NCBI RefSeq assembly: GCF_009831625.1
Contig: NZ_WUUS01000009.1
Coordinates: 62,001-126,000, forward strand
Source of the DNA: Halobaculum saliterrae
Lineage (GTDB): Archaea; Halobacteriota; Halobacteria; Halobacteriales; Haloferacaceae
Length of the DNA: 64,000 nt
Reading direction: 5' to 3'
Of this stretch, positions 1-64,000 are shown in pieces (the stretch's first letter is position 1; the number at the start of each line of letters is the position of its first letter). The notes under the pieces are model-generated. The model ran no database searches. It was not told the DNA's origin and saw nothing but the letters and a program-made list of their open reading frames with translations. The translations under genes were made by a program, and so were the position numbers.

Positions 1-1
1 C

Positions 2-1315
2 ATCGTCTTCATGGCGACCGACATCGGGATGGACCCCCACGCGGGCGAGATCGCGACGGGCCGCGTCTTCTCCGGCACCCTCGAGAAGGGACAGGAGCTG
101 TACGTCTCCGGGACCGTGGGCAAGAACCGCGTCCAGTCGGTCGGGATCTACATGGGCGGCGAGCGCGAGGAGCTCGACCGCGGCGTCCCCGCAGGGAACG
201 TGGCTGCCGTCACCGGCCTCAAGGACGCCATCGCCGGCTCCACGGTCTCCGACAAGGAGATGACGCCGTTCGAGTCGATCGAGCACATCTCCGAGCCGGT
301 CATCACCAAGAGCGTGGAGGCGAAGTCGATGGACGACCTGCCGAAGCTCATCAAGACGCTCCAGCAGGTCGCCAAGGAGGACCCGACCATCCGCGTGGAG
401 ATCAACGAGGACACGGGCGAGCACCTCATCTCCGGGCAGGGCGAGCTCCACCTCGAGGTCATCACCCAGCGCATCCAGAAGAACCAGGGGATCCCGGTTC
501 AGACCGGTGAGCCCATCGTCGTCTACCGCGAGCAGCCCCAGGGCTCCTCCCGCGAGGTCGAGGGCGTCTCGCCGAACCGCCACAACAAGTTCTACATCAC
601 CGTCGAGCCGATGTCGGACGACATCGTCGAGACGATCCAGCGGGGCGAGGCCTCGATGGACATGCCCGAACTGGAGCGCCGCGAGGCGCTGCAGGAGGCC
701 GGCATGGACAAGGACACGTCCCAGAACGTGGAGCACATCCACGGGACGAACGTCCTCATCGACGACACGAAGGGGATCCAGCACCTGAACGAGACGATGG
801 AGCTGGTCATCGAGGGCCTCGAGGAGGCGCTCGACGACGGTCCCCTCGCCGCCGAGCCCGTGCAGGGCGCGCTGCTGCGCCTGCACGACGCGCGGCTGCA
901 CGAGGACACCATCCACCGCGGTCCGGCGCAGGTCATCCCCGCCGTCCGCGACGCGGTCCACCGCTCGCTCATCGACGGCGAGATCCGTCTGCTGGAGCCG
1001 ATCCAGGACGTCCGCATCGACGTGCCCAGCGAGCACATGGGCAACGCCTCCGGCGAGATCCAGGGCCGCCGCGGCCGCGTCGACGACATGTACCAGGAGG
1101 GCGACCTCATGGTCATCGAGGGCATCGCGCCCGTCGAGGAGATGATCGGCTTCTCCAGCGACATCCGCTCGGCCACCGAGGGCCGCGCCTCCTGGAACAC
1201 GGAGAACGCGGGCTTCCGCGTGCTGGTCGACAACCTCCAGCGCGAGAAGATCATGGAGATCCGCGAGCGCAAGGGCATGAAGCTCGAGCTGCCGCAGTCG
1301 ATCGACTACATCTGA
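2..1315 (+). CDS. fusA: Translation elongation factor 2 (aEF-2), C-terminal part
   Basis: GTPase that moves tRNAs and mRNA through the ribosome after peptide transfer. The reading frame is open at the left edge, so the GTP-binding domain and the true start lie outside; about 437 of roughly 730 residues are present (domains II to V). The loop '[12 protein letters not shown]' is the diphthamide loop of archaeal and eukaryotic EF-2; the His that would be modified is encoded at 914-916. The C-terminus '[12 protein letters not shown]' is typical of the family. It stands upstream of the ACT/homoserine dehydrogenase pair and then EF-1A and uS10, an arrangement derived from the archaeal str cluster. 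The assignment is secure; only the N-terminus is missing. Confidence 0.97.
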
Positions 1316-1755
1316 GGGAGCACGCCGGCCGTCGCGGCCGATCCGCGATCCGCGTTCTCTTTCGACGCCCCGTTCCCGAGAGCGACGGCGTCGCCGCGGC
1401 ACGGGAGCGTCCGTCTCGGTGACGACCTCTCGGCGATCACGACGTTCCTCCGACGGACCGTCGCCGATTCAACAGGATCGTTCACACACTGGCAAGGATC
1501 GCCACGGTGGAAGGCTTATCACCTCCCCACCTACACAGGGCAACTATGCCAAGTGGCACGACCCACGGTCGGCGCGACGGCTGCGAACGAGCGACCCAGC
1601 CCCGCACGCCGATCACAATTATCGGGTCCGGAGCCACATCCCCCGGCGGGACACGGTCGACGGCGGACGCGGGCAAAGGGGCAGGCGCTCGTCGTCGCGT
1701 CGACGGCGGCGCGGCCTCGCCGGGGACGAGCGCTGGCGAACGGAGGGCGCGGTAG
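1316..1755. other. 440-bp gap with promoter-like element and weak upstream ORF
   Basis: No confident gene. A short T-rich stretch near 1353-1360 could end EF-2 transcription. A TATA-like element 'aaggcttatcacc' lies at 1511-1523, about 27 bp above an ATG at 1546 that opens a 70-codon frame ending exactly at the base before the ACT-gene ATG. A second AT-rich patch, 'cacaattatcggg', is near 1614-1626. The gap probably holds the promoter of the ACT-hom pair. Confidence 0.5.
1546..1755 (+). CDS. Possible 70-residue upstream ORF of the ACT-hom operon
   Basis: Small frame whose TAG stop at 1753-1755 abuts the ATG of the ACT-domain gene at 1756. A TATA-like element about 27 bp upstream would give a leaderless transcript starting at its ATG. 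The predicted peptide is basic (many Arg) and low in acid, unlike haloarchaeal proteins, which argues against a stable protein. It holds nine Thr codons, including a Thr-Thr pair and the run 'PRTPITIIGSG'. Because the downstream gene makes a threonine/methionine precursor, a leader-peptide role is conceivable but unproven. It may equally be chance open frame in GC-rich DNA. Confidence 0.25.
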   Translation: MPSGTTHGRRDGCERATQPRTPITIIGSGATSPGGTRSTADAGKGAGARRRVDGGAASPGTSAGERRAR

Positions 1756-2367
1756 ATGCCGTCGGAGTCGACGCCAGCCCCCGGCGAGCAGCCGGTGGAC
1801 TCCGACGAGACGGCCGAGGATGCGGCGGAGACGGACGGCGGCCACGAGACCGAGTTGCAGGCGCACACCATCAGACTGGAGTTGGTCGACGAACCCGGCC
1901 AGCTGCTGGCGGCGCTGAAGCCCATCGCCGACAACGGCGCGAACCTGCTGTCGATCTTCCACGAGCGCGGCAGTCTCACGCCGCGGGGACGCATTCCCGT
2001 CGAGGTCGACATCGAGTGTCCGCCGGACCGCTTCGAGGGGATCCTCGAGGACCTCCGCGACCGCGGCGTCAACGTGATCCAGGCCGACGCGGAGGAGTAC
2101 GGCGACGAAGTGACGCTCGTCCTCGTGGGCCACCTCGTGGACACGGATCTGTCGGACACGCTCAAGAACATCCAGGACTGCTCGGGGGCGTCGGTCGCCG
2201 ACATCGACCTGTCGGCGCCGGCGGGCGCCGGCTCGTCGGCCCACTCGAGCGCCCGGCTCCGCCTGCGGGCCCACGCCGGCGAGACCGCGAGCGTGATCGA
2301 GACGGTCCGGGAGGTCGTCGCCGAGAAGGACATCGACGTCATCGCGCCGCTGGAGGGCCGTCGATGA
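1756..2367 (+). CDS. ACT-domain regulatory protein paired with homoserine dehydrogenase
   Basis: 203 residues: a disordered acidic N-terminus (about 1-36), then an ACT domain starting 'HTIRLELVDEPGQLLAALK' (residues 37 onward) and a second ACT-like half to the C-terminus. ACT domains bind amino acids and control metabolic enzymes allosterically. The stop codon overlaps the homoserine dehydrogenase start (ATGA at 2364-2367), so translation is probably coupled. The dehydrogenase itself is only 324 residues and lacks the C-terminal ACT domain found in many bacterial enzymes. I infer that this protein is the separate regulatory subunit, sensing threonine or methionine. The ligand cannot be read from sequence. 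Confidence 0.85.
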   Translation: MPSESTPAPGEQPVDSDETAEDAAETDGGHETELQAHTIRLELVDEPGQLLAALKPIADNGANLLSIFHERGSLTPRGRIPVEVDIECPPDRFEGILEDLRDRGVNVIQADAEEYGDEVTLVLVGHLVDTDLSDTLKNIQDCSGASVADIDLSAPAGAGSSAHSSARLRLRAHAGETASVIETVREVVAEKDIDVIAPLEGRR

Positions 2368-3338
2368 GGCTCTGTGTCCTCGGCGCCGGCGCGGTCGGCC
2401 GCTCGGTCGCGGAACTGGCGCCCGAGTACGGCCACACGGTGACGGCGCTTTCCGACTCCTCGTCGGCGGTCGTCGACCCGGACGGCCTCGACGTGGAGAC
2501 GGCGCTCGCGCGCAAGGAGGCCGACGAGGCGCTCGGCGACGCCTCGCCGGGCGACGCGCTGGCGGCGGAGTACGACGTACTCGTGGAGGCGACGCCGACG
2601 ACGCTCGGGGACGCCGAGCCCGGCTTCTCGCACCTGCGAACGGCGCTGGAGCGCGACAACCACGTCGTGCTCGCCAACAAGGGCCCGGTCGCCGAGCGCT
2701 ACGCGGACGTGCGCGAACTGGAGGCCGACTCCGCGGGCGAGGTGTACTTCGAGGCGACTGTCGGCGGCGCCATCCCGGTATGTGCGACCGTCGACGACCT
2801 GGGTGCCGAGCACGTCTCGGCGGTCCGCGGCGTGCTCAACGGAACGGCGAACTTCGTCCTCTCGCGGATGGCCGCCGAGGGGCTCGATTACGACCACGTG
2901 CTCGCGGAGGCGCAGGACCTCGGTGTCGCCGAGGCGGACCCCTCCTTCGACGTGGAGGGGACCGACGCGGCGCTGAAGTGCGTCATCCTCGCGAACGTGC
3001 TGCGGGAGGCCGACTGCGACTCCCTCGACGAGCTTCGAGAGGTCGAGGTGACCCTCGCGGACGCCGAGGTCGAGGGGATCCGCGACATCCCGGGCAGCGC
3101 GCTGGAGCTCGCCGCCGAGGACGGCCGGACCGTCCGGCTCGTCGGCGAGGCGACCCGCGACGGCGTCACGGTCGGTCCGCGGCTGGTCCCCGAGAACGGG
3201 ACGCTGTCGGTGACCGGCACCCGGAACATCGTCGAGATCGACCACGAGTACGCGGGCGGGCTCGCCATCTCCGGCCGCGGCGCCGGCGGCGAGGAGACCG
3301 CGAGCGCGGTGTTGGCCGACGTGGCTCGCCTGGAGTAG
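2364..3338 (+). CDS. hom: Homoserine dehydrogenase
   Basis: Reduces aspartate semialdehyde to homoserine with NAD(P)H, at the branch to threonine and methionine. 324 residues. The N-terminus holds a Rossmann motif 'GAGAVGRS' (residues 7-14). Further family marks are 'VLANKGPVA', 'GVLNGTANFVLSRM' and 'DPSFDVEGTDAALK', which carries the Asp and Lys used in hydride transfer. No ACT domain follows the catalytic domain. The start was chosen at ATG 2364 because the Rossmann fold begins there and it overlaps the upstream ACT gene by four bases; the frame is open further upstream but that part reads as Arg-rich non-coding sequence. Confidence 0.95.
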   Translation: MRLCVLGAGAVGRSVAELAPEYGHTVTALSDSSSAVVDPDGLDVETALARKEADEALGDASPGDALAAEYDVLVEATPTTLGDAEPGFSHLRTALERDNHVVLANKGPVAERYADVRELEADSAGEVYFEATVGGAIPVCATVDDLGAEHVSAVRGVLNGTANFVLSRMAAEGLDYDHVLAEAQDLGVAEADPSFDVEGTDAALKCVILANVLREADCDSLDELREVEVTLADAEVEGIRDIPGSALELAAEDGRTVRLVGEATRDGVTVGPRLVPENGTLSVTGTRNIVEIDHEYAGGLAISGRGAGGEETASAVLADVARLE

Positions 3339-3486
3339 CCGGGTCCAGTTGACGCCGCGCGTCGTCGGCCACGGCCGGCCGGTGGACGCCGACCCGGTCA
3401 TCGATCGGCCATGCAAACTCGACGCACGACAGGGACACACACGCAAAACCGCCCGAAGGCGCGGGGATAGCCTGCTCAGCGTATCG

Positions 3487-3500
3487 AAATGGTTTTAGGG
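3487..3500 (+). promoter_or_regulatory. Likely promoter of EF-1A
   Basis: The sequence 'aaatggttttaggg' carries a purine-rich BRE-like part followed by a TTTTA core, about 50 bp above the EF-1A ATG. That would place transcription start near 3520 and leave a short leader of about 30 nt. Assigned by position and base composition only. Confidence 0.5.
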
Positions 3501-3550
3501 CGTTCGGACGTTACAAGTCCTTACAGAGCGCCTCAGCGCGTGATTCCACT

Positions 3551-4816
3551 ATGAGCGACAAACCCCACCAAAATCTGGCCATCATCGGCCACGTCGACCA
3601 CGGGAAGTCTACGCTCGTCGGGCGGCTCCTCTTCGAGACAGGGAGCGTCCCCGAGCACGTAATCGAGCAGCACCGAGAGGAGGCCGAGGAGAAGGGCAAG
3701 GGCGGCTTCGAGTTCGCCTACGTCATGGACAACCTGGCCGAGGAGCGCGAGCGCGGTGTCACGATCGACATCGCCCACCAGGAGTTCGACACCGACGAGT
3801 ACTACTTCACCATCGTCGACTGTCCGGGCCACCGTGACTTCGTGAAGAACATGATCACGGGCGCCTCGCAGGCCGACAACGCGGTGCTCGTCGTCGCGGC
3901 CGACGACGGCGTCGCGCCCCAGACCCGCGAGCACGTGTTCCTGGCCCGCACGCTCGGCATCAACGAGCTGATCATCGGGATCAACAAGATGGACCTCGTC
4001 GACTACGACGAGGGCAAGTACAAGGAGGTCGTCTCCGAGGTCGAGGACCTGCTCAACCAGGTCCGGTTCGGCACCGAGGACGCGAGCTTCATTCCGATCT
4101 CGGCGTTCGAGGGCGACAACATCGCCGAGCGCTCGGACAACACGCCGTGGTACGACGGCGAGATCCTCCTGGAGGCCCTCAACGGCCTGCCGGAGACGGA
4201 GCCGCCGACGGACGCGCCGCTTCGGCTGCCCATTCAGGACGTGTACACCATCTCGGGTATCGGGACCGTCCCCGTCGGACGGATCGAGACCGGCGAGATG
4301 ACTCCCGGCGACAACGTCTCCTTCCAGCCGTCGGACGTCGGCGGCGAGGTGAAGACGGTCGAGATGCACCACGAGGAGGTCGACTACGCGGGCCCCGGCG
4401 ACAACGTCGGCTTCAACGTCCGCGGCGTCGGCAAGGACGACATCCGCCGCGGCGACGTCTGTGGTCCCGCGGACGACCCGCCGTCGGTCGCCGAGACCTT
4501 CCAGGCGCAGGTCGTCGTCATGCAGCACCCGTCGGTCATCACGGCCGGCTACACGCCCGTCTTCCACGCCCACACGGCACAGGTCGCGTGTACCATCGAG
4601 TCGCTCGACCAGAAGCTCGACCCGTCGTCGGGCGAGGTCGACGAGGAGAACCCGGACTTCATCAAGTCCGGCGACGCGGCCATCGTGACGGTGCGCCCGC
4701 AGAAGCCCCTCAGCATCGAGCCGTCCAGCGAGATCCCGGAACTGGGCTCCTTCGCGGTCCGCGACATGGGTCAGACCATCGCGGCCGGCAAGGTGCTCTC
4801 CGTCAACGAGCGGTAA
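3551..4816 (+). CDS. tuf: Translation elongation factor 1-alpha (aEF-1A)
   Basis: GTPase delivering aminoacyl-tRNA to the ribosomal A site. 421 residues, full length for the haloarchaeal family. GTP-binding motifs are all present: G1 'GHVDHGKST' (13-21), G3 'DCPGH', G4 'NKMD', G5 'SAF'. Domains II and III follow, with the normal C-terminus. The stop codon is followed directly by the ATG of uS10 with no spacer, so the two are almost certainly co-transcribed, as is common in archaea. Confidence 0.98.
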
Positions 4817-5131
4817 ATGCCCGAGCAACAAGCGCGCGTCCGACTCGCGGGTACGAGCCCCGACGACCTGGACGCCATCTGCGACGACGTCCGCGATATC
4901 GCGGACAAGACCGGCGTGGCGCTGTCGGGCCCCATCCCGCTCCCCACGAAGACGCTGGAGGTTCCGTCGCGCAAGTCCCCCGACGGCGAGGGGACGGCGA
5001 CGTGGGAGCACTGGGAGATGCGCGTCCACAAGCGGCTGATCGACATCGACGCCGACGAACGCGCGCTCCGTCAGCTCATGCGGATCCAGGTCCCGAACGA
5101 CGTCTCCATCGAGATCGTCCTCGAGGACTGA
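4817..5131 (+). CDS. rpsJ: 30S ribosomal protein uS10 (S10)
   Basis: 104 residues. Small-subunit protein of the ribosome head. Recognised by the archaeal uS10 pattern, including '[18 protein letters not shown]' and '[13 protein letters not shown]', and by its invariant position after EF-1A. The start ATG abuts the EF-1A stop codon. A T-run about 55 bp downstream is the likely terminator of the pair. Confidence 0.97.
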
Positions 5132-5171
5132 CCTGAGGCGCACCGGACCGGACCACACGGTCCGACTCCGA

Positions 5172-5192
5172 ACACCGTTCTCATCGTTTTTC
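5172..5192 (+). terminator. Poly-T terminator after tuf-rpsJ
   Basis: The stretch 'tctcatcgtttttcc' with five consecutive T lies about 55 bp below the uS10 stop codon. Archaeal RNA polymerase terminates at short oligo-T tracts. No strong hairpin is needed or seen. Confidence 0.5.
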
Positions 5193-5241
5193 CGTCCCGT
5201 AGCGACGCCACCGTTTTGCGCCGCCGACGCCAGCGGTCGGT

Positions 5242-5862
5242 ATGAGCTCTCGGACGGCGTCGACGCGGTCCCGCTCGACCCCGCTTCGTCCGGTCGTCGA
5301 GACGCTGGCGGCGATGGCGGTCGTCTCCGGCGCCTTCTGGCTCGCCGGGGTCGTCGCGGGGCCGCTGGCGCGCCTGCTGTTCGTTCTGTCGACGCCGGCG
5401 CTCGCACGGCCGTGGACGCTGGCGACGAGTGTCTACGCCCACGCCGGTCTCGGGCACCTCCTCGCGAACGCCGTCGTGGTGGCGGTGGCCGGGCTCCCGG
5501 TGGCCGCGAGTACGACCAGAGCGCGATTCCACGCGTTCGTGCTCGCGACGGGCGCGATCGCCGGACTCGCGCAGGTGTGGCTCGGTGGCCTGCTCTTCCC
5601 GGGCGGCGTCGGTGTCGTCGGCAGCAGCGGCGCCGCGTTCGCGCTCGTCGGCTACGTCGTCGCCGCCAACCCGGCGGCCGACGCGCTCGGACGACTCGCC
5701 CGGCGGCTGGGGGTGTCGCCGCGCGTCGTGGTCGGCGCGGTCGCCGTCCTCGCGCTCCTCGTCGCCGTCGCGTTCAGCGGTCCCGGAAGCGCGCTGATCG
5801 CCCACTTCGTGGGGCTAGCGTGCGGGCTGGGCGCCGGCCGGACACGGCTTCTCCGTGTGTGA
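5242..5862 (+). CDS. Rhomboid family intramembrane serine protease
   Basis: 206 residues, hydrophobic, about six membrane segments. The rhomboid signature is complete: 'HAGLGHLLANA' in the second helix (His72, Asn76 helping the oxyanion hole), 'GSSGAAFAL' with catalytic Ser129 in the GxSG motif, and 'AHFVGLACGLGAG' with catalytic His188. It should cleave other membrane proteins within their transmembrane helices. No substrate is suggested by the neighbours (ribosomal gene upstream, tRNA downstream). Transcribed alone. Confidence 0.88.
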   Translation: MSSRTASTRSRSTPLRPVVETLAAMAVVSGAFWLAGVVAGPLARLLFVLSTPALARPWTLATSVYAHAGLGHLLANAVVVAVAGLPVAASTTRARFHAFVLATGAIAGLAQVWLGGLLFPGGVGVVGSSGAAFALVGYVVAANPAADALGRLARRLGVSPRVVVGAVAVLALLVAVAFSGPGSALIAHFVGLACGLGAGRTRLLRV

Positions 5863-5925
5863 AGAACGAACGGGGACGGGTCGAAACGGAACCCTCAAGT
5901 GCGATCCCGGGCCACAATAGGGTGC

Positions 5926-5997
5926 GGGCTCGTAGATCAGTGGTAGATCGCTTCCTTCGCAAGGAAGAGGCCCTGGGTTCAAATCCCAGCGAGTCCA
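5926..5997 (+). tRNA. tRNA-Ala (anticodon CGC)
   Basis: 72-nt cloverleaf without an encoded CCA and without an intron. Acceptor arm GGGCTCG/CGAGTCC includes the G3-U70 wobble pair (5928 with 5994), the classic alanine identity element. D-arm GATC/GATC with 'AGTGGTA' loop. Anticodon stem CTTCC/GGAAG with loop TTCGCAA, giving anticodon CGC for codon GCG. T-arm CTGGG/CCCAG with 'TTCAAAT' loop. Discriminator base A at 5997. Decayed mobile-element genes start within a few hundred bases downstream, so this tRNA is a plausible integration site. Confidence 0.97.
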
Positions 5998-6163
5998 TCC
6001 CGTCGCGGCTCGCTCTCGAAGGACCACAAAACGGCGAGTAACAACTCTGAACCGGATGGTTTCTCCGTAGCGATGCGAAACGAAGTCGCGAACGACAGAG
6101 AGTTCACCGACACTCCCGGCGATCCCCACGCCGTCGGGCGAAGGAACGCGGCCCTCAGCGGGG

Positions 6164-6274
6164 GTGCTACTTGAGCGCCGAGCCCGACCGCTCGTGTGCG
6201 AGTGGTGCGGCTGTCCCATCGACGAGCCCGACAAGCGGTGCCCGGCCCTCGACGACGGGAGGCGTTCGCCGTGA
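6164..6274 (+). CDS. Micro-protein with Cys-rich zinc-finger motif
   Basis: 36 codons if started at GTG 6164; a GTG at 6194 giving 26 codons is an alternative. The peptide contains 'CEWCGCPIDEPDKRCP', an array of four Cys that looks able to bind one zinc ion, followed by an acidic tail. Its TGA stop (6272-6274) overlaps the GTG of the next small ORF (GTGA). It is the first of four frames joined this way. The composition (acidic, Cys-paired) is that of a real haloarchaeal micro-protein. Function unknown. Confidence 0.6.
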   Translation: MLLERRARPLVCEWCGCPIDEPDKRCPALDDGRRSP

Positions 6275-6378
6275 GGTCCTGCCCCGTACACGGCGTCCGG
6301 GTTTCAAGCCGGACGCCGCCCGGGAGCGGGATCCCGCGTCGCGTCTGCCCCGAGTGTTCCGTAGGTGACGGCCGGTGA
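6271..6378 (+). CDS. Micro-protein with CPxH/CPEC zinc-ribbon-like motif
   Basis: 35 codons from GTG 6271, overlapping the preceding stop as GTGA. It contains 'CPVHG' near the N-terminus and 'VCPECS' near the C-terminus, the two halves of a minimal zinc ribbon separated by about 20 residues. The stop (6376-6378) overlaps the GTG of the next frame. No known function; the pairing with another Cys-rich micro-protein suggests both belong to one small module. Confidence 0.6.
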   Translation: MRSCPVHGVRVSSRTPPGSGIPRRVCPECSVGDGR

Positions 6379-6503
6379 CGCGGTCGATCGCTCGCGAACA
6401 CGTCCACGGTGCGACGGTGTGGGCCTACGGCGGCGGAGCGGCTCGGGTCGTCCCGTGGGACCGGCCACCCCACCTCTCCCGGTTCGGAGGTGTCGCACGG
6501 TGA
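6375..6503 (+). CDS. 42-residue protein of unknown function
   Basis: Third frame in the GTGA-linked chain: GTG at 6375 overlaps the previous stop, and its own TGA (6501-6503) overlaps the GTG at 6500. The middle reads 'VHGATVWAYGGGAARVVPWD', compact and hydrophobic rather than random Arg-rich, which supports coding. I do not recognise a family. The case for it being a gene rests mainly on its exact spacing within the chain. Confidence 0.5.
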   Translation: MTRSIAREHVHGATVWAYGGGAARVVPWDRPPHLSRFGGVAR

Positions 6504-6969
6504 GCCGTTTCGACGACAACGGCCGCACGCTTCCCGACGCCGCCCAGGTGACGGTCGTGGACGCCGTCAGCGGCGACGACGCCGAGCTGGCGGAGCGACT
6601 CGTCGCGGCGCTCGTCGACGGGACGCACGCGCCCGACCGCGCGGACTGGTACGACGTGGTCGTCGAGCGGACGGCGACCAAGATCGAGGTGAAGTCCGCC
6701 CACAAGCAGGTGGACGACGAGTATCCCGCCGAGGGCCGGTTCCGGCTGTGGCGATGACAGATCCGGAGCCTCGTCGCGTCGCGGTTCGCGGACGAGTCGG
6801 GGACGACGTGGGTCGCGTTCGTGTTGTTCGACGGCGATACGCCGGTCCACGTCGGCGGATGCACGCGCGGACCGCGCGGGATCTCGTCGAGGACACCGTC
6901 GGCTGGGGACCGTCGGGTCACGAGGAGTGGGACGAGCAGGCGAAGGTGCCAATCGAGGAGGTGTTCTAA
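6500..6969 (+). pseudogene. Broken PD-(D/E)XK nuclease-like gene
   Basis: Opens at GTG 6500 (overlapping the previous stop) and runs 85 codons to an in-frame TGA at 6755-6757, just after 'GRFRLWR'. The same frame continues sensibly past the stop ('QIRSLVASRFADESGTTW', 'VAFVLFDGDTPV'), then the coding signal moves to another frame around 6845-6860 and ends with 'GHEEWDEQAKVPIEEVF' and TAA at 6967-6969. So one nonsense change and one frameshift separate it from an intact gene of about 155 codons. The core 'DWYDVVVERTATKIEVKSA' has the Asp then Glu-x-Lys spacing of PD-(D/E)XK nucleases; this fold assignment is an inference. The truncated 85-codon product could still be made. Confidence 0.65.
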
Positions 6970-7007
6970 TTACTGAGCGAGAGCCATCATCGGGCTAAAA
7001 GGACAAG

Positions 7008-7018
7008 AATAAATTATT
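7008..7018 (+). promoter_or_regulatory. TATA box of the AT-rich membrane-protein gene
   Basis: The sequence 'aataaattatt' is centred about 25 bp above the GTG at 7038, the spacing expected for a leaderless archaeal transcript. A second AT-rich patch, 'taatataaat', lies closer at 7022-7031. Confidence 0.5.
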
Positions 7019-7037
7019 TGCTAATATAAATAGACAT

Positions 7038-7316
7038 GTGCTAAAAAAGGCAGTTGTTAAAATTAGTCAGGAGTTCGCTATTGGCGTTCGACTGATTATC
7101 GTTGGTGCGTCCGGTGGTATTGCGGCAGAATTTGTACAGAGAACCGGTTTCGGGTTTTCTGTAGCAGGCCTACTCCTCATTGGGCTGGGTATTGCTGTTA
7201 TCCTGCTACTCACTGGATACGTCACATATGCGGCCCCGATCTGGTTCCGTGAGGAAGAGCGACCATCTGTGAGAGATTGGTTGATAGATAGCTTGGACGA
7301 CTCAAGCACGAACTGA
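7038..7316 (+). CDS. Small two-helix membrane protein in an AT-rich island
   Basis: 92 residues from GTG 7038. Two hydrophobic stretches (about residues 16-36 and 41-68) make a hairpin, with a short charged C-terminal tail 'WFREEERPSVRDWLIDSL'. The DNA is visibly AT-rich and uses codons such as AAA, TTA and ATT that its neighbours avoid, so it was probably acquired from outside. The start is supported by the TATA box about 25 bp upstream; an ATG two bases earlier is in another frame and hits TAA at once. It lies between the broken nuclease-like gene and the broken integrase. No family recognised. Confidence 0.7.
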   Translation: MLKKAVVKISQEFAIGVRLIIVGASGGIAAEFVQRTGFGFSVAGLLLIGLGIAVILLLTGYVTYAAPIWFREEERPSVRDWLIDSLDDSSTN

Positions 7317-7449
7317 CACCACTGTCATTATTTCTATATTTGGATTCTTCTCGGTTTACAGAGATGCACGTCTGTAAAACCGGATCCGCTCACGCCCGAG
7401 TCCTCCCCGCGTTTCTAGGGCTTGCAGTCAAACGATTTGACAGCGAACC

Positions 7450-7880
7450 ATGGCGTGGACGAGAGAACCCCTCACCGAGGACGAACTGAGCACTCTCCTG
7501 GAGGCCGCCGACGAGCGCGACCTCGACCACCGGGTGACGATCTACACGCTCGCCCACACCGGGATGCGTGCCGACGAGCTCGCGCACATGACCGGCGACT
7601 GGGTTGATGGCAGAACGAGCGGATCCGTGTACCGCCACAGGAGGGCGCATGGTCGCCAAAGACCGAGCACGCCGCCTGAACCATTCCCATCAAGCAGCCG
7701 GAGGCGCGGCGGCGACTGCGCGACTGCTTCGGATACCACGTCGTCGCTGCTGAGTTCGATTCACACAGGCGGTCGACGACGTCTCGCGTTCGATCGTCCA
7801 CCGGCCACGATAGCGGATCCACCGTTCGTTCCCCGTGTTGGAGACCTCCTTACGGAACCGACGTTACGTCAACTGGGCCG
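7450..7880 (+). pseudogene. Decayed tyrosine recombinase (integrase)
   Basis: Starts well at ATG 7450 ('MAWTREPLTEDELSTLLEAA') and reaches the catalytic Arg box 'LAHTGMRADELAHMTGDWV'. Near 7606-7612 one base appears lost: continuing in the shifted frame gives 'WQNERIRVPPQEGAWSPKTE' and 'TIPIKQPEARRRLRDCFGY', interrupted by a TGA where homologues would be expected to have an Arg (CGA to TGA). A further stop occurs in the last recognisable part near 7810. The C-terminal His-x-x-Arg and Tyr motifs are not visible. So it is a dead XerC/D-type integrase with at least one frameshift and two stops. Its 3' end runs into the 3' end of the oppositely oriented GCS2 gene. Confidence 0.8.
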
Positions 7881-8970
7881 TGGAGTCCGAGACCGTCGAC
7901 TCCCCCGTCAGCCGCTGGACGTCGGTACGGAACCGTTGCGCTTGTTCGAGTCGGAGCTTCCGGGCCTCCGATCTCGTAAGGGTCGGTGGACCGCTCAGTT
8001 GCGGTGAGAGCGGCTGATACTTCGAGAGGTCGAACCCCATCTCCCGCAGATATTCTCTGACCGGGACGGCTCCGAGCCCCGATCGGATCGCCTGCTGGCT
8101 GAGGTCTCGGAGCTCGGATAACTCCGGCAGTCGGATTCGATCGGAGTGAACGCCCGGGGTTCCGAACTCGATACGTTTGTCGCTCGTCTGGGAGACGAGT
8201 CGACCGACATCGGTCGCGATCTGGACGATCTGGCTCGGTAGCGCCGCGTCGGGGGCACGCCATTCGACTGTCGGTTGGCACTCACGGAGGCGAACGGGAT
8301 TCAATACGGTGTCCTCCGGTTCGAAGAATCTCTCGACGGTTTCCGTGGGAACGCCGCGCTCGCTGGCAAGTCGCTTGAAGACCTCGTACATGTGATCGAC
8401 GCGTCCGTTCCATTCCTCGAGGCTGTCCGCGTAGTCCCACAGATCGCAGTATCCACGGAACTTGGGGCCGCACTTCCTTCTGTAAGCGTGTGCTCGGGAG
8501 GAATCGCTCCCGTTCTCGCCGGAGTAGTACGGCGACGTACTCAACAGCGCGAGCGCGGGATCGAGCGCTGTCAGGAGGTTGATCTGGTCGATGGAGTCGT
8601 CCCTCTCGAAGTGGACGTGCGTTCCGGCGCAGTTTTTCGCGCTCGTTACGTTATACCCATAGATTGTCTCGAAGAGTCGCCCTCGCTCAGAGTGAACTGA
8701 CGCGTCTGAAGCTGTCAGTGGCGTCCCGAGCGGAACGAGGTGCTTTCCCTCCGCGCTTGCCGCTCGTATCGCCGTTTGAAGCGTCGTCTGAAGGTCCTGC
8801 CGCAGTGCTACTTCGGTTTCGTGTGGCTCCGTCTGTACCTCGATAAGCGGCCCAATAAACTCGGGTTTGATTCGCTCGTGAGAGTGGGGAATCTTCTGGC
8901 CGTCGCACAGTCGTCCCGAGCGATCAACGACCCATAGCTCCAGTTCGATGCCGGTTTTGATGTCACACAT
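7864..8970 (-). CDS. Carboxylate-amine ligase of the GCS2 (glutamate-cysteine ligase 2) family
   Basis: 368 residues. The N-terminus 'TGIELELWVVD' matches the family's metal/ATP-binding Glu-x-Glu start (Glu9, Glu11), and 'GTHVHF' (116-121) is the second conserved motif. Family members form gamma-glutamyl or related amide bonds using ATP; some haloarchaeal members make gamma-glutamylcysteine, the main thiol of these cells. This copy differs from the usual haloarchaeal GshA sequence I would expect ('GVEEEF' start), so its substrate is uncertain. It sits alone among mobile-element remnants, with a truncated regulator gene just upstream on the same strand, suggesting lateral acquisition. Confidence 0.8.
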   Translation of the reverse strand: MCDIKTGIELELWVVDRSGRLCDGQKIPHSHERIKPEFIGPLIEVQTEPHETEVALRQDLQTTLQTAIRAASAEGKHLVPLGTPLTASDASVHSERGRLFETIYGYNVTSAKNCAGTHVHFERDDSIDQINLLTALDPALALLSTSPYYSGENGSDSSRAHAYRRKCGPKFRGYCDLWDYADSLEEWNGRVDHMYEVFKRLASERGVPTETVERFFEPEDTVLNPVRLRECQPTVEWRAPDAALPSQIVQIATDVGRLVSQTSDKRIEFGTPGVHSDRIRLPELSELRDLSQQAIRSGLGAVPVREYLREMGFDLSKYQPLSPQLSGPPTLTRSEARKLRLEQAQRFRTDVQRLTGESTVSDSTAQLT

Positions 8971-8999
8971 GCTGTAGATCTGTTTTGTTCCGTCCGGGG

Positions 9000-9149
9000 G
9001 CTTGCTCCCCGAACCCTCACGTACGGGACGAGCGCGTGGTCGGTCGATACGGCGCGCTCCGGTTCGACGGTCACTTCGGGAAGCTCTGCGGAGAGGATTC
9101 CCGAGGGAACCGCATCGGGCGGAATCGCGAATTCGTCCACGGAGACCAT
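9000..9149 (-). pseudogene. N-terminal remnant of a bacterio-opsin-activator (Bat) type regulator
   Basis: About 50 codons from ATG 9149 read 'VDEFAIPPDAVPSGILS', 'ELPEVTVEPERAVSTDHALV' and 'PYVRVRG', the typical start of haloarchaeal HTH-10 (Bat) regulators, whose first domain has the pattern of a hydrophobic strand followed by V-E-x-E-R and 'x-P-Y-x-x-V-x-G'. After about residue 50 the frame stays open but the family likeness stops, and the GCS2 gene begins. The rest of the regulator is absent. This looks like a gene cut by insertion or deletion. Confidence 0.5.
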
Positions 9150-9172
9150 ATTCGGGTGGCTAAAGACCAAGT

Positions 9173-10381
9173 TCAGAGCGAGAGCCCGGCTTCGATGTCC
9201 GCGGTGCTCTCGTCGAGCTCCTCGATGTGAGGGGTCACGAGTTGGCAGACCATGGTGACCATGGTGTTGTGTTCGCCCTCACCGACGATCGCCTGCTCCT
9301 CGTGGACACCGTCAGTCCCTTCTTCGTTCAGTGTCCCGAGCATGACTGCTTCCCGGTCGACCAACAGCAGGCGCCCGACGCGGTCACCCGCGGCGGGCAG
9401 GTTCAGCCAGTCGGTGTCCGGTTCCCAGAGGACGACCTCCGGGGCGTTCTCCCGGACGTACGCCCGAGTGTCCGGGTCCCGCGTCCCGAGATACACGTCC
9501 GTGCCGCGTCGGGAGGCGTCCCTGAGACGGGTGAGACAGCCCGCTTCGAGCAGGTCGGTATCGGTGAACATGGCGAACAGCTCGTCTTCCGCCCGGTCGC
9601 ACAGCGACTGTCCGAACGAGATCACCCGCTCGCGACCCTCGATCTCTCCGACCCCTTCCGGCTCCGGCTCGCCGGTGAGACTCCGACGAAACTCCCCTTG
9701 GTACGTGGAGTGCATCCACGGAACGGACAGCCGTGGATGTCCCTCGTACGCGACTCTCTGCTCGTCGGGATCGTACGCGATCAATCCCGCGTCCGCCAGA
9801 TGCGGGAGTTGGACGTGAGCGAGATCGACGAGGATCTCGTCGACCCTGTCCGCCGGGACCTCGGACTCGGCGATGGTCAGCTCCTTTGCGCCGAGCTCAC
9901 GCGCCAGCGTTTCCGTGTGGATGGGTGTGAGCTGGTGGCTGAGTACGTCGAGGATGGTCCGGCGGCGAGCGTTGGCGAGCGCCCGGAAGACCTCGGAGAG
10001 CGAGTCAGTGGTGGTGTCCGAGTCCGGATCGAGGACGGCACGGATCCCGTCGTCCTCGAGCGCGGGGTGATCGGCGATCGTCGCCGTCTCCCCGTCCGTA
10101 CCGCGCTCGATCAGTCCAGCGGCGTCCAGTTTCGGGAGATGTGTGTGGTGGATCGCGTGCGCCGCCTGCCGAACGTCCGTGTCCGAATCCGACCCCTCCT
10201 CGTCCGAGCGATCGCCCGAACCCAGAACCGTGGCGAGGTCTCTCCGGCTCAACGAGTGCGGCGCCTGCTCGTCGAGGACCCCGAGGAGTCGACGACGGTC
10301 ACTGCTCGCCAGGCACTCGAAGAGGGCATTTGGCGTCCGTTCTTCCCCGCTGTCGGCGTCCGTGGGTTGTGTCTTGGTCAT
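9173..10381 (-). CDS. Tandem winged-helix regulator with C-terminal sensor domain
   Basis: 402 residues from ATG 10381; an upstream start at 10420 would add 13 residues of little character. Two similar winged-helix units follow each other: 'LFECLASSDRRRLLGVLDE' with 'LPKLDAAGLIERG', then 'VFRALANARRRTILDVLS' with 'LPHLADAGLIAYDPDE'; both resemble the haloarchaeal DUF7344 type. The C-terminal half (about 215-390: 'FGQSLCDRAEDELFAMFTDT', 'LLLVDREAVMLGTL') resembles the PLD-like sensor module seen at the end of TrmB-type and other haloarchaeal regulators. Presumably a DNA-binding transcription factor. It is transcribed divergently from the giant PAS/GAF regulator, with 224 bp between starts, so cross-regulation is possible. 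Confidence 0.75.
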   Translation of the reverse strand: MTKTQPTDADSGEERTPNALFECLASSDRRRLLGVLDEQAPHSLSRRDLATVLGSGDRSDEEGSDSDTDVRQAAHAIHHTHLPKLDAAGLIERGTDGETATIADHPALEDDGIRAVLDPDSDTTTDSLSEVFRALANARRRTILDVLSHQLTPIHTETLARELGAKELTIAESEVPADRVDEILVDLAHVQLPHLADAGLIAYDPDEQRVAYEGHPRLSVPWMHSTYQGEFRRSLTGEPEPEGVGEIEGRERVISFGQSLCDRAEDELFAMFTDTDLLEAGCLTRLRDASRRGTDVYLGTRDPDTRAYVRENAPEVVLWEPDTDWLNLPAAGDRVGRLLLVDREAVMLGTLNEEGTDGVHEEQAIVGEGEHNTMVTMVCQLVTPHIEELDESTADIEAGLSL

Positions 10382-10605
10382 ATTCGATCGAGTTCCTCCG
10401 TACTCATTCCGAGATCCCACACTGGTGTAAGGAGATTCTAGAAGTGATTAGGGAGCGGTCAACGCGATGGACGGTCGGTTTCCATACCAGGTAGCGTTCG
10501 ATAGCTGCGTGGTGGGTACGTGGAACCGCCGACTGTCTGTGATCTCGTTGGTTCCCGTGATTTCCATCGACGGAGGTTAGTAGCGAGCGACCGTGTGGCA
10601 CTAGA

Positions 10606-13600
10606 ATGGCTCCGGAGACACTGACTGACCGCCTCCGCGAAACCCTCGCGGTCTTTCACGAGGGAGGAGAGCCGCTGACGACGGCGGAGGTGACGGACTC
10701 GCTCGATGTCGGTCGCCGGAGTACCTACGAGCGCCTCGAAACGCTCGTCGAACACGGCAGACTCGAGACGAAGAAGGTCGGCGCGAACGCACGGGTCTGG
10801 TGGCGACCATCGACAGACTCCGGTGTGAACGCGCCGGAGTGGCCGGCTGCCGCGGAATCGCTCGTCGACGACGTTCTCGACGACGTCGCGATGGGCGTCT
10901 TCGTTCTCGACGAAGACTTCGGGGTCGCCTGGATGAACGGTGCGACCGAACGGTACTTCGGACTCGACCGTCGGGAGGTTCTCGGCCGCGATAAGCGTAC
11001 CCTCGTCGATGAACGTATCGCGCCGATGATCGAGAACTCGGACGCGTTCGTGGAGACGGTCCTGGCGACCTACGACGACAACACCGACACCGAGCGGTTC
11101 GAGTGCCACGTGACGGCGGGCGACGGGCGCGAACAGCGCTGGCTCGAACACCGGAGCAAGCCCATCGAGGCTGGCGCGTATGCGGGTGGTCGAGTCGAGC
11201 TGTATTACGACGTCACGGACCGCAAGCACGCGGAGCAAGCGCGTCGGGATGAACGCCGCGAGTTCGAATCGCTGGTCAATGCTGTCGAGGAGTACGCCAT
11301 CTTCACACTCGATCCCGACGGCCACGTCCGGACGTGGAATCCCGGTGCCGAGCGGATCAAAGGGTACGAGTCGGACGAGATCCTCGGTGAACACTTCTCA
11401 CGGTTCTACACGGAGGCGGACCGTACAGCGGGTGTTCCCCAGAAGAACCTCGCAGTGGCCGCAGCGAACGGTTCGACACTCGACGAGGGGTGGCGCGTGA
11501 GACGGGACGGCTCACGCTTCTGGGCCAACGTGACGATCACGGCGATCCGCGACGACGACGGTGACCTCCGAGGGTATGCGAAGGTCACCCGGGACATGAC
11601 CGACCGCAAGCGTCGGGAGGCCGAACGCGAGTTGCAGTACGAGACGACGCGCGACATCGCCGAGGCCGAGACCCTCGAGGAAGGGTTGCGGGCGGCACTA
11701 CGGGACGTCTGCGAGCTGACCGACTGGGAGTACGCCGAGGTCTGGCTCCCGACGGACGACGGGGAGCTTCGGCGGACGGACATCGACTACTACGAGGACG
11801 AGTTCGCCGAGTTCTCGGTGTTCTCGGCGGAGCACACGTTCGGGAGGGGCGAGGGCCTCCCCGGGCGCGTGTGGGCGAGCGGCGAGTTCGAGTGGGCGTC
11901 CGACCTTCCGGGTGGGTCGTTCGAGGCGTACCCACGGCGTGAGCGGGCCGCCGACGCCGACCTGCGGTCCTCGCTCGGCGTTCCGGTCCTCGCGGACGAC
12001 GAAGTCGTTGCCGTGCTTACCTTCCTCATGGGCGAGGTCCGAGACACCGACGAGCGACTGGTCGAGACCGTCTCGTCCGTTGCCGCGGGTCTCGGAGATC
12101 TCGTCGTTCGGCGACGGGCCGAGGAGGAGCGGAAACACGAGCAGGCCGTCGTTGACCAGATCCTCGCGGTGAGCCCGATCGGGATCCAAGTATCGAACCG
12201 CGACGGGGAGATAACGCGGATGAACGACCGTGCGCGGGAGATCCTCGAGGTTCTCGACAGTCGCTCCGGATCCGCTTCAGCCGCGGAGAGCCCGATATAC
12301 GATGCCGATGGGGAACGCGTTTCCCCGACCGACCTCCCCTTCTCACGGGTGCTGACCACCGGCGAAGCCGTGTTCGACGCGCAATTCAGAGTCGAGCTTC
12401 CCGACGGTGGCCATCGGTGGCTGAGACTCAACGCGGCCCCGATTCTCGATTCCGAGGGCGAGGTGGAGCGAGTGGTTACGACCGGGGAGGACATCACGCA
12501 GCTCAAGGAGCAGACCCGTCACCTCGAACGCCAGCGTGAGGAACTCAAGACGGAACTGGACGAGGTGTTCGAGCGGATCTCGGACGGCTTCTACGCGCTC
12601 GATACCGCGTTCCGGATCACGTACGTCAACGACCACGCAGAGACGCTTCTCGGGTTGGAGGAGTCATCGGTGGTCGGGCAGGACATCAGGGAGACGATCC
12701 CCCTTTCCGACCGGTTCGAGGCCGCCCTCCACCGAGCCCTGGAGGAGCAGACCCCGGTCAAGAGCGAGGGGTACGACGGATCGCTCGACGCCTGGCTCGA
12801 GTCGACCATCTATCCCTCGGAGTCGGGAGTGTCGGTCCACTTCAGAGATATCACCGAGCGGAAGGAACGCGAGCGCACCCTCGAACGGTACGAGTCGGTC
12901 ACCGAAACCGCCTCGGACGGTATCCTCAGCATCGACGACCAGAGCCGGATACGGAGTGTCAACCCTGCGGTGGAGGAGATGTTCGGCTATCCGCCCGACG
13001 AACTGCTCGGCGAGTCGCTCACGAAACTCATGCCCGAACGGTTGGCTGTCGCCCACGACACCGGAATCGCCCAGTATCTCCGGACGGGCGAACGGACCCT
13101 GAACTGGGACCACGTCGAGCTCCCCGGCGTCACCGCTGACGGCACCGAGATCCCGCTCTCGATCTCGTTCAGCGAATACGAACACGACGGGCGACATCAC
13201 TTCGCCGGCATCGTTCGGGACATCAGCGAGCGGGAGGAGCGCGAACGGGAACTTCAGGACCGAATACGCCAGCAGAAGGTGGTTACCGATCTCGGCACAC
13301 GTGCACTCGAAGGGTCGAGCCTGAACGCGCTGATGGCCGAAGCCACCCGCCTCGTTGCGGAGACGCTCGACAACGACTACTGTAAAGTGCTGGACCTCGA
13401 CACGGAATCTGATGAACTCCTGCTTCGACAGGGTGTCGGGTGGGACGAAGGGACCGTCAACGAAGCGACGATCTCTGCCGTCGAGGACGATTCTCAGGCG
13501 GCCTACACATTAGCGACGGAACAACCAGTCATCGTCGAGGATCTGTCCACTGAATCGCGGTTCAGTGGCCCCGACCTCCTCAGGAATCACGACGTACGAA

Positions 13601-14997
13601 GCGGTATCAGCACGATCATCGGTCCCGTCGATGACCCGTGGGGCATCCTCGGCACCCACGATACCGACGTCAAGGACTTCTCCGAGCACGACGCCGCCTT
13701 CGTCCAGTCCGTCGCGAACGTCCTGGCCGCCGCTATCGAACGCCACGATCGCGAGCAGGAGGTGCGTCACCAACGCGATCAACTGGCGGCACTGAACAGC
13801 CTCAACCGGGTCGTCCAGGAGATAACGAACGCGGTCATCGAGCAGTCCACGCGCGAGGAGATCGAGGCGATAGCGTGCGAGCGGCTCGCGGAGTCGGACT
13901 CGTACCTGTTCGCCTGGATCGGCACCGTCGAGACGAACTCCCAAGTGGTGAGGCAACGCGCCGAGGCGGGTGTAGAGGGGTATCTCGATGACGTGGTGAT
14001 CACGGTCGATCCCGACGACGAACACAGTCAGGGACCGACGGGGCGAGCGTTCCGGACGGGCGAGATACAGGTCGCCAACGACGTCCAGGCGGACTCCCAG
14101 TTCGAGCCGTGGCGCGACCACGCCGAGAGTCACGGGTTCCGCTCGTCCGCCGCGATCCCGATCGTCCACGAGGGCACGGTCTACGGGGTGTTGAACGTCT
14201 ACGCCGAGCGGCCGAACGCGTTCACCGGGCAGGAACGAGTCATGATCGGCCAAGTCGGCGAGATCATCGGCCACGCCATCGCCGCCGCGGAACGGAAACA
14301 GGCGCTGATGAGCGACACGCTCGTCGAACTCACCTTCCAGGTTCCGGATGTCTACTCGGACCACGACATGCCGGTCGAAATGGCCGGTACAGTCACGTTC
14401 GACCAGGCGGTCGCAGTCGGCGACGGCGAATATCTCATCTACGGAACGACGACTCCTGAGGGGCTCGACAGCCTGACGGCCCTCGTCGAGGTCCGTCCGT
14501 ACTGGGAATCGATCACCGTTCGTTCGGACGGCGACCCCGCTCGGTTCGAACTTCGGGTAACCGACTCCTCGATACTCTCCGCCGTCGCCTCTCACGGTGG
14601 CTACCTTGTCCGTGCTGTCATCGAGGACGGCAACCTACGGATGACGATCCACCTCCCACCGACTGTCGATGTGCGACAGGTCATCGAGGCTGTCGAAACG
14701 GCCTATCCATCGGCCGAGATGGTTCGTCGCAAGCAGATCAGCCGGGACCGCGATGAGTTGCACCACTTCCAACGTCGCCTCATGAGGGAGCTCACCGACC
14801 GCCAGCGCGCTACACTGGAGGCCGCCTACCACGCCGGCTTCTTCGGCTGGCCTCGCGACACGTCCGGCGAGGAGGTCGCCGAGTCGATGGGCGTCGCCCC
14901 GCCGACCTTCCATCAGCACCTTCGAAAGGCCCAGGGGAAGGTCTTCGACGCGATATTTTCGTCCCCCATAGAGCGTGCCGGGGAGCGGACGGAGTGA
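10606..14997 (+). CDS. Giant PAS/GAF multi-sensor transcription regulator with Bat-type HTH
   Basis: 1463 residues. Order: N-terminal winged helix (about 1-65, 'RRSTYERLETLVEHGRLETK'); PAS (86-200); PAS (215-335, 'FTLDPDGHVRTWNPGAERIK'); GAF (340-505); PAS (515-640); PAS (645-750); PAS (755-880); GAF (890-1050); GAF (1060-1235); bacterio-opsin-activator linker domain (1240-1395); C-terminal HTH-10 (1396-1450, 'LTDRQRATLEAAYHAGFFGW'). There is no histidine kinase domain, so signals probably act directly on DNA binding. PAS and GAF domains commonly bind haem, flavin or small molecules and sense light, redox or oxygen; no ligand can be assigned here. DNA-binding domains at both ends are notable. 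Likely cytoplasmic, with no membrane helices. Confidence 0.9.
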   Translation: MAPETLTDRLRETLAVFHEGGEPLTTAEVTDSLDVGRRSTYERLETLVEHGRLETKKVGANARVWWRPSTDSGVNAPEWPAAAESLVDDVLDDVAMGVFVLDEDFGVAWMNGATERYFGLDRREVLGRDKRTLVDERIAPMIENSDAFVETVLATYDDNTDTERFECHVTAGDGREQRWLEHRSKPIEAGAYAGGRVELYYDVTDRKHAEQARRDERREFESLVNAVEEYAIFTLDPDGHVRTWNPGAERIKGYESDEILGEHFSRFYTEADRTAGVPQKNLAVAAANGSTLDEGWRVRRDGSRFWANVTITAIRDDDGDLRGYAKVTRDMTDRKRREAERELQYETTRDIAEAETLEEGLRAALRDVCELTDWEYAEVWLPTDDGELRRTDIDYYEDEFAEFSVFSAEHTFGRGEGLPGRVWASGEFEWASDLPGGSFEAYPRRERAADADLRSSLGVPVLADDEVVAVLTFLMGEVRDTDERLVETVSSVAAGLGDLVVRRRAEEERKHEQAVVDQILAVSPIGIQVSNRDGEITRMNDRAREILEVLDSRSGSASAAESPIYDADGERVSPTDLPFSRVLTTGEAVFDAQFRVELPDGGHRWLRLNAAPILDSEGEVERVVTTGEDITQLKEQTRHLERQREELKTELDEVFERISDGFYALDTAFRITYVNDHAETLLGLEESSVVGQDIRETIPLSDRFEAALHRALEEQTPVKSEGYDGSLDAWLESTIYPSESGVSVHFRDITERKERERTLERYESVTETASDGILSIDDQSRIRSVNPAVEEMFGYPPDELLGESLTKLMPERLAVAHDTGIAQYLRTGERTLNWDHVELPGVTADGTEIPLSISFSEYEHDGRHHFAGIVRDISEREERERELQDRIRQQKVVTDLGTRALEGSSLNALMAEATRLVAETLDNDYCKVLDLDTESDELLLRQGVGWDEGTVNEATISAVEDDSQAAYTLATEQPVIVEDLSTESRFSGPDLLRNHDVRSGISTIIGPVDDPWGILGTHDTDVKDFSEHDAAFVQSVANVLAAAIERHDREQEVRHQRDQLAALNSLNRVVQEITNAVIEQSTREEIEAIACERLAESDSYLFAWIGTVETNSQVVRQRAEAGVEGYLDDVVITVDPDDEHSQGPTGRAFRTGEIQVANDVQADSQFEPWRDHAESHGFRSSAAIPIVHEGTVYGVLNVYAERPNAFTGQERVMIGQVGEIIGHAIAAAERKQALMSDTLVELTFQVPDVYSDHDMPVEMAGTVTFDQAVAVGDGEYLIYGTTTPEGLDSLTALVEVRPYWESITVRSDGDPARFELRVTDSSILSAVASHGGYLVRAVIEDGNLRMTIHLPPTVDVRQVIEAVETAYPSAEMVRRKQISRDRDELHHFQRRLMRELTDRQRATLEAAYHAGFFGWPRDTSGEEVAESMGVAPPTFHQHLRKAQGKVFDAIFSSPIERAGERTE

Positions 14998-15564
14998 ATC
15001 GTCTCGCAGCGGACCCGTTGCGAACTCGGTTCGGTCAGGGAAGCGAACACGCGATCTGGATCGACTCCGTGACGACGAAGTCCCGACCGTCGGGGACGGC
15101 GAGTTCGACGACGCGCTGGATGCGCTCTCGGAGCGGCGACGGGAACTGCTCGGGACCGTGACTGCCGACGCGTGGCACTGGCTACCCATCGATTCGTGAC
15201 TGCTGCTCGTTGGGAGGGTGGCGGAAGCGACTGGCAGGGGGGACTCTCCTCACGGCGTGCGTACAACGCGACGGGTGGGTCCGACCACGTTCCCCTCGAA
15301 GGAGACGGTTGGAGGGTATACGCCCGTCAGGATCAGCCTCGGGCGATCCTCCGTGCGGGCCGGACTCACGTCTCGGTGGAAGCCCGTGCTACTGCCGGCG
15401 ATGGCGTCGATGGGGGAGATCTCACCGAACCCGAACTCGATGACCGGTTCGACGCCCCGAACCGACGTGATCGTGCATGAGGAACCACCACAGATATCGT
15501 TACCGATAGATGGAATTGAAAAGATGAACAGCCCTTATTATCGGGGGCCAGACACATCGGATGC
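14998..15564. other. 567-bp gap with a possible gene fragment
   Basis: No intact gene. On the plus strand about 15054-15199 reads 'DDEVPTVGDGEFDDALDAL' then 'SERRRELLGTVTADAWHWLP', which has haloarchaeal acidic composition and faintly resembles the start of a DUF7344-type winged helix; it stops at TGA 15197-15199 and has no convincing start. The rest (15200-15530) reads Arg-rich in all frames and shows nothing I recognise. The final 35 bp hold the promoter of the surface-protein gene. Confidence 0.35.
15533..15543 (+). promoter_or_regulatory. TATA box of the surface-protein gene
   Basis: The element 'cccttattatc' is centred about 27 bp above ATG 15565, giving a leaderless transcript, the usual arrangement in haloarchaea. 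Confidence 0.55.
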
Positions 15565-18500
15565 ATGTCTCATTCGGCTGGAACACGAGCTTTGCTTGCG
15601 GTTCTCCTCGCTGTGTTGATGGTAGGGTCGACGTTCGGTTCGATACCCGTTGGCGCGGAAACGACCGACGGCGGAACGACGTCGGTGAGCGCGGCAGGTG
15701 GCGCGCCGTCGATCGAACTCGCGAACGCGACGATCAACGACAGCACGGACTCGACGATCCAGGTCGCCTACAACGCGACCGGCGTCGTCGAGACGAACGA
15801 CACAAGGATAACAGTATTCGGACCGGGGTACTCCGCCCGGTCGAACTCGACGGCGACGTACAACGTCGAGTCGAACGTCACGGCCGCCGAGGACGTTCTC
15901 AACGTCACAGTTCCCGCCGGCACCTTCGGCGGTGGGAACGTCACCCTAGCGGCGTCGATGGTGAACGAGAGCACGGGCGAGACTGAAGCGAGAGACACGG
16001 CCGCGCTCTCCGTCACATCACCGGTCGATCTGGACGGCTATACGGTCTCCGCGACGACGACGTACCCTGACGAGACCGAGACCGTCTCGACGACGCTGAA
16101 CAACACCGCCGACACGAGCGAAACGTATACGCTGGCGGTGTACGGGAACAGTCCGTACCCACGGAACTCGACCCAAGTGACGCTCACGGCGGGTGAGTCG
16201 CGTACCATCGGTCTCAACGTGTCGTTCAAGGACACCGGCCAGTACGACATCCGGGTGAACGACGAGCCGACGACGACGGTTTCGGTCGAGGATCCGGTGA
16301 CCGTGACGAACACGACGGTCTCAGAGACGTCCCTACACACGTATCAGAACGTCACGGTGAACGCCACGGTGAAGAACCGGGGGAGCTCGACCGAGAACCG
16401 GTACATCTCCCTCTACGATGGTGACCGCCGGTTGGACACGAGATCGGTCTCGCTCACGGCCGGTGAGACGAAGAACCTCAGTTACGTCACGTACTTCCGG
16501 TACGATGGCGACGTCGACCTCCGGGTCGGCGACGGGAACATAACGACAGTGTCTGTCGCTACAAATCCGGTCGAGGTACGCAACACCTCAGTCAACGCGA
16601 CGTCGGTGTCGGTCGGGGACACCGTTCGAACGAACGTCTCGCTGGAGAACACGGGTTCCAGTTCGACGGAGCGCGTCACCGAGTTGCGATCCGGCTTCAG
16701 GACGCTCGCGACGTCGACGGCCACAGTTGCCGGTGATGAGACGGCAACCGTCGAATTCAACCGGACGCTGAACGTCGGCGGTGCACACGCCATCTCCGCG
16801 GGTGCTGGGAACCACAGAAGGGTGCTGGTGAACGACTCCGACATCACTGTCGACGACGTCTCGGTCTCGGCGACCGAGGTGTACGAGGGCGACCCGCTGG
16901 CGGTGGATGTCACACTCAGCAATGCCGGTAGCACCGATAAGAGTTTCAAACTCAGCGCCTGGAGCAACCGGTCCGGGTACCGTGGGGAGAGGACGGTTCG
17001 AGTGAACGCCAGCGAGACCAAGCAGGTCACCCTCGACGTTCAGTTCTACCGCACCGGCGATCACACCCTGACGATCAACGACCAGACCGGGACGACGGTC
17101 ACGGTGAAGCAGGCCGTGTCGATGACGAACGTCTCCCTCTCGAGCAGGGAGATCGGAGTCGGGGAGACGGCGACGGTAGACATCACGCTCGACAATCCGA
17201 CGAGCACGGACCGCGAGGAGTACGTCTCCGTCTGGAACGGAACGAGCCAGAGCAAGCGGGTGACCGTGGCCGCGAACTCGCAGAAGACGGTCTCGTTCTC
17301 GGTCAGCTACGGCGAGACCGGGCGCAAGAGCCTCTGGGTCAACGGGCAGCGTGAGACGCTGTTCGTGATGGGCGATACGACCGGGACCGCGAACGTCTCC
17401 CTGTCCCGGACGTTCACTCCCGAGATGACTGTCAACGATTCAAGCACGTACTTCCTCGCGGAGGCCGTCAACACCGGCGACGCCTCCGGGATACAGAACG
17501 TGACGCTGAACGTCGATGGGAAGGTCGTCGACTCCTATCAGGTGTACGTCGATCCGGACGAGTCCTCGTTCGTCTTCCTCGAACACCGCTTCACCGAGAC
17601 GGGGAACCACACGGTCTACATCAACGGCAGTGACTCGAAGAAGTTCGAGGTGGAGGTGCGAGGCGATGTCGTCAACGACTCGTCGGTCACAGTCGAGCAC
17701 GTCTCCGGAACCACTCCCGATCAGCTCCCGTCCGTCGACGCGGAGTTCCGCGGCGGCTCCATCAGTGTCGAGTTCCGCGATCCGAACGGCGGCATCGAGC
17801 TCGACGACATCGGCGCCGACAACTCGACGGTGTTCCGCGTCAGCTTCCGCGTCGAGAACTACACTCCGCGGGTCCTGTTGTCGACCGGCCGCGATCTGAC
17901 CTGGAACACGACCGACGTCGGCGGAAACGAGACGAAGGTGACCCTCGAGGTGAGCCCCTCGGATCTGAACTACAAGAGCGAGTTCGAGGGGAACCGCCCG
18001 AACAACGCTGCCGAGTGGGAATCCGCGGTCAAGAACGACAGCGCGAACGTCGAGCTGGAATCCGCCGTTCTGATGGCGGTCGGGAACGCCGAGGGGGACT
18101 TCTTCGACGCTCAGCCGTCGGACCTCGACGGGATGACCCTCTCGACGAACGCCCAGCTGTTCGAGATGCCGCGGTACTACTCCGGCGACGCCGACACGGA
18201 GTCACGTCTCGAGATCTCGCTCGCCGCGCCTCACAAGACCGTGAACGGAAACGTCCACCAGGGCTACTACCGGACGTTCATTCCCGACTCGCTGCTGGAC
18301 GCGTGGAACGTCACGGATCCGGAGACGGAACTTCAGGCGACCTACTCGGCCTCCGACGTCTCGATGTCGGTGAACGAGGTCGAGGGAGGCGTGTACGTGA
18401 GCCTCTCACTCCACTACTCCAGCGGGACAGTGTCGATCGCAAAGAACGTGGACGATTCCACGGACTCGACGGACAGTACAGATTCGACGAGTGGTACCGA

Positions 18501-18810
18501 CTCGACGGACGACGGGACGGACGACGACACCGACACGACCGACACCGCGACGGCGACCGCGACGCCAGCGGAGACGGCGACCGCGACGCCAACGGAGGTG
18601 TCGACTATGACACCGACTGAGACGGGGACGACGACGCGGACTCGGACACCGACCGCGACGGAGCGAACCGACGTCGCAACCGGGTCTCCGACGGGGACGG
18701 CTACCGCCGCGGAGACGTCGACGTCCGGTCCCGGGTTCGGGGCCGCGATCACGGTCTCGACCCTCGTCGGGATCGCGCTCGTCACACGCCGGTACGGACG
18801 CGTCCGATAG
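15565..18810 (+). CDS. Large repeat-built surface glycoprotein with PGF-CTERM anchor
   Basis: 1081 residues. A Sec signal peptide spans about 1-32 (hydrophobic core 'ALLAVLLAVLMVGSTFG'). The body contains roughly five or six tandem beta-sandwich repeats of 80-95 residues resembling CARDB (each with an N-V-T/V-S-x-T start, 'AGETKNLSY'-like middle and 'VNDEPTTTVSV'-like end), spread over about 150-700. Many Asn-x-Ser/Thr sites suggest N-glycosylation. About 970-1050 is a Ser/Thr/Asp-rich, then Thr/Pro-rich stalk. The end 'GPGFGAAITVSTLVG' followed by a helix and Arg cluster is a PGF-CTERM signal, so archaeosortase A would cut it and attach a lipid. It should be a lipid-anchored outer-surface protein, possibly adhesive. 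Monocistronic. Confidence 0.85.
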   Translation: MSHSAGTRALLAVLLAVLMVGSTFGSIPVGAETTDGGTTSVSAAGGAPSIELANATINDSTDSTIQVAYNATGVVETNDTRITVFGPGYSARSNSTATYNVESNVTAAEDVLNVTVPAGTFGGGNVTLAASMVNESTGETEARDTAALSVTSPVDLDGYTVSATTTYPDETETVSTTLNNTADTSETYTLAVYGNSPYPRNSTQVTLTAGESRTIGLNVSFKDTGQYDIRVNDEPTTTVSVEDPVTVTNTTVSETSLHTYQNVTVNATVKNRGSSTENRYISLYDGDRRLDTRSVSLTAGETKNLSYVTYFRYDGDVDLRVGDGNITTVSVATNPVEVRNTSVNATSVSVGDTVRTNVSLENTGSSSTERVTELRSGFRTLATSTATVAGDETATVEFNRTLNVGGAHAISAGAGNHRRVLVNDSDITVDDVSVSATEVYEGDPLAVDVTLSNAGSTDKSFKLSAWSNRSGYRGERTVRVNASETKQVTLDVQFYRTGDHTLTINDQTGTTVTVKQAVSMTNVSLSSREIGVGETATVDITLDNPTSTDREEYVSVWNGTSQSKRVTVAANSQKTVSFSVSYGETGRKSLWVNGQRETLFVMGDTTGTANVSLSRTFTPEMTVNDSSTYFLAEAVNTGDASGIQNVTLNVDGKVVDSYQVYVDPDESSFVFLEHRFTETGNHTVYINGSDSKKFEVEVRGDVVNDSSVTVEHVSGTTPDQLPSVDAEFRGGSISVEFRDPNGGIELDDIGADNSTVFRVSFRVENYTPRVLLSTGRDLTWNTTDVGGNETKVTLEVSPSDLNYKSEFEGNRPNNAAEWESAVKNDSANVELESAVLMAVGNAEGDFFDAQPSDLDGMTLSTNAQLFEMPRYYSGDADTESRLEISLAAPHKTVNGNVHQGYYRTFIPDSLLDAWNVTDPETELQATYSASDVSMSVNEVEGGVYVSLSLHYSSGTVSIAKNVDDSTDSTDSTDSTSGTDSTDDGTDDDTDTTDTATATATPAETATATPTEVSTMTPTETGTTTRTRTPTATERTDVATGSPTGTATAAETSTSGPGFGAAITVSTLVGIALVTRRYGRVR
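18549..18591 (+). repeat. 24-bp tandem repeat in the Thr-rich stalk
   Basis: The 19-bp core 'gacggcgaccgcgacgcca' occurs at 18549-18567 and again at 18573-18591, a 24-bp period encoding Thr-Ala-Thr-Ala-Thr-Pro-Ala/Thr-Glu. Such repeats change copy number easily and set the length of surface-protein stalks. Confidence 0.7.
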
Positions 18811-19205
18811 GGTCCCCTCGCGAAGCGCCGAGGGGGAGGGAACCCCCCGCAGCCACCGACTGACTCCCGCCGCGGCGGAACTGTTTCACAGCAGCCCGCT
18901 ACCTGGAGGCGGAGGTCTTCTCCACATCAGAGACGCCTCGTCCGGCAACGGTCACTGAGGCGGTCGCGGTATCCGGCGAATAACTACCACGTCCGGGGCG
19001 TACGCATGGGGTATTCACCTACCCGGTCGTCGAACGACGCGGACACGGGCAACGCCGGACCACACGACGACGAGCGGTACCCGTACCGCCCGAACGGGAG
19101 CTCGAGGTCCACCGCCCGCGCTTGCCCGTCGCCGTGCTGCGAGTTCACGGGCGGTTCGTTGGACTCGACGGGGGGACCGCAGTCGGTCGGTGGGGTAACG
19201 CGGGG
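18811..19205. other. 395-bp gap before the membrane-protein pair
   Basis: No confident gene. The GC-rich palindrome-like start 'cctcgcgaagcgccgaggg' (18815-18833) follows the surface-protein stop and could fold in RNA. A TATA-like 'gcgaataactacc' at 18976-18988 lies about 25 bp above an ATG at 19006 that opens a 91-codon frame, but that peptide lacks haloarchaeal composition and I do not call it. It may be the promoter and leader for the gene at 19206. Confidence 0.4.
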
Positions 19206-19796
19206 ATGGCCATCACGCACTCGCTGGCGCGAAACGAGACCACGAACGCGGTGGTCAGCTGGGGACTGCTCGCGGTGGTGATCCTCGTCGCCGGGGCGAG
19301 CCTTCTCACGAACGCCACCGCGTGGGGCGTCTTCGCGTTGATCGTCGTCGCCCTCGTTGCACTGCCGCCCGTCCTGACGGGCGACTGGAAGGTGATGATC
19401 CCGTGGCCGCTCGCCGCGTTCGTGACGGTCCCCGTGGCGATGCGGGCGCTGGGGTTCGCTCCGGAGTTGGCGGGGTTTGTCGCCGTCTCCGGACTCGCCC
19501 TCGTGGCGGTCGTCGAGATCAACGCGTTCACCGCCGTCGTGATGAGCCGGCGTGTCGCCGTCGTCCTCGCCGCGTTGACGACGTTGGCGTTCCAGTCGTG
19601 GTGGATCGTCGGCCAGTACTACTCCGACAGGTGGTTCGCGACGGACCTGATCCAGTCGCAGGCCGAACTGCAGTGGGACCTCGTGGCCGTCGCGGCGGTC
19701 GCCCTGGTCATGGGCGGGTTCTTCCTGTGGTACTTCGACCGCGTCGACCACGTCGGCGCCTGGGAACGACCCGTCGTCCCGGAGGAGGACCCGTGA
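19206..19796 (+). CDS. Membrane protein, first of a coupled pair
   Basis: 196 residues from ATG 19206; the frame is open upstream to a TTG but without family-like sequence. About five to six hydrophobic helices, e.g. 'AVVSWGLLAVVILVAGASLL', 'VFALIVVALVALPPVL' and 'VAAVALVMGGFFLWYF', and a short charged C-terminus 'PVVPEEDP'. Its stop overlaps the GTG start of the next gene (GTGA at 19793-19796), so the two are translationally coupled and may form one membrane complex. I do not recognise a characterised family. Confidence 0.75.
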   Translation: MAITHSLARNETTNAVVSWGLLAVVILVAGASLLTNATAWGVFALIVVALVALPPVLTGDWKVMIPWPLAAFVTVPVAMRALGFAPELAGFVAVSGLALVAVVEINAFTAVVMSRRVAVVLAALTTLAFQSWWIVGQYYSDRWFATDLIQSQAELQWDLVAVAAVALVMGGFFLWYFDRVDHVGAWERPVVPEEDP

Positions 19797-20431
19797 CGCT
19801 GCGGGAGAAGATCGGGGTCACGGATCGCCGCGAACGGCTCCTCACACGGCTGCTGCAGGCGGTGTTGGCCGGCATCTGTCTGTACGGGCTCGCGACGTTT
19901 CGGCTCGGGATGGCCGCGAACGGCGGGTTCGGTCTCGCCCTGACGCTGCTGCCGGCAGCCATTCGCAGGGAGTACAGCTACTCGATGAGCCCCGGACTGG
20001 TGCTCTGGATAACCGCCGCGGTCTGGCTCCACAGCGTCGGCTCGCTCGGCCCGTACTCGTGGTTCTCGTGGTACGACAACGTGACACACGTGATGTCCTC
20101 GATCGTCATCGCCGGGGCGGGGTACGCGACGTTCCGCGGGTTCGAACGCCACTCCGACGAGCTCGAGGTCCCGTCCGAGTTCCGTGCGGTGTTCATCGTG
20201 GTGTTCGTCCTCGCGATGTCGGTCGTCTGGGAGCTGATCGAGTTCGCCTCGGGCACCGTTCCGGCGCTCCTCGGCATCGACGCGCCGCTCGTGGTGTACG
20301 GCGTCGAGGACATCGTCTCCGACACGATCTTCAACACGCTCGGCGGGGTCATCGTGGCGGCGGGCGGCTCGGGCTACTTCCGAGGACTGGCAGGGTTCGC
20401 GAGGCGGCGGTTTCGGGAGCAGGACTCCTGA
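19793..20431 (+). CDS. Membrane protein resembling the DUF2238/YjdF group
   Basis: 212 residues from GTG 19793, overlapping the previous stop by four bases. About six membrane helices. The central part 'WYDNVTHVMSSIVIAGAGYA' and 'SVVWELIEFASG' carry conserved Asp, His and Glu within helices, as in the DUF2238 (YjdF-like) family of inner-membrane proteins of unknown function. Coupled to the upstream membrane gene. The C-terminus is short and basic, which predicts a cytoplasmic end. Confidence 0.75.
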   Translation: MTLREKIGVTDRRERLLTRLLQAVLAGICLYGLATFRLGMAANGGFGLALTLLPAAIRREYSYSMSPGLVLWITAAVWLHSVGSLGPYSWFSWYDNVTHVMSSIVIAGAGYATFRGFERHSDELEVPSEFRAVFIVVFVLAMSVVWELIEFASGTVPALLGIDAPLVVYGVEDIVSDTIFNTLGGVIVAAGGSGYFRGLAGFARRRFREQDS

Positions 20432-20558
20432 GAGCGGTGCGATCCCGGAACGGATACGTCGAGGACACGCGCCGCTTTCCGGCCACCGCGGTCGCGTCCA
20501 ACCGATGGACAGCGCGGCCGGTTCGCCATGGATCGAGCGTCGTGGGTCGCCCGCCGAC

Positions 20559-21431
20559 TCACGACTCCGTCCGCCCGAAGGGATCGGCGAGCGGATCGGT
20601 TCCCCGCCAGCCCGGCGCCGCGTCGAAGTCGGCTGTCGCCCCCGCGAGCAGTTCGAGGAACGGGGGGACGGACGCCCGGCCGTCGAGGCGGCAGGCGGCG
20701 ACCGTCTCGAACGTCGTGCCCTCGCGGGCGACGTGCACGCCCGCGCCCTCGGGCTGGATCGCGGCGAAGGCGTCCTCGTCGGTCGCGTCGTCGCCGACGT
20801 ACATCGCCGGCCGGTCGTCCGGGAGGACCGACGCGATCGACCGCATCGCGTCCCCCTTGTCCCACGCGACCGCGGGGCGTATCTCGCGGATACAGTCGCC
20901 CTCCGTCATCCGGACCCCCTCCGTCTCGCCGACCGCCCGTTCGACGGCGTCGACGACGGTCGGAACGGCCTCCCCGGCGACGGTCCGGAAGTGGACGGTC
21001 GCGGTGACGCCCTTGTTCTCGATTCGACACCCCGGAACGTCCGCGAGCCGGTCGGCGAGATCCGCACACAGGCGGTCGATCTCTCCCAGTCGATCGAAGG
21101 CGGCGGGGTGGACGGCCCGCTCGCCTCCGTAGCCGAGTTCGAGCCCGTGGTTGCCCGCGTAGACGACGCCGTCGATCCCGACCCGCTTCTCGAGGTCCGA
21201 GAGCGCCCGCCCGCTCACGACCGCGAGCGCGACGCCGGGCCGCGTCGCCAGCCGCTCCACCGCCGGGCGCGCCGCGGGCGCGAGCGTCGCCGCCTCGGGA
21301 TCGTCGACGATGGGCGCGAGCGTTCCGTCGAAGTCGAGGCCCAACAGCAAGCCCTCGGCGCCCGAGAGCAGGTCACGGACGCCCTCCGGCAGGGAGTCCG
21401 CCGAGGACGGCGGCCGGTCGGAGGCGGTCAT
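20559..21431 (-). CDS. otsB: Trehalose-6-phosphate phosphatase
   Basis: 290 residues, HAD superfamily. Removes phosphate from trehalose-6-phosphate. HAD motif I 'LDFDGTLAP' has nucleophile Asp33 and acid/base Asp35; 'VVSGRAL' is motif II; 'AWDKGDAM' gives the Lys; 'VGDDATDEDAF' (212-222) is the metal-binding motif IV. Its ATG shares one base with the TGA of otsA (21431), so the pair is one operon. Trehalose serves as a compatible solute or stress protectant; some haloarchaea make it alongside salt-in adaptation. Confidence 0.95.
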   Translation of the reverse strand: MTASDRPPSSADSLPEGVRDLLSGAEGLLLGLDFDGTLAPIVDDPEAATLAPAARPAVERLATRPGVALAVVSGRALSDLEKRVGIDGVVYAGNHGLELGYGGERAVHPAAFDRLGEIDRLCADLADRLADVPGCRIENKGVTATVHFRTVAGEAVPTVVDAVERAVGETEGVRMTEGDCIREIRPAVAWDKGDAMRSIASVLPDDRPAMYVGDDATDEDAFAAIQPEGAGVHVAREGTTFETVAACRLDGRASVPPFLELLAGATADFDAAPGWRGTDPLADPFGRTES

Positions 21432-22963
21432 CAGCCCCCGTGACCCTCCTCGCGCAGTCGCGCGACGCTGCCGAGCACGTCCTCGATCCACACCTCGGTG
21501 TCGAACGAGCGGCACGTCTCGACGAGCGCCCCCATGCGCTCGCGGCGCCGCTCCTCCGGCATCGTGAGCGCCGCATGCAGGGCCCCGGCGAACTCGTCGG
21601 TGTCCTGGGGGGTGATCGACACCGCGTCCTCGCCGATCAGGTCGTGTGCGCCCGCCTGCCGGCTCAACACGAGGACCCCGTTGCCGTCGGCCTGGGCGGC
21701 GACGTACTCCTGGGCGACGAGGTTCATCCCGTCTCGGATCGGACTGACGACGCCGACGTCGGCGTTGCGATACAGGGTGTACAGCTCCCGATCGGAGAGG
21801 CGGTCGGTCGTGTACACGATCGGCCGCCAGTCGTCGGTGCGGAACCGCGCGTTGACGCGGTTGACCCCCTCGACGACCGCCGTCTGTAGCTCCCGGTACG
21901 CCGGGATCCGCGAGCGCGACTCGGATCCGATCTGGACGAGGGTGAACGTCCCTCGGCACTCCGGGTGGCGCTCGAGCAGGCGCTCGACGGCGTCGATCCG
22001 CTGGGGGATACCCTTGGTGTAGTCGAGGCGGTCGACCCCGACGCCCACCCGGACGCCCTCGCCGATGCCGTACCGGGAGCGGATGCGACGCCAGCGCTCG
22101 TCCGCGTCGCCGTCGGTCGCGAGCTCGAGGATCCGCTCGGTGTCGACGCCGAGGGGGTACGCCTCGACGGTCGTGACGCCGTCCTCGTGGAACACTCGGC
22201 CGGCGGCGCGGTCGACGACGGCGTCCGGGATCGCCGCCTCGACGCAGTCGAGGAAGTTCTGTCGGTAGCGCTCGGTGTGCACGACGAAGAGGTCGTTCCC
22301 GAGGAGTCCCCGAAGGACCTCCGACCCGTGGGGGCACGCGCGGAACGTGTCCCAGCCCGGCCACGGGATGTGCCAGAAGTGCGTGACGAGGACGTCCTCG
22401 GGGACGCGCGAGCGAAGCATCTGCGGGAGGAGCCCGAAGTGGTAGTCCTGGAGCCACACGACGTCGCCGCGACCCACCCGCTCGCCGACGGCGTCGGCGA
22501 ACCGCTCGTTCACCGCCTCGTAGGCCTCCCAGTACTCGCTCTCGCTGTGGACGCGCGTCAACGCGCCGTGACAGATGGGCCACAGCACGCGGTTGCTGAA
22601 CCCGTAGTAGTAGCCGTCGACCTGGTCCTCGGTGAGCCACACGCGCCGGAGCGGGTAGCCGTCCTCGGCGTCCGGCGGGACCGACACGCGGTCGTGTTCG
22701 TCGACGGCCTCCGCGTCGGCGTCGCCGTCGCCCCACGCGATCCAGCTCCCCTCGATCCGGCGGACGACGGTGTCGAGCCCCGCGGTCAGGCCGCCGGTCG
22801 GCCTGTCGACTTCGATACCGTTGTCGCCCCAGCTGTGCCGGTAGGGCTGCCGGTTCGAGACGACGACCACCTCGACGCCCTCCCCGATCGTTGGCCGTTC
22901 GGTTCCCCCCCGGCGTTGGTCGTGCTCGGCAACCACCTCGCGGCCGCCTTCTGACTCCGCCAT
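21431..22963 (-). CDS. otsA: Trehalose-6-phosphate synthase (GT20)
   Basis: 510 residues. Transfers glucose from a nucleotide sugar to glucose-6-phosphate. GT20 marks: 'VVVSNRQPY', 'RPTGGLTAGLD', 'VVWLQDYHFGLLPQML', 'RLDYTKGIPQRIDAVERLL' and 'VSPIRDGMNLVAQEYVA', which bind substrate and donor. The first 30 residues are an acidic extension. First gene of the otsA-otsB operon; divergent from the receiver/kinase gene at 23364. Confidence 0.95.
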   Translation of the reverse strand: MAESEGGREVVAEHDQRRGGTERPTIGEGVEVVVVSNRQPYRHSWGDNGIEVDRPTGGLTAGLDTVVRRIEGSWIAWGDGDADAEAVDEHDRVSVPPDAEDGYPLRRVWLTEDQVDGYYYGFSNRVLWPICHGALTRVHSESEYWEAYEAVNERFADAVGERVGRGDVVWLQDYHFGLLPQMLRSRVPEDVLVTHFWHIPWPGWDTFRACPHGSEVLRGLLGNDLFVVHTERYRQNFLDCVEAAIPDAVVDRAAGRVFHEDGVTTVEAYPLGVDTERILELATDGDADERWRRIRSRYGIGEGVRVGVGVDRLDYTKGIPQRIDAVERLLERHPECRGTFTLVQIGSESRSRIPAYRELQTAVVEGVNRVNARFRTDDWRPIVYTTDRLSDRELYTLYRNADVGVVSPIRDGMNLVAQEYVAAQADGNGVLVLSRQAGAHDLIGEDAVSITPQDTDEFAGALHAALTMPEERRRERMGALVETCRSFDTEVWIEDVLGSVARLREEGHGG

Positions 22964-23363
22964 GCGGGATCACTGTCGGCTGTCAGTGGTGAGCGTGCGC
23001 CTTTCGCTTGCAGGGGGGTTATCAGTGAACGACGGACTGCGGCGGTGGCGAGATCGTGCGCAGGGACGGAACGTGGCTGGGTGCGACCGCCGCATGGGAC
23101 CGACATAGCTCTCGGAAGCCACATGCCCCTACGGCGTCGACCGACCCCTCGGACGGGCTCAGCGTTGCACCGACGACAGCCGTCGCGCACCGTCCCGAGG
23201 GGAGGGGACCGGACCGTGAGACCGGTGAACCGGTCCGCCGGTCATCGACGAGGGGACACGCCGAACGCCGCGCGTTCGCGCCCGTCGGCCAGCCTCGGCG
23301 GGTCGAGGTCGATCGCGTCGAGGCCTGCAAGGAGTCATATGCGATGCGTGGCAAGGGGACCTC
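22964..23363. other. 400-bp divergent intergenic region between otsA and the kinase gene
   Basis: No gene seen on either strand. It must contain the otsA promoter (minus strand) and the kinase promoter (plus strand). A weak TATA-like 'ctgataacc' (minus strand, near 23020-23028) could serve otsA. Near otsA there is also 'cactg...cagtg' (22971-22988). Confidence 0.5.
23220..23235. promoter_or_regulatory. 16-bp palindrome in the otsA/kinase intergenic region
   Basis: 'gaccggtgaaccggtc' is an exact 7-bp inverted repeat with a 2-bp centre. It lies 128 bp above the kinase start and about 256 bp above otsA. Perfect repeats of this size suit a dimeric regulator, but GC-rich DNA gives such matches by chance more often than AT-rich DNA. 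Confidence 0.3.
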
Positions 23364-25559
23364 ATGGCACCGCCGCCAGGGTCGCCGGCTCTCCACGAAC
23401 GATTGGACACCCTGACCCGACGACGGCCGGCGACGGTACTGCACGTCGACGACGACCGAGAGTTCGCCGACCTCGTCTCGATCTATCTCGAGCGTGAGGC
23501 GGACACCCTGGAGGTGATCACCGAGACGAGCCCTCGATCGGCGCTCGATCGGCTCCAGACCGAGGCCGTCGACTGTATCGTCAGCGACTACGACATGCCT
23601 CAGACGGACGGACTGGAGTTCCTCGAGGCGGTCAGGGAGGAGTTCCCCGATCTCCCGTTCCTCCTGTTCACCGGCAAGGGAAGCGAGGAGATCGCGAGCG
23701 AGGCGATCTCGGCGGGCGTCACGGACTACCTCCAGAAGGAGGGCGGGACGGACCAGTACACCCTGCTCGCGAACCGCGTCGAGAACGCCGTCCAACAGTC
23801 CCGGGCCAACCGGGAGATCCACCGGGGCTTCTCCGCCATCGAGACCGCCCGCGAGGGGATCGCGTTCCTCGACGAGGAGGGAACGATACGCTACGTCAAC
23901 TCCGCCTACACCGACGTGTACGGCTACACCCGCGAGGAGATGATCGGGAAACACTGGGAGATGCTCTACCCCGACGAGGACGTGGAGCAGGTGTACGAGG
24001 AGATCCTCCCCGCCGTGCCGGAGACGGGAACCTGGGACGGGGAGAACGTTCACGTCCGCCGGGACGGCTCACGGATCGTCGTGAGTCACGCGCTCACGTA
24101 CGCCGACGACGGGACGCTGTTGTGTCTCATCCGGGACATCACGGAGGAGCGGGCGACCGAGCGGAGCCTCGAACAGGAGCGGCAGCGGTTCGAGGAGTTC
24201 GTCGACGCCGTCGAGGACTACGCCGTCTTCTCGTTGGACCCCGACGGGTTCGTGACGAGTTGGAACAGGGGAGCCGAACAGCTGACCGGGTACTCGAACG
24301 GGGAGATCCTCGGCGAACACTTCTCGGAGTTCTATCCCGCGGAGCGGGTCGACGCCGGGGATCCCGCGGAGCTGTTGGAGACCGCACTCGCGGAGGGATC
24401 CGTCGAGGACACGGGCTGGCGTGTCCGCCGGGACGGGACCACGTTCCGTGCGACCGCCGTCATCACGGCCGTCTTCGACGACGACGGTCACCATCGGGGG
24501 TTCACCAACGTCACACGGGACACGAGCCGACCGTGGGGGGAGGAACGAACGACCGACGCCCGAGAGGGCTTCCTCGAACGGGCCCTCGACGTGCTCGAGG
24601 ACGTCTTCTACGTGCTCGACAGCGAGGGGGCGTTCGTCCGGGTGACCGACCGCGCGACGGCGGTGACGGGCTACAGCCGCGAGGAACTGCTGGCGATGTC
24701 CCCCACGGACCTGTTCACGCCGGCGGACAGACCGCGGATACGGAAGGACCTGGAGGAGGCGCTCGAGACCGGCTCGACCGTGATCGAGGCGGACCTCCGG
24801 ACGAAGGGCGGACGGACGGTCCCGTTCGAGTTCCGGAAGCGTCGGCTCGTCGACGAGGCCGGCGACGTCTATCTGGTCGGGATCGGGCGCGACATCAGCG
24901 AGCGCAAGCGTCGCGAGCGGCAGTTGGAGCGGCAGTTGGACCAGTTCGAACACTTCGGGAGCGTCCTCGCACACGACGTTCGGACGCCGCTGGACACGGC
25001 CCGGGGGCGCCTGGAGTTGGCACGTGAGACCGACGACGACGTGCATCTCGAGAAGGCCGAGATCGCGCTGGATCGCCTCGACGAACTCGTCGACGACCTG
25101 GCGAACGTGATGCGGGAGGGGGAGCTGGTACGGGAACCGACGGAGGTCGACATGAGCGACAGCCTCCGTTCCGTGTGGGACTCCTTGGAGACGGGCGATG
25201 CGACGCTGACGGTCGAGACCGACGGCCGGATCCGCGCGGACGGGGACGCGTTCGGACGCCTGCTGGAGAACCTCCTCAAGAACGCGGTCGAACACGGCGG
25301 CGACGAGGTGGCCGTGACCGTCGGGTCGCTCCCCGACGGGTTCTACGTCGAGGACGACGGACCGGGGATCCCCGAGGGCGAACGCGATCGCGTGTTCGAG
25401 GCGGGATACTCCACGAAGGGCACCGATGCCGGGTTCGGGATGGCGAGCGTTCGCCAGTTGGTCATCGCTCACGGCTGGGAGATCACCGCGACCGAGGGGC
25501 GGGACGGCGGCGCGCGGTTCGAGATAACCGACGTCGACGTCGTCGGCCGAGACGCCTGA
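23364..25559 (+). CDS. Histidine kinase with N-terminal receiver and PAS domains
   Basis: 731 residues, soluble. Receiver domain (about 24-140) with phospho-acceptor Asp75 in 'CIVSDYDMPQ' and Lys105 in 'LFTGKGSEE'. Three PAS units follow (about 155-270, 275-390, 405-520), the second containing 'GEILGEHFSEFYPAER'. HisKA-type segment with phospho-His537 in 'VLAHDVRTPLD', then the ATPase domain with N-box 'LENLLKNAVEHGG', G1 'VEDDGPGIPEG' and G2 'GFGMASVRQLV'. Haloarchaea have many such soluble hybrid kinases. The receiver at the front means it is itself controlled by another kinase or by autophosphorylation. No partner regulator is adjacent. Divergent from otsA-otsB, so a link to osmotic stress is possible but speculative. 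Confidence 0.9.
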   Translation: MAPPPGSPALHERLDTLTRRRPATVLHVDDDREFADLVSIYLEREADTLEVITETSPRSALDRLQTEAVDCIVSDYDMPQTDGLEFLEAVREEFPDLPFLLFTGKGSEEIASEAISAGVTDYLQKEGGTDQYTLLANRVENAVQQSRANREIHRGFSAIETAREGIAFLDEEGTIRYVNSAYTDVYGYTREEMIGKHWEMLYPDEDVEQVYEEILPAVPETGTWDGENVHVRRDGSRIVVSHALTYADDGTLLCLIRDITEERATERSLEQERQRFEEFVDAVEDYAVFSLDPDGFVTSWNRGAEQLTGYSNGEILGEHFSEFYPAERVDAGDPAELLETALAEGSVEDTGWRVRRDGTTFRATAVITAVFDDDGHHRGFTNVTRDTSRPWGEERTTDAREGFLERALDVLEDVFYVLDSEGAFVRVTDRATAVTGYSREELLAMSPTDLFTPADRPRIRKDLEEALETGSTVIEADLRTKGGRTVPFEFRKRRLVDEAGDVYLVGIGRDISERKRRERQLERQLDQFEHFGSVLAHDVRTPLDTARGRLELARETDDDVHLEKAEIALDRLDELVDDLANVMREGELVREPTEVDMSDSLRSVWDSLETGDATLTVETDGRIRADGDAFGRLLENLLKNAVEHGGDEVAVTVGSLPDGFYVEDDGPGIPEGERDRVFEAGYSTKGTDAGFGMASVRQLVIAHGWEITATEGRDGGARFEITDVDVVGRDA

Positions 25560-25660
25560 CGGGTCGTCCGTGGGGAGGAACCGTTCCGAGGGCGGGGGTG
25601 GAACGGACCGTTCGTTCCGGCGGTCGAGTCACGGCGGACCGCCGTCGCCCCGCGCCCCGT

Positions 25661-26332
25661 TCAGTCCGCGGCGGTCAGTCGCTCCACGAGTTCGTGCAGC
25701 GAACCGACGTCGTACTCGGGCGTCGGCTCGGGGTCGGTGTCGGCGTTGAACTCCCGTCGGACGAGCGCGGCGTCGATGCCGGCGTTGTGGGCGGCGGCGA
25801 CGTCGGAGGAGCGGTCGCCGACGTAGACGGCGCGGTCGGCCGTGAGGTCGCTCAGAGCGCGTTCCATGTATCCCGTCGCCGGCTTCTCGGCCCCGACGTC
25901 CCCGATCCCCGGTCGAAGGCCGTACCAGGTGTCGAACCGATCGCGGAGCTCGAACCGATCGAGAACCGTCTCGACGGCCGTGTGCTGGTTGTTGCTCACG
26001 ATCCCGCGGGCACCCGGGAGCTCGAGGGGCGCCGTCGCGTCGTCGTAGAGGGACTTCTCCCCGTCCTCGATCGCGGCAACCTGGTTCTCGGTGACGAGTT
26101 CGTTGCGGCGGCGCCACAGGTCCTCGAAGGCGACGCCGTGCGTCGACTCGAAGTGCTCGCTGGCCGTATCGAGGCCGCCCTCCAGCGTTCGGACGACGCG
26201 GAACTCTCGGGCGGTCGGGTCGTCGATACCAGCCTCCGCCAACGTCCGCTCGGCGGCGTCGTCGAACACCCACGATGGCGACCGCTCGATCAGCACCCCG
26301 TCCATGTCGAACACGACGGCGTCGTAGTCCAT
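25661..26332 (-). CDS. HAD-family phosphatase (phosphoglycolate phosphatase-like)
   Basis: 223 residues from ATG 26332. HAD motif I 'VVFDMDGVLIERS' with Asp9 and Asp11; motif II in 'GIVSNNQHTAVE'; Lys in 'GAEKPATGYMERAL'; motif IV 'VYVGDRSSDVAAA'. A cap domain of about 90 residues lies between motifs I and II, as in class I HAD phosphatases. Substrate not predictable. The frame extends upstream to 26494 but that part reads as Arg-rich non-coding sequence. Confidence 0.85.
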   Translation of the reverse strand: MDYDAVVFDMDGVLIERSPSWVFDDAAERTLAEAGIDDPTAREFRVVRTLEGGLDTASEHFESTHGVAFEDLWRRRNELVTENQVAAIEDGEKSLYDDATAPLELPGARGIVSNNQHTAVETVLDRFELRDRFDTWYGLRPGIGDVGAEKPATGYMERALSDLTADRAVYVGDRSSDVAAAHNAGIDAALVRREFNADTDPEPTPEYDVGSLHELVERLTAAD

Positions 26333-26805
26333 GCGGTCACCAGCGGTGCCGACCGCATCAGACTGGCGGCTTCGGCCGCCCGTGAGACTGGGCCCGTCTG
26401 TCGAACGGGTCCGCGGACGACCACGGGGCCGTGCCTCCGTTTCACAGCCACTCCGCACCGCTCGCGTACGAGGTCTCGTGGGGGCGTCCTCCACGCGAAC
26501 CGACTCGACGACGACCGGAGGCCGTCGAGCGTCTCCTGATCACACACCCGCTCGACCGACGGCGGCACCCTTCGCCGGGAGACCCGGGGATCGATCGGTT
26601 CGAGTTCGTCCGAGCGGTCGGGGATTCCAGTCCGGTCCGGACCTCGTGCTCGTTCGCGAGTGCACGATACGCCCGTCCCGAGCGGATCGGCGGTCGTGTC
26701 CCGACGGGGGCTGGTACGGGGGAGCGGACGGGGAGGGGTACGGGGGAGCGCTGGGAACGGCACAAGACCCATACAGCGCCGACCGTACCCTCGGACGAAC
26801 GCACC
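26333..26805. other. 473-bp gap between divergent HAD and glycosyltransferase genes
   Basis: No gene recognised in any frame; open frames here give Arg/Pro/Ser-rich peptides without haloarchaeal character. No clear TATA element was found near ATG 26806. The gap must hold two divergent promoters. Confidence 0.45.
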
Positions 26806-28125
26806 ATGGCACCGACGGTAGCCGTCGCACATTACCCTGAGGGGGCTGGACACGCGACGCGGATGCTCGCGATCGCTGAGGCGATCGAGGACGCCGGTGG
26901 GACGGTCAGGATGGCCGGCGGCGGCGCCGGCACCGAGTTCGTCACGCTCAACGGCTACGACGAGTTCGAACCGACCGTCGTCGACTACATCGGGGACTAC
27001 CAGGGCGGGTCGCTGTGGCGGACGGCGACCCGGAGCCTGCCGGCGAGCCTCGACCGGGTCGTCGACTACCGGGCGTGGCTGTCGGCGACCGAGCCGGACG
27101 CGCTCGTTACCGACGACATGTTCGCGGCCATCGCGGCGACCCGGTGCGACGTGCCGCTGTACGTGCTGAAACACGACATGCCGGGGCTGTACGACGACCT
27201 CATCGAACGGACCGGCGCCGGGTTCCACACCCGGTTCCAGCTGTCGGCCGCGCGGGAGTTCTTCTACCCGGTCGTGTGGCCGGAGTCGGGCGCGGACCCG
27301 TCGCGGGCGACCCGGATCCCCCCGGTCGCGCTCGACGGCGAGCCGCCGGTTCGCGACGGGTACGACGTGGTGGTCGTGCCGAGCCACTACTCGTCGCTGT
27401 CGCGGATCGCGACCCACCTCCGGCGGCAGGGGTACGACGTGCTGGACGTGTCCGACGAGTCGTGGGACCCGGTCGAGTCGCTCCTGCCGTACATTCGGGG
27501 CGCCGACGCGGTCGTCTGCTCCGGGTACTCGACCGTCATGGACGCCGCCGTCGCCGGGACGCCCTGCGTCGTACATCCGGCGACCGACGAGCAGGACGCC
27601 GTCGCCGACTGGCTGGACCGGTACGACGTGACGGGGTTCGCCGTCGCGCCCGATCCGATCGACGTGCTCGACGCGGTCGCGGACCCGCCGGACCCCCCGG
27701 CGTTCGAGAACGGCGCGGAGTTCGTGGCTCGCCGGGTCACGACCGACCTGTGCGACCCGGACCCGTACGCGGCCGATTCGGCTGAGGAACCGACGGTCGA
27801 TCCGGACGGGGCCGCCGAACTGGCTACCGCGAGCGCTCCGGTCGCCACCGGATCCGGACTCACGTCGTTGGCAGCCGTGCCGGCGCTGGCGGCGGCGTGT
27901 CTGGTCACCACGGGGAGCGTCCTTTCGCCGACGCGGGCCGGCCGGCGCGCGGCGCGGTCGGCGGCTCGGATCGGCGGAGTCGCTCGGACGGCCGGCGGAC
28001 TGCTCGGTCGGGCCGGGCGGCGCGCCACCGAGTCGGTGCGTGGCGGTCTCTCGGCTGGCGTCGGCGGCTGCGTCGACGCGATCGACCGCGTCCGTCGCGC
28101 CGTTCCGCGTGGAGCCCCCTTCTGA
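26806..28125 (+). CDS. GT-B glycosyltransferase (MurG/GT28-like) with basic C-terminal tail
   Basis: 439 residues. The N-terminal 'AHYPEGAGHATRMLAIAEAI' is the Gly/His loop of GT-B enzymes such as MurG; 'GADAVVCSGYSTVMDAAVAG' and 'GTPCVVHPATDEQDAVADWL' form the donor-sugar site of the C-terminal Rossmann domain. It probably transfers a sugar from a nucleotide donor to a lipid or other acceptor. Beyond about residue 345 there is an extra region: an acidic linker, a hydrophobic stretch 'SLAAVPALAAACLVTTGSVL' and then about 65 residues rich in Arg, Ala and Gly. Such a basic tail is unusual in this acidic proteome and could bind the membrane surface. ATG 26806 begins the fold; upstream open frame is not counted. 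Confidence 0.8.
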   Translation: MAPTVAVAHYPEGAGHATRMLAIAEAIEDAGGTVRMAGGGAGTEFVTLNGYDEFEPTVVDYIGDYQGGSLWRTATRSLPASLDRVVDYRAWLSATEPDALVTDDMFAAIAATRCDVPLYVLKHDMPGLYDDLIERTGAGFHTRFQLSAAREFFYPVVWPESGADPSRATRIPPVALDGEPPVRDGYDVVVVPSHYSSLSRIATHLRRQGYDVLDVSDESWDPVESLLPYIRGADAVVCSGYSTVMDAAVAGTPCVVHPATDEQDAVADWLDRYDVTGFAVAPDPIDVLDAVADPPDPPAFENGAEFVARRVTTDLCDPDPYAADSAEEPTVDPDGAAELATASAPVATGSGLTSLAAVPALAAACLVTTGSVLSPTRAGRRAARSAARIGGVARTAGGLLGRAGRRATESVRGGLSAGVGGCVDAIDRVRRAVPRGAPF

Positions 28126-28258
28126 TCCGGCCGGTCACGGGGCCAGAAGCGACTGCGGGTCCCCGTCGGGTCCAGCGTGCCGACGTGTCCGCAGTCCCTC
28201 GGTTTCACTTTCACTCCGCATGGCTCGCGTACAAGTTGTCTCCCCCACAGGTGTGAGT

Positions 28259-28447
28259 ATGAGCACGACACCGACCGTCGCCTCGCCCGAGCGCGTCGAC
28301 GTGGAGTCGAGCACCCGAGCGCGCATCGACGTGACCGAGACGAGCGTGGACGAGGTCGAATCGTTCCTGCGGCGCAACGAGTGCCGGATCTACTTCGAGC
28401 GGCGCGGCGCGACGACCGACTTGGTGGTCGTCGCTGACCGACGGTAG
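28259..28447 (+). CDS. Small protein of unknown function, 62 residues
   Basis: ATG 28259 to TAG. The peptide has the acidic, compact character of haloarchaeal proteins: 'ARIDVTETSVDEVESFLRRN' followed by 'CRIYFERRGATTDLVVVADR'. The pattern of a helix and two strands suggests a small alpha/beta fold. No motif or family recognised. It lies alone between the glycosyltransferase and the convergent RNase gene. Confidence 0.65.
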   Translation: MSTTPTVASPERVDVESSTRARIDVTETSVDEVESFLRRNECRIYFERRGATTDLVVVADRR

Positions 28448-28507
28448 GGGCGGATCGTGGAACGGGAGACGAAGGGATCGGACGGACGCAGCCCCGTCTT
28501 GGTGTGA

Positions 28508-29839
28508 CTACTCCGGGACGGTATCCGGCCGGTCGTACTGCGCGTCCTCGGGGTCGTCGACGACCTCGACCCCGCGGTTGTTCACCGCGTAGGAGTCGAG
28601 GCCGACCTCCTGCATGAACTGCTTGTAGAGTCGCTCGGCCGTCTCGCCGTCTTTCTGTTTGTCGGAGGCGCTGTCGCACAGCTCGATGAGGTTCTCGGGC
28701 ACGTCGTTCTCGTGGACGATCCAGTGGTTGATCAGGTCCGAGAGCCGGCGGATGGGGCTGGTGAAGTGCCCGTAGATGTCGAAGTTGAGCGCGTGGTGGC
28801 CGCCGAAGGGGTCGTTCATGTACTTCGCGCGGGGCATCACCTTCAGCACCGCCCGCTGGATCTTGTTGAGTTGGCGGTCCGGGGCCTCCTCCAGCGCGGC
28901 GTTGACCGCCATGCGGGGGTCGTCGCCCCACGCGTCGCCGGGAATGGAGACGCCGTCGAGCTCCTGTATCTCCTTGAGCGCCTCGTTCCACTGCTCCGGC
29001 GTCGGCTGCGGGTGGACGCGGTACATCGCCTCGACGCCGCGGTTCCACATCAGCTCGTGGGTGACCGCCTTGTTCGCCTTCAGCATGCACTCCTCGATGA
29101 TGGTGTGGGCGCGGTCGCGGCTCGGGTTGAGCACGAGCGAGCCGTCCGCCTTGCGCTGCTCGTGGAGCTGGTCGGCCACGTCGTACGCGAGGACGCACTC
29201 CTCGTGTAACGGCGCGTCCGGGTCCTCGAGGCGGGCCTCACACTGCTTGTAGGTGAGGCGCTCGTCGGAGTTGATGACGGACTTGTAGATGTCCAGCTCC
29301 TCGAACGAGAGCGTCTCCTTGTCGAGGCGCATCTCGACGGTGTGGGCGAGCCGGTCCTCGTTGGGGACCAGCGAGCAGACGGTCTCCGCGAGGATCGGCG
29401 GGAGCATGTGAACCGTGTAGCCCGGGAGATAGACGGTGTTGCCGCGCTCGACGGCCTCCTCCCACATCGCGGAGTCCGGGTGAACGTAGTGGCTCACGTC
29501 GGCGATGTGGACCCACAGGTGGTACTCGTCGCCCTCGTCCTCGATGGAGATGGCGTCGTCGAAGTCCTGCGCGTCGGCGGGGTCCGTCGTCCACGCGGTC
29601 AGGTCCCGCAGATCGCGTCGCTCGTCGATCTCGTCCTGGATCTCCTGTTGGACGCCCTCGGTGCGGTCCTTCGCCTCGCGCATCACCTCCGGCGGGAACT
29701 CGTCGCGGATCTCGAACTCCGCGAACAGCGACTCGCGTTTCTCGGCGAGCGCGTCCGCGAGGCCCTGCGTGATGGTGACCGGACCCTGGTCCTCGGCGGT
29801 GCCCTGGGCCGGCTCCTCTTCCGACTGTGCGTCGCTCAT
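28508..29839 (-). CDS. rnr: RNase R-like 3'-5' exoribonuclease (RNB domain)
   Basis: 443 residues from ATG 29839. Degrades RNA processively from the 3' end. The RNB active site is clear: 'DAQDFDDAISIE' (residues 89-100) supplies the metal-binding aspartates, followed by 'LWVHIADVSHYV', 'YTVHMLPPILAETVCSLVPN' and 'YGHFTSPIRRLSDLINHW'. It is about half the length of bacterial RNase R because the cold-shock and S1 RNA-binding domains are missing, which is the known form in haloarchaea, where it stands in for the archaeal exosome. Monocistronic. Confidence 0.93.
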   Translation of the reverse strand: MSDAQSEEEPAQGTAEDQGPVTITQGLADALAEKRESLFAEFEIRDEFPPEVMREAKDRTEGVQQEIQDEIDERRDLRDLTAWTTDPADAQDFDDAISIEDEGDEYHLWVHIADVSHYVHPDSAMWEEAVERGNTVYLPGYTVHMLPPILAETVCSLVPNEDRLAHTVEMRLDKETLSFEELDIYKSVINSDERLTYKQCEARLEDPDAPLHEECVLAYDVADQLHEQRKADGSLVLNPSRDRAHTIIEECMLKANKAVTHELMWNRGVEAMYRVHPQPTPEQWNEALKEIQELDGVSIPGDAWGDDPRMAVNAALEEAPDRQLNKIQRAVLKVMPRAKYMNDPFGGHHALNFDIYGHFTSPIRRLSDLINHWIVHENDVPENLIELCDSASDKQKDGETAERLYKQFMQEVGLDSYAVNNRGVEVVDDPEDAQYDRPDTVPE

Positions 29840-30036
29840 GGCGCGGGGTACGGCGGTGTGGTACGTGAGGGTTTCGGGGAGTGCGTCGCCGAACGAATGA
29901 AGTGAGTGAGGCGACGGTCGAAGGGCGACGCGCTTTGAGATGCGCCGCCCACGAGGTGTGCGTGGTCGACGGAGCGAACGGAGTGAGCGACCGAGACCAC
30001 GGAGGAACGGCGCCGCGAGCCGACGGCGGCGCGCTC

Positions 30037-30375
30037 TCAGTCCCTGCGACCCCCGGTGTCCTCGGCGTCCTCGGCGTCGGCCTCCGCGTCGCCGTAGCGA
30101 CGAGCGACCTCGCGCTGGTACGCCTCGACGTACGTCTCCTGTGAGTCGCCGCCGGCGGCCGCCTCGACGTCGACCAACAGCGCCTCCAGGTCGTCGCGCG
30201 GCTGGTGTGAGAGGTCGCGATAACACTCCTTACAGAGGTACTCGAACTCCTTGTCGCGTCGGTTCCAGCGGTCGCCCTGCTTGTCGTACTCGCGAGCGTC
30301 CTCGCGGGAGAGCGACTCGCCGCAGGCGATACAGACGACGGCGGACCGGTCCCGGTCCCGCCGGGATCCCCACAT
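30037..30375 (-). CDS. Haloarchaeal CxxC zinc-finger protein
   Basis: 112 residues from ATG 30375. 'VVCIACGESLSREDAREYD' and 'EYLCKECYRDLSHQPRDDLE' form a four-Cys zinc site. The C-terminal half is a helical, acidic tail. It resembles a conserved haloarchaeal family (DUF7562, from memory). The start was chosen because a TATA-like element lies about 30 bp upstream; the longer frame begins inside that element. Role unknown; might bind nucleic acid or protein. Confidence 0.8.
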   Translation of the reverse strand: MWGSRRDRDRSAVVCIACGESLSREDAREYDKQGDRWNRRDKEFEYLCKECYRDLSHQPRDDLEALLVDVEAAAGGDSQETYVEAYQREVARRYGDAEADAEDAEDTGGRRD

Positions 30376-30400
30376 GGACCGTACTCCGGCGTCGGCCGAC

Positions 30401-30414
30401 TTAGCGTTTATCGT
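30401..30414 (-). promoter_or_regulatory. TATA box of the zinc-finger gene
   Basis: On the minus strand 'acgataaacgctaa' is centred about 30 bp above ATG 30375, consistent with a leaderless or nearly leaderless transcript. Confidence 0.5.
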
Positions 30415-30505
30415 GTGATCGGCACACACGCCGGTCAGTTCAGGGCGACCGGCCGGGCCCGACGCCGAGCGGTCGATTTATCCGCCGACGCGCGGAGGGA
30501 CGAAC

Positions 30506-30997
30506 ATGGACGTCAAGTCACGCCACCACCTCCGGAGCGACGCCGTCTCGGAGATCCGCGACGCGCTCGCGGACCGCCTCGGGGTCGATCTGGAGGGGGA
30601 GTCCTTCGAGCTGGTCGAACTGACCGACTCCCCGTTCGATCTGGTGCTCGTCGACGGCGAGCCGGACGTGCTGTACTACGAGAGCGACGGCGACCGCGAG
30701 CCGTTCCTCACGGTTCGGGGCGCCAACGACCACCCGCCCGAACGGGGCGTCGTCACCGTCGATGCCGGCGCGGTGTCGTTCGTCTCCGACGGCGCCGACG
30801 TGATGCGCCCGGGTATCACCGAGGCCGACGACTCGATCGCCGAGGGCGACCTCGTCGCGGTCGCCGAGGAGACCCACGGGAAGGTGCTCGGCGTCGGCCG
30901 CGCGCTCGTCGACGGCGCGGAGATGGCCGGCGACTCCGGGAAGGTCGTGAAGTCGCTCCACCACGTCGGCGATGACCTCTACGAGTTCTCGGTCTGA
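30506..30997 (+). CDS. PUA-domain RNA-binding protein (MCT-1-like)
   Basis: 163 residues. N-terminal domain of about 75 residues ('HHLRSDAVSEIRDALADRLG') of the type found before PUA domains in archaeal MCT-1-like proteins, then a PUA domain from about 80 ('VTVDAGAVSFVSDGADVMRP', 'EGDLVAVAEETHGKVLGVGR'). PUA domains bind structured RNA; eukaryotic relatives (MCTS1, Tma20) work in ribosome recycling and re-initiation. A translation role is likely by analogy. Start is ATG 30506, just below a poor TATA region. Confidence 0.88.
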   Translation: MDVKSRHHLRSDAVSEIRDALADRLGVDLEGESFELVELTDSPFDLVLVDGEPDVLYYESDGDREPFLTVRGANDHPPERGVVTVDAGAVSFVSDGADVMRPGITEADDSIAEGDLVAVAEETHGKVLGVGRALVDGAEMAGDSGKVVKSLHHVGDDLYEFSV

Positions 30998-31027
30998 TCG
31001 GGGGGCGACGGCGCCGTCGACCGCCGA

Positions 31028-31366
31028 TCAGACGACGAACACGGTGACCGCGATGGCGACGGGACTCCACACCAGCAGACCGATCCCGTAGAAGAACAGC
31101 CGGACGTCCGAGGGAAGCGACTCGGGCGCGTTGTCGGCGGCGTCACTGATGCTCCCGGCGACGCCCATCGAGTCGGCGTTGGAGATCGCCGTCGTCGTAC
31201 GGACGTTCCCGCCGCCCCCGGCCGCCCACAGCAGCGTCGCGAGGCCGGCGATGAACGTCACGACCGCCGCGGCCGTGCCCGCGAGCGCGACGAGGACGGC
31301 GACGGTCCCGCCGGCGGCGAGGAGGCTGTAGCGGAGCAGTCCGCGACGGAGGAGGGCCCAGTCCAT
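31028..31366 (-). CDS. Membrane protein of unknown function
   Basis: 112 residues from ATG 31366. Three hydrophobic helices: 'YSLLAAGGTVAVLVALAGTA', 'AVVTFIAGLATLLWAAGGGG' and the C-terminal 'LLVWSPVAIAVTVFVV', with a Ser/Asp-rich loop between the second and third. Lone gene, convergent with the PUA gene. No family recognised. Confidence 0.7.
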   Translation of the reverse strand: MDWALLRRGLLRYSLLAAGGTVAVLVALAGTAAAVVTFIAGLATLLWAAGGGGNVRTTTAISNADSMGVAGSISDAADNAPESLPSDVRLFFYGIGLLVWSPVAIAVTVFVV

Positions 31367-31456
31367 GCGCCGACGTGATCGCGTGTCGACAAAACTGGTT
31401 CGACCGGGACGGTCGCCGCCTGCGACCCCGGCGAGCGGGCTCGCCGTCGTCGTGGA

Positions 31457-32236
31457 TCACTCGGCGGTGGCCTCGGCGTCCTCGTTCGGCTCGCTGTCGG
31501 CGCCGTCGTCCGGTTCCTCCCCGGCGTCCGCCTCGTCTCCGTCCCCGTCGTCCTCCAACTCGTCGGCGTACTCCTCCATGAGGATCTCCCGGCCTCGTCG
31601 CGCCTCCTCGAACGTCTCCCGGAGGTCGTCGATAGGCGTCTCGGTGGCGTCGACGCGCAGGTCGTCGTAGTAGGTGCCGACCTCGCGCTCCTCGGTGGTC
31701 TCCACCTTCAGCGCGGCCGACTGGATCGGGAGGTGTTCGCGCTTGTCACCGCCCTCCTCGTGCCCGGCCTCCAGCGCGTCGATCAGCCGCTCCGCGAGGG
31801 GGGCGTCGCCGAAGGCGTCCGACTCGTAGGCGTTCGCGACCGCCTCGATCACAGCCTCGCCCGTGAGGAGGTTGCCGGCGACGGTGTAGTTCTCGCCGTC
31901 GATGTGGCCGTACCAGTCGTTGCACTCCTCGCCGGAGAACGTGAACGTCCCGTCCGCGTCGACGCCGTGGAGCTGGCGCTGCTCGGCGCCGTCGTCGGCG
32001 TTCAGGAGCGACTGGAGGGCGTCCTCGACGGCGAGGCCGTCGTCGACGTACTCGATCCCCTTGCGTCCCAACTCCACGTTCACGAGCGACTGCGTGGCGA
32101 CCGCGCCGTTCTCGGAGACGAACGGGCAGAGGGTTCCGACGCCGGGGAGGCGGGTCGTGACGGCGACGCCGAACCGGGTCTGTCGTTCGCCCTCGTCGTC
32201 GGTGTACTCCTCGCGGACGCAGACGCTGAACGTCAT
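31457..32236 (-). CDS. DUF1028 family Ntn-hydrolase-like protein
   Basis: 259 residues from ATG 32236. The body matches DUF1028: 'TFSVCVREEY', 'GVAVTTRLPGVGTLCPFVSE', 'GAVATQSLVNVELGRKGIEY' and 'AGNLLTGEAVIEAVANAYES'. In this family the mature protein is thought to begin at an internal residue after removal of the Met, like other Ntn hydrolases; Thr2 here is a candidate nucleophile. The true substrate is unknown, with a C-N bond hydrolase most likely. The last 40 residues are a very acidic tail. Divergent from sepF. Confidence 0.8.
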   Translation of the reverse strand: MTFSVCVREEYTDDEGERQTRFGVAVTTRLPGVGTLCPFVSENGAVATQSLVNVELGRKGIEYVDDGLAVEDALQSLLNADDGAEQRQLHGVDADGTFTFSGEECNDWYGHIDGENYTVAGNLLTGEAVIEAVANAYESDAFGDAPLAERLIDALEAGHEEGGDKREHLPIQSAALKVETTEEREVGTYYDDLRVDATETPIDDLRETFEEARRGREILMEEYADELEDDGDGDEADAGEEPDDGADSEPNEDAEATAE

Positions 32237-32365
32237 GTGGTCCGTCGGTGGGGTCGGTCGACGCAAAAAGTCGGGGGTCCCGGAACGCGGGACGCCGGAG
32301 TCCGACGCGCGTCCGCGTCGCGTCCGACGTACAGACTTATGGGTGGAGGGAGTTTGGTGGGGTAC

Positions 32366-32722
32366 ATGGGCATCATGAGCAAGATCCTCGGGAGCGGGGG
32401 GACCCACAGCGCCGAGGACTACGTCGAACTGGACCTCGACGACTTCGAGAACGCTCGAGGCGGCGCCGGGATGCAGGTCCACATCGCGGAGATCTCGGAG
32501 CAGCGGGACGTCATCGACATCAAGGACGCCGTCTACGACGGCGACTTCGTCATCGCCGACATCACCCGGCACTCGACGACCGACCAGACCGTGGAGCGCA
32601 TCATCGACGAGCTCCGACAGGTCGTCGGCGAGGTCGACGGCGACATCGTCCAGAAGGGCGACGACCAGCTCATCATCACGCCGACGGGCGTGACCGTGAG
32701 CCGCGAGAAGCTCGGCGAGTAG
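32366..32722 (+). CDS. sepF: Cell-division protein SepF
   Basis: 118 residues. Archaeal SepF anchors FtsZ to the membrane at mid-cell. The N-terminus 'MGIMSKILGSGG' is the amphipathic membrane-binding helix, then 'AEDYVELDLDDFE', and the core beta-alpha domain 'VHIAEISEQRDVIDIKDAVY', 'GDFVIADITRHSTTDQTVE' and 'GDDQLIITPTGVTVSREKL', close to characterised haloarchaeal SepF proteins. An ATG at 32339 would add nine residues before the helix and is less likely. No ftsZ gene is near. Essential for division in related species. Confidence 0.92.
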   Translation: MGIMSKILGSGGTHSAEDYVELDLDDFENARGGAGMQVHIAEISEQRDVIDIKDAVYDGDFVIADITRHSTTDQTVERIIDELRQVVGEVDGDIVQKGDDQLIITPTGVTVSREKLGE

Positions 32723-32748
32723 GCCGGCGACCGATCCACCCTCGGTTC

Positions 32749-33765
32749 TCAGGCGTCGAACTCCGTCAGCTCCGAGCGCTGTTCCTCCTCGGCGGACGCG
32801 TCCGAGTCGTGAGCGTCGCGGTAGGCCGTCCGGTACCGGTTGATCTTCCCGAGGAGGATCAGCGCGAACACGCCGTCGAACAGCGCGATGTAGACGAACG
32901 ACGACGCCAGCGACGGCAGCCCGACGAACGCGTTCAGCACCGCGGAGCCGATCCCGACGGTGGAGTTGTACGTGGCGTGGATGAGCGCGGCGATTATCAG
33001 CCCCTTCACGACGATCGGGCCGCGGTTCTCGGGGTTGAACTTCGCCAGCCCGAGGTAGTAGCCCGCGAACGCGGAGTAGATGACGTGTCCCGGCCCGGCG
33101 AGCGCGCGGGTGAAGGTGATCCCCCCGCCGATCCCGATCAGCCCGAGCCCGAGGTCGAGGCCGGTCTGCTCGATGCCGCGGGAGATGTACAGCGCGTTCT
33201 CGATGAACGCGAAGCCGAGCCCCGCCATCGCGCCGTACACCGCGCCGTCCAGCACCGAGTCGAAGCTGTCGTGGCCGTACGCGTACAGCCGGACCGCCAG
33301 CAGCTTCACCGTCTCCTCGACGGGGCCGACGATCAGGAAGAAGAACAGCACCGTGCCGAGGAAGCCGATCGGTCGGAAGTACGGCTGCGCGACGGAGTTG
33401 AGGATCGCCGCGAAGTTCGCGGTGAGCACGCCGAGCAGGAACGTCGCGACGAGCAGCCAGAGCGGCTCGCTCGTGGTGATGTCCGAGCGATAGACGTACG
33501 CGGCGAGCGCGAGCGCCGGGATCGCCGACAGGAGCGTGAGCGCGCCGATCGCCGGGTTCGTCACCGCGGAGAACCCGCCGATCCCGACCAACAACAGCGC
33601 CGCGAGGAGGATCGTTCCCCACCGGGCGGACCCGGAGAGGAGCCGATAGATCGCGACGGCGAGCCCGTCGAGCGACGTTCGTTCCTCCCACGTCGCCACG
33701 TCGTACAGGTCCGTCGAGGTGTCGGCCGCCTCCTCGATCGGATCAGTCCGCTCCTTCCTGGCCAT
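32749..33765 (-). CDS. PrsW-family intramembrane metalloprotease
   Basis: 338 residues with about nine membrane helices. The zinc-binding motifs are intact: 'GPVEETVKLLAV' (Glu150, Glu151), 'FAFIENALY' (Glu189, Asn190), 'GPGHVIYSAFAGYYLG' (His227) and 'ALIHATYN' (His263). PrsW proteases cleave membrane-bound regulators such as anti-sigma factors in bacteria; archaeal substrates are not known. The N-terminal 45 residues are cytoplasmic and charged. Convergent with sepF, 26 bp between stops. Confidence 0.88.
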   Translation of the reverse strand: MARKERTDPIEEAADTSTDLYDVATWEERTSLDGLAVAIYRLLSGSARWGTILLAALLLVGIGGFSAVTNPAIGALTLLSAIPALALAAYVYRSDITTSEPLWLLVATFLLGVLTANFAAILNSVAQPYFRPIGFLGTVLFFFLIVGPVEETVKLLAVRLYAYGHDSFDSVLDGAVYGAMAGLGFAFIENALYISRGIEQTGLDLGLGLIGIGGGITFTRALAGPGHVIYSAFAGYYLGLAKFNPENRGPIVVKGLIIAALIHATYNSTVGIGSAVLNAFVGLPSLASSFVYIALFDGVFALILLGKINRYRTAYRDAHDSDASAEEEQRSELTEFDA

Positions 33766-33905
33766 CGTGTGTGGGGTTCGAGACGCGCCGGAGACTTGTG
33801 TCTTGTTGCAAGGTCAGATACTCGGCAGTCCCGACCGATCGTCGACCCGGCACCCCGTTGCGTCCGGACCGGTACGTTTGACACGCGCCCCGCCGAAGCC
33901 GCGGT

Positions 33906-34280
33906 ATGCACTTCGACCCGCGCGAACAGGCGGCGCTCCGCGAGGTCGGGCTCGACGCCGACGACCTCGCGGCCGCCTCGGATCTGGTGGCGGACGCGGT
34001 CGACGAGGCGGCGGCCGACCTCGCCGACTTCTTCGAGGGCGGCGGGCCCTACTACTCGGACATGGACACCGCCCACGGCGACGGCGGGGTCCGCGAGCAC
34101 GACGTCGACCACCTCGACGTGTACACCCACGCGGCGGACCTCCGCGGCTACCTGAAGTTCGACCGCTGGGGCGTCCCCGTCGAGGACGGCCGCGTGCTGA
34201 ACGACGAGACCGTCGAGCTCACGCTCGGCGACACCGTGAACGACCGCGTGCGCTTCGCGACCGACCCCGACGCGTTATGA
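33906..34280 (+). CDS. Haloarchaeal protein of unknown function coupled to FAU-1
   Basis: 124 residues. Acidic; an N-terminal helical half ('LAAASDLVADAVDEAAADLA') and a C-terminal strand-rich half ('YLKFDRWGVPVEDGRVL', 'VELTLGDTVNDRVRFAT'). 'YYSDMDTAHGDGGVREHDVD' in the middle has several Asp and His that might bind a metal. Its stop overlaps the ATG of the FAU-1 gene (ATGA at 34277-34280), so it is probably made together with that ribonuclease and could act on it. Confidence 0.8.
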   Translation: MHFDPREQAALREVGLDADDLAAASDLVADAVDEAAADLADFFEGGGPYYSDMDTAHGDGGVREHDVDHLDVYTHAADLRGYLKFDRWGVPVEDGRVLNDETVELTLGDTVNDRVRFATDPDAL

Positions 34281-35785
34281 GCGGCGACGGCGAGGAGAGT
34301 GACGGTGAGGAGAACCGCGCCGGCGACGACCGTGGGGGCGCCGACGCAGCGAGTCACCGAGTCCGCGTCCGTGGGATCTACACGACGGCGCTCACCCGGT
34401 CGCTGCTGGACGCCGGCCACGACGTGGTGCAGGCGAGCCCGCCGATCCGGCGACGCTTCGACGCCGACCTGCCCGCCGCCGACCACGACGCGAGCGTCGA
34501 GACGACCGACGACCGACAGGGCGTCGGCGTCGCTGGCGACCCCGCCGCGGTGGCGACGCTTCGCGATCACCTCCTCGACGTGGGGCTGGACGCGCTCGCG
34601 TGGGACGACCCCGCACCCTTGGGTGCGGTGTTCGACGGCGTTGTGAGCGAGACGCTGGGCGGCGGCGCCGTCGTCGATCTGGGCGGATCGGGCGCGGAGG
34701 GGTATCTCCCGTTCGACAACGCCGACGGCTACGTCGGCGAGGACGACACCCTCCGCGTGCAGGTGCTCGCCCCGGCGGCGCCGTGGGCCGACGACCGCCC
34801 GACGCTCGACACCCACGTCCGCGCGATGGCCGGGCTCGCCACGCTCGTCCCCGGCCGCGAGGGCGTCCGCGTCGACGGTGCAGACGACGCAGCGGCGCGT
34901 GAACTCGCGGGGATGACCGACCTGCTCTCGGTGGACGTGCCCGACGGCTGGGGGATCGAGTGGAGCCGGGACGCCCGCGACGCGGACATGGACGCGCTCG
35001 GCGACGCGCTGACGCGGGCGAGCGACCACGCGCGGACGCTCGACGGCGCGCTGGAGGAACCGCAGGACGAGCCGGGACTGCTGGCGGCGCCGACCGCGGG
35101 CGCGTGGGTGTGGTTCGGCCGGGACTGCCGCTTCGCGCTGGACGACCTGCGTCGCGCGGTGACGACGACGATGCCCGGTCACCACCGGACGAAGGCCGCC
35201 TCGCGGTCCGCCTCCGCCGGCGTCGACCTCGCGGAGGCGCTCGTCGCGTCGGACGAGTTCGCGCGCGACCCGGACGACGACACGGACTTCCCGTTCGGCG
35301 TCGTCGCGGAGCAGTTCGGCCCGCACGTGGGCGACCGGGTCGCCATCGGCCACGGGAAGCCCGACGGCCGACTCATCGTCCTCGGGCGCGGCGAGGTGAC
35401 CGACCTCGACCCGTCGGACGGCTCGGTGACGGTCGAGCGCCGGATGAGCGCCGGCGGTAGCTACGACGCGCTCGACGCCCGACGGGAGGCCGGCGACGTG
35501 GCGACGACGACGTTCCGCGAGGGTCGGTGGTGGTACCCGACGGTCTACCGCGACGAGGACGGCGAGCGGAAGGGGACCTACGTCAACGTCTGCACGCCCG
35601 TCGAGGCGTTCCCGGACTCCCTGCGCTACGTCGACCTCCACGTCGACGTGGTGAAACACGGCGACGGCCGCGTCGAGCGCGTCGACGACGACGAGCTCGA
35701 CGAGGCGGTCGAGCGCGGCGAACTCACGGAGGAACTGGCCGAGAAGGCGCGGAGCGTCGCGTCGGCGCTGGAGCGGGCGCTGTAA
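34277..35785 (+). CDS. Archaeal ribonuclease FAU-1 (RNase E/G-like, RNA-binding protein AU-1)
   Basis: 502 residues. N-terminal S1-like region ('VRVRGIYTTALTRSLLDAGH'), a central part with 'VVDLGGSGAEGYLPFDNADG', and a C-terminal DUF402-type domain ('RWWYPTVYRDEDGERKGTYV', 'VNVCTPVEAFP', 'LRYVDLHVDVVKHGDG'). This is the layout of FAU-1, which binds AU-rich RNA and in an archaeon was reported to process 5S rRNA precursors. Starts at ATG 34277, overlapping the upstream gene. Presumed cytoplasmic RNA processing enzyme. Confidence 0.88.
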   Translation: MSGDGEESDGEENRAGDDRGGADAASHRVRVRGIYTTALTRSLLDAGHDVVQASPPIRRRFDADLPAADHDASVETTDDRQGVGVAGDPAAVATLRDHLLDVGLDALAWDDPAPLGAVFDGVVSETLGGGAVVDLGGSGAEGYLPFDNADGYVGEDDTLRVQVLAPAAPWADDRPTLDTHVRAMAGLATLVPGREGVRVDGADDAAARELAGMTDLLSVDVPDGWGIEWSRDARDADMDALGDALTRASDHARTLDGALEEPQDEPGLLAAPTAGAWVWFGRDCRFALDDLRRAVTTTMPGHHRTKAASRSASAGVDLAEALVASDEFARDPDDDTDFPFGVVAEQFGPHVGDRVAIGHGKPDGRLIVLGRGEVTDLDPSDGSVTVERRMSAGGSYDALDARREAGDVATTTFREGRWWYPTVYRDEDGERKGTYVNVCTPVEAFPDSLRYVDLHVDVVKHGDGRVERVDDDELDEAVERGELTEELAEKARSVASALERAL

Positions 35786-35802
35786 GTGGGAATAGCGCCC
35801 CT

Positions 35803-36201
35803 TCAGAGAACCAGAGCCATCACGATCTCGTAGAGGACGTATAGGAGAACGAGAAGGATCATCACCCGGATGAGGTTCCCAGCGGCGTTGTCCGGGAGAT
35901 CCTCGTACATTTCGGCGATCCCCGGCTCGCCGTTGAGGCTTGAAGCCGACGGCGAACTCGTTCCTCCAACAGACTGCGACGACCCGTCGAGAATACCGTC
36001 TCCGAACATCTGTTCGAGTTCGCGGTCCTGTCGATCGAACATCGCTTCCATCTCGTCGTATCCGTCGAATCGGTTCTTCACCTGACTCACGTAAGACGCC
36101 GAACAATCACATGCCTCGGCGATTTCGGCGTTCGTTGCGTTGGGGTGTTCATGCCACGTGAGAAGGATCTCCCGTTGGAGATCTGTTTTTCCCTGAGACA
36201 T
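35803..36201 (-). CDS. Membrane-anchored helix-turn-helix protein
   Basis: 132 residues from ATG 36201. A winged-helix/HTH segment at about 8-45 ('ILLTWHEHPNATNAEIAEAC', 'SASYVSQVKNRF'), an acidic middle, a Ser-rich linker (about 73-90) and a single C-terminal membrane helix 'LIRVMILLVLLYVLYEIVMA'. It appears to be a DNA-binding protein held at the membrane by its tail. Start is fixed by a strong TATA box 25 bp upstream. Its 3' end converges on FAU-1. Less GC-rich codon use than its neighbours. Confidence 0.8.
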   Translation of the reverse strand: MSQGKTDLQREILLTWHEHPNATNAEIAEACDCSASYVSQVKNRFDGYDEMEAMFDRQDRELEQMFGDGILDGSSQSVGGTSSPSASSLNGEPGIAEMYEDLPDNAAGNLIRVMILLVLLYVLYEIVMALVL

Positions 36202-36222
36202 ATTGAGAGATCTGGAAGAATA

Positions 36223-36234
36223 GGTGATATAAAA
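36223..36234 (-). promoter_or_regulatory. Strong TATA box of the membrane HTH gene
   Basis: On the minus strand 'ttttatatcacc' is one of the best TATA matches in the window, centred about 27 bp above ATG 36201, giving a leaderless mRNA. Confidence 0.65.
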
Positions 36235-36273
36235 GGTACGGAACGACACAGACAAGATCCAATCACACGTTCA

Positions 36274-36828
36274 TCAGTCCAATTCGCGGATCACCCGCGC
36301 CGGGTTTCCGCCGACGAACGTGTCCGCCGGCACGTCCCGGGTCACCACCGCCCCGGAGCCGATCACCGCGCGGTCGCCGACGGTGACGCCGGGGTTGAGC
36401 ACGGCACGTCCGCCGATCCAGACGTCGTCGCCCACGATCACCGGCTCGCCGGACTCCGTCCCTCGCCGCTCCTCGGCGTCCATCGGGTGCGTGGCGGTGT
36501 AGACGTGAACGCCCGGCCCGAGTTGGCAGTGATCGCCGAACTCGACGGGCGCCACGTCGAGGACCACGCAGTCGAAGTTGGCGAAGAACTCGTCCCCGAC
36601 GGCGATGTTGTCGCCGTAGTCGCAGCGGAACGGCGGCTCGATCGCGACACCGTCGCCGAGGGCGCCGAACAGGTCCGCGAGGAGGTCGTGGCGGCGTTCG
36701 GACTCCTCGGGGGTGGTGTCGTTGTACTCGCTCGTGAGGGTTCGCGCGCGCCGACGGGCGGCGACCAGCTCGGGGTCGTCGGGGTCGTACGGCTCGCCGG
36801 CCACCATCCGGTCGCGTTCGCTCGGCAC
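36274..36828 (-). CDS. Sugar O-acetyltransferase (maltose/galactoside type, left-handed beta helix)
   Basis: 184 residues. The N-terminal 'MVAGEPYDPDDPELVAARRR' is the Maa/NodL/LacA capping motif; hexapeptide repeats follow ('GDNIAVGDEFFANFDCVVLD', 'DDVWIGGRAVLNPGVTVGD', 'VIGSGAVVTRDVPADTFVGG'). The catalytic His lies in 'YTATHPMD'. Transfers acetyl from acetyl-CoA to a sugar hydroxyl; true acceptor unknown. Lone gene. Confidence 0.92.
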   Translation of the reverse strand: MPSERDRMVAGEPYDPDDPELVAARRRARTLTSEYNDTTPEESERRHDLLADLFGALGDGVAIEPPFRCDYGDNIAVGDEFFANFDCVVLDVAPVEFGDHCQLGPGVHVYTATHPMDAEERRGTESGEPVIVGDDVWIGGRAVLNPGVTVGDRAVIGSGAVVTRDVPADTFVGGNPARVIRELD

Positions 36829-36876
36829 GCGTGCACCGGCGGCGGCCGGGGTGAAAGCGCTACCGCCGCGGCCGCC

Positions 36877-37197
36877 TCAGAAGTGGTCCGACGACTCCGT
36901 CGAGTACTGGAGGTCGCCGCCGCGGCCGCCCTCGACGGTGCTGGAGCCCATCTCGCCGGTGTCGGGCACCTTCACGTGGACCTCGTCGACCTCGTCGAAG
37001 TCCATGATCAGGTCGCGCTTGATGTTCTGTGCGGTGAGGTCGGAGATGCCGCAGCCCGAACAGGTGCCGCCGAGCTCGACGACGACGACGCCCTCCTCGG
37101 CGTCGGCCTCGCGCACGACGCTCGTCCCGCCGTGCATCTGGATGATCGGCATCTGTCCGACCATCCACGTCTCGACGCGCTCCGCGAGGTCGCTCAT
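36877..37197 (-). CDS. NifU C-terminal-like Fe-S scaffold protein
   Basis: 106 residues from ATG 37197. The core '[20 protein letters not shown]' contains the Cys46-x-x-Cys49 pair of the NifU/NfuA domain, which holds a transient Fe-S cluster between two monomers for delivery to target proteins. The tail after about residue 85 is Gly/Ser-rich. Frame extends upstream but without family likeness. Lone gene. Confidence 0.88.
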
Positions 37198-37345
37198 TAC
37201 TTCGAGTTGGTCGCCGAAGGCTTGAAAGCTTGCGGTTGCCCGGCCCCCGAGGGAGGCGGAAGAAACACCCTCACGGTCGTTGCGGACGGATTCGCGCGCC
37301 GGCGCGCTCGCGGTCCGATCCGGATCGGGTCGGGCCGGACGCGGG

Positions 37346-38914
37346 TCAGTCGTCGTCGCGGTCCGAGTCGCAGCCACGTCCCCGCCGGGCCGCCAGCGCC
37401 ACGGCGCCCCCGAGGGCCGCGAGCGCGCCGGCGACGTCGAACCCCGGGGCGGCGGCCTCCGACGGCGTGTCCGTCGGCGACGGGGACGGCGACGCGGTCG
37501 GCGTCTCCGGGGGCCGATCCGTCGCCGTCCGCGTCGGACCGGTCGTCGGCGGCGGCGTCGTTTCGCTCCCGTCCCTGGCCGTCTCGGTCAGCCGTGAGCG
37601 GTCGCCGCCGACGCCGGCACGGTCGGGGAACGTCCACAGGCCCGCGGCGGCGCCGGCGCGCGTCCCCATCGACGGCGCGAGCAGGAACTCCCCCGGAACC
37701 GCGAGGACGGCTCCCCAGAAGCGCGCCTCCCCGGGGTCCGCCCACCACGTCTCCTCGACCGGGTCGCTGGGGTCGGACACGTCGTGGCGCTTCACGCCGC
37801 CCTGATACCACGAGGTGTACAGCGTGTCGTCGGTCAGGTCGAGATTGTGCGCGGTCGTCCACGTCCCGCGGAACGTCGGATCGGGCGACGGGGGGGGATC
37901 GATGCTCGACAGGTGGACGGGGTCGACCGGGTCGGACACGTCGTACAGGTCGACGCCGCTGGGCCCGCCGATCAGGTCGCCGTCGCGCTCGACGGCCCAG
38001 CTCTCCCGGCCGACCGCGAGGGTGTCGCCGCCGGGCGCGAGCGCGGCCACGTGGTGGTTCCCGGGCGGCACGGTCGCCGAGCGCGGCGGCGGGTCGCGCA
38101 GGTCCGCCGGGTCCCCGGGGTCCACGGCGCCGAGGAGCGTCGGATCCGACGGGTCGGACACGTCGAGCAGGTACGTCCCGGCGTCCCAGTAGGCGGCGGC
38201 GGCGACGCCGTCGCGGACGGTCACGTCGTGGATCGGGCGGACCGGGCGCGGCACGTCGCGCCACGACTCGTCGGCGTCGAACAGCGACCACCGGCCGACC
38301 TCGGAGCCGTCCTCGACGTCGACGACGACGAGGGGGTTCCCCTCCTCGCCGTTGCCCGTCAGATAGCAGTGCCGGCCGTCGAGGTCGCAGTTGTGGATCG
38401 GGAACCCCGTCCGGTGAAAGCCCACCTCCATGGGTTCCTCGGGATCCGAGACGTCGACCACGAGGACGCCGTGGGGGCTCTCCTGCCCCGGGTGCGCGGG
38501 CCCGACGGCGACGAGGCGATCCCCCGAGACCTTCACGTCGTTGACCTGTCTGAAGGGCCCGCTCTCGCGGTCGGCGAGGAGCTCGCGCCGCTCCGCCAGC
38601 ACCGTCGGCTCGGCCGGGTCCGAGACATCGACCGTGGCGTAGCCGTCGCCGAGCGCCAGGTACGCCGTCCGACCGTCCGCCGAGACGACCCCCTCGCGGG
38701 TTCCCGCCACCTCGACGGAGCCGAGCGGGCCGTACGCCCCGTCGGCGGAGTCGCCGGTGTCTGCGGAGTCGTTGTCGGCGGCACCGGTGCCGTCGCTGTC
38801 GACCCCCGAGTGTGCGCCCGCGACGGAGACGGGTGGGGACCGACCGGCGATTCCGGCGAGAGTACTCGTGCCGAGGGTCGCCCCGGCGGCGCGGAGGACG
38901 CGACGGCGTCGCAT
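37346..38914 (-). CDS. Exported LVIVD-repeat beta-propeller with PGF-CTERM-like end
   Basis: 522 residues. N-terminus '[20 protein letters not shown]' resembles a Tat signal (Arg pair followed by a moderately hydrophobic core). The body has many LVIVD-type repeats, each near 45 residues, of the form '[18 protein letters not shown]', '[19 protein letters not shown]' and '[20 protein letters not shown]', forming a beta-propeller. A Thr/Pro stalk precedes '[19 protein letters not shown]' plus an Arg cluster, a PGF-CTERM anchor. Hence a lipid-anchored surface protein. Function of the propeller unknown. Confidence 0.82.
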
Positions 38915-39043
38915 ACCGGAGAGTCGAGACCGAGCCGGATATGGCTAGCGACGGCCGCCGTCGGCGGGAAACACGGCCGACAGCCGGCGGCGGGAGAACA
39001 CCGCCGACAGCCGTCGAGGGGACGAAGCGATCGAACCCGGGAG

Positions 39044-40009
39044 CTACGCCGGTCGCTCGCCGGTGCCGCCGGTGATGGCGGACGCGAGCGCGCCCTTGAC
39101 GACCACGTCGTCGCCCATGTCCGTGAGTCGCACGTCGGGGACGTTGACGAAGGTGGTCTCCTCCAGCCGTTCGCGGACGGGGTCGAGCAGGACGTCGGGA
39201 TTGTTGAGCGCGACGGCGCCGCCCACGCGAACCACCAGCGGGGCGTACGCGTTCGCGAGGTTGGTGAACCCGATCACGTTCCAGTCGGCGACGCGGTCGA
39301 CGACGCGGTCGGCGAGCGGGTCCGACCCGTGCGCCTCGAACACGTCGACCGCGGAGAAGTCGGGGTCGTCGAGCGGGAGGTTCGTGGAGAGGTGGTCGTC
39401 GGTCGTCTCCGCGAGGTGTCTGGCGTACTTCGGGATGTTGTTGCCCGAGCAGTACGCCTCCCAGTGGCCGTCGCGGCCGCATCCGCAGGTCATCGCCCCG
39501 TCGGAGTCGACGACCATGTGTCCGACCTCGCCGGCGTTCCCGTCCCAGCCCGAGAGGACGTGCCCGTCCACGCAGACGCCCGCGCCGAGCCCCGAGGAGA
39601 TCGTGACGTACGCCATGTCGTCGGGGTTGCGGTCGCTGTGGAAGCGTTCGCCGATGACGCCCGCGATCGTGTCGTTGTGGAGGTGGACCTCCTCGGTGTC
39701 GAGCAGTTCCGAGAGCGGTCCGACCAGCGGGACGCGGCCGACGCCGGGAAGGTTCGCCGGACCGTCGATGGCGCCCTCGGCCAGGTCCAGCGGGCCGATG
39801 GAGCCGATCCCCGCCGCCGTCGCGTCCGCGGGGTCGAGACCGACCTCCCCACACGCCTCGCGGACGACGCGCAGGACGGCCTCGGTGATCGCGATGCCGG
39901 ACGTTCGCGGAGTGGCGGTCTCTGCACGCGCGAGGACCTCCGCGCGGTCGTCGCCGACGACGGCACGGAGGTTCGTGGCCCCCAGGTCCACGCCCACGTA
40001 GTAGGCCAT
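39044..40009 (-). CDS. ROK family sugar kinase (glucokinase-like)
   Basis: 321 residues from ATG 40009 (a GTG two codons earlier is possible). Phosphate-binding 'GVDLGATNLRAVVGD', sugar-binding 'HLHNDTIAGVIGE', 'GLGAGVCVDGHVLSGWDGNA', and the zinc motif 'MTCGCGRDGHWEAYCSG' of ROK kinases. In haloarchaea such enzymes phosphorylate glucose with ATP. The neighbours give no operon context. Confidence 0.9.
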   Translation of the reverse strand: MAYYVGVDLGATNLRAVVGDDRAEVLARAETATPRTSGIAITEAVLRVVREACGEVGLDPADATAAGIGSIGPLDLAEGAIDGPANLPGVGRVPLVGPLSELLDTEEVHLHNDTIAGVIGERFHSDRNPDDMAYVTISSGLGAGVCVDGHVLSGWDGNAGEVGHMVVDSDGAMTCGCGRDGHWEAYCSGNNIPKYARHLAETTDDHLSTNLPLDDPDFSAVDVFEAHGSDPLADRVVDRVADWNVIGFTNLANAYAPLVVRVGGAVALNNPDVLLDPVRERLEETTFVNVPDVRLTDMGDDVVVKGALASAITGGTGERPA

Positions 40010-40150
40010 CACCACGGTGGTTCGGGCGCCCGCACTTACGGATACCGTTTTCTCACACGGAGGCGAGTGAACGTCGGGCCCTCGACGGCGGCGCGACCGT
40101 CAACGACGGGGGGACGGTCGATCGGCTGCCGACGAGCGTCCGATCGCGGG

Positions 40151-40594
40151 TCACTCCTCGCGGACGAACGTCACCGGACACGGCGCCGACAGGAGGATCT
40201 GCTGGGCGGTCGAGCCGAAGACCGCTTTCCCCGTCGGGGAGCGCTTGCGACCGCCGACGAACACGCGGTCGGCGCCGACTCGCGTCGCCAGATCGGCGAT
40301 CGCCTCGCCGGGGTCCCCGACGACGCCCTCCACCCGGAACTCGACGCCGGCGGCCTCGATCGCCTTCGTCGCGCGGCGAACGCTCCCGAGCCGCCGGGCC
40401 ACGTCCGTCGGCGTGCCGTCGACGCCCTCCAGCCGCGCGAGCGACTCGTTCACGGACGACTGGCTCTCGAACACGTGGGCGACGACGACGTCCGCCCCGA
40501 CCTGGGCGGCGAGGCCGATCGCCTCCTCCGTCATGTAGTCCAGTCGGTCGCCGTCGTCGCGCTTCACCGTCAGCAGGATCGTCTCGATGGTCAT
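40151..40594 (-). CDS. Universal stress protein (UspA family)
   Basis: 147 residues. Alpha/beta fold with the ATP-binding pattern G-x-x-G-x9-G-S in 'VGGRKRSPTGKAVFGSTAQQ'. N-terminal 'ILLTVKRDDGDRL' is typical. Cytoplasmic, probably dimeric stress protein. A TATA-like 'gtgataaacatt' (minus strand, 40653-40664) lies about 65 bp upstream, implying a leader of about 35-40 nt. Confidence 0.93.
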   Translation of the reverse strand: MTIETILLTVKRDDGDRLDYMTEEAIGLAAQVGADVVVAHVFESQSSVNESLARLEGVDGTPTDVARRLGSVRRATKAIEAAGVEFRVEGVVGDPGEAIADLATRVGADRVFVGGRKRSPTGKAVFGSTAQQILLSAPCPVTFVREE

Positions 40595-40790
40595 ACCTCC
40601 ACTACACCCCTGGCGGTGAAAAGCGTGGCGCCAATTTACTCAGGTTCGAAGTAATGTTTATCACGGTCTGAAACATCCGCTCGTGCCACTCTCGACGGAT
40701 GTGACCACGGACCACGAGGGTGCTAGTTACGGACGATGGGTCGGTCTTTTCGTCAGGAGACCGGAGAACGGGGTCGGTGGAGTCGCGGTC

Positions 40791-41174
40791 TCAGTAGTCG
40801 GGCGCGTCGTCCTCGACGTCGCGTTTCATCGAGTCGCGGCGCGACTTGGCGTCGCGGCCGGTGGCGTCGAGCAGGAACGAGTTCTTCGCGTCGACGGCGT
40901 CGGCGGCGGCGTCCGCGTTGCCCTCGGCGATGACGTCCTCGGCGGGTCGCTCCTCGAAGTGGACGGCGAGTTTGTCCTTCTTGCCCGAGTAGGACGCGGC
41001 GCCGGCGACGACGCGCTCGAACACCGCGTTTTCGGGGTCCTCGACGACGTACAGCTCGTGTCCCTGCCACTCCTCGGTTCCGGAAACCGGGCCGAATCGC
41101 TCCTCGATCTCGGCTTTCAGGTCGGGCATCCGGTCCTCGAGATGCTCGCCGCGACGCATCTTGTACTCCTTCAT
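40791..41174 (-). CDS. Haloarchaeal DUF5611-type protein
   Basis: 127 residues from ATG 41174; upstream open frame is Arg-rich and rejected. 'MKEYKMRRGEHLEDRMPDLK', 'YVVEDPENAVFERVVAGAAS' and 'KNSFLLDATGRDAKSRRDSM' match a conserved haloarchaeal family I recall as DUF5611. Acidic, soluble, no catalytic motif recognised. Confidence 0.8.
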   Translation of the reverse strand: MKEYKMRRGEHLEDRMPDLKAEIEERFGPVSGTEEWQGHELYVVEDPENAVFERVVAGAASYSGKKDKLAVHFEERPAEDVIAEGNADAAADAVDAKNSFLLDATGRDAKSRRDSMKRDVEDDAPDY

Positions 41175-41341
41175 GCCCGCCCGTTTGCCGGGGGACCGTA
41201 AACACGTTTCGTCAGCCGCCGCTGCGACGAGTCTGTCCGTCGCAGCCGTGTGATCCAGCGCGTCCGCCGTCTCGGAGCGACCGAACGCGACGCCGACGCG
41301 AGAAGTCGTGTCGAACCGATCGGGCTCACGAAGCGACCGGC

Positions 41342-42610
41342 CTACTGGAGCTCGCGCTCGTCGATGTATCCGCGTTTGCACTCGGGACAGATGTCGCCGG
41401 CCCGCATCGAGGAGCCGCCGACGGGTTCGTTGTTTCCGCATTCCGGGCAGACGTAGACGGTGTCGACGTCGTCGACGGTCGTCCGGAACTCGAAATCGGA
41501 CGTCTGGCGCGCCGTATCGGCGGTGTCTCGGGCGCTGCCGTCGCCGCCGACGTCGCCGCGCCCGTCGTCGGCGGGGGCGGGAGCGGTGGGATCCCCGCTC
41601 TCGGTCACGTCCGCGTCGGCCTCGATGAACTCCACGTCCTCCCCGCGCGTGGCCTCGGCGTCGACCTGCGGCGTGAGGTTGCCGTCGACGGAGACGTCGG
41701 CGCCGGCGTCGGCGTGGTCGAGCTCGGCGTCGTATCCCTCGTCCTCACCCGCCTGATCGGGCCAGTCGCCGGGACTGTCGCCGTCGATGAACTCCGCGTC
41801 CTCGTCGGCCGGGTCCGCGGCCGCGCCCGGCTCGTCGGCGCGCTTCGCGTCCGGAACCACGTCGGTCCGGGCCTCGCTCGCGGCTGTGTCCTCGACCGTC
41901 GGATCCCCGTCGTCACCGATGAACTCCACGTCCTCGTCCTCGCCCTCGACCGGACTCGCCGGGCCGTCGGCGTCGGGCCACTCCGTCGGCTCGGGGTCGC
42001 CCTCCGGCGCGCCGTCGCCGCCGCGGTTCGCGTCGGCGTCCGGCCACTCGCCGTGCCCCCGACCCTCCGCCTCGGACCGCTGCGGCGACTCGTCGTCGTC
42101 GCCGTCGATGATCTCCGCGTCCTCCTCGATGTCGGCGTCGACAGCACCGTCGGCCGCGTCCGCGGCCGGGTGGTCGAAGCCGTCCTCGGTCGCGGTCCCC
42201 TCGTCGCCGACGGAGGCGTCGTCGCCGCCCTCACCGGACGCGACCGTGCCGTCGCCCGGTCCGAGGGACGGACCCGGGTCCGTCACGTCCGACGGCTCGG
42301 CCGTCCTCCCGTCGGCTGTCGCTCCGGCGACGTCCTCGGTTCCGTCGGCCGATCCCGTGTCGGGCGGGCGCTCCGACCCGGATCGGTCGGCCGTCCGCTC
42401 GCCGGACTGAACGCCCGGCGAGTCCGCGTCGTCCCGGCCCGGGGCCGCCGACGTCACCTCCTTGTTCTCGGAGACCACGCGCGTCTCGCCGCACCGGCTG
42501 CACTCCTTCACCTCCGTGATCGTGGTGATGACCTCGTCCCCCCGCACCTCGCGGTCCCGTTCCGTCCTCGGCTCCGAGAAGTCGTGACCGAGGAGACATC
42601 TGAGTCCCAT
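41342..42610 (-). CDS. Acidic linker protein with a zinc ribbon at each end (DUF7093-like)
   Basis: 422 residues from ATG 42610. N-terminal 'MGLRCLLGHDF' and 'ECSRCGETRV' form one zinc site; C-terminal 'VCPECGNNEPV' and 'ICPECKRGYIDE' form a second, TFIIS-like ribbon. About 330 residues between them are extremely acidic, Gly/Asp/Ala-rich and probably disordered. Short motifs recur in this linker: 'EDAEIIDGD', 'DVEFIGDD', 'DAEFIDGD', 'DVEFIEAD', and 'EWPDAD' (twice) with 'DWPDQ'. It resembles a conserved haloarchaeal family (DUF7093, from memory). Repeated linear motifs suggest a multivalent binding scaffold, perhaps for a transcription or division partner; this is inference. Confidence 0.75.
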   Translation of the reverse strand: MGLRCLLGHDFSEPRTERDREVRGDEVITTITEVKECSRCGETRVVSENKEVTSAAPGRDDADSPGVQSGERTADRSGSERPPDTGSADGTEDVAGATADGRTAEPSDVTDPGPSLGPGDGTVASGEGGDDASVGDEGTATEDGFDHPAADAADGAVDADIEEDAEIIDGDDDESPQRSEAEGRGHGEWPDADANRGGDGAPEGDPEPTEWPDADGPASPVEGEDEDVEFIGDDGDPTVEDTAASEARTDVVPDAKRADEPGAAADPADEDAEFIDGDSPGDWPDQAGEDEGYDAELDHADAGADVSVDGNLTPQVDAEATRGEDVEFIEADADVTESGDPTAPAPADDGRGDVGGDGSARDTADTARQTSDFEFRTTVDDVDTVYVCPECGNNEPVGGSSMRAGDICPECKRGYIDERELQ

Positions 42611-42764
42611 TGTGCCTACGAATCGCCCAATTCCATAAAAGGGTTCGCTCGCGTCGGACGCGTGGCACGCGCGCCGTGACGCCGGGGATGTTGCGCGGGT
42701 TCGGTCCGTCGAACCGGGACCCGCCGCCGGTACACGTAAGCCGAACCCGGGCGTTCGCTCGGGC

Positions 42765-43064
42765 ATGAGGGTGCCGCCCGAGTTCCGGGACAGGGACGAC
42801 ACGCAGGTGGCGGTTCTCGACGCGCTCGTCGGCCGCGCCGACGACGGAATGACCGTGCTGGAACTCCGTTCGGGCGTCGACGCGACGATCGACGAGGTGG
42901 AGGAGGCGCTGTCGGGGCTGAAGTCGGCCGGCCTGATCGAGGTCGAACAGACGGACGGTCGAGTCCGGATCTATCCGGACGACCGCGTCGTTCCCGACGC
43001 CGGCGAGCACGTCGACGAGGAGGCCGGGCTGCTGGACGCGATCCGACGCAGGCTCGGGTTGTGA
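42765..43064 (+). CDS. Small winged-helix protein (DUF6432-like)
   Basis: 99 residues. 'TQVAVLDALVGRADDGMTVL' and 'EEALSGLKSAGLIEVEQTDG' form a winged helix, followed by a short basic C-terminal helix 'GLLDAIRRRLGL'. Likely a DNA-binding protein of the haloarchaeal DUF6432 kind (from memory). Divergent from the double zinc-ribbon gene, 154 bp between starts. Confidence 0.75.
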   Translation: MRVPPEFRDRDDTQVAVLDALVGRADDGMTVLELRSGVDATIDEVEEALSGLKSAGLIEVEQTDGRVRIYPDDRVVPDAGEHVDEEAGLLDAIRRRLGL

Positions 43065-43182
43065 GCGCCGTTCGAGGTCGGCCACCCCCGCCGACGGACG
43101 ACGGTTCGGGGTCCCGGCCCGTTCGTGCTCCGGCGAACGGGGTTCCGGTCCCCTTTTGCCGGCCGCGGGCCTGCATAGGCGT

Positions 43183-44286
43183 ATGAGTCTCGTCGCCGAC
43201 GTGCACGCCGACCACGGCGCCGCCTTCACCGAGCGGGGCGGACGCGAGGTCGTCGCCGACTACGGTCGTCCGGACAGTGCCGCCCGTGCCGTCCGCAACG
43301 GCGTGGGCGTGATCGAGATGGGCTACGGCGTCGTCATCGTCGAGGGCGACGACCGCGTCGAGTTCGTCGACAACGCGGTCTCGAATCGCGTCCCGAGCGA
43401 GAACGGCGTGGGCTGTTACGCGCTGCTGCTCGACCCGCAGGGCGCCATCGAGACGGAGCTGTTCGTCTACAACGCCGGCGAGCGCCTGCTGTTGTTCACC
43501 CCGCCCGAACGCGCGGAACCGCTCGTCGACGACTGGGAGGACAAGATATTCATCGACGACGTGGAGTTGCGCGACGCCAGTGCCGAGTTCGGGGTCTTCG
43601 GCGTTCACGGCCCGACCTCGACCGAGAAGATCGCCTCCGTGCTCAACGGCGCCGGCTCTCCCGAGCCCGAGTTGACGTTCGTCCGCGGGCGGATGAACGA
43701 CGTGGGCGTGACGGTGATCGCGAGCGACAACCCCACCGGCGAGGAGGGGTACGAGGTCGTCTGCGCGGCCGACGAGGCCGAGGACGTGTTCGATACGCTC
43801 CTCACCCGCGGCCTCAACGCCGCGCCGTTCGGGTACGCCACGCTGGACACGCTCACCGCCGAGGCCGGCACGCCGCTGTTCGACACGGAGCTGCGCGGTC
43901 GGCTCCCGAACGTCGCCGGCGTCCGCTCGGCGGTCGACTTCGAGAAGGGCTGTTTCGTCGGACAGGAGGTCGTCTCGAAGGTGGAGAACCGCGGGCGACC
44001 GAGCAAGCGCCTCGTCGGGCTTCTGCCCGCCGAGACCCCCGAACCCGACGCCGCGGTGTTCGCCGGCGACGCCTCGGTCGGGGAGGTGACCCGAGCGGTC
44101 GACTCCCCGTCGCTGGACGCCCCGATCGCGCTCGCGTATCTCGATTCCGGCGCCGAGACGGACGACCTAACGGTCCGGGTCGACGGCGAGGAGGTCGCCG
44201 CCGAGCGCACCGACCTCCCGTTCGTGGAGGGGGGCGCGCGCTCTGGCCGGATCCCGACGTACCCGGAGGCCGCCGAACAGGCGTAG
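43183..44286 (+). CDS. Folate-binding YgfZ/GcvT-family protein
   Basis: 367 residues from ATG 43183. GcvT-like folate-binding fold with the YgfZ hallmark 'KGCFVGQEVVSKVENRG' (KGCFVGQE at 255-262), in which the Cys is essential in bacterial YgfZ for Fe-S enzyme upkeep. The N-terminal half resembles aminomethyltransferase. No other glycine-cleavage genes are near, so a YgfZ-like role in Fe-S protein maintenance is more likely than glycine cleavage, though haloarchaeal genomes often annotate it as aminomethyltransferase. Confidence 0.85.
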   Translation: MSLVADVHADHGAAFTERGGREVVADYGRPDSAARAVRNGVGVIEMGYGVVIVEGDDRVEFVDNAVSNRVPSENGVGCYALLLDPQGAIETELFVYNAGERLLLFTPPERAEPLVDDWEDKIFIDDVELRDASAEFGVFGVHGPTSTEKIASVLNGAGSPEPELTFVRGRMNDVGVTVIASDNPTGEEGYEVVCAADEAEDVFDTLLTRGLNAAPFGYATLDTLTAEAGTPLFDTELRGRLPNVAGVRSAVDFEKGCFVGQEVVSKVENRGRPSKRLVGLLPAETPEPDAAVFAGDASVGEVTRAVDSPSLDAPIALAYLDSGAETDDLTVRVDGEEVAAERTDLPFVEGGARSGRIPTYPEAAEQA

Positions 44287-44354
44287 CGACGCTAAGACTC
44301 CCGCAGTCGTCGTCCCCGCCTCACCGATAGAACGTCGAAGCGGGACGGGGCGGT

Positions 44355-45434
44355 TCAGGAGAATAGCTTCCGCAGGTGCTCCCGAGAGAAGAACGAGCTC
44401 GGCTCGTCCATGTGGACGCCGATCTCCCCGGAGAGCGCCCACAGCCCCGCCCGCTGCACCGGCTCCGGAAGCGAGTACGCGCGACGGATCCAGTGGCCGA
44501 GCCGGATCTCCCGGCTCAGTTCCTCGCGCCACCCCTCCTCGTAGCGCGCGAGCGTGTTCGGGTCCTGCGGGTCGATAACATCGGCGGCGACGTCGGCCGC
44601 GCGCATCCCGTAGAGGATGCCCCCGCCGGTGAACGGCTTCGTCTGAGCCGCGGCGTCGCCCACCAGGAATCCCCGGTTCGCGACGGTGCGCTCGGGCGGC
44701 CCGATGGGGATCGCGCCCGAGCAGAATCGGTCGGTCTCGACCCCGTACTCCGCGGTGAGCCGGTCGAACAGCTCGTTCACCTCGTGACCCGGCGGCGCGG
44801 CGAGGCCGTACTCGACACCGGCGTCGCCGCGGGGGATGCGCCACGCGAAGAACCGCGGCGCGGTGAGGTGCACGTCGACGTGGTCACCGTGGTCCTCCTC
44901 GTCGGTGAACGCGAGCACGCCGTGGAGCGTCTCGTCGGGCTCCGGGAGGTCGAGTTGCTTCCGGACCCTGGAGACGGGGCCGTCGGCGCCGGCGACCATC
45001 CGCGCCTCGAACGTCTCCTCGTCGCCGCCGACGCTGGCGGTCACCTCGACGTAGCCCGGCCGCTCCTCGACGGACGTGACGGTGTGGCCCTCGCGGACGT
45101 CGGCGCCGGCCGCCCGGGCGGCGTCCGCGAGCGTGCGATCGAGTTCGACGCGGTCGATGACGTTCGACACCTCCTCGCGCTTGTAGAAGCGGTTGCTCGG
45201 CGAGTCGGGGCCGCCGACGTGGAAGTCCGCGCCGTACACCCGGTTCTGGAACAGTCGCTCCTTGGCGTCGTCCGGAACGTAGCTCCAGATGTCGGTGGAG
45301 ACGTGCCCCGAGCAGGCCAACGGCTCGCCGATCGTCCCCTTCTCGAGGGCGAGCACGTCGTAGTGGGCCTCCGCGGCCCGCCGGGCGAAGCGCGCGCCGG
45401 CGGGACCGACGCCGACCACGACGAAGTCGTACAT
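44355..45434 (-). CDS. Geranylgeranyl reductase family flavoprotein
   Basis: 359 residues. FAD-binding 'VVVGVGPAGARFARRAAEA' (GxGxxG) at the N-terminus; 'PLACSGHVSTDIW' is the Cys-containing motif of the family and 'VGDAAAQTKPFTGGGILYG' the substrate/FAD motif. Family members hydrogenate double bonds of isoprenoid chains of archaeal lipids or of quinone tails. Whether this one acts on membrane lipids or menaquinone cannot be told. It ends 'SFFSREHLRKLFS', likely membrane-associated. Lone gene, convergent with ygfZ. Confidence 0.9.
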   Translation of the reverse strand: MYDFVVVGVGPAGARFARRAAEAHYDVLALEKGTIGEPLACSGHVSTDIWSYVPDDAKERLFQNRVYGADFHVGGPDSPSNRFYKREEVSNVIDRVELDRTLADAARAAGADVREGHTVTSVEERPGYVEVTASVGGDEETFEARMVAGADGPVSRVRKQLDLPEPDETLHGVLAFTDEEDHGDHVDVHLTAPRFFAWRIPRGDAGVEYGLAAPPGHEVNELFDRLTAEYGVETDRFCSGAIPIGPPERTVANRGFLVGDAAAQTKPFTGGGILYGMRAADVAADVIDPQDPNTLARYEEGWREELSREIRLGHWIRRAYSLPEPVQRAGLWALSGEIGVHMDEPSSFFSREHLRKLFS

Positions 45435-45589
45435 ACCTCTCGGTTCGTGCGAACGGAGATATATCTCGTGGGTCGTCGCGGGCTGACAGGCGGTCGGATC
45501 GGACGCGCGACGGGCGACCGCACACCCGCGAACCGCCGCGCGGCAGTCCTCAGGTCATGGAGGTGCTGGACCCGGCATCCGATTTGAAC

Positions 45590-46591
45590 CTACGCGAGCA
45601 CGGCGAGTCCGCGGGCCGTCTGGTCGCTGGTCCGTTCGGGCCACTCAACGGCGACCGCGGACCACGACCCGCCCGCGTCGTCGCTCCGGAACAACCCGCG
45701 GTTCGACAACGAGTAGAACTCGCCGGGGTCGCCTGCGGCGAGCACTGGTCGGGTAACGCCCTCACCGAGCGGGAGGCCCCAGTCATCCAGTCGCTCCCAG
45801 CGTTCGCTTCCCTCCCGCCGGTAGACGTACGTCTCCGCACGCCCCGCCGTGTGCGCCTCGCGTGCACCGCGCGCGGCCGAGACGAGCACGCGATCCGGAT
45901 CGCCCGAGTCGACGGCGACGCTCCAGCAGTAGGTGCGATCCAGTCCGTCCTGCGGGTGCGTCCACGTCTCGCCGCCGTCGTCCGTCTCGGCGTAGCCGTC
46001 GCCGGCGGCGCACCACGCCCGGCCCGGCGCGTCGGGGTGGGTCGCCATCGAGTGCGTGTCTCGTCGCGAGCCCGGAACGCGGTCCTCCCACGTCCCACCG
46101 GCGTCGTGGGTGGTCACGAGCGCGCCCGCCTCGACGGCGACGTAGAGGTGATCGGGATCGTCCGGATCCGGCTCGATCCACCGGACGTGGTGGGTGTGCG
46201 GACGCGGCGGGAACGCCCACTCGTCGCTGGACGGGAGGTCGACGAGGCCCTCGCGGCGTTCCCACGTGTCGCCGCCGTCGGTCGAGTGAAAGACGCGGGA
46301 CGGTTCCGTTCCCGCCCAGATCACGGCCGGGTCCTGTGGAGAGACGGTCGTCGCCGTCACCGCGTCCTGCTCGATCGCTTCGGCGCCGACGCGCTCGAAC
46401 GTCTCGCCGGCGTCGAGCGAGCGCCACAGTCCGGACTCGAAGGTGCCGACGAACACGCGGTCGGGCGCGTCCGGGTGGACGGCGACGGATTCGAGCGCGC
46501 GACCGTCGAGGTCGGCGGCGGCGATAGCCGTCCCCGCGTCGGGATCGACGACCCGGAAGCAGTCACGCATTGCGGCGTAGACGGTGGTCAT
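45590..46591 (-). CDS. BNR/Asp-box beta-propeller protein
   Basis: 333 residues from ATG 46591. Repeated Asp-box motifs S-x-D-x-G-x-T/S-W: 'STDGGDTWE', 'THDAGGTWE', 'TDDGGETWT', 'SDDAGGSWS', and 'SLDAGETFE'. About six to seven propeller blades. No signal peptide, so apparently cytoplasmic. Asp boxes occur in sialidases and in assembly factors such as YCF48-like proteins; the catalytic residues of sialidases are not evident. Function unknown. Confidence 0.85.
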   Translation of the reverse strand: MTTVYAAMRDCFRVVDPDAGTAIAAADLDGRALESVAVHPDAPDRVFVGTFESGLWRSLDAGETFERVGAEAIEQDAVTATTVSPQDPAVIWAGTEPSRVFHSTDGGDTWERREGLVDLPSSDEWAFPPRPHTHHVRWIEPDPDDPDHLYVAVEAGALVTTHDAGGTWEDRVPGSRRDTHSMATHPDAPGRAWCAAGDGYAETDDGGETWTHPQDGLDRTYCWSVAVDSGDPDRVLVSAARGAREAHTAGRAETYVYRREGSERWERLDDWGLPLGEGVTRPVLAAGDPGEFYSLSNRGLFRSDDAGGSWSAVAVEWPERTSDQTARGLAVLA

Positions 46592-46650
46592 AGCCGTCCG
46601 TTCGCGACGGCAAGCGAAAAAGGTCGGCCGGCAGTCCGCGCGTGCGCCGG

Positions 46651-49650
46651 TCAGTCGTCCGTCGCGGGCGCCTCGACGGCCTCCTCCGCGTCGTCCGCTG
46701 CTTCGGCCGCCAACGCGGGCATCCGTCGGTCGCTTCGGGGCCCCTCCACGTCGACCGTCGGAAGGTAATCGCGGAGGTACCGGCCCGTGTGCGACACCTC
46801 GATCCGGGCGACCTCTTCGGGCGTCCCCTCGGCGACGACCTCGCCGCCGCCGTCGCCGCCCTCGGGGCCGAGGTCGACGATGTGGTCCGCGTTCTTCACG
46901 AGGTCGAGTTCGTGCTCGATGACGACGACCGTGTTCCCCTTGTCGGTGAGCCGGTGGAGCACGTCGATGAGCTTCCGCTCGTCCGCCTTGTGCAGCCCCG
47001 TGGTCGGCTCGTCGAGCAGGTAGAGGGTGTCGCCGGCGTCCTTCTTCCCGAGCTCCTCGGCGAGCTTCACCCGCTGTGCCTCGCCGCCCGAGAGCGTGGT
47101 CGAGGGCTGACCCAGTTGCATGTAGTCGAGCCCGACGTCCTTCAGGAGTCCGAGGCGGCGTTCGAGGCCGGAGTGGGACTCGAAGAAGTCGTACGCCTCC
47201 TCGACGCTCATGTCGAGCACGTCCGCGATCGTCGCGCCCTTGTACGTCACGTCGAGCGTCTCGTCGTTGTAGCGCGCGCCGCCGCACTCCTCGCAGGGGA
47301 CGTGCACGTCCGAGAGGAAGTTCATCTCGATCTTGACCGTTCCCTGCCCGCCGCACTCCTCACAGCGACCGCCCTTCACGTTGAACGAGAAGCGACCCTT
47401 GTCGTAGCCGCGCTGGTTCGCCACCTTCGTCTCGGCGAACAGCTCGCGGATGTAGTCGAACACGTCGGTGTAGGTCGCGGGGTTCGACCGCGGCGTCCGC
47501 CCGATGGGCGACTGGTCGATGAGCCGGACGCCCTCGATGTTGTCCATGCCCGAGATCCGGTCGTGCTCGCCGGGGTCGACCTCCGTGTTGTCGTTCATCT
47601 CGCGGGCGAGGCCCTTGTACAGCACGTCGTGCATGAGGGTGGACTTCCCGGAGCCGGAGACGCCGGTGATGGCGGTGAACTGCCCGACCGGGACGTCCAC
47701 GTCGACGTCCTTCAGGTTGTGCTGGCGCGCGCCCTCGATCGTGAGCGCCGCGTCGCTGTCGCGACGGCTCTCGGGCACCTCGACGACCTCGCGGCCGGCG
47801 AGGTAGTCGCCGGTCACCGACTCGTCGGTGTTCACGATGTCGTCGAAGTCGCCCTGCGCGACGATCTCGCCGCCGCGCTTGCCCGGCCCCGGGCCGATGT
47901 CGATGATGTTGTCTGCCCGCCGCATCGTCGCCTCGTCGTGCTCGACGACCAGCAGCGTGTTCCCCAGGTCGCGCAGCCCCTCCAGCGTGTCGAGCAGACG
48001 GTCGTTGTCTCGCTGGTGGAGGCCGATGGAGGGCTCGTCGAGGACGTACAGCACGCCCACGAGCCCGGATCCGACCTGCGTGGCGAGGCGGATACGCTGG
48101 CTCTCGCCGCCCGAGAGCGTCGAGGCCTCGCGGTCGAGCGTGAGGTATTCCAGTCCGACCTCCTCCATGAAGCCGAGGCGCGCGCGGATCTCCTTGAGTA
48201 TCTCCTCGGCGATGGTGCGCTCGCGCTCGCTCATCGTCTCCTCCATCCCCTCGAAGTGCTCCAGCGCGTCGCCGATCGACAGCTCGTTCACGTCGGTGAT
48301 CGACGTACCGTCGACGTACACCGAGCGCGACTGGGGCTTCAGGCGCGTCCCCTCGCACTCGGGGCAGGTGGTGACGGCCATGAACTCCTCGATGTGCTCG
48401 CGCGTCCGATCGGAGTCGGTCTCGACGTGGCGCCGCTCCAGGTTGGGGATGACGCCCTCGAACCGCTGGGTCTTCCGGCGGACGCCGTTCTTCGTCTGCT
48501 GTTCGAACTCGACCTCCGCGTCGGTGCCGTAGAGGAACTGGCGCCGCTCGGAGGACGAGAGCTCCTCGAACGGCGTCTCGACGCTCACGCCGAAGTGGTC
48601 GGCGACGTTGTCGAGGCGGGTGCGGTAGTACGAGCGGTTGTAGCTCCACGGCTCGAACACGTGCTTGATCGGCTGGCTCGGGTCCGTGACGACGAGGTCC
48701 TCGTCGACCTCCTTGGTCGAGCCGATCCCCTCGCACTCGGGACAGGCCCCGTGGGGGGAGTTGAACGAGAACGAACGCGTCTCGATCTCCGAGAAGTCGA
48801 TGCCGCAGTGGGTACACGCGAGGTCCTCGGAGAACTCGACGACGAGGCGGTCGTCGCCGTCGCCCGCGAGGTCCCCCGTCGACCGCGACTCGTTGCCGCC
48901 GAGATCGAGATCGCCTTCCTCGGGCGGGTTCGGGAGGATCAGCTTCAGCGTGCCCTCGGCCTCATCGAGCGCGGTCTCGACCGAGTCGGTGATGCGCGAG
49001 CGGTCCGCCTCGCGGACCTTCACGCGGTCGACGATCACGTCGATCGTGTGGTCGTAGTTCTCGTCCAACTCGGGACGGTCCAGCGAGAGGTCGAACTGCT
49101 CGCCGTCGACCTCGACGCGCGAGTAGCCGTCGCCGACGAGTTCGTCGAACAGGTCCTCGAAGGCGCCCTTCTGGTCGCGGACGACCGGCGCCGCGATCAT
49201 CGCGCGGGTCCCCTCGGGCAGATCGAACACGCGCCGGACCATCTGTTGGGCCGACTGCTCGCCGACCTCGCGACCGCACTCGGGGCAGTGGGGGTGGCCG
49301 ACACGAGCGTACAGCAGACGCAGGTAGTCGTGTAGCTCCGTCACCGTCCCCACGGTCGAGCGGGGGTTGTTGGCGGCGTTCTTCTGGTCGATGGAGATCG
49401 CCGGCGAGAGCCCCTCGACGCTCTCGACCTGCGGTTTGTCCATCTGTCCGAGGAAGTTCCGGGCGTACGCCGACAGCGACTCGATGTACCGGCGCTGTCC
49501 CTCGGCGTAGACGGTGTCGAACGCGAGCGACGACTTCCCCGACCCCGACAGGCCGGTGACGACGTTGAACTGCTCGCGGGGGATCTCCACGTCGAGGTCC
49601 TTGAGGTTGTTCTCCTCGGCGCCGCGGACCTCGATGAACTCCTTGGGCAC
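46651..49650 (-). CDS. uvrA: UvrABC nucleotide-excision repair subunit A
   Basis: 999 residues, full length. DNA-damage recognition ATPase that loads UvrB. Two ABC ATPase modules: Walker A 'GLSGSGKSS' (33-41) and a second 'GVSGSGKST'; signatures '[16 protein letters not shown]' and '[16 protein letters not shown]'. Zinc modules: 'CPECGREVG', 'CTHCGIDF' with 'CPECEG', and '[11 protein letters not shown]' with 'CEECGGARY'. The C-terminus has an acidic/Ala-rich extension. Haloarchaea obtained Uvr genes from bacteria and use them for UV repair. uvrB and uvrC are not in this window. Confidence 0.98.
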
Positions 49651-49908
49651 TACGCGTCACCCCGCGATCGGGGTGTGGGTCGGTGACGCACGGCTCTACC
49701 AGTCATTACGAGCGATCTGGGGTCGGAACCACTTAACGGGCGCGTCATCCGGCTCCACGGCGCTCGCGCGGGTTCAAGTACCGAAACGGGACCAACCGTC
49801 GTGTGACCTGAACGGCGCCGTCGGCGGCCACAGCGAGTGCGCGGTCCACCGCCGACGGGACGATCCGGCCCGACGAGCGCCCGGATCGAGTGACCGCCTG
49901 TCAGCCCC

Positions 49909-50226
49909 CTACACCACGCCGCGGACGAGGCCGCCGACCGCGCCTCCCACGACGGCGACGCCGAGGGCGACGCCGAGCGGCTGCGTCATCGCGAGCGCCA
50001 CGTCGAGTCCGCCGGCCAACGACAGCGACGCCGCCGTCGCCGCGAGCGTGAGCACCCCGAACGCGACGCCGGCGCCGACGCCACGGGGCCACGTTCGCTG
50101 CGGAAGCGCGACGAGCGCCGCCCCTGCAACCAGACCGAGCCAGTGGACGGACGCGAGACCGAGGCCGGCGATCAGCGCCAGCGCCGTCGCGATCCAGCGG
50201 TTCCGACGGTCGCCGCCGGGAGTCAC
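49909..50226 (-). CDS. Small membrane protein coupled to the acylase gene
   Basis: 105 residues from GTG 50226, which overlaps the acylase stop codon (GTGA on the minus strand). Four hydrophobic stretches, e.g. '[20 protein letters not shown]' and '[20 protein letters not shown]'. Tight coupling suggests it is produced with the acylase. I do not recognise a family. 258 bp separate its stop from uvrA, with no gene seen there. Confidence 0.7.
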
Positions 50227-52694
50227 TCGTCGTCACCCCCAGCGAACCGCACCGCGAGCTCGCCGCGCATCGCGCGGTCCATCGGCTTGTACTCGCCGTT
50301 CGCCCAGCGACGCAGTTGGCTGTCGTAGTCGTCGCTGTAGACGTTCCCGTCGTTGCCGCCGGGGAGGATGCACCGCGATGTCGAGCCGTCCTGTGGACAG
50401 ATCTGTCGCCAGCTGCTGCCGGCGCCCGCCTCGACGCGGACGTTGAACAGCGTTGCCGCCGAGCCATCGGTCGGGTAGCGCGGGTAGTTGAGCCACGACT
50501 GGTCGAACGGGTGGTCGATGGCCGTGCGGTTGTAGTCGCCGTACGTCTCCCAGCCCTCCGCTTCGATCCGGTCGCGCGCCTCCTCGAAGGCGTCGGCCGC
50601 CGCGGTCGCGCGGTCGGGCTCGAACCACTCGTCGCCGAGCGTCGCGAGCACCCACTGGTTCGGGGCGTACGCCGCGGCGTCACGCCGGCCGTCGAGACCG
50701 CCGAGGGCATCGGAGACGAACCGACCCTCGTAGGCGTCGAGGAAGTGGACGAACAGCAACGGCGCCCGCGCGTCGCGTTCGGCCTCGCCGTCCCACTCCA
50801 GAACGGCGTCGAGGTCGCCACGGGCGTCGCCGGAGAGTCCGGACCGTGCGTCCTCCAGTACCGGCCGGTAGTGTTCCAGTCGGCCGTCGTGCACGTCGCG
50901 CTGGAGATCGCGCAGGTCCGCGGGCGTCACGTCGCCGCGGTCGACGAGTGCGTCGAGACGGTCCCACAGCCGGATCCCACGGAACGGCTCGCTGTAGTCC
51001 TCCGCGAGATAGTACGGGTAGTCCGCGTCGTCGACGATCCGCTGGTTCGCGGTGCCGACGTAGTCGGGGTCGTCGTCGTGAGGCATCTCCTCGAACGGGA
51101 TGAACCCCTTCCACGACGACTCGCCGTACGGAGTGTAGCCGGCCCACTCCCCCTCACGGGCGGAGCCGTCGAACACGCGCGTCCCGCGGACCATCTCGCC
51201 GTCGGTCCGACGGATCGGGACGCGGCCGGTGACCCGGTAGCGGACCGAGCCGTCGCGGCCGGCGTAGACGAAACACTGCGTCGGCTCGCCGAACTCCCGC
51301 AGCGCCTCGTCGACGTCCTCGGCGTCGCGCGAGCGGTTGATACCGAGGATCCCGTTCGTCGCGTTCGTCGCCGAGAGCCCCGTCCACGCGACGCCGAGTT
51401 CGTTCCGGAACTCGTCGCCGCCGGCGCCCGCGCTCAGCACCGCGCCGTGGACGGACTTCTTTACCTCGACGTCCCGGTCGGCCGCCCCGGCGACCTCGAC
51501 CGTCCGACTCTCGGTCTCGAACGACCGCCAGCGGTCGCCGTACCGGTACTCGGTCCCATCGGCGCGGGTCTCGTACTCGTAGAAGTCGATCACGTCGCAG
51601 CCGGCGTTGGTGAACCCCCACGCGCCGCGATCGTTCTCGCCGATGATCACGAACGGGACCCCCGGGAAGGTGACGCCGCGGGTCCGATAGTCGGGATGAC
51701 GGAGCACCTGCTCGTACCACACCGGCGGCGCCATCAGCGAGAGGTGCGGGTCGTTCGCCATGATCGGGTCCCCGCTCTCCGTGTGCTCGGCGCCCACCGC
51801 CCACGAGTTGGACCCCGCCCACGCGGGCGGTTCCACGCCCGTAAGCCAGCCGTCGAGGTCGGGACCCGTCGCGGTCGACGCGCGGCTGCTCGCGTCCCCC
51901 GGATCCGACACCCGGCCACGGATCGCGTCGCCGTCGGGGACCTTCCAGTCGTCGGTCGCGCCGGGATGGCCGAGGATCGCCGCGTCGTGATCCGGTCGTC
52001 CAGGCATGATCTCCTCGGCGGCCTCGAGCCCCAACTCCGCCCGGATCGTCTCCCTACGGAGCGTCCGGAAACTTCCGGTGAGCGTCCACGCGATCTGCTT
52101 TTCCGCCAGCATCACGTCCGCCGGCGTCCACGGCCCCGGTTCGTAGTCGAGGAGTTCGAACTCGACGGACCTCGGGAGGTCCGTACGGGCGCGGTTCACC
52201 CCCTCGCAGTACGCCTCGACGAGCGGGCCGGCCTCCGTGTCGCGAACGAGGTCCCACGTCGCGTCGGCGGCGGCCGCGAAGTCCATCCGGACGTGGAAGC
52301 GGTCGGAGTCGAGCGTCGCCTCCCCGACGACCGCCGAGAGCCGGCCCCGCATCTGCCGGCGCTGGAGGTCCATCTGAAACAGTCGGTCCGCGCCGTGCGC
52401 GTAGCCGGCGGCGAAGTAGATCGCGGCCTCGTCATCGGCCTCGATCCGAGGAACGGCCTCGCCGTCGTAGCGGAGCGTGGCGTCGCCGTGATCGCTCGCG
52501 ATCCGGAGGGGCGGATCGTCAGCGGCGGCATTCCACGCTCCCCCTGAGAGCGGCGCGAACGCCGAGAGATAGCCGCGAACCGGCCCGAGGAAGCCGCCGG
52601 TCGCCGCGCCGCCGGCGACGGCCGCGAGCAGCGCCCGCCTCGTCGTGTCGACTGAACGTTCGGTCACGTGCGGCGGGACGCGCGATCGGTTCAT
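50223..52694 (-). CDS. Tat-exported penicillin acylase-type Ntn amidase
   Basis: 823 residues from ATG 52694. A twin-arginine signal '[20 protein letters not shown]' lies at 17-36. Family layout of a precursor cut into alpha and beta chains: cleavage is expected at Gly294/Ser295 in '[11 protein letters not shown]', making Ser295 the N-terminal nucleophile; '[17 protein letters not shown]' and '[20 protein letters not shown]' are further family motifs. Such enzymes remove acyl groups from amides (beta-lactams, acyl-homoserine lactones). The natural substrate is unknown, but export through Tat means it acts outside the cell. A membrane protein gene follows with a GTGA overlap. Confidence 0.9.
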
Positions 52695-52758
52695 AAGTCC
52701 ACAGGCGGGTCGGTGGCGGAAAGATTCATTACCATGGGTGTAGTTGACACGGTTGTCA

Positions 52759-52935
52759 ATGCCAGACACGAAGCGCGGACGCGAACGGCAGGGGCGGAAG
52801 AAGCTCGAGCAGTTGGAACAACACCTCACCGAGCGAGCGGTGGAGACGCTCGACGACGACGAGGCGCTCCCGGAGTATCCGCCCGAGGAGGCCGACTCGG
52901 AGCTGCTGTCCGCGCCGCCGCAGGAAGCCGAGTGA
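52759..52935 (+). CDS. Small charged protein, 58 residues
   Basis: ATG 52759. Basic N-terminal half ('DTKRGRERQGRKKLEQLEQH') and strongly acidic second half ('EALPEYPPEEADSELL'). Predicted helix followed by a disordered tail. A TATA-like 'attcattacc' lies about 30 bp upstream, which supports this start over the in-frame codons five residues earlier. Divergent from the acylase gene. Conserved-looking but no family or function known. Confidence 0.7.
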   Translation: MPDTKRGRERQGRKKLEQLEQHLTERAVETLDDDEALPEYPPEEADSELLSAPPQEAE

Positions 52936-52990
52936 CGCCGGGCCCGCACGAGGAGCCGCCTTTTTGCCGCGGGGTCGCCAACTTCGGTCG

Positions 52991-53410
52991 ATGACCGAGC
53001 GTGCGACGTACGCCACCGTCTACCTCGGCGCGCAGCTCTCGCCGGCGGAGTCGAGCCTGGACCTCGACTGGGCCGACGACGCCGGCGCCCGGACCGACGA
53101 CCACGAGTTCGCGGTGTCGACCGACGAACCCCGCGAGGCGTATCTGGAGATCCAGGCGTTCGACGTCGCGGAGTACGGCCACGACGTCATCGTGAACGGG
53201 GAGCCGCTGTCGGGGTTCGATATCCCGCCGAACGAGGGGTGGCAGCTGTGGAGCGACACCGTGACCGGCGTCGACCTTCGCGAGGGAACGAACACGCTCG
53301 CGATCGCGCGCGACACGGACACCGGCGACGCCTTCGCCGTCGGGACGATCCGCGTCCACTGGAAGGAGCCCGTCGACGGCGACCCCTCGACGGAACGGGT
53401 CGACTGCTAG
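52991..53410 (+). CDS. Haloarchaeal protein of unknown function (DUF7383-like)
   Basis: 139 residues from ATG 52991. Strand-rich and acidic, jelly-roll-like pattern: 'TVYLGAQLSPAESSLDLDWA', 'EAYLEIQAFDVAEYGHDVIV', 'GVDLREGTNTLAIARDTDTG' and 'GTIRVHWKE'. This order resembles a carbohydrate- or ligand-binding beta-sandwich. I recall a haloarchaeal family of this type as DUF7383. No signal peptide. Just upstream of the thermosome gene but with its own intergenic region. Confidence 0.75.
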   Translation: MTERATYATVYLGAQLSPAESSLDLDWADDAGARTDDHEFAVSTDEPREAYLEIQAFDVAEYGHDVIVNGEPLSGFDIPPNEGWQLWSDTVTGVDLREGTNTLAIARDTDTGDAFAVGTIRVHWKEPVDGDPSTERVDC

Positions 53411-53422
53411 CGACCGCCGAAT

Positions 53423-53434
53423 GGATATATAAAG
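53423..53434 (+). promoter_or_regulatory. Orphan TATA-like element
   Basis: 'ggatatataaag' is an excellent TATA match but no start codon follows at 25-35 bp in either direction. It lies about 190 bp above the thermosome ATG and might start a long leader or an unannotated RNA. Confidence 0.35.
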
Positions 53435-53464
53435 ATGCGATTCTGTCGTCTTGTTGCGGTCGGT

Positions 53465-53495
53465 ATATCCGTGGATATTGTCACCAGTTGTCACC
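53465..53495. promoter_or_regulatory. Inverted repeat and direct repeats upstream of the thermosome
   Basis: 'atatccgtggatat' (53465-53478) is a perfect 6-bp inverted repeat with a 2-bp centre. It is followed at once by two copies of 'ttgtcacc' (53478-53485 and 53488-53495) spaced 10 bp apart, one helical turn. They lie about 80-110 bp above the thermosome TATA box. The arrangement suits regulator binding sites for heat-shock control. Confidence 0.45.
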
Positions 53496-53574
53496 CATAA
53501 TAGGGCCGCTGTATTGCGATCTCTGTGAGACGAGCGATCTCGGCACCCGTGAACCGCAACCACAGGAGACCCAA

Positions 53575-53584
53575 GGTTTTATGT
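53575..53584 (+). promoter_or_regulatory. TATA box of the thermosome gene
   Basis: 'ggttttatgt' is centred about 33 bp above ATG 53613, leaving a leader of only a few bases. Confidence 0.6.
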
Positions 53585-53612
53585 AGAATCACAACCTCAT
53601 TAACTCCTGTAC

Positions 53613-55286
53613 ATGAGTCAGCGACGTATGCAGGGTCAGCCCATGATCATTATGGGTGAGGACTCTCAGCGAGTGAAGGACAAGGACGCACAGGAATACA
53701 ACATCTCCGCGGCGCGTGCCGTCGCCGAGGCCGTTCGGTCGACGCTCGGCCCCAAGGGGATGGACAAGATGCTCGTCGACTCGATGGGCGACGTGACCAT
53801 CACGAACGACGGCGTCACCATCCTCCAGACGATGGACATCGACAACCCGACGGCCGAGATGATCGTCGAGGTCGCCGAGACGCAGGAGGACGAGGCCGGC
53901 GACGGGACGACGACGGCCGTCGCCATCGCGGGCGAGCTCCTCAAGAACGCCGAGGACCTCCTCGAACAGGAGATCCACCCCACGGCGATCATCAAGGGCT
54001 TCCACCTCGCCAGCGAGCAGGCCCGCGCCGAGGTCGACGACATCGCCACGGACGTCGACCCCGACGACGGGGAGCTGATCAGGAAGGTCGCCGAGACCTC
54101 CATGACCGGCAAGGGCGCGGAGCTGGAGAAGGAGGTCCTCGCGGACCTCATCTACCGCGCGGTCAAGCAGGTCACCGTCGAGGCGGACGACGGCTCCTTC
54201 GTCGTCGACCTCGAGAACGTCGCGATGGAGACCCAGACCGGCCGCTCGGCGGGCGAGTCCGAGCTCCTGCAGGGCGCCGTCGTCGACAAGGACCCGCTCC
54301 ACGACGACATGCCCTCGACGGTCGAGGACGCGAAGGTGCTCCTGCTGAACGACCCGATCGAGGTCGAGGAGGCCGACGTGGACACGCAGGTGTCCATCGA
54401 CTCCCCCGACCAGCTCCAGTCGTTCCTCGATCAGGAGGAGAACCAGCTCAAGGAGAAGGTCCAGCGGATCAAGGAGACGGGCGCCAACGTCGTCTTCTGT
54501 CAGAAGGGGATCGACGACATGGCCCAGCACTACCTCGCGAAGGAGGGCATCCTCGCGGCCCGCCGCGTGAAGAAGTCCGACCTGAGCTTCCTGAAGAACA
54601 TCCTCGGCGGCAACATCGTCTCCGACGTCGACGCCGCCACCGAGGCTGACCTCGGCTACGGCTCGGTCTCCCGTGACGACGCCGACGAGCTGTTCTACGT
54701 CGAGGGCGGCGACGACGCCCACGGCGTCACGCTGCTGCTGCGCGGCTCCACGGAGCACGTCGTCGACGAGCTGGAGCGCGGCGTTCAGGACGCGCTCGAC
54801 GTCGTCTCCACGGCCGTCTCCGACGGTCGCCTCGTCGCCGGCGGCGGCGCCATCGAGGTCGAACTCGCCTCGCGCCTCCGCGACTACGCCGACTCCGTCG
54901 AGGGTCGCGAGCAGCTCGCAGTCGAGGCGTTCGCCGACGCGCTGGAGCTCGTTCCCCGCGTGCTCGCCGAGAACGCCGGGCTGGACTCCATCGACACGCT
55001 GGTCGACCTGCGCGCCGCGCACGAGGCCGGCGACGAGAACGCCGGTCTGAACGTGTTCTCCAGCGATATCGAGGACACCTTCGAGTCGGGCGTCGTCGAG
55101 ACGGCCCACGCGAAGGAGCAGGCGCTCTCCAGCGCCACCGAGGCCGCGAACCTCGTCCTCAAGATCGACGACATCATCGCCGCGGGCGACCTGTCCACCG
55201 GCGGCAACGACGACGAGGAGGGCGGCGCCCCCGGCGGCGGCATGGGTGGCATGGGCGGCATGGGCGGCATGGGCGGCGCGATGTGA
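53613..55286 (+). CDS. Thermosome subunit (group II chaperonin)
   Basis: 557 residues. ATP-driven folding chaperone forming double rings. Nucleotide motifs are intact: '[11 protein letters not shown]', '[11 protein letters not shown]', '[12 protein letters not shown]' and '[15 protein letters not shown]'. The C-terminal tail is a Gly-Gly-Met repeat ('[17 protein letters not shown]') that lines the folding chamber. Haloarchaea carry one to three paralogues; this one fits the main CCT1/ThsA-type. Preceded by a TATA box and possible heat-shock elements. Confidence 0.97.
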
Positions 55287-55411
55287 AACCGGGCACAGCC
55301 TGACCACTCACACACGCACCCCACCGCCGCACAGCTCTCGACCGAACCTTCGACTTCTTTCGACGCCGCGACCGACTCGCGAGCGACAGCGTTGCTCGGA
55401 GGCGCCGAGGC

Positions 55412-55927
55412 TCAGCAGATCACGTAGTACGGATACAACTCCCCGTCCGCCGTGATCTCGACGTGGGCGTTCCCGTAGCACCGGGAGGTCTCGATCGTGA
55501 CCGATCCGGTCGCGTTCACGGCCGTCGCCGTGATCGTGAACCGTTCGATCCCGTCGGGGTCCGCCTCCGCCGTGTCGTAGACGGCGCGCTCCTCGCCGGC
55601 ATCGAGATCGTACGTCCCCTCGTGGACCGTCTCGTTCGTCGCCTCACGAACGACGGTCACCTGGACCGTCACGCTCCGGTTCCACTCGTTCGTCAGGGTG
55701 ACCGAGTGGGAGGCGTCCGGTTGCTCGGAGGCGTACTCCGTCCCCGGCGGCGTGTCCGTCGGTGTCGAGCTCGCCGCCGTCGGCGAGGACGTGGGAGTCG
55801 GCGACGTGGTCGGCGTGGGTGTGCCGTCGGCGGTCGTTCCGGCGCCCGGCGCCGGGCCTCCGAGACAGCCGGCCGTGACGATCACGACGACGAGGAGGGC
55901 CGCCAGCGGGGTCGATCTGGAGGGCAT
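55412..55927 (-). CDS. Predicted lipoprotein
   Basis: 171 residues. Signal peptide with lipobox: 'LLVVVIVTAGCLGG', the Cys at position 20 would be lipidated after cleavage. A Thr/Pro/Ser stalk (about 25-62) precedes a small beta-rich domain ('SHSVTLTNEWNRSVTVQVTV', 'GTYDLDAGEERAVYDTAEAD') with Asn-x-Ser/Thr sites and two Cys near the end that could pair. Extracellular, membrane-anchored. No known function. Convergent with the thermosome gene. Confidence 0.82.
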   Translation of the reverse strand: MPSRSTPLAALLVVVIVTAGCLGGPAPGAGTTADGTPTPTTSPTPTSSPTAASSTPTDTPPGTEYASEQPDASHSVTLTNEWNRSVTVQVTVVREATNETVHEGTYDLDAGEERAVYDTAEADPDGIERFTITATAVNATGSVTIETSRCYGNAHVEITADGELYPYYVIC

Positions 55928-56063
55928 GACACTCCGTCGTACAGCACAGCACGGAAAGTTCCTTCCGGAGGCACAAACGGTCGTCTGACCGTCTCTGAGT
56001 CCGCGAAAACGAGGTCAGGCCGCGTGAGGGCCGAGCAGCGGGTCAGCGAACAGGTTCCGCACG

Positions 56064-56381
56064 TTACGCGTCCGCGGCGTCGTCGGCACCGCCGTCGTCG
56101 GCACCGCCGTCGTCAGCACCGTCGGCGTCGTCGCCGGCGATCCCGGAGACGGCGTCGCCGAGGTTCTCGACGCCCCCGTCGAGGAACGAGCGGATCTGGT
56201 CGTGAATGTCGCTCACGAAGTTCGGTACGGGGTCAGGCAGCTCGGACGGCGGGCCGGCCTGTCCGGCCGTTCCATCGTTCGCGCCGGCGTCCGCGGGGGC
56301 GTTCCCCGGGGCCGCGGCGGCGACACCGGTCACTGCGAGCAGGGCCGCGAGCGCGATCGCGGCGAGTTTCGTTCGGCTCAT
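56064..56381 (-). CDS. Small secreted acidic protein
   Basis: 105 residues from ATG 56381. Sec signal peptide 'LAAIALAALLAVTGVAAAA' followed by a Gly/Pro/Asp-rich segment, a short helix ('VSDIHDQIRSFLDGGVENLG') and a repetitive acidic tail 'DDGGADDGGADDAADA'. The tail comes from a 15-bp repeat. No anchor. Role unknown. Confidence 0.72.
   Translation of the reverse strand: MSRTKLAAIALAALLAVTGVAAAAPGNAPADAGANDGTAGQAGPPSELPDPVPNFVSDIHDQIRSFLDGGVENLGDAVSGIAGDDADGADDGGADDGGADDAADA
56086..56130. repeat. 15-bp tandem repeat in the secreted-protein tail
   Basis: 'gcaccgccgtcgtcg' at 56086-56100 is repeated at 56101-56115 with one change and again, more diverged, at 56116-56130. It encodes Asp-Asp-Gly-Gly-Ala on the minus strand and can vary in copy number by slippage. 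Confidence 0.65.
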
Positions 56382-56621
56382 GTTGCACTCGTCCGTGTGG
56401 CCTCCGGGGTAAAGAGGGGGGAACACCCGAAAGCCGAGTTCGGGCGTTTCGGCGCTCGATAAGCTCGATTAACCCGAGTTAATCCGGGATCGCCCCGTCG
56501 CGGACGCGATTCGACACCGGACCGACCGATCCGTACTCACGTGGCCGACTCGCGCGCGGTGTCGCGTCGATCGCGGCGCCGTACCGGTGGCTTCTAATCG
56601 GCCCGCGCAATTCTTGCGACC

Positions 56622-57614
56622 ATGAAGACGCTGCTCCTCAACAGCGACGACGTGCACGAGAACGCCGAGATGGACGAGCTCGTCCCCGCGATCGAGAAGG
56701 CGTTCGCCGCCTACCAGCGGGGCGACGCCCAGATGCCCCCCAAGAGCTACATCGACCTCCCGAAGTACAACGGCGACTTCCGCTCGATGCCGGCGTACCT
56801 CGACGCGGGCGAGTGGGACGCGGCGGGCGTCAAGTGGGTCAACGTCCACACCGACAACGAGGAACAGTACGACCTCCCGACGGTGATGGGGACGATGATC
56901 TACTCGGACCCGAGGAACGCCTTCCCGCTGGCCATCCTCGACGGTACGGAGCTGACGATGAAGCGCACGGGCGCGGCCGCCGCCGTCGCCACCGACCACC
57001 TCGCGGTCGCGGACGCCTCCTCGCTGGGGATCGTCGGCGCCGGCGTCCAGTCGTACACCCAGTTGGAGGCCATCTCGTCCGTCCGGGACATCGAGGAGGT
57101 CGTGATCTCCGACCTCTCGGAGGAGCGCGTCGCCCGGTTCATCGACGCCTTCGAGGACCGCTTCGACGTGCGCGCGGGCTCCATCGAGGAGGCCGCCGGC
57201 TGCGACGTCCTCTCGACGGTAACTCCCGTCGAGGACCCGATCGTCTCCCGCGACGCCGTCGGCGACCACACCCACATCAACGCGATGGGCGCCGACGCCG
57301 AGGGGAAACACGAACTCGCGGACGAGGTGCTGCTCGACGCGAAGCTCGTCATCGACGACTACGAGCAGACGACCCACTCCGGGGAGATCAACGTCCCTTA
57401 CGCGGCGGGCGTCCTGGACGACGACGACATCTACGGCCAGATCGGCGAGATCGTCGTCGGCGAGAAGGCGGGTCGGACGGCCGACGACGGTGTCACCGTG
57501 TTCGACTCGACGGGCCTCGCGATCCAGGACGTCGCGGCCGCCCACGTCGTGTACGAGCACGCGAACGAGCGCGACAACGGCTACGAGTTCGATCTGTTGG
57601 GGTTGGACGAGTAG
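56622..57614 (+). CDS. Alanine dehydrogenase / ornithine cyclodeaminase family enzyme
   Basis: 330 residues. Rossmann NAD-binding part 'LGIVGAGVQSYTQLEAISSV' and family motifs 'DAQMPPKSYIDLP', 'AAGVKWVNVHTDN', 'AFPLAILDGTELTMKRTGAA' and 'INAMGADAEGKHEL'. The archaeal alanine dehydrogenase of this fold interconverts alanine with pyruvate and ammonia; ornithine cyclodeaminase is the alternative. The match to haloarchaeal alanine dehydrogenases seems better. Lone gene. Confidence 0.87.
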   Translation: MKTLLLNSDDVHENAEMDELVPAIEKAFAAYQRGDAQMPPKSYIDLPKYNGDFRSMPAYLDAGEWDAAGVKWVNVHTDNEEQYDLPTVMGTMIYSDPRNAFPLAILDGTELTMKRTGAAAAVATDHLAVADASSLGIVGAGVQSYTQLEAISSVRDIEEVVISDLSEERVARFIDAFEDRFDVRAGSIEEAAGCDVLSTVTPVEDPIVSRDAVGDHTHINAMGADAEGKHELADEVLLDAKLVIDDYEQTTHSGEINVPYAAGVLDDDDIYGQIGEIVVGEKAGRTADDGVTVFDSTGLAIQDVAAAHVVYEHANERDNGYEFDLLGLDE

Positions 57615-57651
57615 ACTCGCGCCGGCCACTCGATCGACAGTTCGGGCCCGG

Positions 57652-57897
57652 TCACTCCCCTGACTCCGCCTCGCCTGAGAACGCCTCGATCACCTTGCTC
57701 ACACCCCAGACAAGGGCGACAAACGGGAGCAGCGGGAACAGGATCACGAACATGCCGAGAAACACCGCCCAGCCGATCACGTTCATCCCGTCGTCCGAGT
57801 GCGATGTGTAGCCGGGCGTGACCGTCCGGTACGTCGTCTTCAGGAGACCGGCATCGTCGTCCGCGTCGCGGGTGTCGGTATCGGAACTCACGTACAT
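57652..57897 (-). CDS. Small haloarchaeal membrane protein (DUF7535-like)
   Basis: 81 residues from ATG 57897; starts at GTG 57891 or ATG 57918 are alternatives because a TATA-like 'cctatatatgt' overlaps this region. Acidic N-terminus, then 'YRTVTPGYTSHSDDGMNVIG' and one long membrane stretch 'WAVFLGMFVILFPLLPFVAL' with a short acidic C-terminus. I recall a conserved haloarchaeal family (DUF7535). Divergent from leuS. Confidence 0.72.
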   Translation of the reverse strand: MYVSSDTDTRDADDDAGLLKTTYRTVTPGYTSHSDDGMNVIGWAVFLGMFVILFPLLPFVALVWGVSKVIEAFSGEAESGE

Positions 57898-57988
57898 ATA
57901 TAGGTTCGATGACAGCATATCGCTTGTGTCGGTTGGCACACCCTGAGACCGTGTCGCGTGTTGGCAACTACCGCCGTGTTCGATGGAA

Positions 57989-57998
57989 AGGTATAGGG
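57989..57998 (+). promoter_or_regulatory. TATA-like element of leuS
   Basis: 'aggtataggg' is centred about 34 bp above ATG 58028, giving a leader of only a few bases. Confidence 0.45.
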
Positions 57999-58027
57999 GC
58001 GGAAGCGGCCGAACGACCACGTAAGAA

Positions 58028-60733
58028 ATGTCCGAGGAGGGTTACGACCACGCGGCGGTCGAACGACGCTGGCAGGAGGCGTGGGCGGAGGCCGACGCCT
58101 ACCGGACGCCGGACGACGCCGAGGATCCGACGTACGTGCTGGGGATGTTCCCGTACCCGTCGGGGAAGCTCCACATGGGCCACGTCCGGAACTACACGAT
58201 CACGGACGCGTACGCCCGTTACCGGCGGATGCAGGGCGACGACGTGCTCCATCCGATGGGGTGGGACTCGTTCGGGCTGCCCGCCGAGAACGCCGCCAAG
58301 GAGCGCGACTCGAACCCGCGCGACTGGACGATGGACTGCATCGACACCATGCGCGGGCAGATGGAGTCGATGGGGTTCGGCTACGACTGGGAGCGGGAGA
58401 TCACCACCTGCGAGCCGGAGTACTACCGCTGGAACCAGTGGCTGTTCCACCAGTTCCACGACGAGGGACTGGTCGAGCGCCGCGCCGCCGAGGTGAACTG
58501 GTGTCCCTCCTGTGAGACGGTCCTGGCGGACGAGCAGGTCGAGGGGGAAGACGAACACTGCTGGCGCTGTGACACGCTGGTCGAGCAGCGCGAGCTGGAC
58601 CAGTGGACGCTGGGGATCACCGAGTACGCCGACGAACTGCGCTCGGCTATCGACGACCTGGAGGGGTGGCCCGACAGCGTCCGCGAGATGCAGCGCAACT
58701 GGATCGGCAAGCAGGAGGGGTCGACCGTGGAGTTCGAGGTCGGCGAGGCGCGAAGCGCCTCGGGGAGCGGCGACGACGAGGAGCCGCGGACCTTCGGCCC
58801 GGTCGAGGCGTTCACCACCCGGCTGGACACGATCCACGGCGCGACGTTCTTCGCGCTGGCGCCCGATCACCCCATCTCGGAGGAGTTGGTCGCCGAGGAC
58901 GACGAGATCCGACGCTTCGTCGAGGAGGTTGCCGACCCCGACGGCGACGAGCCGAACGGTATCCGGACGGACCTGACGGCGACGAACCCCGCGACCGGCG
59001 AGGAGGTGCCCGTGTTCGTCGCGGACTTCGTCCTCTCGGACGTGGGGACGGGCGCGCTGATGGGCGTGCCCGGTCACGACGAGCGCGACCACGCGTTCGC
59101 CGAGCGCATGGGCGTCGACATCGTCCCAGTCGTCGCGCCCGACCCCGAGGGCGACGCCGATCCGGAGATCCCCGACGTGAGCGAGGGCGCCTACACCGAG
59201 GACGGCGTCGTCGTCAACAGCGGCGAGTACGACGGCCTGTCGAGCGCGGAGGCGCGCGAGTCGCTGACCGCCGACATCGACTCCGCGGCGTTCCACACGC
59301 AGTACCGCCTGCGCGACTGGCTCATCTCCCGCCAGCGCTACTGGGGAACCCCGATACCGGTGATCCACTGCGACAACTGCGGCCCCGTCATGGTCCCCGA
59401 GGAGGACCTGCCCGTGGAGCTGCCGGAGTTCGTCAACACGACCGGGAACCCGCTGGACGCCGCGACCGAGTGGAAACACACCACCTGTCCCGACTGCGGC
59501 GCCGACGCGGTGCGCGAGACGGACACGATGGACACCTTCGTCGACTCCTCGTGGTACTTCCTGCGCTACGTCTCGCCGGACCTGGACGACGCGCCGTTCG
59601 ACGTGGAGCGCACGAACGACTGGATGCCGGTCGACCAGTACGTCGGCGGGCTGGAGCACGCGGTGATGCACCTGCTGTACGCGCGCTTCGCCACGAAGGC
59701 CATCGCGGACATGGACATGCTGGAGCACCGCGAGCCGTTCACGAACCTGCTGGGGCAGGGCATGGTGCAGCTGGAGGGCGAGAAGATGTCCAAGTCGAAG
59801 GGGAACACCGTCTCGCCCCAGCGCATCGTCGACGACTACGGCGCCGACACCGCGCGCCTGTTCATGATGCAGGCCGCCCGGCCGGACACCGCCTTCGACT
59901 GGTCCGAGGAGGGCGTCAAGTCGACCCACCGGTTCCTGGGTCGGCTGGCCGAGACCGTGCGCTCGTTCGCCGGGAACGACGCCGACGCGGACGGCGACGC
60001 CGACCCTGCCGCCCGGTACGTCCGCTCCGAGGTCGACGCCGCGGTCGCCGTCGCCACGGAGAACTTCGACGACCTGGGCTTCGATCTGGCGACGCGCGAG
60101 GCGCAGCAGCTGGTGGGGACCCTGCGGAGCTACCGCGCGTACGTCGACGAGGTGCACGCGCCCACGTTCGAGCGCGGGCTGGAGGTGGCGATCGAACTAC
60201 TGGCGCCCGTCGCGCCGCACCTGACCGAGGAGCTGTACGCGGAGCTGAGCGACGACGACGGGCTGCTGGTCGACGCCGAGTGGCCGACCGCCGACGTCGA
60301 CCTGGCGGAGGTAGACAGGCGCCGCCAACTGGTCGAGAACACTCGCGAGGACGTGCGCAACATCGTCGACGTGGCGGGGATCGAGGACCCCGAGCGCGTC
60401 GACGTGGTCGTCGCACCCGAGTGGATGCACGAGGCGCTGGAGACCGCCATCGACAGCGACGCGCCGAACCTGGTGGGGGAGCTGATGCAGAAGCCGGAGA
60501 TCCAGCGGCACGGCTCGGCCGCCTCCGACTACGCGAAGGACCTGCAGGCCGAGCGCGAGGCGCTGCGTCCCGCGCTGGCGCCGGAGCGCGAGCGCGAGGC
60601 GCTGGAGGCGGCGGCGTGGCTCGTCGAACGCGAGTTCGGGGCGCCGGTTCGGGTGCTGTCCGCCGAGGAGGCCGACGACGCGGTCGCGAACAAGGCCGAG
60701 CCGGGGCGTCCGGCGATCGACATCGCGGAGTAA
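58028..60733 (+). CDS. leuS: Leucyl-tRNA synthetase
   Basis: 901 residues. Charges tRNA-Leu. Class I signatures: 'PYPSGKLHMGHVRN' (HMGH at 49-52) and 'EKMSKSKGN' (KMSKS at 586-590). Editing domain in the middle with 'GTGALMGVPGHDERDHAFAE'. Zinc-binding 'NWCPSCETVLA' with 'HCWRCDT', and a second 'CDNCGPV' with 'CPDCGAD'. The protein is of the bacterial-like LeuRS layout that haloarchaea possess. C-terminal anticodon-binding and tail domains are complete. Confidence 0.97.
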   Translation: MSEEGYDHAAVERRWQEAWAEADAYRTPDDAEDPTYVLGMFPYPSGKLHMGHVRNYTITDAYARYRRMQGDDVLHPMGWDSFGLPAENAAKERDSNPRDWTMDCIDTMRGQMESMGFGYDWEREITTCEPEYYRWNQWLFHQFHDEGLVERRAAEVNWCPSCETVLADEQVEGEDEHCWRCDTLVEQRELDQWTLGITEYADELRSAIDDLEGWPDSVREMQRNWIGKQEGSTVEFEVGEARSASGSGDDEEPRTFGPVEAFTTRLDTIHGATFFALAPDHPISEELVAEDDEIRRFVEEVADPDGDEPNGIRTDLTATNPATGEEVPVFVADFVLSDVGTGALMGVPGHDERDHAFAERMGVDIVPVVAPDPEGDADPEIPDVSEGAYTEDGVVVNSGEYDGLSSAEARESLTADIDSAAFHTQYRLRDWLISRQRYWGTPIPVIHCDNCGPVMVPEEDLPVELPEFVNTTGNPLDAATEWKHTTCPDCGADAVRETDTMDTFVDSSWYFLRYVSPDLDDAPFDVERTNDWMPVDQYVGGLEHAVMHLLYARFATKAIADMDMLEHREPFTNLLGQGMVQLEGEKMSKSKGNTVSPQRIVDDYGADTARLFMMQAARPDTAFDWSEEGVKSTHRFLGRLAETVRSFAGNDADADGDADPAARYVRSEVDAAVAVATENFDDLGFDLATREAQQLVGTLRSYRAYVDEVHAPTFERGLEVAIELLAPVAPHLTEELYAELSDDDGLLVDAEWPTADVDLAEVDRRRQLVENTREDVRNIVDVAGIEDPERVDVVVAPEWMHEALETAIDSDAPNLVGELMQKPEIQRHGSAASDYAKDLQAEREALRPALAPEREREALEAAAWLVEREFGAPVRVLSAEEADDAVANKAEPGRPAIDIAE

Positions 60734-60772
60734 CGGGCGCGACGCCCCCTCACACTCTCACCTCCCGTTCGC

Positions 60773-61264
60773 TCAGTCCCGTTCGTTCCAGTCGAGATCC
60801 ACGTCGCGTCGCGTGCCGGGGTCGGCCGCGAACGGACCGAAGCCGTACACCACGACGAGCACCGCGAGCGCCGGCAGGAGGTTGCCGACGAGCGGGAGCA
60901 GGACGAACGGGAGGTCCACGAACACCGTCCGCGGAGCGAACGCCGCCAGCAGCGCGACCCACGCGCCCGGCAGGACGATCAGGCCGCCGGCGACCTCGAC
61001 CCGGCGGGCGCGGGCCGTCGGGGTCGCTGACGCGCCCCCGCGCCACGCGCCCGCGAGGCTCGCGAGCACGACGACGCCGGCGAGGAGGGCGCCGTCGAAG
61101 GGCCCCGCGATGCCGCCGGGCCAGCCCGGGGCGGCGAGGAAGGCGAGGACGCCCGACAGCGACACGCCGAGGTGGACAGCCGCGAGCCCCCACGCGGCCG
61201 CGCCGACCGCGCGGTCGCGGGGCGTTCCGGGGGTCCGCTCGGTCGACGGCGTTGGATCGGACAC
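60773..61264 (-). CDS. Four-helix membrane protein of unknown function
   Basis: 163 residues from GTG 61264; the frame is open to 61426 but upstream sequence is Arg-rich. Hydrophobic helices near 20-45, 60-80, 92-112 and 125-145. The C-terminus 'DPGTRRDVDLDWNERD' is charged. Convergent with leuS. No family recognised. Confidence 0.65.
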   Translation of the reverse strand: MSDPTPSTERTPGTPRDRAVGAAAWGLAAVHLGVSLSGVLAFLAAPGWPGGIAGPFDGALLAGVVVLASLAGAWRGGASATPTARARRVEVAGGLIVLPGAWVALLAAFAPRTVFVDLPFVLLPLVGNLLPALAVLVVVYGFGPFAADPGTRRDVDLDWNERD

Positions 61265-61393
61265 GAGCGATCGAACGCGGGCGGGGCCCAAGTCGGCGTC
61301 GACTGCGGTGAGTGAGGGGTTGCCGACCGACTCGGTCGACTCGCGTCGCCGTCGGGTCGTCGGATTCAAGCTCGTGCCCGGAGAGGGCGGACC

Positions 61394-61873
61394 ATGGGCG
61401 AGGCGGCGAACCGGGTCCAACACCACTTACGTGAACGCCTCGCGTGTGCGCTTCCCGGGTACGAGTGGCACGAGGAGCACGTCGTCGGCGACACCCCGGT
61501 CGACGTGGCGGGCGTGGGCGACGCGCTCGTGCTCGTCGAACTGGAGTGGCGTCGGGCCGATCCCGCGAACAACACGGTGAAACTGTTCCGCGAACTCGCG
61601 GAGACGGACCTGGCGTCGTCGTTCGGTTCCGTCCACGTCGTCCAACTGTTCAGTCGCTACTACGACCTCGCGTCGGGGGGAGTGAGCACGAAGCGACGTA
61701 ACGCCGTCTTCGTCGGCGAACGGGTCGCCGAGACGGTGCCGGCCGCGACGTTCACGGCGGTCACGCTCGGGATCGACCCGCCGAGACGCGGCGGGGACCT
61801 GCCCGAGGACTGGCGGGAGTCGGTCGAGAACGTGGGCGACCGGATCGGTCGGGAAGTGACGACGGGGCACTAG
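61394..61873 (+). CDS. Protein of unknown function with nuclease-like pattern
   Basis: 159 residues from ATG 61394. 'PVDVAGVGDALVLVELEWRR' has an Asp followed after about 12 residues by Glu-x-Glu, loosely like the active-site strand of PD-(D/E)XK enzymes but without the usual Lys. 'NNTVKLFRELAETD' and 'VVQLFSRYYDLASGG' follow as helix and strand-helix. Conserved-looking, soluble, acidic. Fold assignment is tentative. Confidence 0.7.
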   Translation: MGEAANRVQHHLRERLACALPGYEWHEEHVVGDTPVDVAGVGDALVLVELEWRRADPANNTVKLFRELAETDLASSFGSVHVVQLFSRYYDLASGGVSTKRRNAVFVGERVAETVPAATFTAVTLGIDPPRRGGDLPEDWRESVENVGDRIGREVTTGH

Positions 61874-61931
61874 CGAGGACGAGAACGACGGGGGAGAAAT
61901 CGTCAGAAACGGGGTCGCGACCGCCGTCGGA

Positions 61932-62372
61932 TCAGTTCACGTCGATCCGGTGGCCCTCGTCGCCCTCCTCGTCCGCGTGGACCTTGGGGAGGGTGACGGT
62001 GAGCACGCCGTTGGCGTAGGTCGCGCTCGCGTCGTCCTCGTGGATCTCGGCGGGGAGGGTGATCGACCGGCGCATCGACTCGGAACGGCGCTCGCGGCGC
62101 AGGTACGCGCCGGCGTCGTCGCCCTCGTCGCGGCTGATCTCGCGTTCGGCGCGGATCGAGAGGACGCCGTCGCGGACGGTCAGGTCGATGTCCTCCGTCT
62201 CGAAGCCCGGGAGGTCGGCCATCACCGCGACCTCGTCGTCGTACTCGGCCACGTCGACGTCGACGCCCGAGCGTCGCATCCGGTCGAACTCGCCCAAGTC
62301 CATCCGCCCGACGTTGCGGGACATACGGTCGAACATCCGGTTCATATCGTCGAAGGGAGTCATGTTACTCAT
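61932..62372 (-). CDS. Small heat-shock protein Hsp20 (first copy)
   Basis: 146 residues from ATG 62372. Alpha-crystallin domain: 'DVAEYDDEVAVMADLPGFET', 'LSIRAEREISRDEGDDAG' and the end 'ATYANGVLTVTLPKV'. ATP-independent holdase that binds unfolding proteins. The N-terminal arm 'DDMNRMFDRMSRNVGRMDLG' is Met/Arg-rich. The TATA box about 20 bp upstream fits a leaderless start at 62372. Confidence 0.93.
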   Translation of the reverse strand: MSNMTPFDDMNRMFDRMSRNVGRMDLGEFDRMRRSGVDVDVAEYDDEVAVMADLPGFETEDIDLTVRDGVLSIRAEREISRDEGDDAGAYLRRERRSESMRRSITLPAEIHEDDASATYANGVLTVTLPKVHADEEGDEGHRIDVN

Positions 62373-62385
62373 GGAATATCACCGA

Positions 62386-62396
62386 GTTATACCACG
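62386..62396 (-). promoter_or_regulatory. TATA box of the first hsp20 gene
   Basis: On the minus strand 'gtggtataact' lies about 20-25 bp above ATG 62372, close enough for a leaderless transcript. Confidence 0.5.
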
Positions 62397-62530
62397 TCTC
62401 GTCAGGTATTAAACACCGCTGGACGCGTGGTAGCTCGCTTCACGGCCCATGATCGGTCTCCCCGACGCCGGTACCCGCGGACCGGACACCGACGGGCAAC
62501 GGTTTTCACCGGCCACGCCCCACGTCCGGT

Positions 62531-63175
62531 ATGAACGTCACCGTCATCGACTACGGCGTCGGCAACCTCCGAAGCCTTCGCCGCGGGCTCGAACGGGCCG
62601 GCGCGGACGTTGCGGTCTCCGACGACCCCGACGCGATCCGCGACGCGGAGGCGCTCGTGCTCCCGGGAGTGGGCGCCTTCCGCGAGTGCGTCGCCAACTC
62701 CGAGCCGTTCCACGACGTGCTGATCGAGAAGGCCGAGGACACGCCGATCCTCGGCGTCTGCGTCGGGCTCCAGCTCATGTACGAGGAGAGCACCGAGGGC
62801 GCGTCCGAGGGCCAGACCGTCGAGGGGCTGGGCCTCATTCCGGGGCGCGTCGAGCGGCTCCCCGACTCCGTGAAGGTGCCGCACATGGGCTGGAACGAGC
62901 TCACCCCCGAGCGCGACCACCCCATCATGGACGGGATCAGCGAGGGCGACTACGCGTACTTCGTCCACTCGTACTGCGCGGACGTGACCGACCGCACCAT
63001 CGCCTCCTGCGAGTACGGGCGACGCTTCGCCGCCATCGCCGCCAACGAGGCCGGCAACGTCGTGGGCACACAGTTCCACCCGGAGAAGAGCGGCGAGACC
63101 GGCCTGCAGGTCCTGAGCAACTTCGTCGACTACGCCGAGGCGTACCACGCCGGCGAGGTCGCGACGGCGGACTGA
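62531..63175 (+). CDS. hisH: Imidazole glycerol phosphate synthase subunit HisH
   Basis: 214 residues. Glutaminase subunit supplying ammonia to HisF in histidine synthesis. Class I amidotransferase triad: Cys77 in 'GVCVGLQLM', His183 and Glu185 in 'QFHPEKSGETG'. 'PHMGWNEL' is the HisH-specific motif at the HisF interface. No other his genes are in the window, consistent with the scattered his genes of haloarchaea. ATG 62531. Confidence 0.96.
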   Translation: MNVTVIDYGVGNLRSLRRGLERAGADVAVSDDPDAIRDAEALVLPGVGAFRECVANSEPFHDVLIEKAEDTPILGVCVGLQLMYEESTEGASEGQTVEGLGLIPGRVERLPDSVKVPHMGWNELTPERDHPIMDGISEGDYAYFVHSYCADVTDRTIASCEYGRRFAAIAANEAGNVVGTQFHPEKSGETGLQVLSNFVDYAEAYHAGEVATAD

Positions 63176-63235
63176 CGGCGCAGAGGCGCGTCGTCCGCAC
63201 CGCCGACCGACGTCTCGATCCCCTACGTCGATCGT

Positions 63236-63673
63236 TCACTCGACGTCGATCTGCGTCCCATCCCCCGAGTCCGGCTCCCGCTTCGGCAGCGTCACGGTCA
63301 ACACCCCGTGGTCGTAGGTGGCGGTCGCCTCCGACTCGTTCACTTCGTCGGGAAGCTGCACTCGTCGCGTCACAGAGCGACGACGCCGCTCGCGGCGGTG
63401 GTACTGTCCGTCGGGAGCCGCCCCGGCGCTCGTCTCCTCGTCGTCGGACTCCGCGCGCAGCGTCAGCGTGCGGCCGGAGACGGTCACCTCGACGTCCTCG
63501 TCGCCGAACCCCGGGAGGTCTGCGACCACGACGAACTCGCCGTCGCGCTCGAGCAGGTCGACCGGTACGTCGCCACGACCGGGGTTCCCCAGCGTCGTGT
63601 CGACCTCGTCCAGTTCCTCGCCCAGTTGTTCGAGCAGGTCGGTGACGTCGTCGAACGGCGTCCGTTCCGTCAT
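63236..63673 (-). CDS. Small heat-shock protein Hsp20 (second copy)
   Basis: 145 residues from ATG 63673. Alpha-crystallin domain 'DLLERDGEFVVVADLPGFGD', 'VTVSGRTLTLRAESDDEE' and end 'ATYDHGVLTVTLPKREPDSG'. The N-terminal arm ('PFDDVTDLLEQLGEELDEVD') is acidic, unlike the Met/Arg arm of the other copy 0.9 kb away, so the two probably differ in partners. Same strand as the first copy, with hisH on the other strand between them. Confidence 0.92.
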   Translation of the reverse strand: MTERTPFDDVTDLLEQLGEELDEVDTTLGNPGRGDVPVDLLERDGEFVVVADLPGFGDEDVEVTVSGRTLTLRAESDDEETSAGAAPDGQYHRRERRRRSVTRRVQLPDEVNESEATATYDHGVLTVTLPKREPDSGDGTQIDVE

Positions 63674-63924
63674 GTCGACGAGTAGACCGGTAGGCGGCTT
63701 GAGCCTGTCGCCGGGGAAGGGTCGGAATAGGCGAGGATTGAAACCGGATGACGGGACCACGGACGCCGTGCGGTAAGTACGGCCCCCGGCGGGCAGCGGG
63801 TGTGCGACGCCGCCGTCGGGAAGCGGCGGGTCGAGGCGTCGCCTGTCAGCCACCGAACGCCGTCGGAGGGAGTGGACCGGCGGGGACGGATCCGACCGCG
63901 ATCGAGGACAGTCCGGAGCCGACG

Positions 63925-64000
63925 CTACGAGACGACGTGCTCGGTGTCGTAGGACCCCAGCACGCGGACCCAGCCGTCGTCGACGATCGCCGCCACGTCG
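63925..64000 (-). CDS. C-terminal end of a gene running off the right edge
   Basis: On the minus strand a frame enters from the edge and reads 'DVAAIVDDGWVRVLGSYDTE' to a TAG at 63925-63927. The 24 visible residues have haloarchaeal composition. Family cannot be determined. The 250 bp between it and the second hsp20 gene contain no other gene. Confidence 0.5.
   Translation of the reverse strand, partial: DVAAIVDDGWVRVLGSYDTEHVVS

Follow-up and report, generated by a model that had tools for sequence, protein, structure and literature searches.

Remnant of a provirus-like element beside a haloarchaeal tRNA-Ala gene, with micro-protein genes that recur at the ends of tRNA-integrated proviruses

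The analysed window is a 64,000-nt stretch of the Halobaculum saliterrae genome (contig NZ_WUUS01000009.1, positions 62,001 to 126,000). Beside a tRNA-Ala(CGC) gene, a provirus-like element has left a remnant that extends from 5977 to approximately 7880. It carries a chain of small overlapping ORFs that recurs in other genomes. There, the bridging frame, P1, P2 and the SWIM gene follow one another, in most cases with xTGA overlaps of 4 nt, and form the att-proximal end of proviruses integrated at tRNA genes. We consider it quite probable that the window holds the end of a dead provirus and that, in the living element, the same genes form an att-proximal operon completed by excision. What the tRNA-proximal end retained is a compact early operon, composed of the bridging frame, P1, P2, P3 and the SWIM gene, and, after an internal deletion, the remnant decayed through point changes and truncation. 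The features of the region, all on the + strand, are the following.

5926..5997, +, tRNA-Ala (CGC) (ARAGORN), probable integration target (attB/attL); the same tRNA gene hosts complete Haloferax proviruses
5977..6174, +, 3' half of the bridging frame, without a stop from the tRNA 3' end as far as TTGA 6171-6174, on the conserved P1 start
6164..6274 (conserved core 6194-6274), +, P1, 36 aa, Cys-rich micro-protein (CxxC...CPALDDGRxSP) with relatives; last Cys lost
6271..6378, +, P2, 35 aa, predicted zinc-ribbon micro-protein (CPxCG...RRVCPEC) with relatives, which show an excess of third-position differences
6375..6503, +, P3, 42 aa, micro-protein SIAREHVHGATVWAYGGGAARVVPW of a haloarchaeal mobile-element family
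6500..6757, +, fourth ORF, 85 aa, with a TGA stop
6500..6577, +, N-terminal remnant of a SWIM zinc-finger gene (VSRFDDNGRTLPDAAQVTVVDAVSGD), similar in DNA to the SWIM genes of two genomes, G087 and G386
6572..6969, +, remnant of a nuclease-like gene (possible PD-(D/E)XK), interrupted by an in-frame TGA (6755-6757) and, further on, by a frameshift
7038..7316, +, AT-rich ORF of 92 aa with hydrophobic segments, lying between the remnants of nuclease and integrase
7450..7877, +, remnant of a tyrosine integrase, aligning in two frames to a Halobaculum marinum integrase

The chain of overlapping ORFs

P1, P2, P3 and the fourth ORF are linked by three GTGA overlaps, at 6271-6274, 6375-6378 and 6500-6503, as reported in the first-pass annotation of this DNA. 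The further claim that chance would rarely give three identical overlaps in a row fails. When sequence of matching composition is simulated with a first-order Markov model and a minimum ORF of 25 codons, approximately 11 three-junction GTGA chains are expected per 64-kb strand, and further chains of this kind are present on both strands of the window. Because such chains are common by chance in the GC-rich window, the GTGA overlaps are not evidence by themselves, and the simulation rules out the overlap chain as a proof in its own right. P1, P2 and P3 are considered real genes because they are conserved in other haloarchaea, not because they overlap. The chain also begins one frame earlier than had been noted, with the frame that is open through the tRNA 3' end.

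Micro-proteins P1, P2 and P3

The peptides, which had been judged plausible, belong to genuine conserved micro-protein families with relatives in many haloarchaea. In a genome of the same genus (G087), P1 is 64% and P2 76% identical, and the pair shows the identical GTGA overlap and lies just after tRNA-Val. A four-row P2 profile matches 79 of 342 genomes of the order (E<=0.01), although the weakest of these matches may be other zinc ribbons. A separate search detected P3 relatives in 27 of 170 genomes of the family (E<=0.1); approximately 15 of these matches are strong. Differences between relatives concentrate at the third codon position in both P2 (e.g., 3, 1 and 12 at the three positions in one pair) and P3 (5, 2 and 15; 6, 7 and 20), and both are therefore coding.

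The first two products, described at first pass as potentially zinc-binding, are zinc-ribbon-like by motif prediction. P2 relatives are similar in size and motif pair to haloarchaeal C(P)XCG zinc-finger micro-proteins, which have two such motifs in <70 aa (PMC11241148, PMC6562870). Most of them feature both knuckles. In contrast, P2 in the window does not carry two motifs of this type, as a His replaces the second Cys and the protein contains CPVHG, where CPxCG is expected, and CPEC. P1 in the window is probably a frameshifted relic, since its Cys-containing part is read in another frame than its conserved start, the TTG at 6171 within the TTGA overlap. P3 matches no named family and appears to be a micro-protein family without a name so far; it occurs in several contexts resembling mobile elements, including one beside an integrase (L057).

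Two gene fragments fused in the fourth ORF

The fourth ORF had been read as a nuclease-like gene, now broken, that closes the cassette. Its homology is split: residues 1–26 correspond to the start of a SWIM protein and the remainder to a nuclease-like gene, which rules out the ORF as a natural gene. DNA similarity to the SWIM genes of G087 and of a relic in G386 stops at 6577, and protein similarity to the nuclease-like gene starts at 6572. The intact G386 SWIM protein begins VSTDDRRTLPDAAEVTVSDAVSGDVLDF, and the window ORF begins VSRFDDNGRTLPDAAQVTVVDAVSGDDAEL and then continues as nuclease. In complete proviruses (L011, L012 and L013), the nuclease-like gene lies after the ATPase gene, approximately 7–8 kb from the tRNA. 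The adjacency of two segments normally so far apart results from an internal deletion that joined, at approximately 6577, the start of the SWIM gene to the nuclease-like gene from the integrase side. The zinc-binding part of the SWIM protein, containing the CxC...CxH core, is absent from the window and has been deleted. A SWIM relative (G052, L049) scores 20.1 bits against PF04434 (cut-off 19.6). The G386 relic features a different deletion: there, the SWIM gene breaks off and the C-terminus of an integrase comes next.

A search of genome contigs with the fourth-ORF product returned no relative. In the nuclease family, the motif WYD(x10)EVK is conserved, and one model of a type II restriction enzyme gives a weak match; the structure model of the nuclease (pLDDT 55) is too poor and gave no fold match. 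A second degraded copy of the nuclease gene, 84% identical in DNA to the window over 280 nt, is found with a site-specific integrase on the Halobaculum marinum plasmid NZ_CP119990.1 (L009 4904-7668), where no tRNA was found within the 18 kb around it.

Decay of the element in the window

The mobile-element context suspected at first pass is borne out. The tRNA gene ends 274 nt before P2, within the approximately 300 nt expected for the first zinc gene of a tRNA-integrated provirus. The integrase remnant covers residues 1-141 of the 178 residues of the Halobaculum marinum integrase, and the C-terminal part is missing. The 92-aa ORF matches no family. A direct search of the window for attR, a direct repeat of the tRNA 3' end, found none. 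We therefore call the region a remnant, not an intact provirus, and, with no attR copy in the window, we infer integration at tRNA-Ala(CGC) from the anatomy of the region and from its relatives. No ORF for a structural gene is present in 5977-7880, and the structural genes are taken to have been deleted. Signs of decay are the P1 frameshift, the Cys-to-His change in P2, the stop within the nuclease gene, the truncated integrase and the lack of a second att copy.

Gene order and the bridging frame in relatives

The gene order is kept in other haloarchaea, as bridging frame–P1–P2–SWIM recurs just after tRNA genes. A complete tRNA gene (tRNA-Ala, Val, Pro, Ile, Met or Trp) ends 130-280 nt upstream of P2 in 20 of the 30 best P2 loci, the window included, and one further locus (L041) has a tRNA 3' half. 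The other nine have no tRNA end nearby, a point against the reading preferred here. P1 and P2 are joined by GTGA or ATGA in many loci. The gene that usually follows P2 encodes a SWIM zinc-finger protein and mostly overlaps it by 4 nt; exceptions are L018 and L024, which have a TAGTG junction and no xTGA overlap. The window and the G386 relic share the order P1-P2-P3-SWIM, with 73.5% DNA identity over 370 nt.

Each of the 20 loci beside a tRNA has a frame that can be followed without a stop from the tRNA 3' end to the start codon of the first zinc gene, where it terminates. The stop is part of an xTGA overlap in 18 loci and of TGATG in L019; in L033, the bridging frame is P1's own frame. The combined chance of finding these frames open in 19 loci is approximately 1e-11 if the loci are independent; of the two remaining frames, 2 of 38 cases are open. 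When attR is joined to attL in complete proviruses, the frame is open across attP and ends at P2. A natural attP occurs at the junctions of a tandem array in G386, where the order is integrase -ATGA- 30-aa bridge -GTGA- P1 -GTGA- P2 -GTGA- SWIM; the ORF upstream of the bridge is called an integrase from its C-terminus IEQHYDHP, not from a family search. The bridge lacks a third-position bias (17, 10 and 10; 18, 28 and 20), and thus its openness is kept while its amino acid sequence is not conserved. Only the 3' half of the bridging frame is left in the window.

Complete relatives

The complete relatives of this kind are proviruses of 12-13 kb that feature direct repeats of the tRNA 3' end, an integrase, an AAA ATPase, a nuclease and capsid-like genes. 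Several are found at tRNA-Ala(CGC) in named Haloferax species, H. marisrubri, H. mucosum and H. larsenii among others. The ATPase is of the packaging type, and the nuclease-like gene follows it, far from the tRNA end. P1 and P3 are both present in the window copy and are missing from the complete Haloferax elements L012 and L047. In many elements, the SWIM gene is followed by a regulator of the RHH type.

Neither the putative capsid protein nor the ATPase of the relatives matched phage records by sequence, and a search of viral contigs with the ATPase gave no match. The top 20 PDB matches of a moderate-quality model of the capsid-like protein (pLDDT 69) are all capsids of P23-77, SH1, HCIV-1 or HHIV-2, the best having an E value of 1.3e-3 and a TM score of about 0.5. 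Judging from this model, the Haloferax tRNA-Ala proviruses appear to encode a sphaerolipovirus-type capsid protein. The candidate gene, known by this structure match only, maps near 8080-8640 on the minus strand in L082-L085.

In G386, which belongs to the same genus as the window, near-identical 21.9-kb elements are arranged in tandem at tRNA-Val (L111-L114; G386:C1:49500-80000 and 2765500-2795000). P1-P2 pairs are located at 2,766,937, 2,788,830, 2,810,930 and 50,924, and the diverged P1-P2-P3-SWIM relic lies after the tandem elements, at 72,812.

Possible role of the att-proximal genes

In the betapleolipovirus SNJ2, an operon comprising the integrase gene, orf26 (which spans attP) and orf19-25 is formed upon excision; when any one of orf19-26 carried a nonsense mutation, the genome no longer replicated, but excision still took place (PMC13107129). 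By position, P1-P2-(P3)-SWIM are likely to be part of a similar early or replication operon. In a living element, these genes would lie just beyond the attachment site and would therefore be cut off from the integrase gene in the provirus. Excision would close the circle and restore the attP-spanning frame, joining integrase–bridge–P1–P2–(P3)–SWIM into one overlapping unit of transcription and translation that would serve genome replication or early control. The zinc-finger genes of intact relatives would then probably be switched on upon excision and circularisation, and their products, the SWIM protein included, are probably small factors that bind nucleic acids or proteins. Position is the basis on which the SNJ2 mechanism is applied here, because the P2 query, run against phage and plasmid records, matched no halovirus and no plasmid. 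SWIM relatives are also found just upstream of RepA in SNJ1 and HJIV1, with one small gene in between. The first-pass suggestion of a regulatory or defence cassette was thus close in its regulatory part; the defence part finds no family signal beyond weak matches.

The main rival to the replication-operon reading is that P1-P2-SWIM form a unit for the control of excision or lysogeny, acting as a recombination directionality factor or as a repressor/antirepressor. The position beside the attachment site, the RHH-type regulator downstream of SWIM and the existence of small helper proteins of IntSNJ2 (PMC8371274) are all compatible with such a unit. However, the stop codons placed in the att-proximal genes of SNJ2 abolished replication and not excision (PMC13107129), and in SNJ1 and HJIV1 the SWIM gene belongs to an operon just upstream of RepA, so that we regard a control unit as rather unlikely. 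Much less probable is that the window carries a host cassette, of independent micro-proteins or for defence, that is still active. P3 is intact and differs from its G386 counterpart mostly at third positions, and P2 is open, but the frameshifted P1, the altered P2, the truncated and fused SWIM gene and the broken nuclease and integrase genes argue against activity. Moreover, PADLOC found no match to known defence families for the products of the four ORFs, and only weak ones (E about 0.007) for SWIM and nuclease relatives. The notion that the ORFs arose by chance in GC-rich DNA agrees with the frequency of GTGA chains at the composition of the window, yet it is contradicted by peptide conservation with synonymous bias and by the conserved order elsewhere, and its probability is close to nil.

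For the operon completed by excision, a broader and tentative proposal, which we hold as possible rather than probable, is that several unrelated types of haloarchaeal proviruses share an excision-gated, translation-coupled chain of integrase, attP and zinc genes, in which the bridge is mainly a translational relay and the P3 family an interchangeable part. The bridge may act in this way because it is kept open and its amino acids are not conserved. If so, integration would interrupt the relay, and translation of the replication genes would be shut off. Since the G386 tandem array shows the attP-spanning operon in a chromosome, excision gating can be tested beyond SNJ2.

Comparison with known systems

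The module had been considered undescribed. However, a CDS that spans attP and precedes a CxxC gene has been published for haloarchaeal proviruses, the bridging CDS being described in pleolipoviruses and Halfvol2 (PMC7911831), and the arrangement has been functionally tested in SNJ2 (PMC13107129). The provirus arrangement is hence already known; the P3 family, apparently unnamed, and the broader picture of the bridging arrangement are new. Halfvol2, a provirus at tRNA-Ala, has been placed in a new group that matches no known virus (PMC7911831). It and related Haloferax proviruses likewise target tRNA-Ala, measure approximately 12-13 kb and have a CDS bridging attP, and a provirus SWIM gene, as found in the relatives analysed here, is annotated in H. 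volcanii (HVO_0362, PMC11899642). From site, size and this SWIM gene, not from direct alignment, we infer that the complete relatives are Halfvol2-like. Unlike these proviruses, the window copy has lost its middle and right end.

SNJ2 likewise combines, in a compact arrangement, an integrase, an attP-spanning ORF and small att-proximal ORFs (PMC13107129). The likeness to P1, P2 and P3 is one of position, and the element in the window is dead. In the Simuloviridae (SNJ1, HJIV1 and NVIV1), the SWIM protein is a relative with 34-35% identity, and in HJIV1 a CxxC...CxxC gene overlaps the SWIM gene by ATGA; P2 had no match in these three viruses at E<=10.

P1-P2-SWIM, sometimes with P3, is a recurrent haloarchaeal module that gene callers can easily overlook. 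As it marks the att end of integrated viruses, it can help to locate both proviruses and what remains of them. Variants of the module were also observed. In L115 and L116 (G078 and G386), P1 without P2 is located directly after tRNA-Ala, and P3 lies approximately 2.7 kb further. In L071, L076 and L081, P3 is followed, via an ATGA overlap, by a gene of another nuclease-like family (VEIKS/VEIRS motif, approximately 158 aa), which differs from the nuclease remnant in the window.

Follow-up and report, generated by a model that had tools for sequence, protein, structure and literature searches.

The intergenic DNA upstream of the thermosome gene cct1 of Halobaculum saliterrae is, on balance, best understood as a single compound control region of about 190 bp that would act on cct1 over a long range and that contains a candidate dyad for a regulator. 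The sequences compared retain a distal TATA-like box, the dyad and an extended core promoter in the same sequence along the DNA, with the spacing between box and core held and the A/T content of the intervening DNA phase-locked to the core. The almost fixed distance of the box in most of the haloarchaea examined suggests an archaeal switch that would be unusually long and precisely spaced, and the turn-spaced box found across many families offers a direct and cheap test of long-range, helix-phased promoter control in archaea. No account of such an arrangement upstream of haloarchaeal thermosome genes was found in the open-licence literature, as far as its accessible text extends.

The locus and its extended core promoter

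The window (the whole stretch of 64,000 nucleotides that was analysed) carries cct1 downstream of a gene for a DUF7383 protein, which gave no match in NCBIfam. A gap of 202 bp separates the end of the DUF7383 gene from the ATG of cct1, and the sequence elements described below lie within it (Table 1). For comparison, 170 cct1 loci (30 + 80 + 60) were picked from the matches listed; they are a subset of the hits, spread over genera and chosen partly by hand. One of them (L163) was lost to the start-codon script, leaving 169 loci, which were aligned on the TAGAA motif of the core promoter.

Table 1. Positions of genes and sequence elements around the cct1 control region, numbered within the window
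Feature	Position	Strand	Description
Upstream neighbour gene	52991–53410	+	139 aa, DUF7383 (PF24108)
Inverted repeat	53423–53470		GGATATA (53423–53429) / TATATCC (53464–53470), arms 34 nt apart
Distal TATA-like box	53426–53433		TATATAAA, which reads TTTATATA on the minus strand; core TAGAA lies 158 bp downstream
Operator-like dyad	53478–53494		TTGTCACCAGTTGTCAC, centred 98 bp before core TAGAA; distance to the distal box 60 bp
Weaker block	53500–53525		around TGTATTGCGAT (53510–53520)
TGAACCGCAACCACA block	53550–53564		well conserved within the genus
Extended cct1 core promoter	53569–53601	+	ACCCAAGG (BRE region), TTTATGTA (TATA, 53578–53585), AGAATCACAACCTCATT
Thermosome (cct1) gene	53613–55286	+	557 aa; PF00118, E 7e-172; TIGR02339 thermosome_arch

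The most conserved part of the control region is the extended core promoter, which the preliminary description of this DNA had left unmentioned. TTTATRTAGAATCACAA and the bases after it are near-invariant among the cct1 loci, and in a profile of 115 thinned loci C.CGAAR stands two bases before TTTATATA. The core has the elements of a haloarchaeal basal promoter, with a BRE, TTTATA and a near-leaderless ATG, and its TAGAA usually lies 26–30 nt before that ATG. When the genome of the window was searched with the core 19-mer allowing up to three mismatches, only the two thermosome genes matched. In Halobacterium, mutants of tbpD and tfbA express less cctA, according to the accessible text of PMC2121645. 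The conservation of the core, together with the two-gene match, would be in line with an extended core specific to chaperonin genes and with the role reported for particular TBP and TFB proteins at Halobacterium cctA. Further upstream, a T-rich element, GnTTTTC, appears in the family profile at -65 to -60 from TAGAA, which corresponds to 53519–53524 here, where the window has no clear T-run.

The distal TATA-like box

The preliminary description had noted an excellent TATA box with no gene behind it. This box is present, is widely conserved and seldom stands beside a gene start. Its sequence, TATATAAA, arose in either orientation in 0.55% of dinucleotide shuffles of the intergenic region (53411–53612), and the 11 congeneric genomes all have either this sequence or a close variant (CATATAAA, TACTTAAA or TATTTAAA) 186–187 bp before the ATG. 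A strong box was defined as one scoring at least 7 of 9 against a TAYWTAAA-like pattern, for which the background is 1.5e-4 to 2.4e-4 per position. Strong boxes were found in 144 of the 169 cct1 loci within three classes of distance upstream of the core TAGAA, namely 143–148 bp (17 loci), 153–159 bp (126 loci) and 167 bp (a single locus), with none among the 169 at 149–152 bp. The steps between these classes are approximately one helical turn. Within the box the TAAA is near-invariant across loci, and the DNA separating box from core is widely diverged.

Within the family of the window, 101 of 109 loci have a strong box. Fifteen other families contributed 60 loci, of which 43 have one, and these 43 come from 10 of the families. 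A strong box is therefore carried by at least one locus in 11 of the 16 haloarchaeal families sampled, and the five families without one are represented by six loci altogether. Seven named cct1 orthologues (two from Halorubrum, two from Halobellus and one each from Halomicrobium, Halapricum and Halovenus; 68–81% protein identity) all have a box scoring at least 7 at 144–158 bp, and six of them also have a strong dyad. Four more distant named thermosome relatives with 46–58% identity (L011, L021, L037 and L038), which were excluded as paralogues, have neither a strong box nor a strong dyad.

The left neighbour of the box varies among loci, indicating that the box is not a by-product of one neighbouring gene. 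To the left of the box, the best-scoring coding frame is on the plus strand in 103 of the 144 loci, where the frames end anywhere from 256 bp before the box to 15 bp past its first base, and on the minus strand in 41, with candidate starts at varied distances. A candidate start codon lies 22–30 nt from the box in only five of these 41 loci, and the box was therefore rejected as the promoter of a divergent gene. As a separate observation, genes for relatives of the DUF7383 protein encoded at 52991–53410 that share its C-terminal tail are found ahead of cct1 in several families. A script recognized such a tail (...WKEPVD* or similar) before the box in 31 of 144 loci, missing several including that of the window itself, and a looser pattern recognized it in 39 of 144.

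Were the distal box a true TATA box, it would have a transcript of its own, either leftward and antisense to the upstream gene or rightward as a second start for cct1, with a leader of approximately 155 nt. We regard this as a serious but secondary possibility. The haloarchaeal consensus elements given in the accessible text of PMC4983044 are TTWT for the TATA box, CGAAA for the BRE and WW at -10, and the same text gives 1244 antisense start sites for Haloferax, a number that makes an antisense transcript easier to accept. For 81 of 94 annotated CDS in two haloarchaeal plasmid stretches, TTTATA occurred six times at -45 to -26 and the reversed TATAAA not once, which, small as these numbers are, marks TTTATA as the normal polarity. 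Read in this way the distal box is a TATA box of the TTTATA/TTWT type only leftward, as TTTAWRTA on the minus strand, and TTTATATA in this direction lends the antisense version some support. In the column profile of the 115 thinned cct1 loci, however, no CGAAA-like BRE stands beside the box in either direction, with T at only 10–25% at the five positions of the would-be leftward BRE and A at only 16–35% at the positions of the would-be rightward one. Rightward of the box, A/T rises to 48–62% at +14 to +18 in the same loci and could be read as a -10 element, although it is nearer the box than expected; leftward, nothing clear resembles an A/T pair at the positions where we would expect one. The scarcity of start codons 22–30 nt to the left, and a distance to the cct1 core that is nearly fixed even though the left neighbours differ, also argue against a separate transcript. 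With no BRE on either side of a box that reads leftward, the alternative or antisense start put forward in the preliminary description is unproven, and the box is best read as a putative component of the cct1 promoter and not as a promoter serving some other gene.

The dyad and the DNA between box and core

The preliminary description had also singled out two copies of 'ttgtcacc' one helical turn apart. These copies of TTGTCACC are real, beginning at 53478 and 53488 with a spacing of 10 bp, and the two 8-mer direct repeats that the region holds within 30 bp (the second being GCGATCTC) were equalled in 1.75% of shuffles. Both copies are nevertheless present in only 3 of 11 congeners, whereas the 17-bp element at 53478–53494 is kept in all 11 and can be read as a dyad, TGnYA...TRnCA, such that the pair is better seen as one dyad than as phased repeats. 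The motif obtained from the region by EM, [C/T]GTGnTAACnnTYnnCA, has TGnnA-type half-sites that face each other.

A strong match to the dyad model was found in 120 of 160 cct1 loci. Its centre is 101–107 bp from TAGAA in 87 of these, 97–98 bp in 17 and elsewhere in 16, and the position at 97–98 bp, about 7 bp off the majority, belongs to the genus of the window and three other genera of its family. Measured from the box, the dyad lies at 51–55 bp in 67 loci, 41–43 bp in 11 and 59–60 bp in 17, and at 64 bp in a single locus (L135) whose box is weak. The classes at 41–43, 51–55 and 64 bp look as if spaced by turns, and the 60 bp of the window does not fit among them. Given that the 17 loci at 59–60 bp fall off this series and the genus of the window itself breaks the spacing, we reject strict helical phasing for the dyad and make no claim of it.

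A perfect inverted repeat, the remaining element of the preliminary description, exists in the window but is judged to be a product of chance, since the region's three 7-nt inverted repeats within 60 bp were matched in number by 6.85% of shuffles (P of 0.07) and neither arm was found in the other 10 congeners, leaving it in one of 11 genomes. Orthologous promoters thus retain two of the three elements, the distal box and the dyad. The idea that the set may include binding sites for a regulator draws support from the dyad, conserved here and also present at the paralogue cct2, and none from the inverted repeat.

The A/T content between box and core is periodic. In 104 thinned cct1 loci the power reached 0.284 at 11.25 bp, with a second peak near 9.5 bp, and the largest value in 1000 randomly rotated controls was 0.034. 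With the dyad and the T-element masked the power was still 0.13 and 0.11, and with the set reduced to 28 loci it was 0.24 against a null maximum of 0.13. The corresponding values were 0.149 against 0.138 for cct2, 0.086 against 0.062 for the control gene radA, and 0.194, at 8.5 bp, against 0.075 for dnaK. Phase-locked A/T is strongest at cct1 and not unique to it, and because radA is phase-locked as well and dnaK has its peak at 8.5 bp, part of this periodicity may be of a general kind.

A/T that is phase-locked near 9.5 and 11.25 bp would also be expected if a chromatin protein, a halophilic histone or another, wrapped or bent the DNA at a set position, with box and core simply marking the edges of its site. 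The accessible text of PMC10128011 reports a periodicity of 10.4 bp at HpyA-bound loci and of 11 bp at HstA loci, but also that promoter enrichment of HpyA is undetectable. The HstA motif TCGNSSNCGA is absent from 53411–53612, and a chromatin site would leave both the dyad and the near-invariant TAAA of the box unexplained; we consider it unlikely. A small RNA or small protein encoded between box and core would account for their nearly fixed separation, and 7 of 11 congeners have two frames open, one per strand. It is nonetheless very improbable, as no frame is open in all 11, on which ground a small ORF was rejected, and as the plus strand has no supported pairing. An RNA gene was rejected in the same way, with nothing in Rfam at E up to 1 and only three pairs, none with two-sided changes, in an RNAalifold analysis of the plus strand of the 11 congeners. 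That the region is chance or leftover sequence without function is the least probable reading of all; the inverted repeat does look like chance, but the box and the dyad persist in 11 or more families amid widely diverged DNA.

Proposed mode of action, known systems and other genes

For the compound cct1 control region that we favour, the following arrangement may be envisaged. A dimeric regulator would bind the dyad, making it a candidate operator through which haloarchaeal chaperone genes may be regulated, and TBP or another DNA-bending protein would occupy the distal box. Box and core would lie on the same face of the helix, in which case the intervening DNA could bend or loop into one nucleoprotein complex. 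This complex would set the expression of the chaperonin, probably in response to stress, with heat a plausible signal. An enhancer-like form of this arrangement, in which the box is a second docking site for TBP about 15 helical turns upstream, a bent and phased loop joins it to the core, and a stress regulator, bound to the dyad within that loop, switches the chaperonin gene, is a speculative extension that we hold to be rather doubtful; if true, it would mean that long-range, helix-phased control has been kept across haloarchaea.

Several known systems can be set beside this arrangement. The hsp5 promoter, with its heat-induced TFBs (Lu et al. 2008, as given in the accessible text of PMC9133787), likewise belongs to a heat-shock gene controlled through the core promoter, but is reported there to need only BRE and TATA, whereas cct1 also conserves elements about 100 and 157 bp upstream. 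Given that BRE and TATA suffice for the heat response of hsp5, the upstream module may be dispensable for control by heat. The 1998 study of Haloferax cct1 by Thompson and Daniels reportedly points the same way.

A mechanism like that of Phr or HSR1 has not been identified in halophiles, according to the accessible part of a 2022 review (PMC9133787). As described in the same part, the Phr operator of Pyrococcus furiosus resembles the cct1 dyad in serving heat-shock genes, in its TGGTAA-type half-site and in having parts about 10 bp apart, but it overlaps the transcription start and represses, whereas the dyad mostly precedes the core TAGAA by 97–107 bp at cct1 and by 63–66 bp at cct2. The cct1 dyad does not overlap the start, as 104 of the 120 strong examples lie at this distance of 97–107 bp. 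The HSR1 operator of Archaeoglobus fulgidus, with the site CTAAC-N5-GTTAG, and the cct1 dyad are alike in TAAC/GTTA half-sites and chaperone targets and differ in the spacing of half-sites and the distance from the core. The upstream activating sequences of haloarchaeal gas-vesicle and bacterio-opsin genes adjoin the BRE. These are likewise upstream haloarchaeal sites, in their case for activators, and cct1 differs from them in having, in addition, a TATA-like box far upstream at a nearly fixed spacing of about 150 bp.

Beyond cct1, the dyad exceeds the 95% shuffle level in 24 of 29 cct2 loci, 10 of 29 dnaK loci and 6 of 30 loci of the radA control, the last where about 5% would be expected; the figure for cct1, the training set, is 137 of 168. 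Judged from these comparisons, the putative regulator site is common to cct1 and cct2. The arrangement recurs at cct2, where a strong dyad was found in 23 of 29 loci, 16 of them at 63–66 bp, and a box at 85–92 bp in 19 of 29. The excess at dnaK over radA is modest and rests on few genera, among which the genus of the window is one of the clearest; dnaK of the same genome carries TGATAAGCGTTGCCA, starting about 128 bp before its ATG.

Summed over the 11 congeners, TGNYAANNNTTRNCA matched 76 times in the forward orientation and 26 times when reversed as a control, and a looser dyad search of the genome of the window gave five hits against four for its control. A regulon defined through TGNYAANNNTTRNCA was rejected, as the neighbouring genes that were inspected (a peptidase M3 and a FAD oxidase by Pfam; a lipoprotein-like ORF and others by eye) point to no single regulator. 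Individual sites were noted in the course of these searches. In the genome of the window, TGTCAACAGTTAGCA forms a full dyad directly 5' of the start codon for a rubrerythrin-like/DUF7129 protein of 49 aa (L266:1501-1666; G000:C3:197832). An TGRCAAGACTTACCA site lies just 5' of an oligopeptidase F-type M3 peptidase gene (L373:1501-1539 and L376, with Pfam run on L373 only) and recurs in at least 10 of the 11 genus genomes among the matches listed. An TGGCAAATGTTGACA-like site just 5' of a FAD-linked oxidase gene (L361:1501-1551 and L369, with Pfam run on L361 only) also recurs in the genus.

The promoters of the two comparison genes have arrangements of their own. In the dnaK promoters of the family (L300–L328), a G.TCG..TAAA box stands about 84 bp upstream of AGTAACCTTTAACCG with a AATCGCAAGAC block between them, at fixed spacing. 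In the radA promoters (L330–L359), TTTCACTTTCAC and, after it, TGTTAACGAGG recur ahead of the TATA box.
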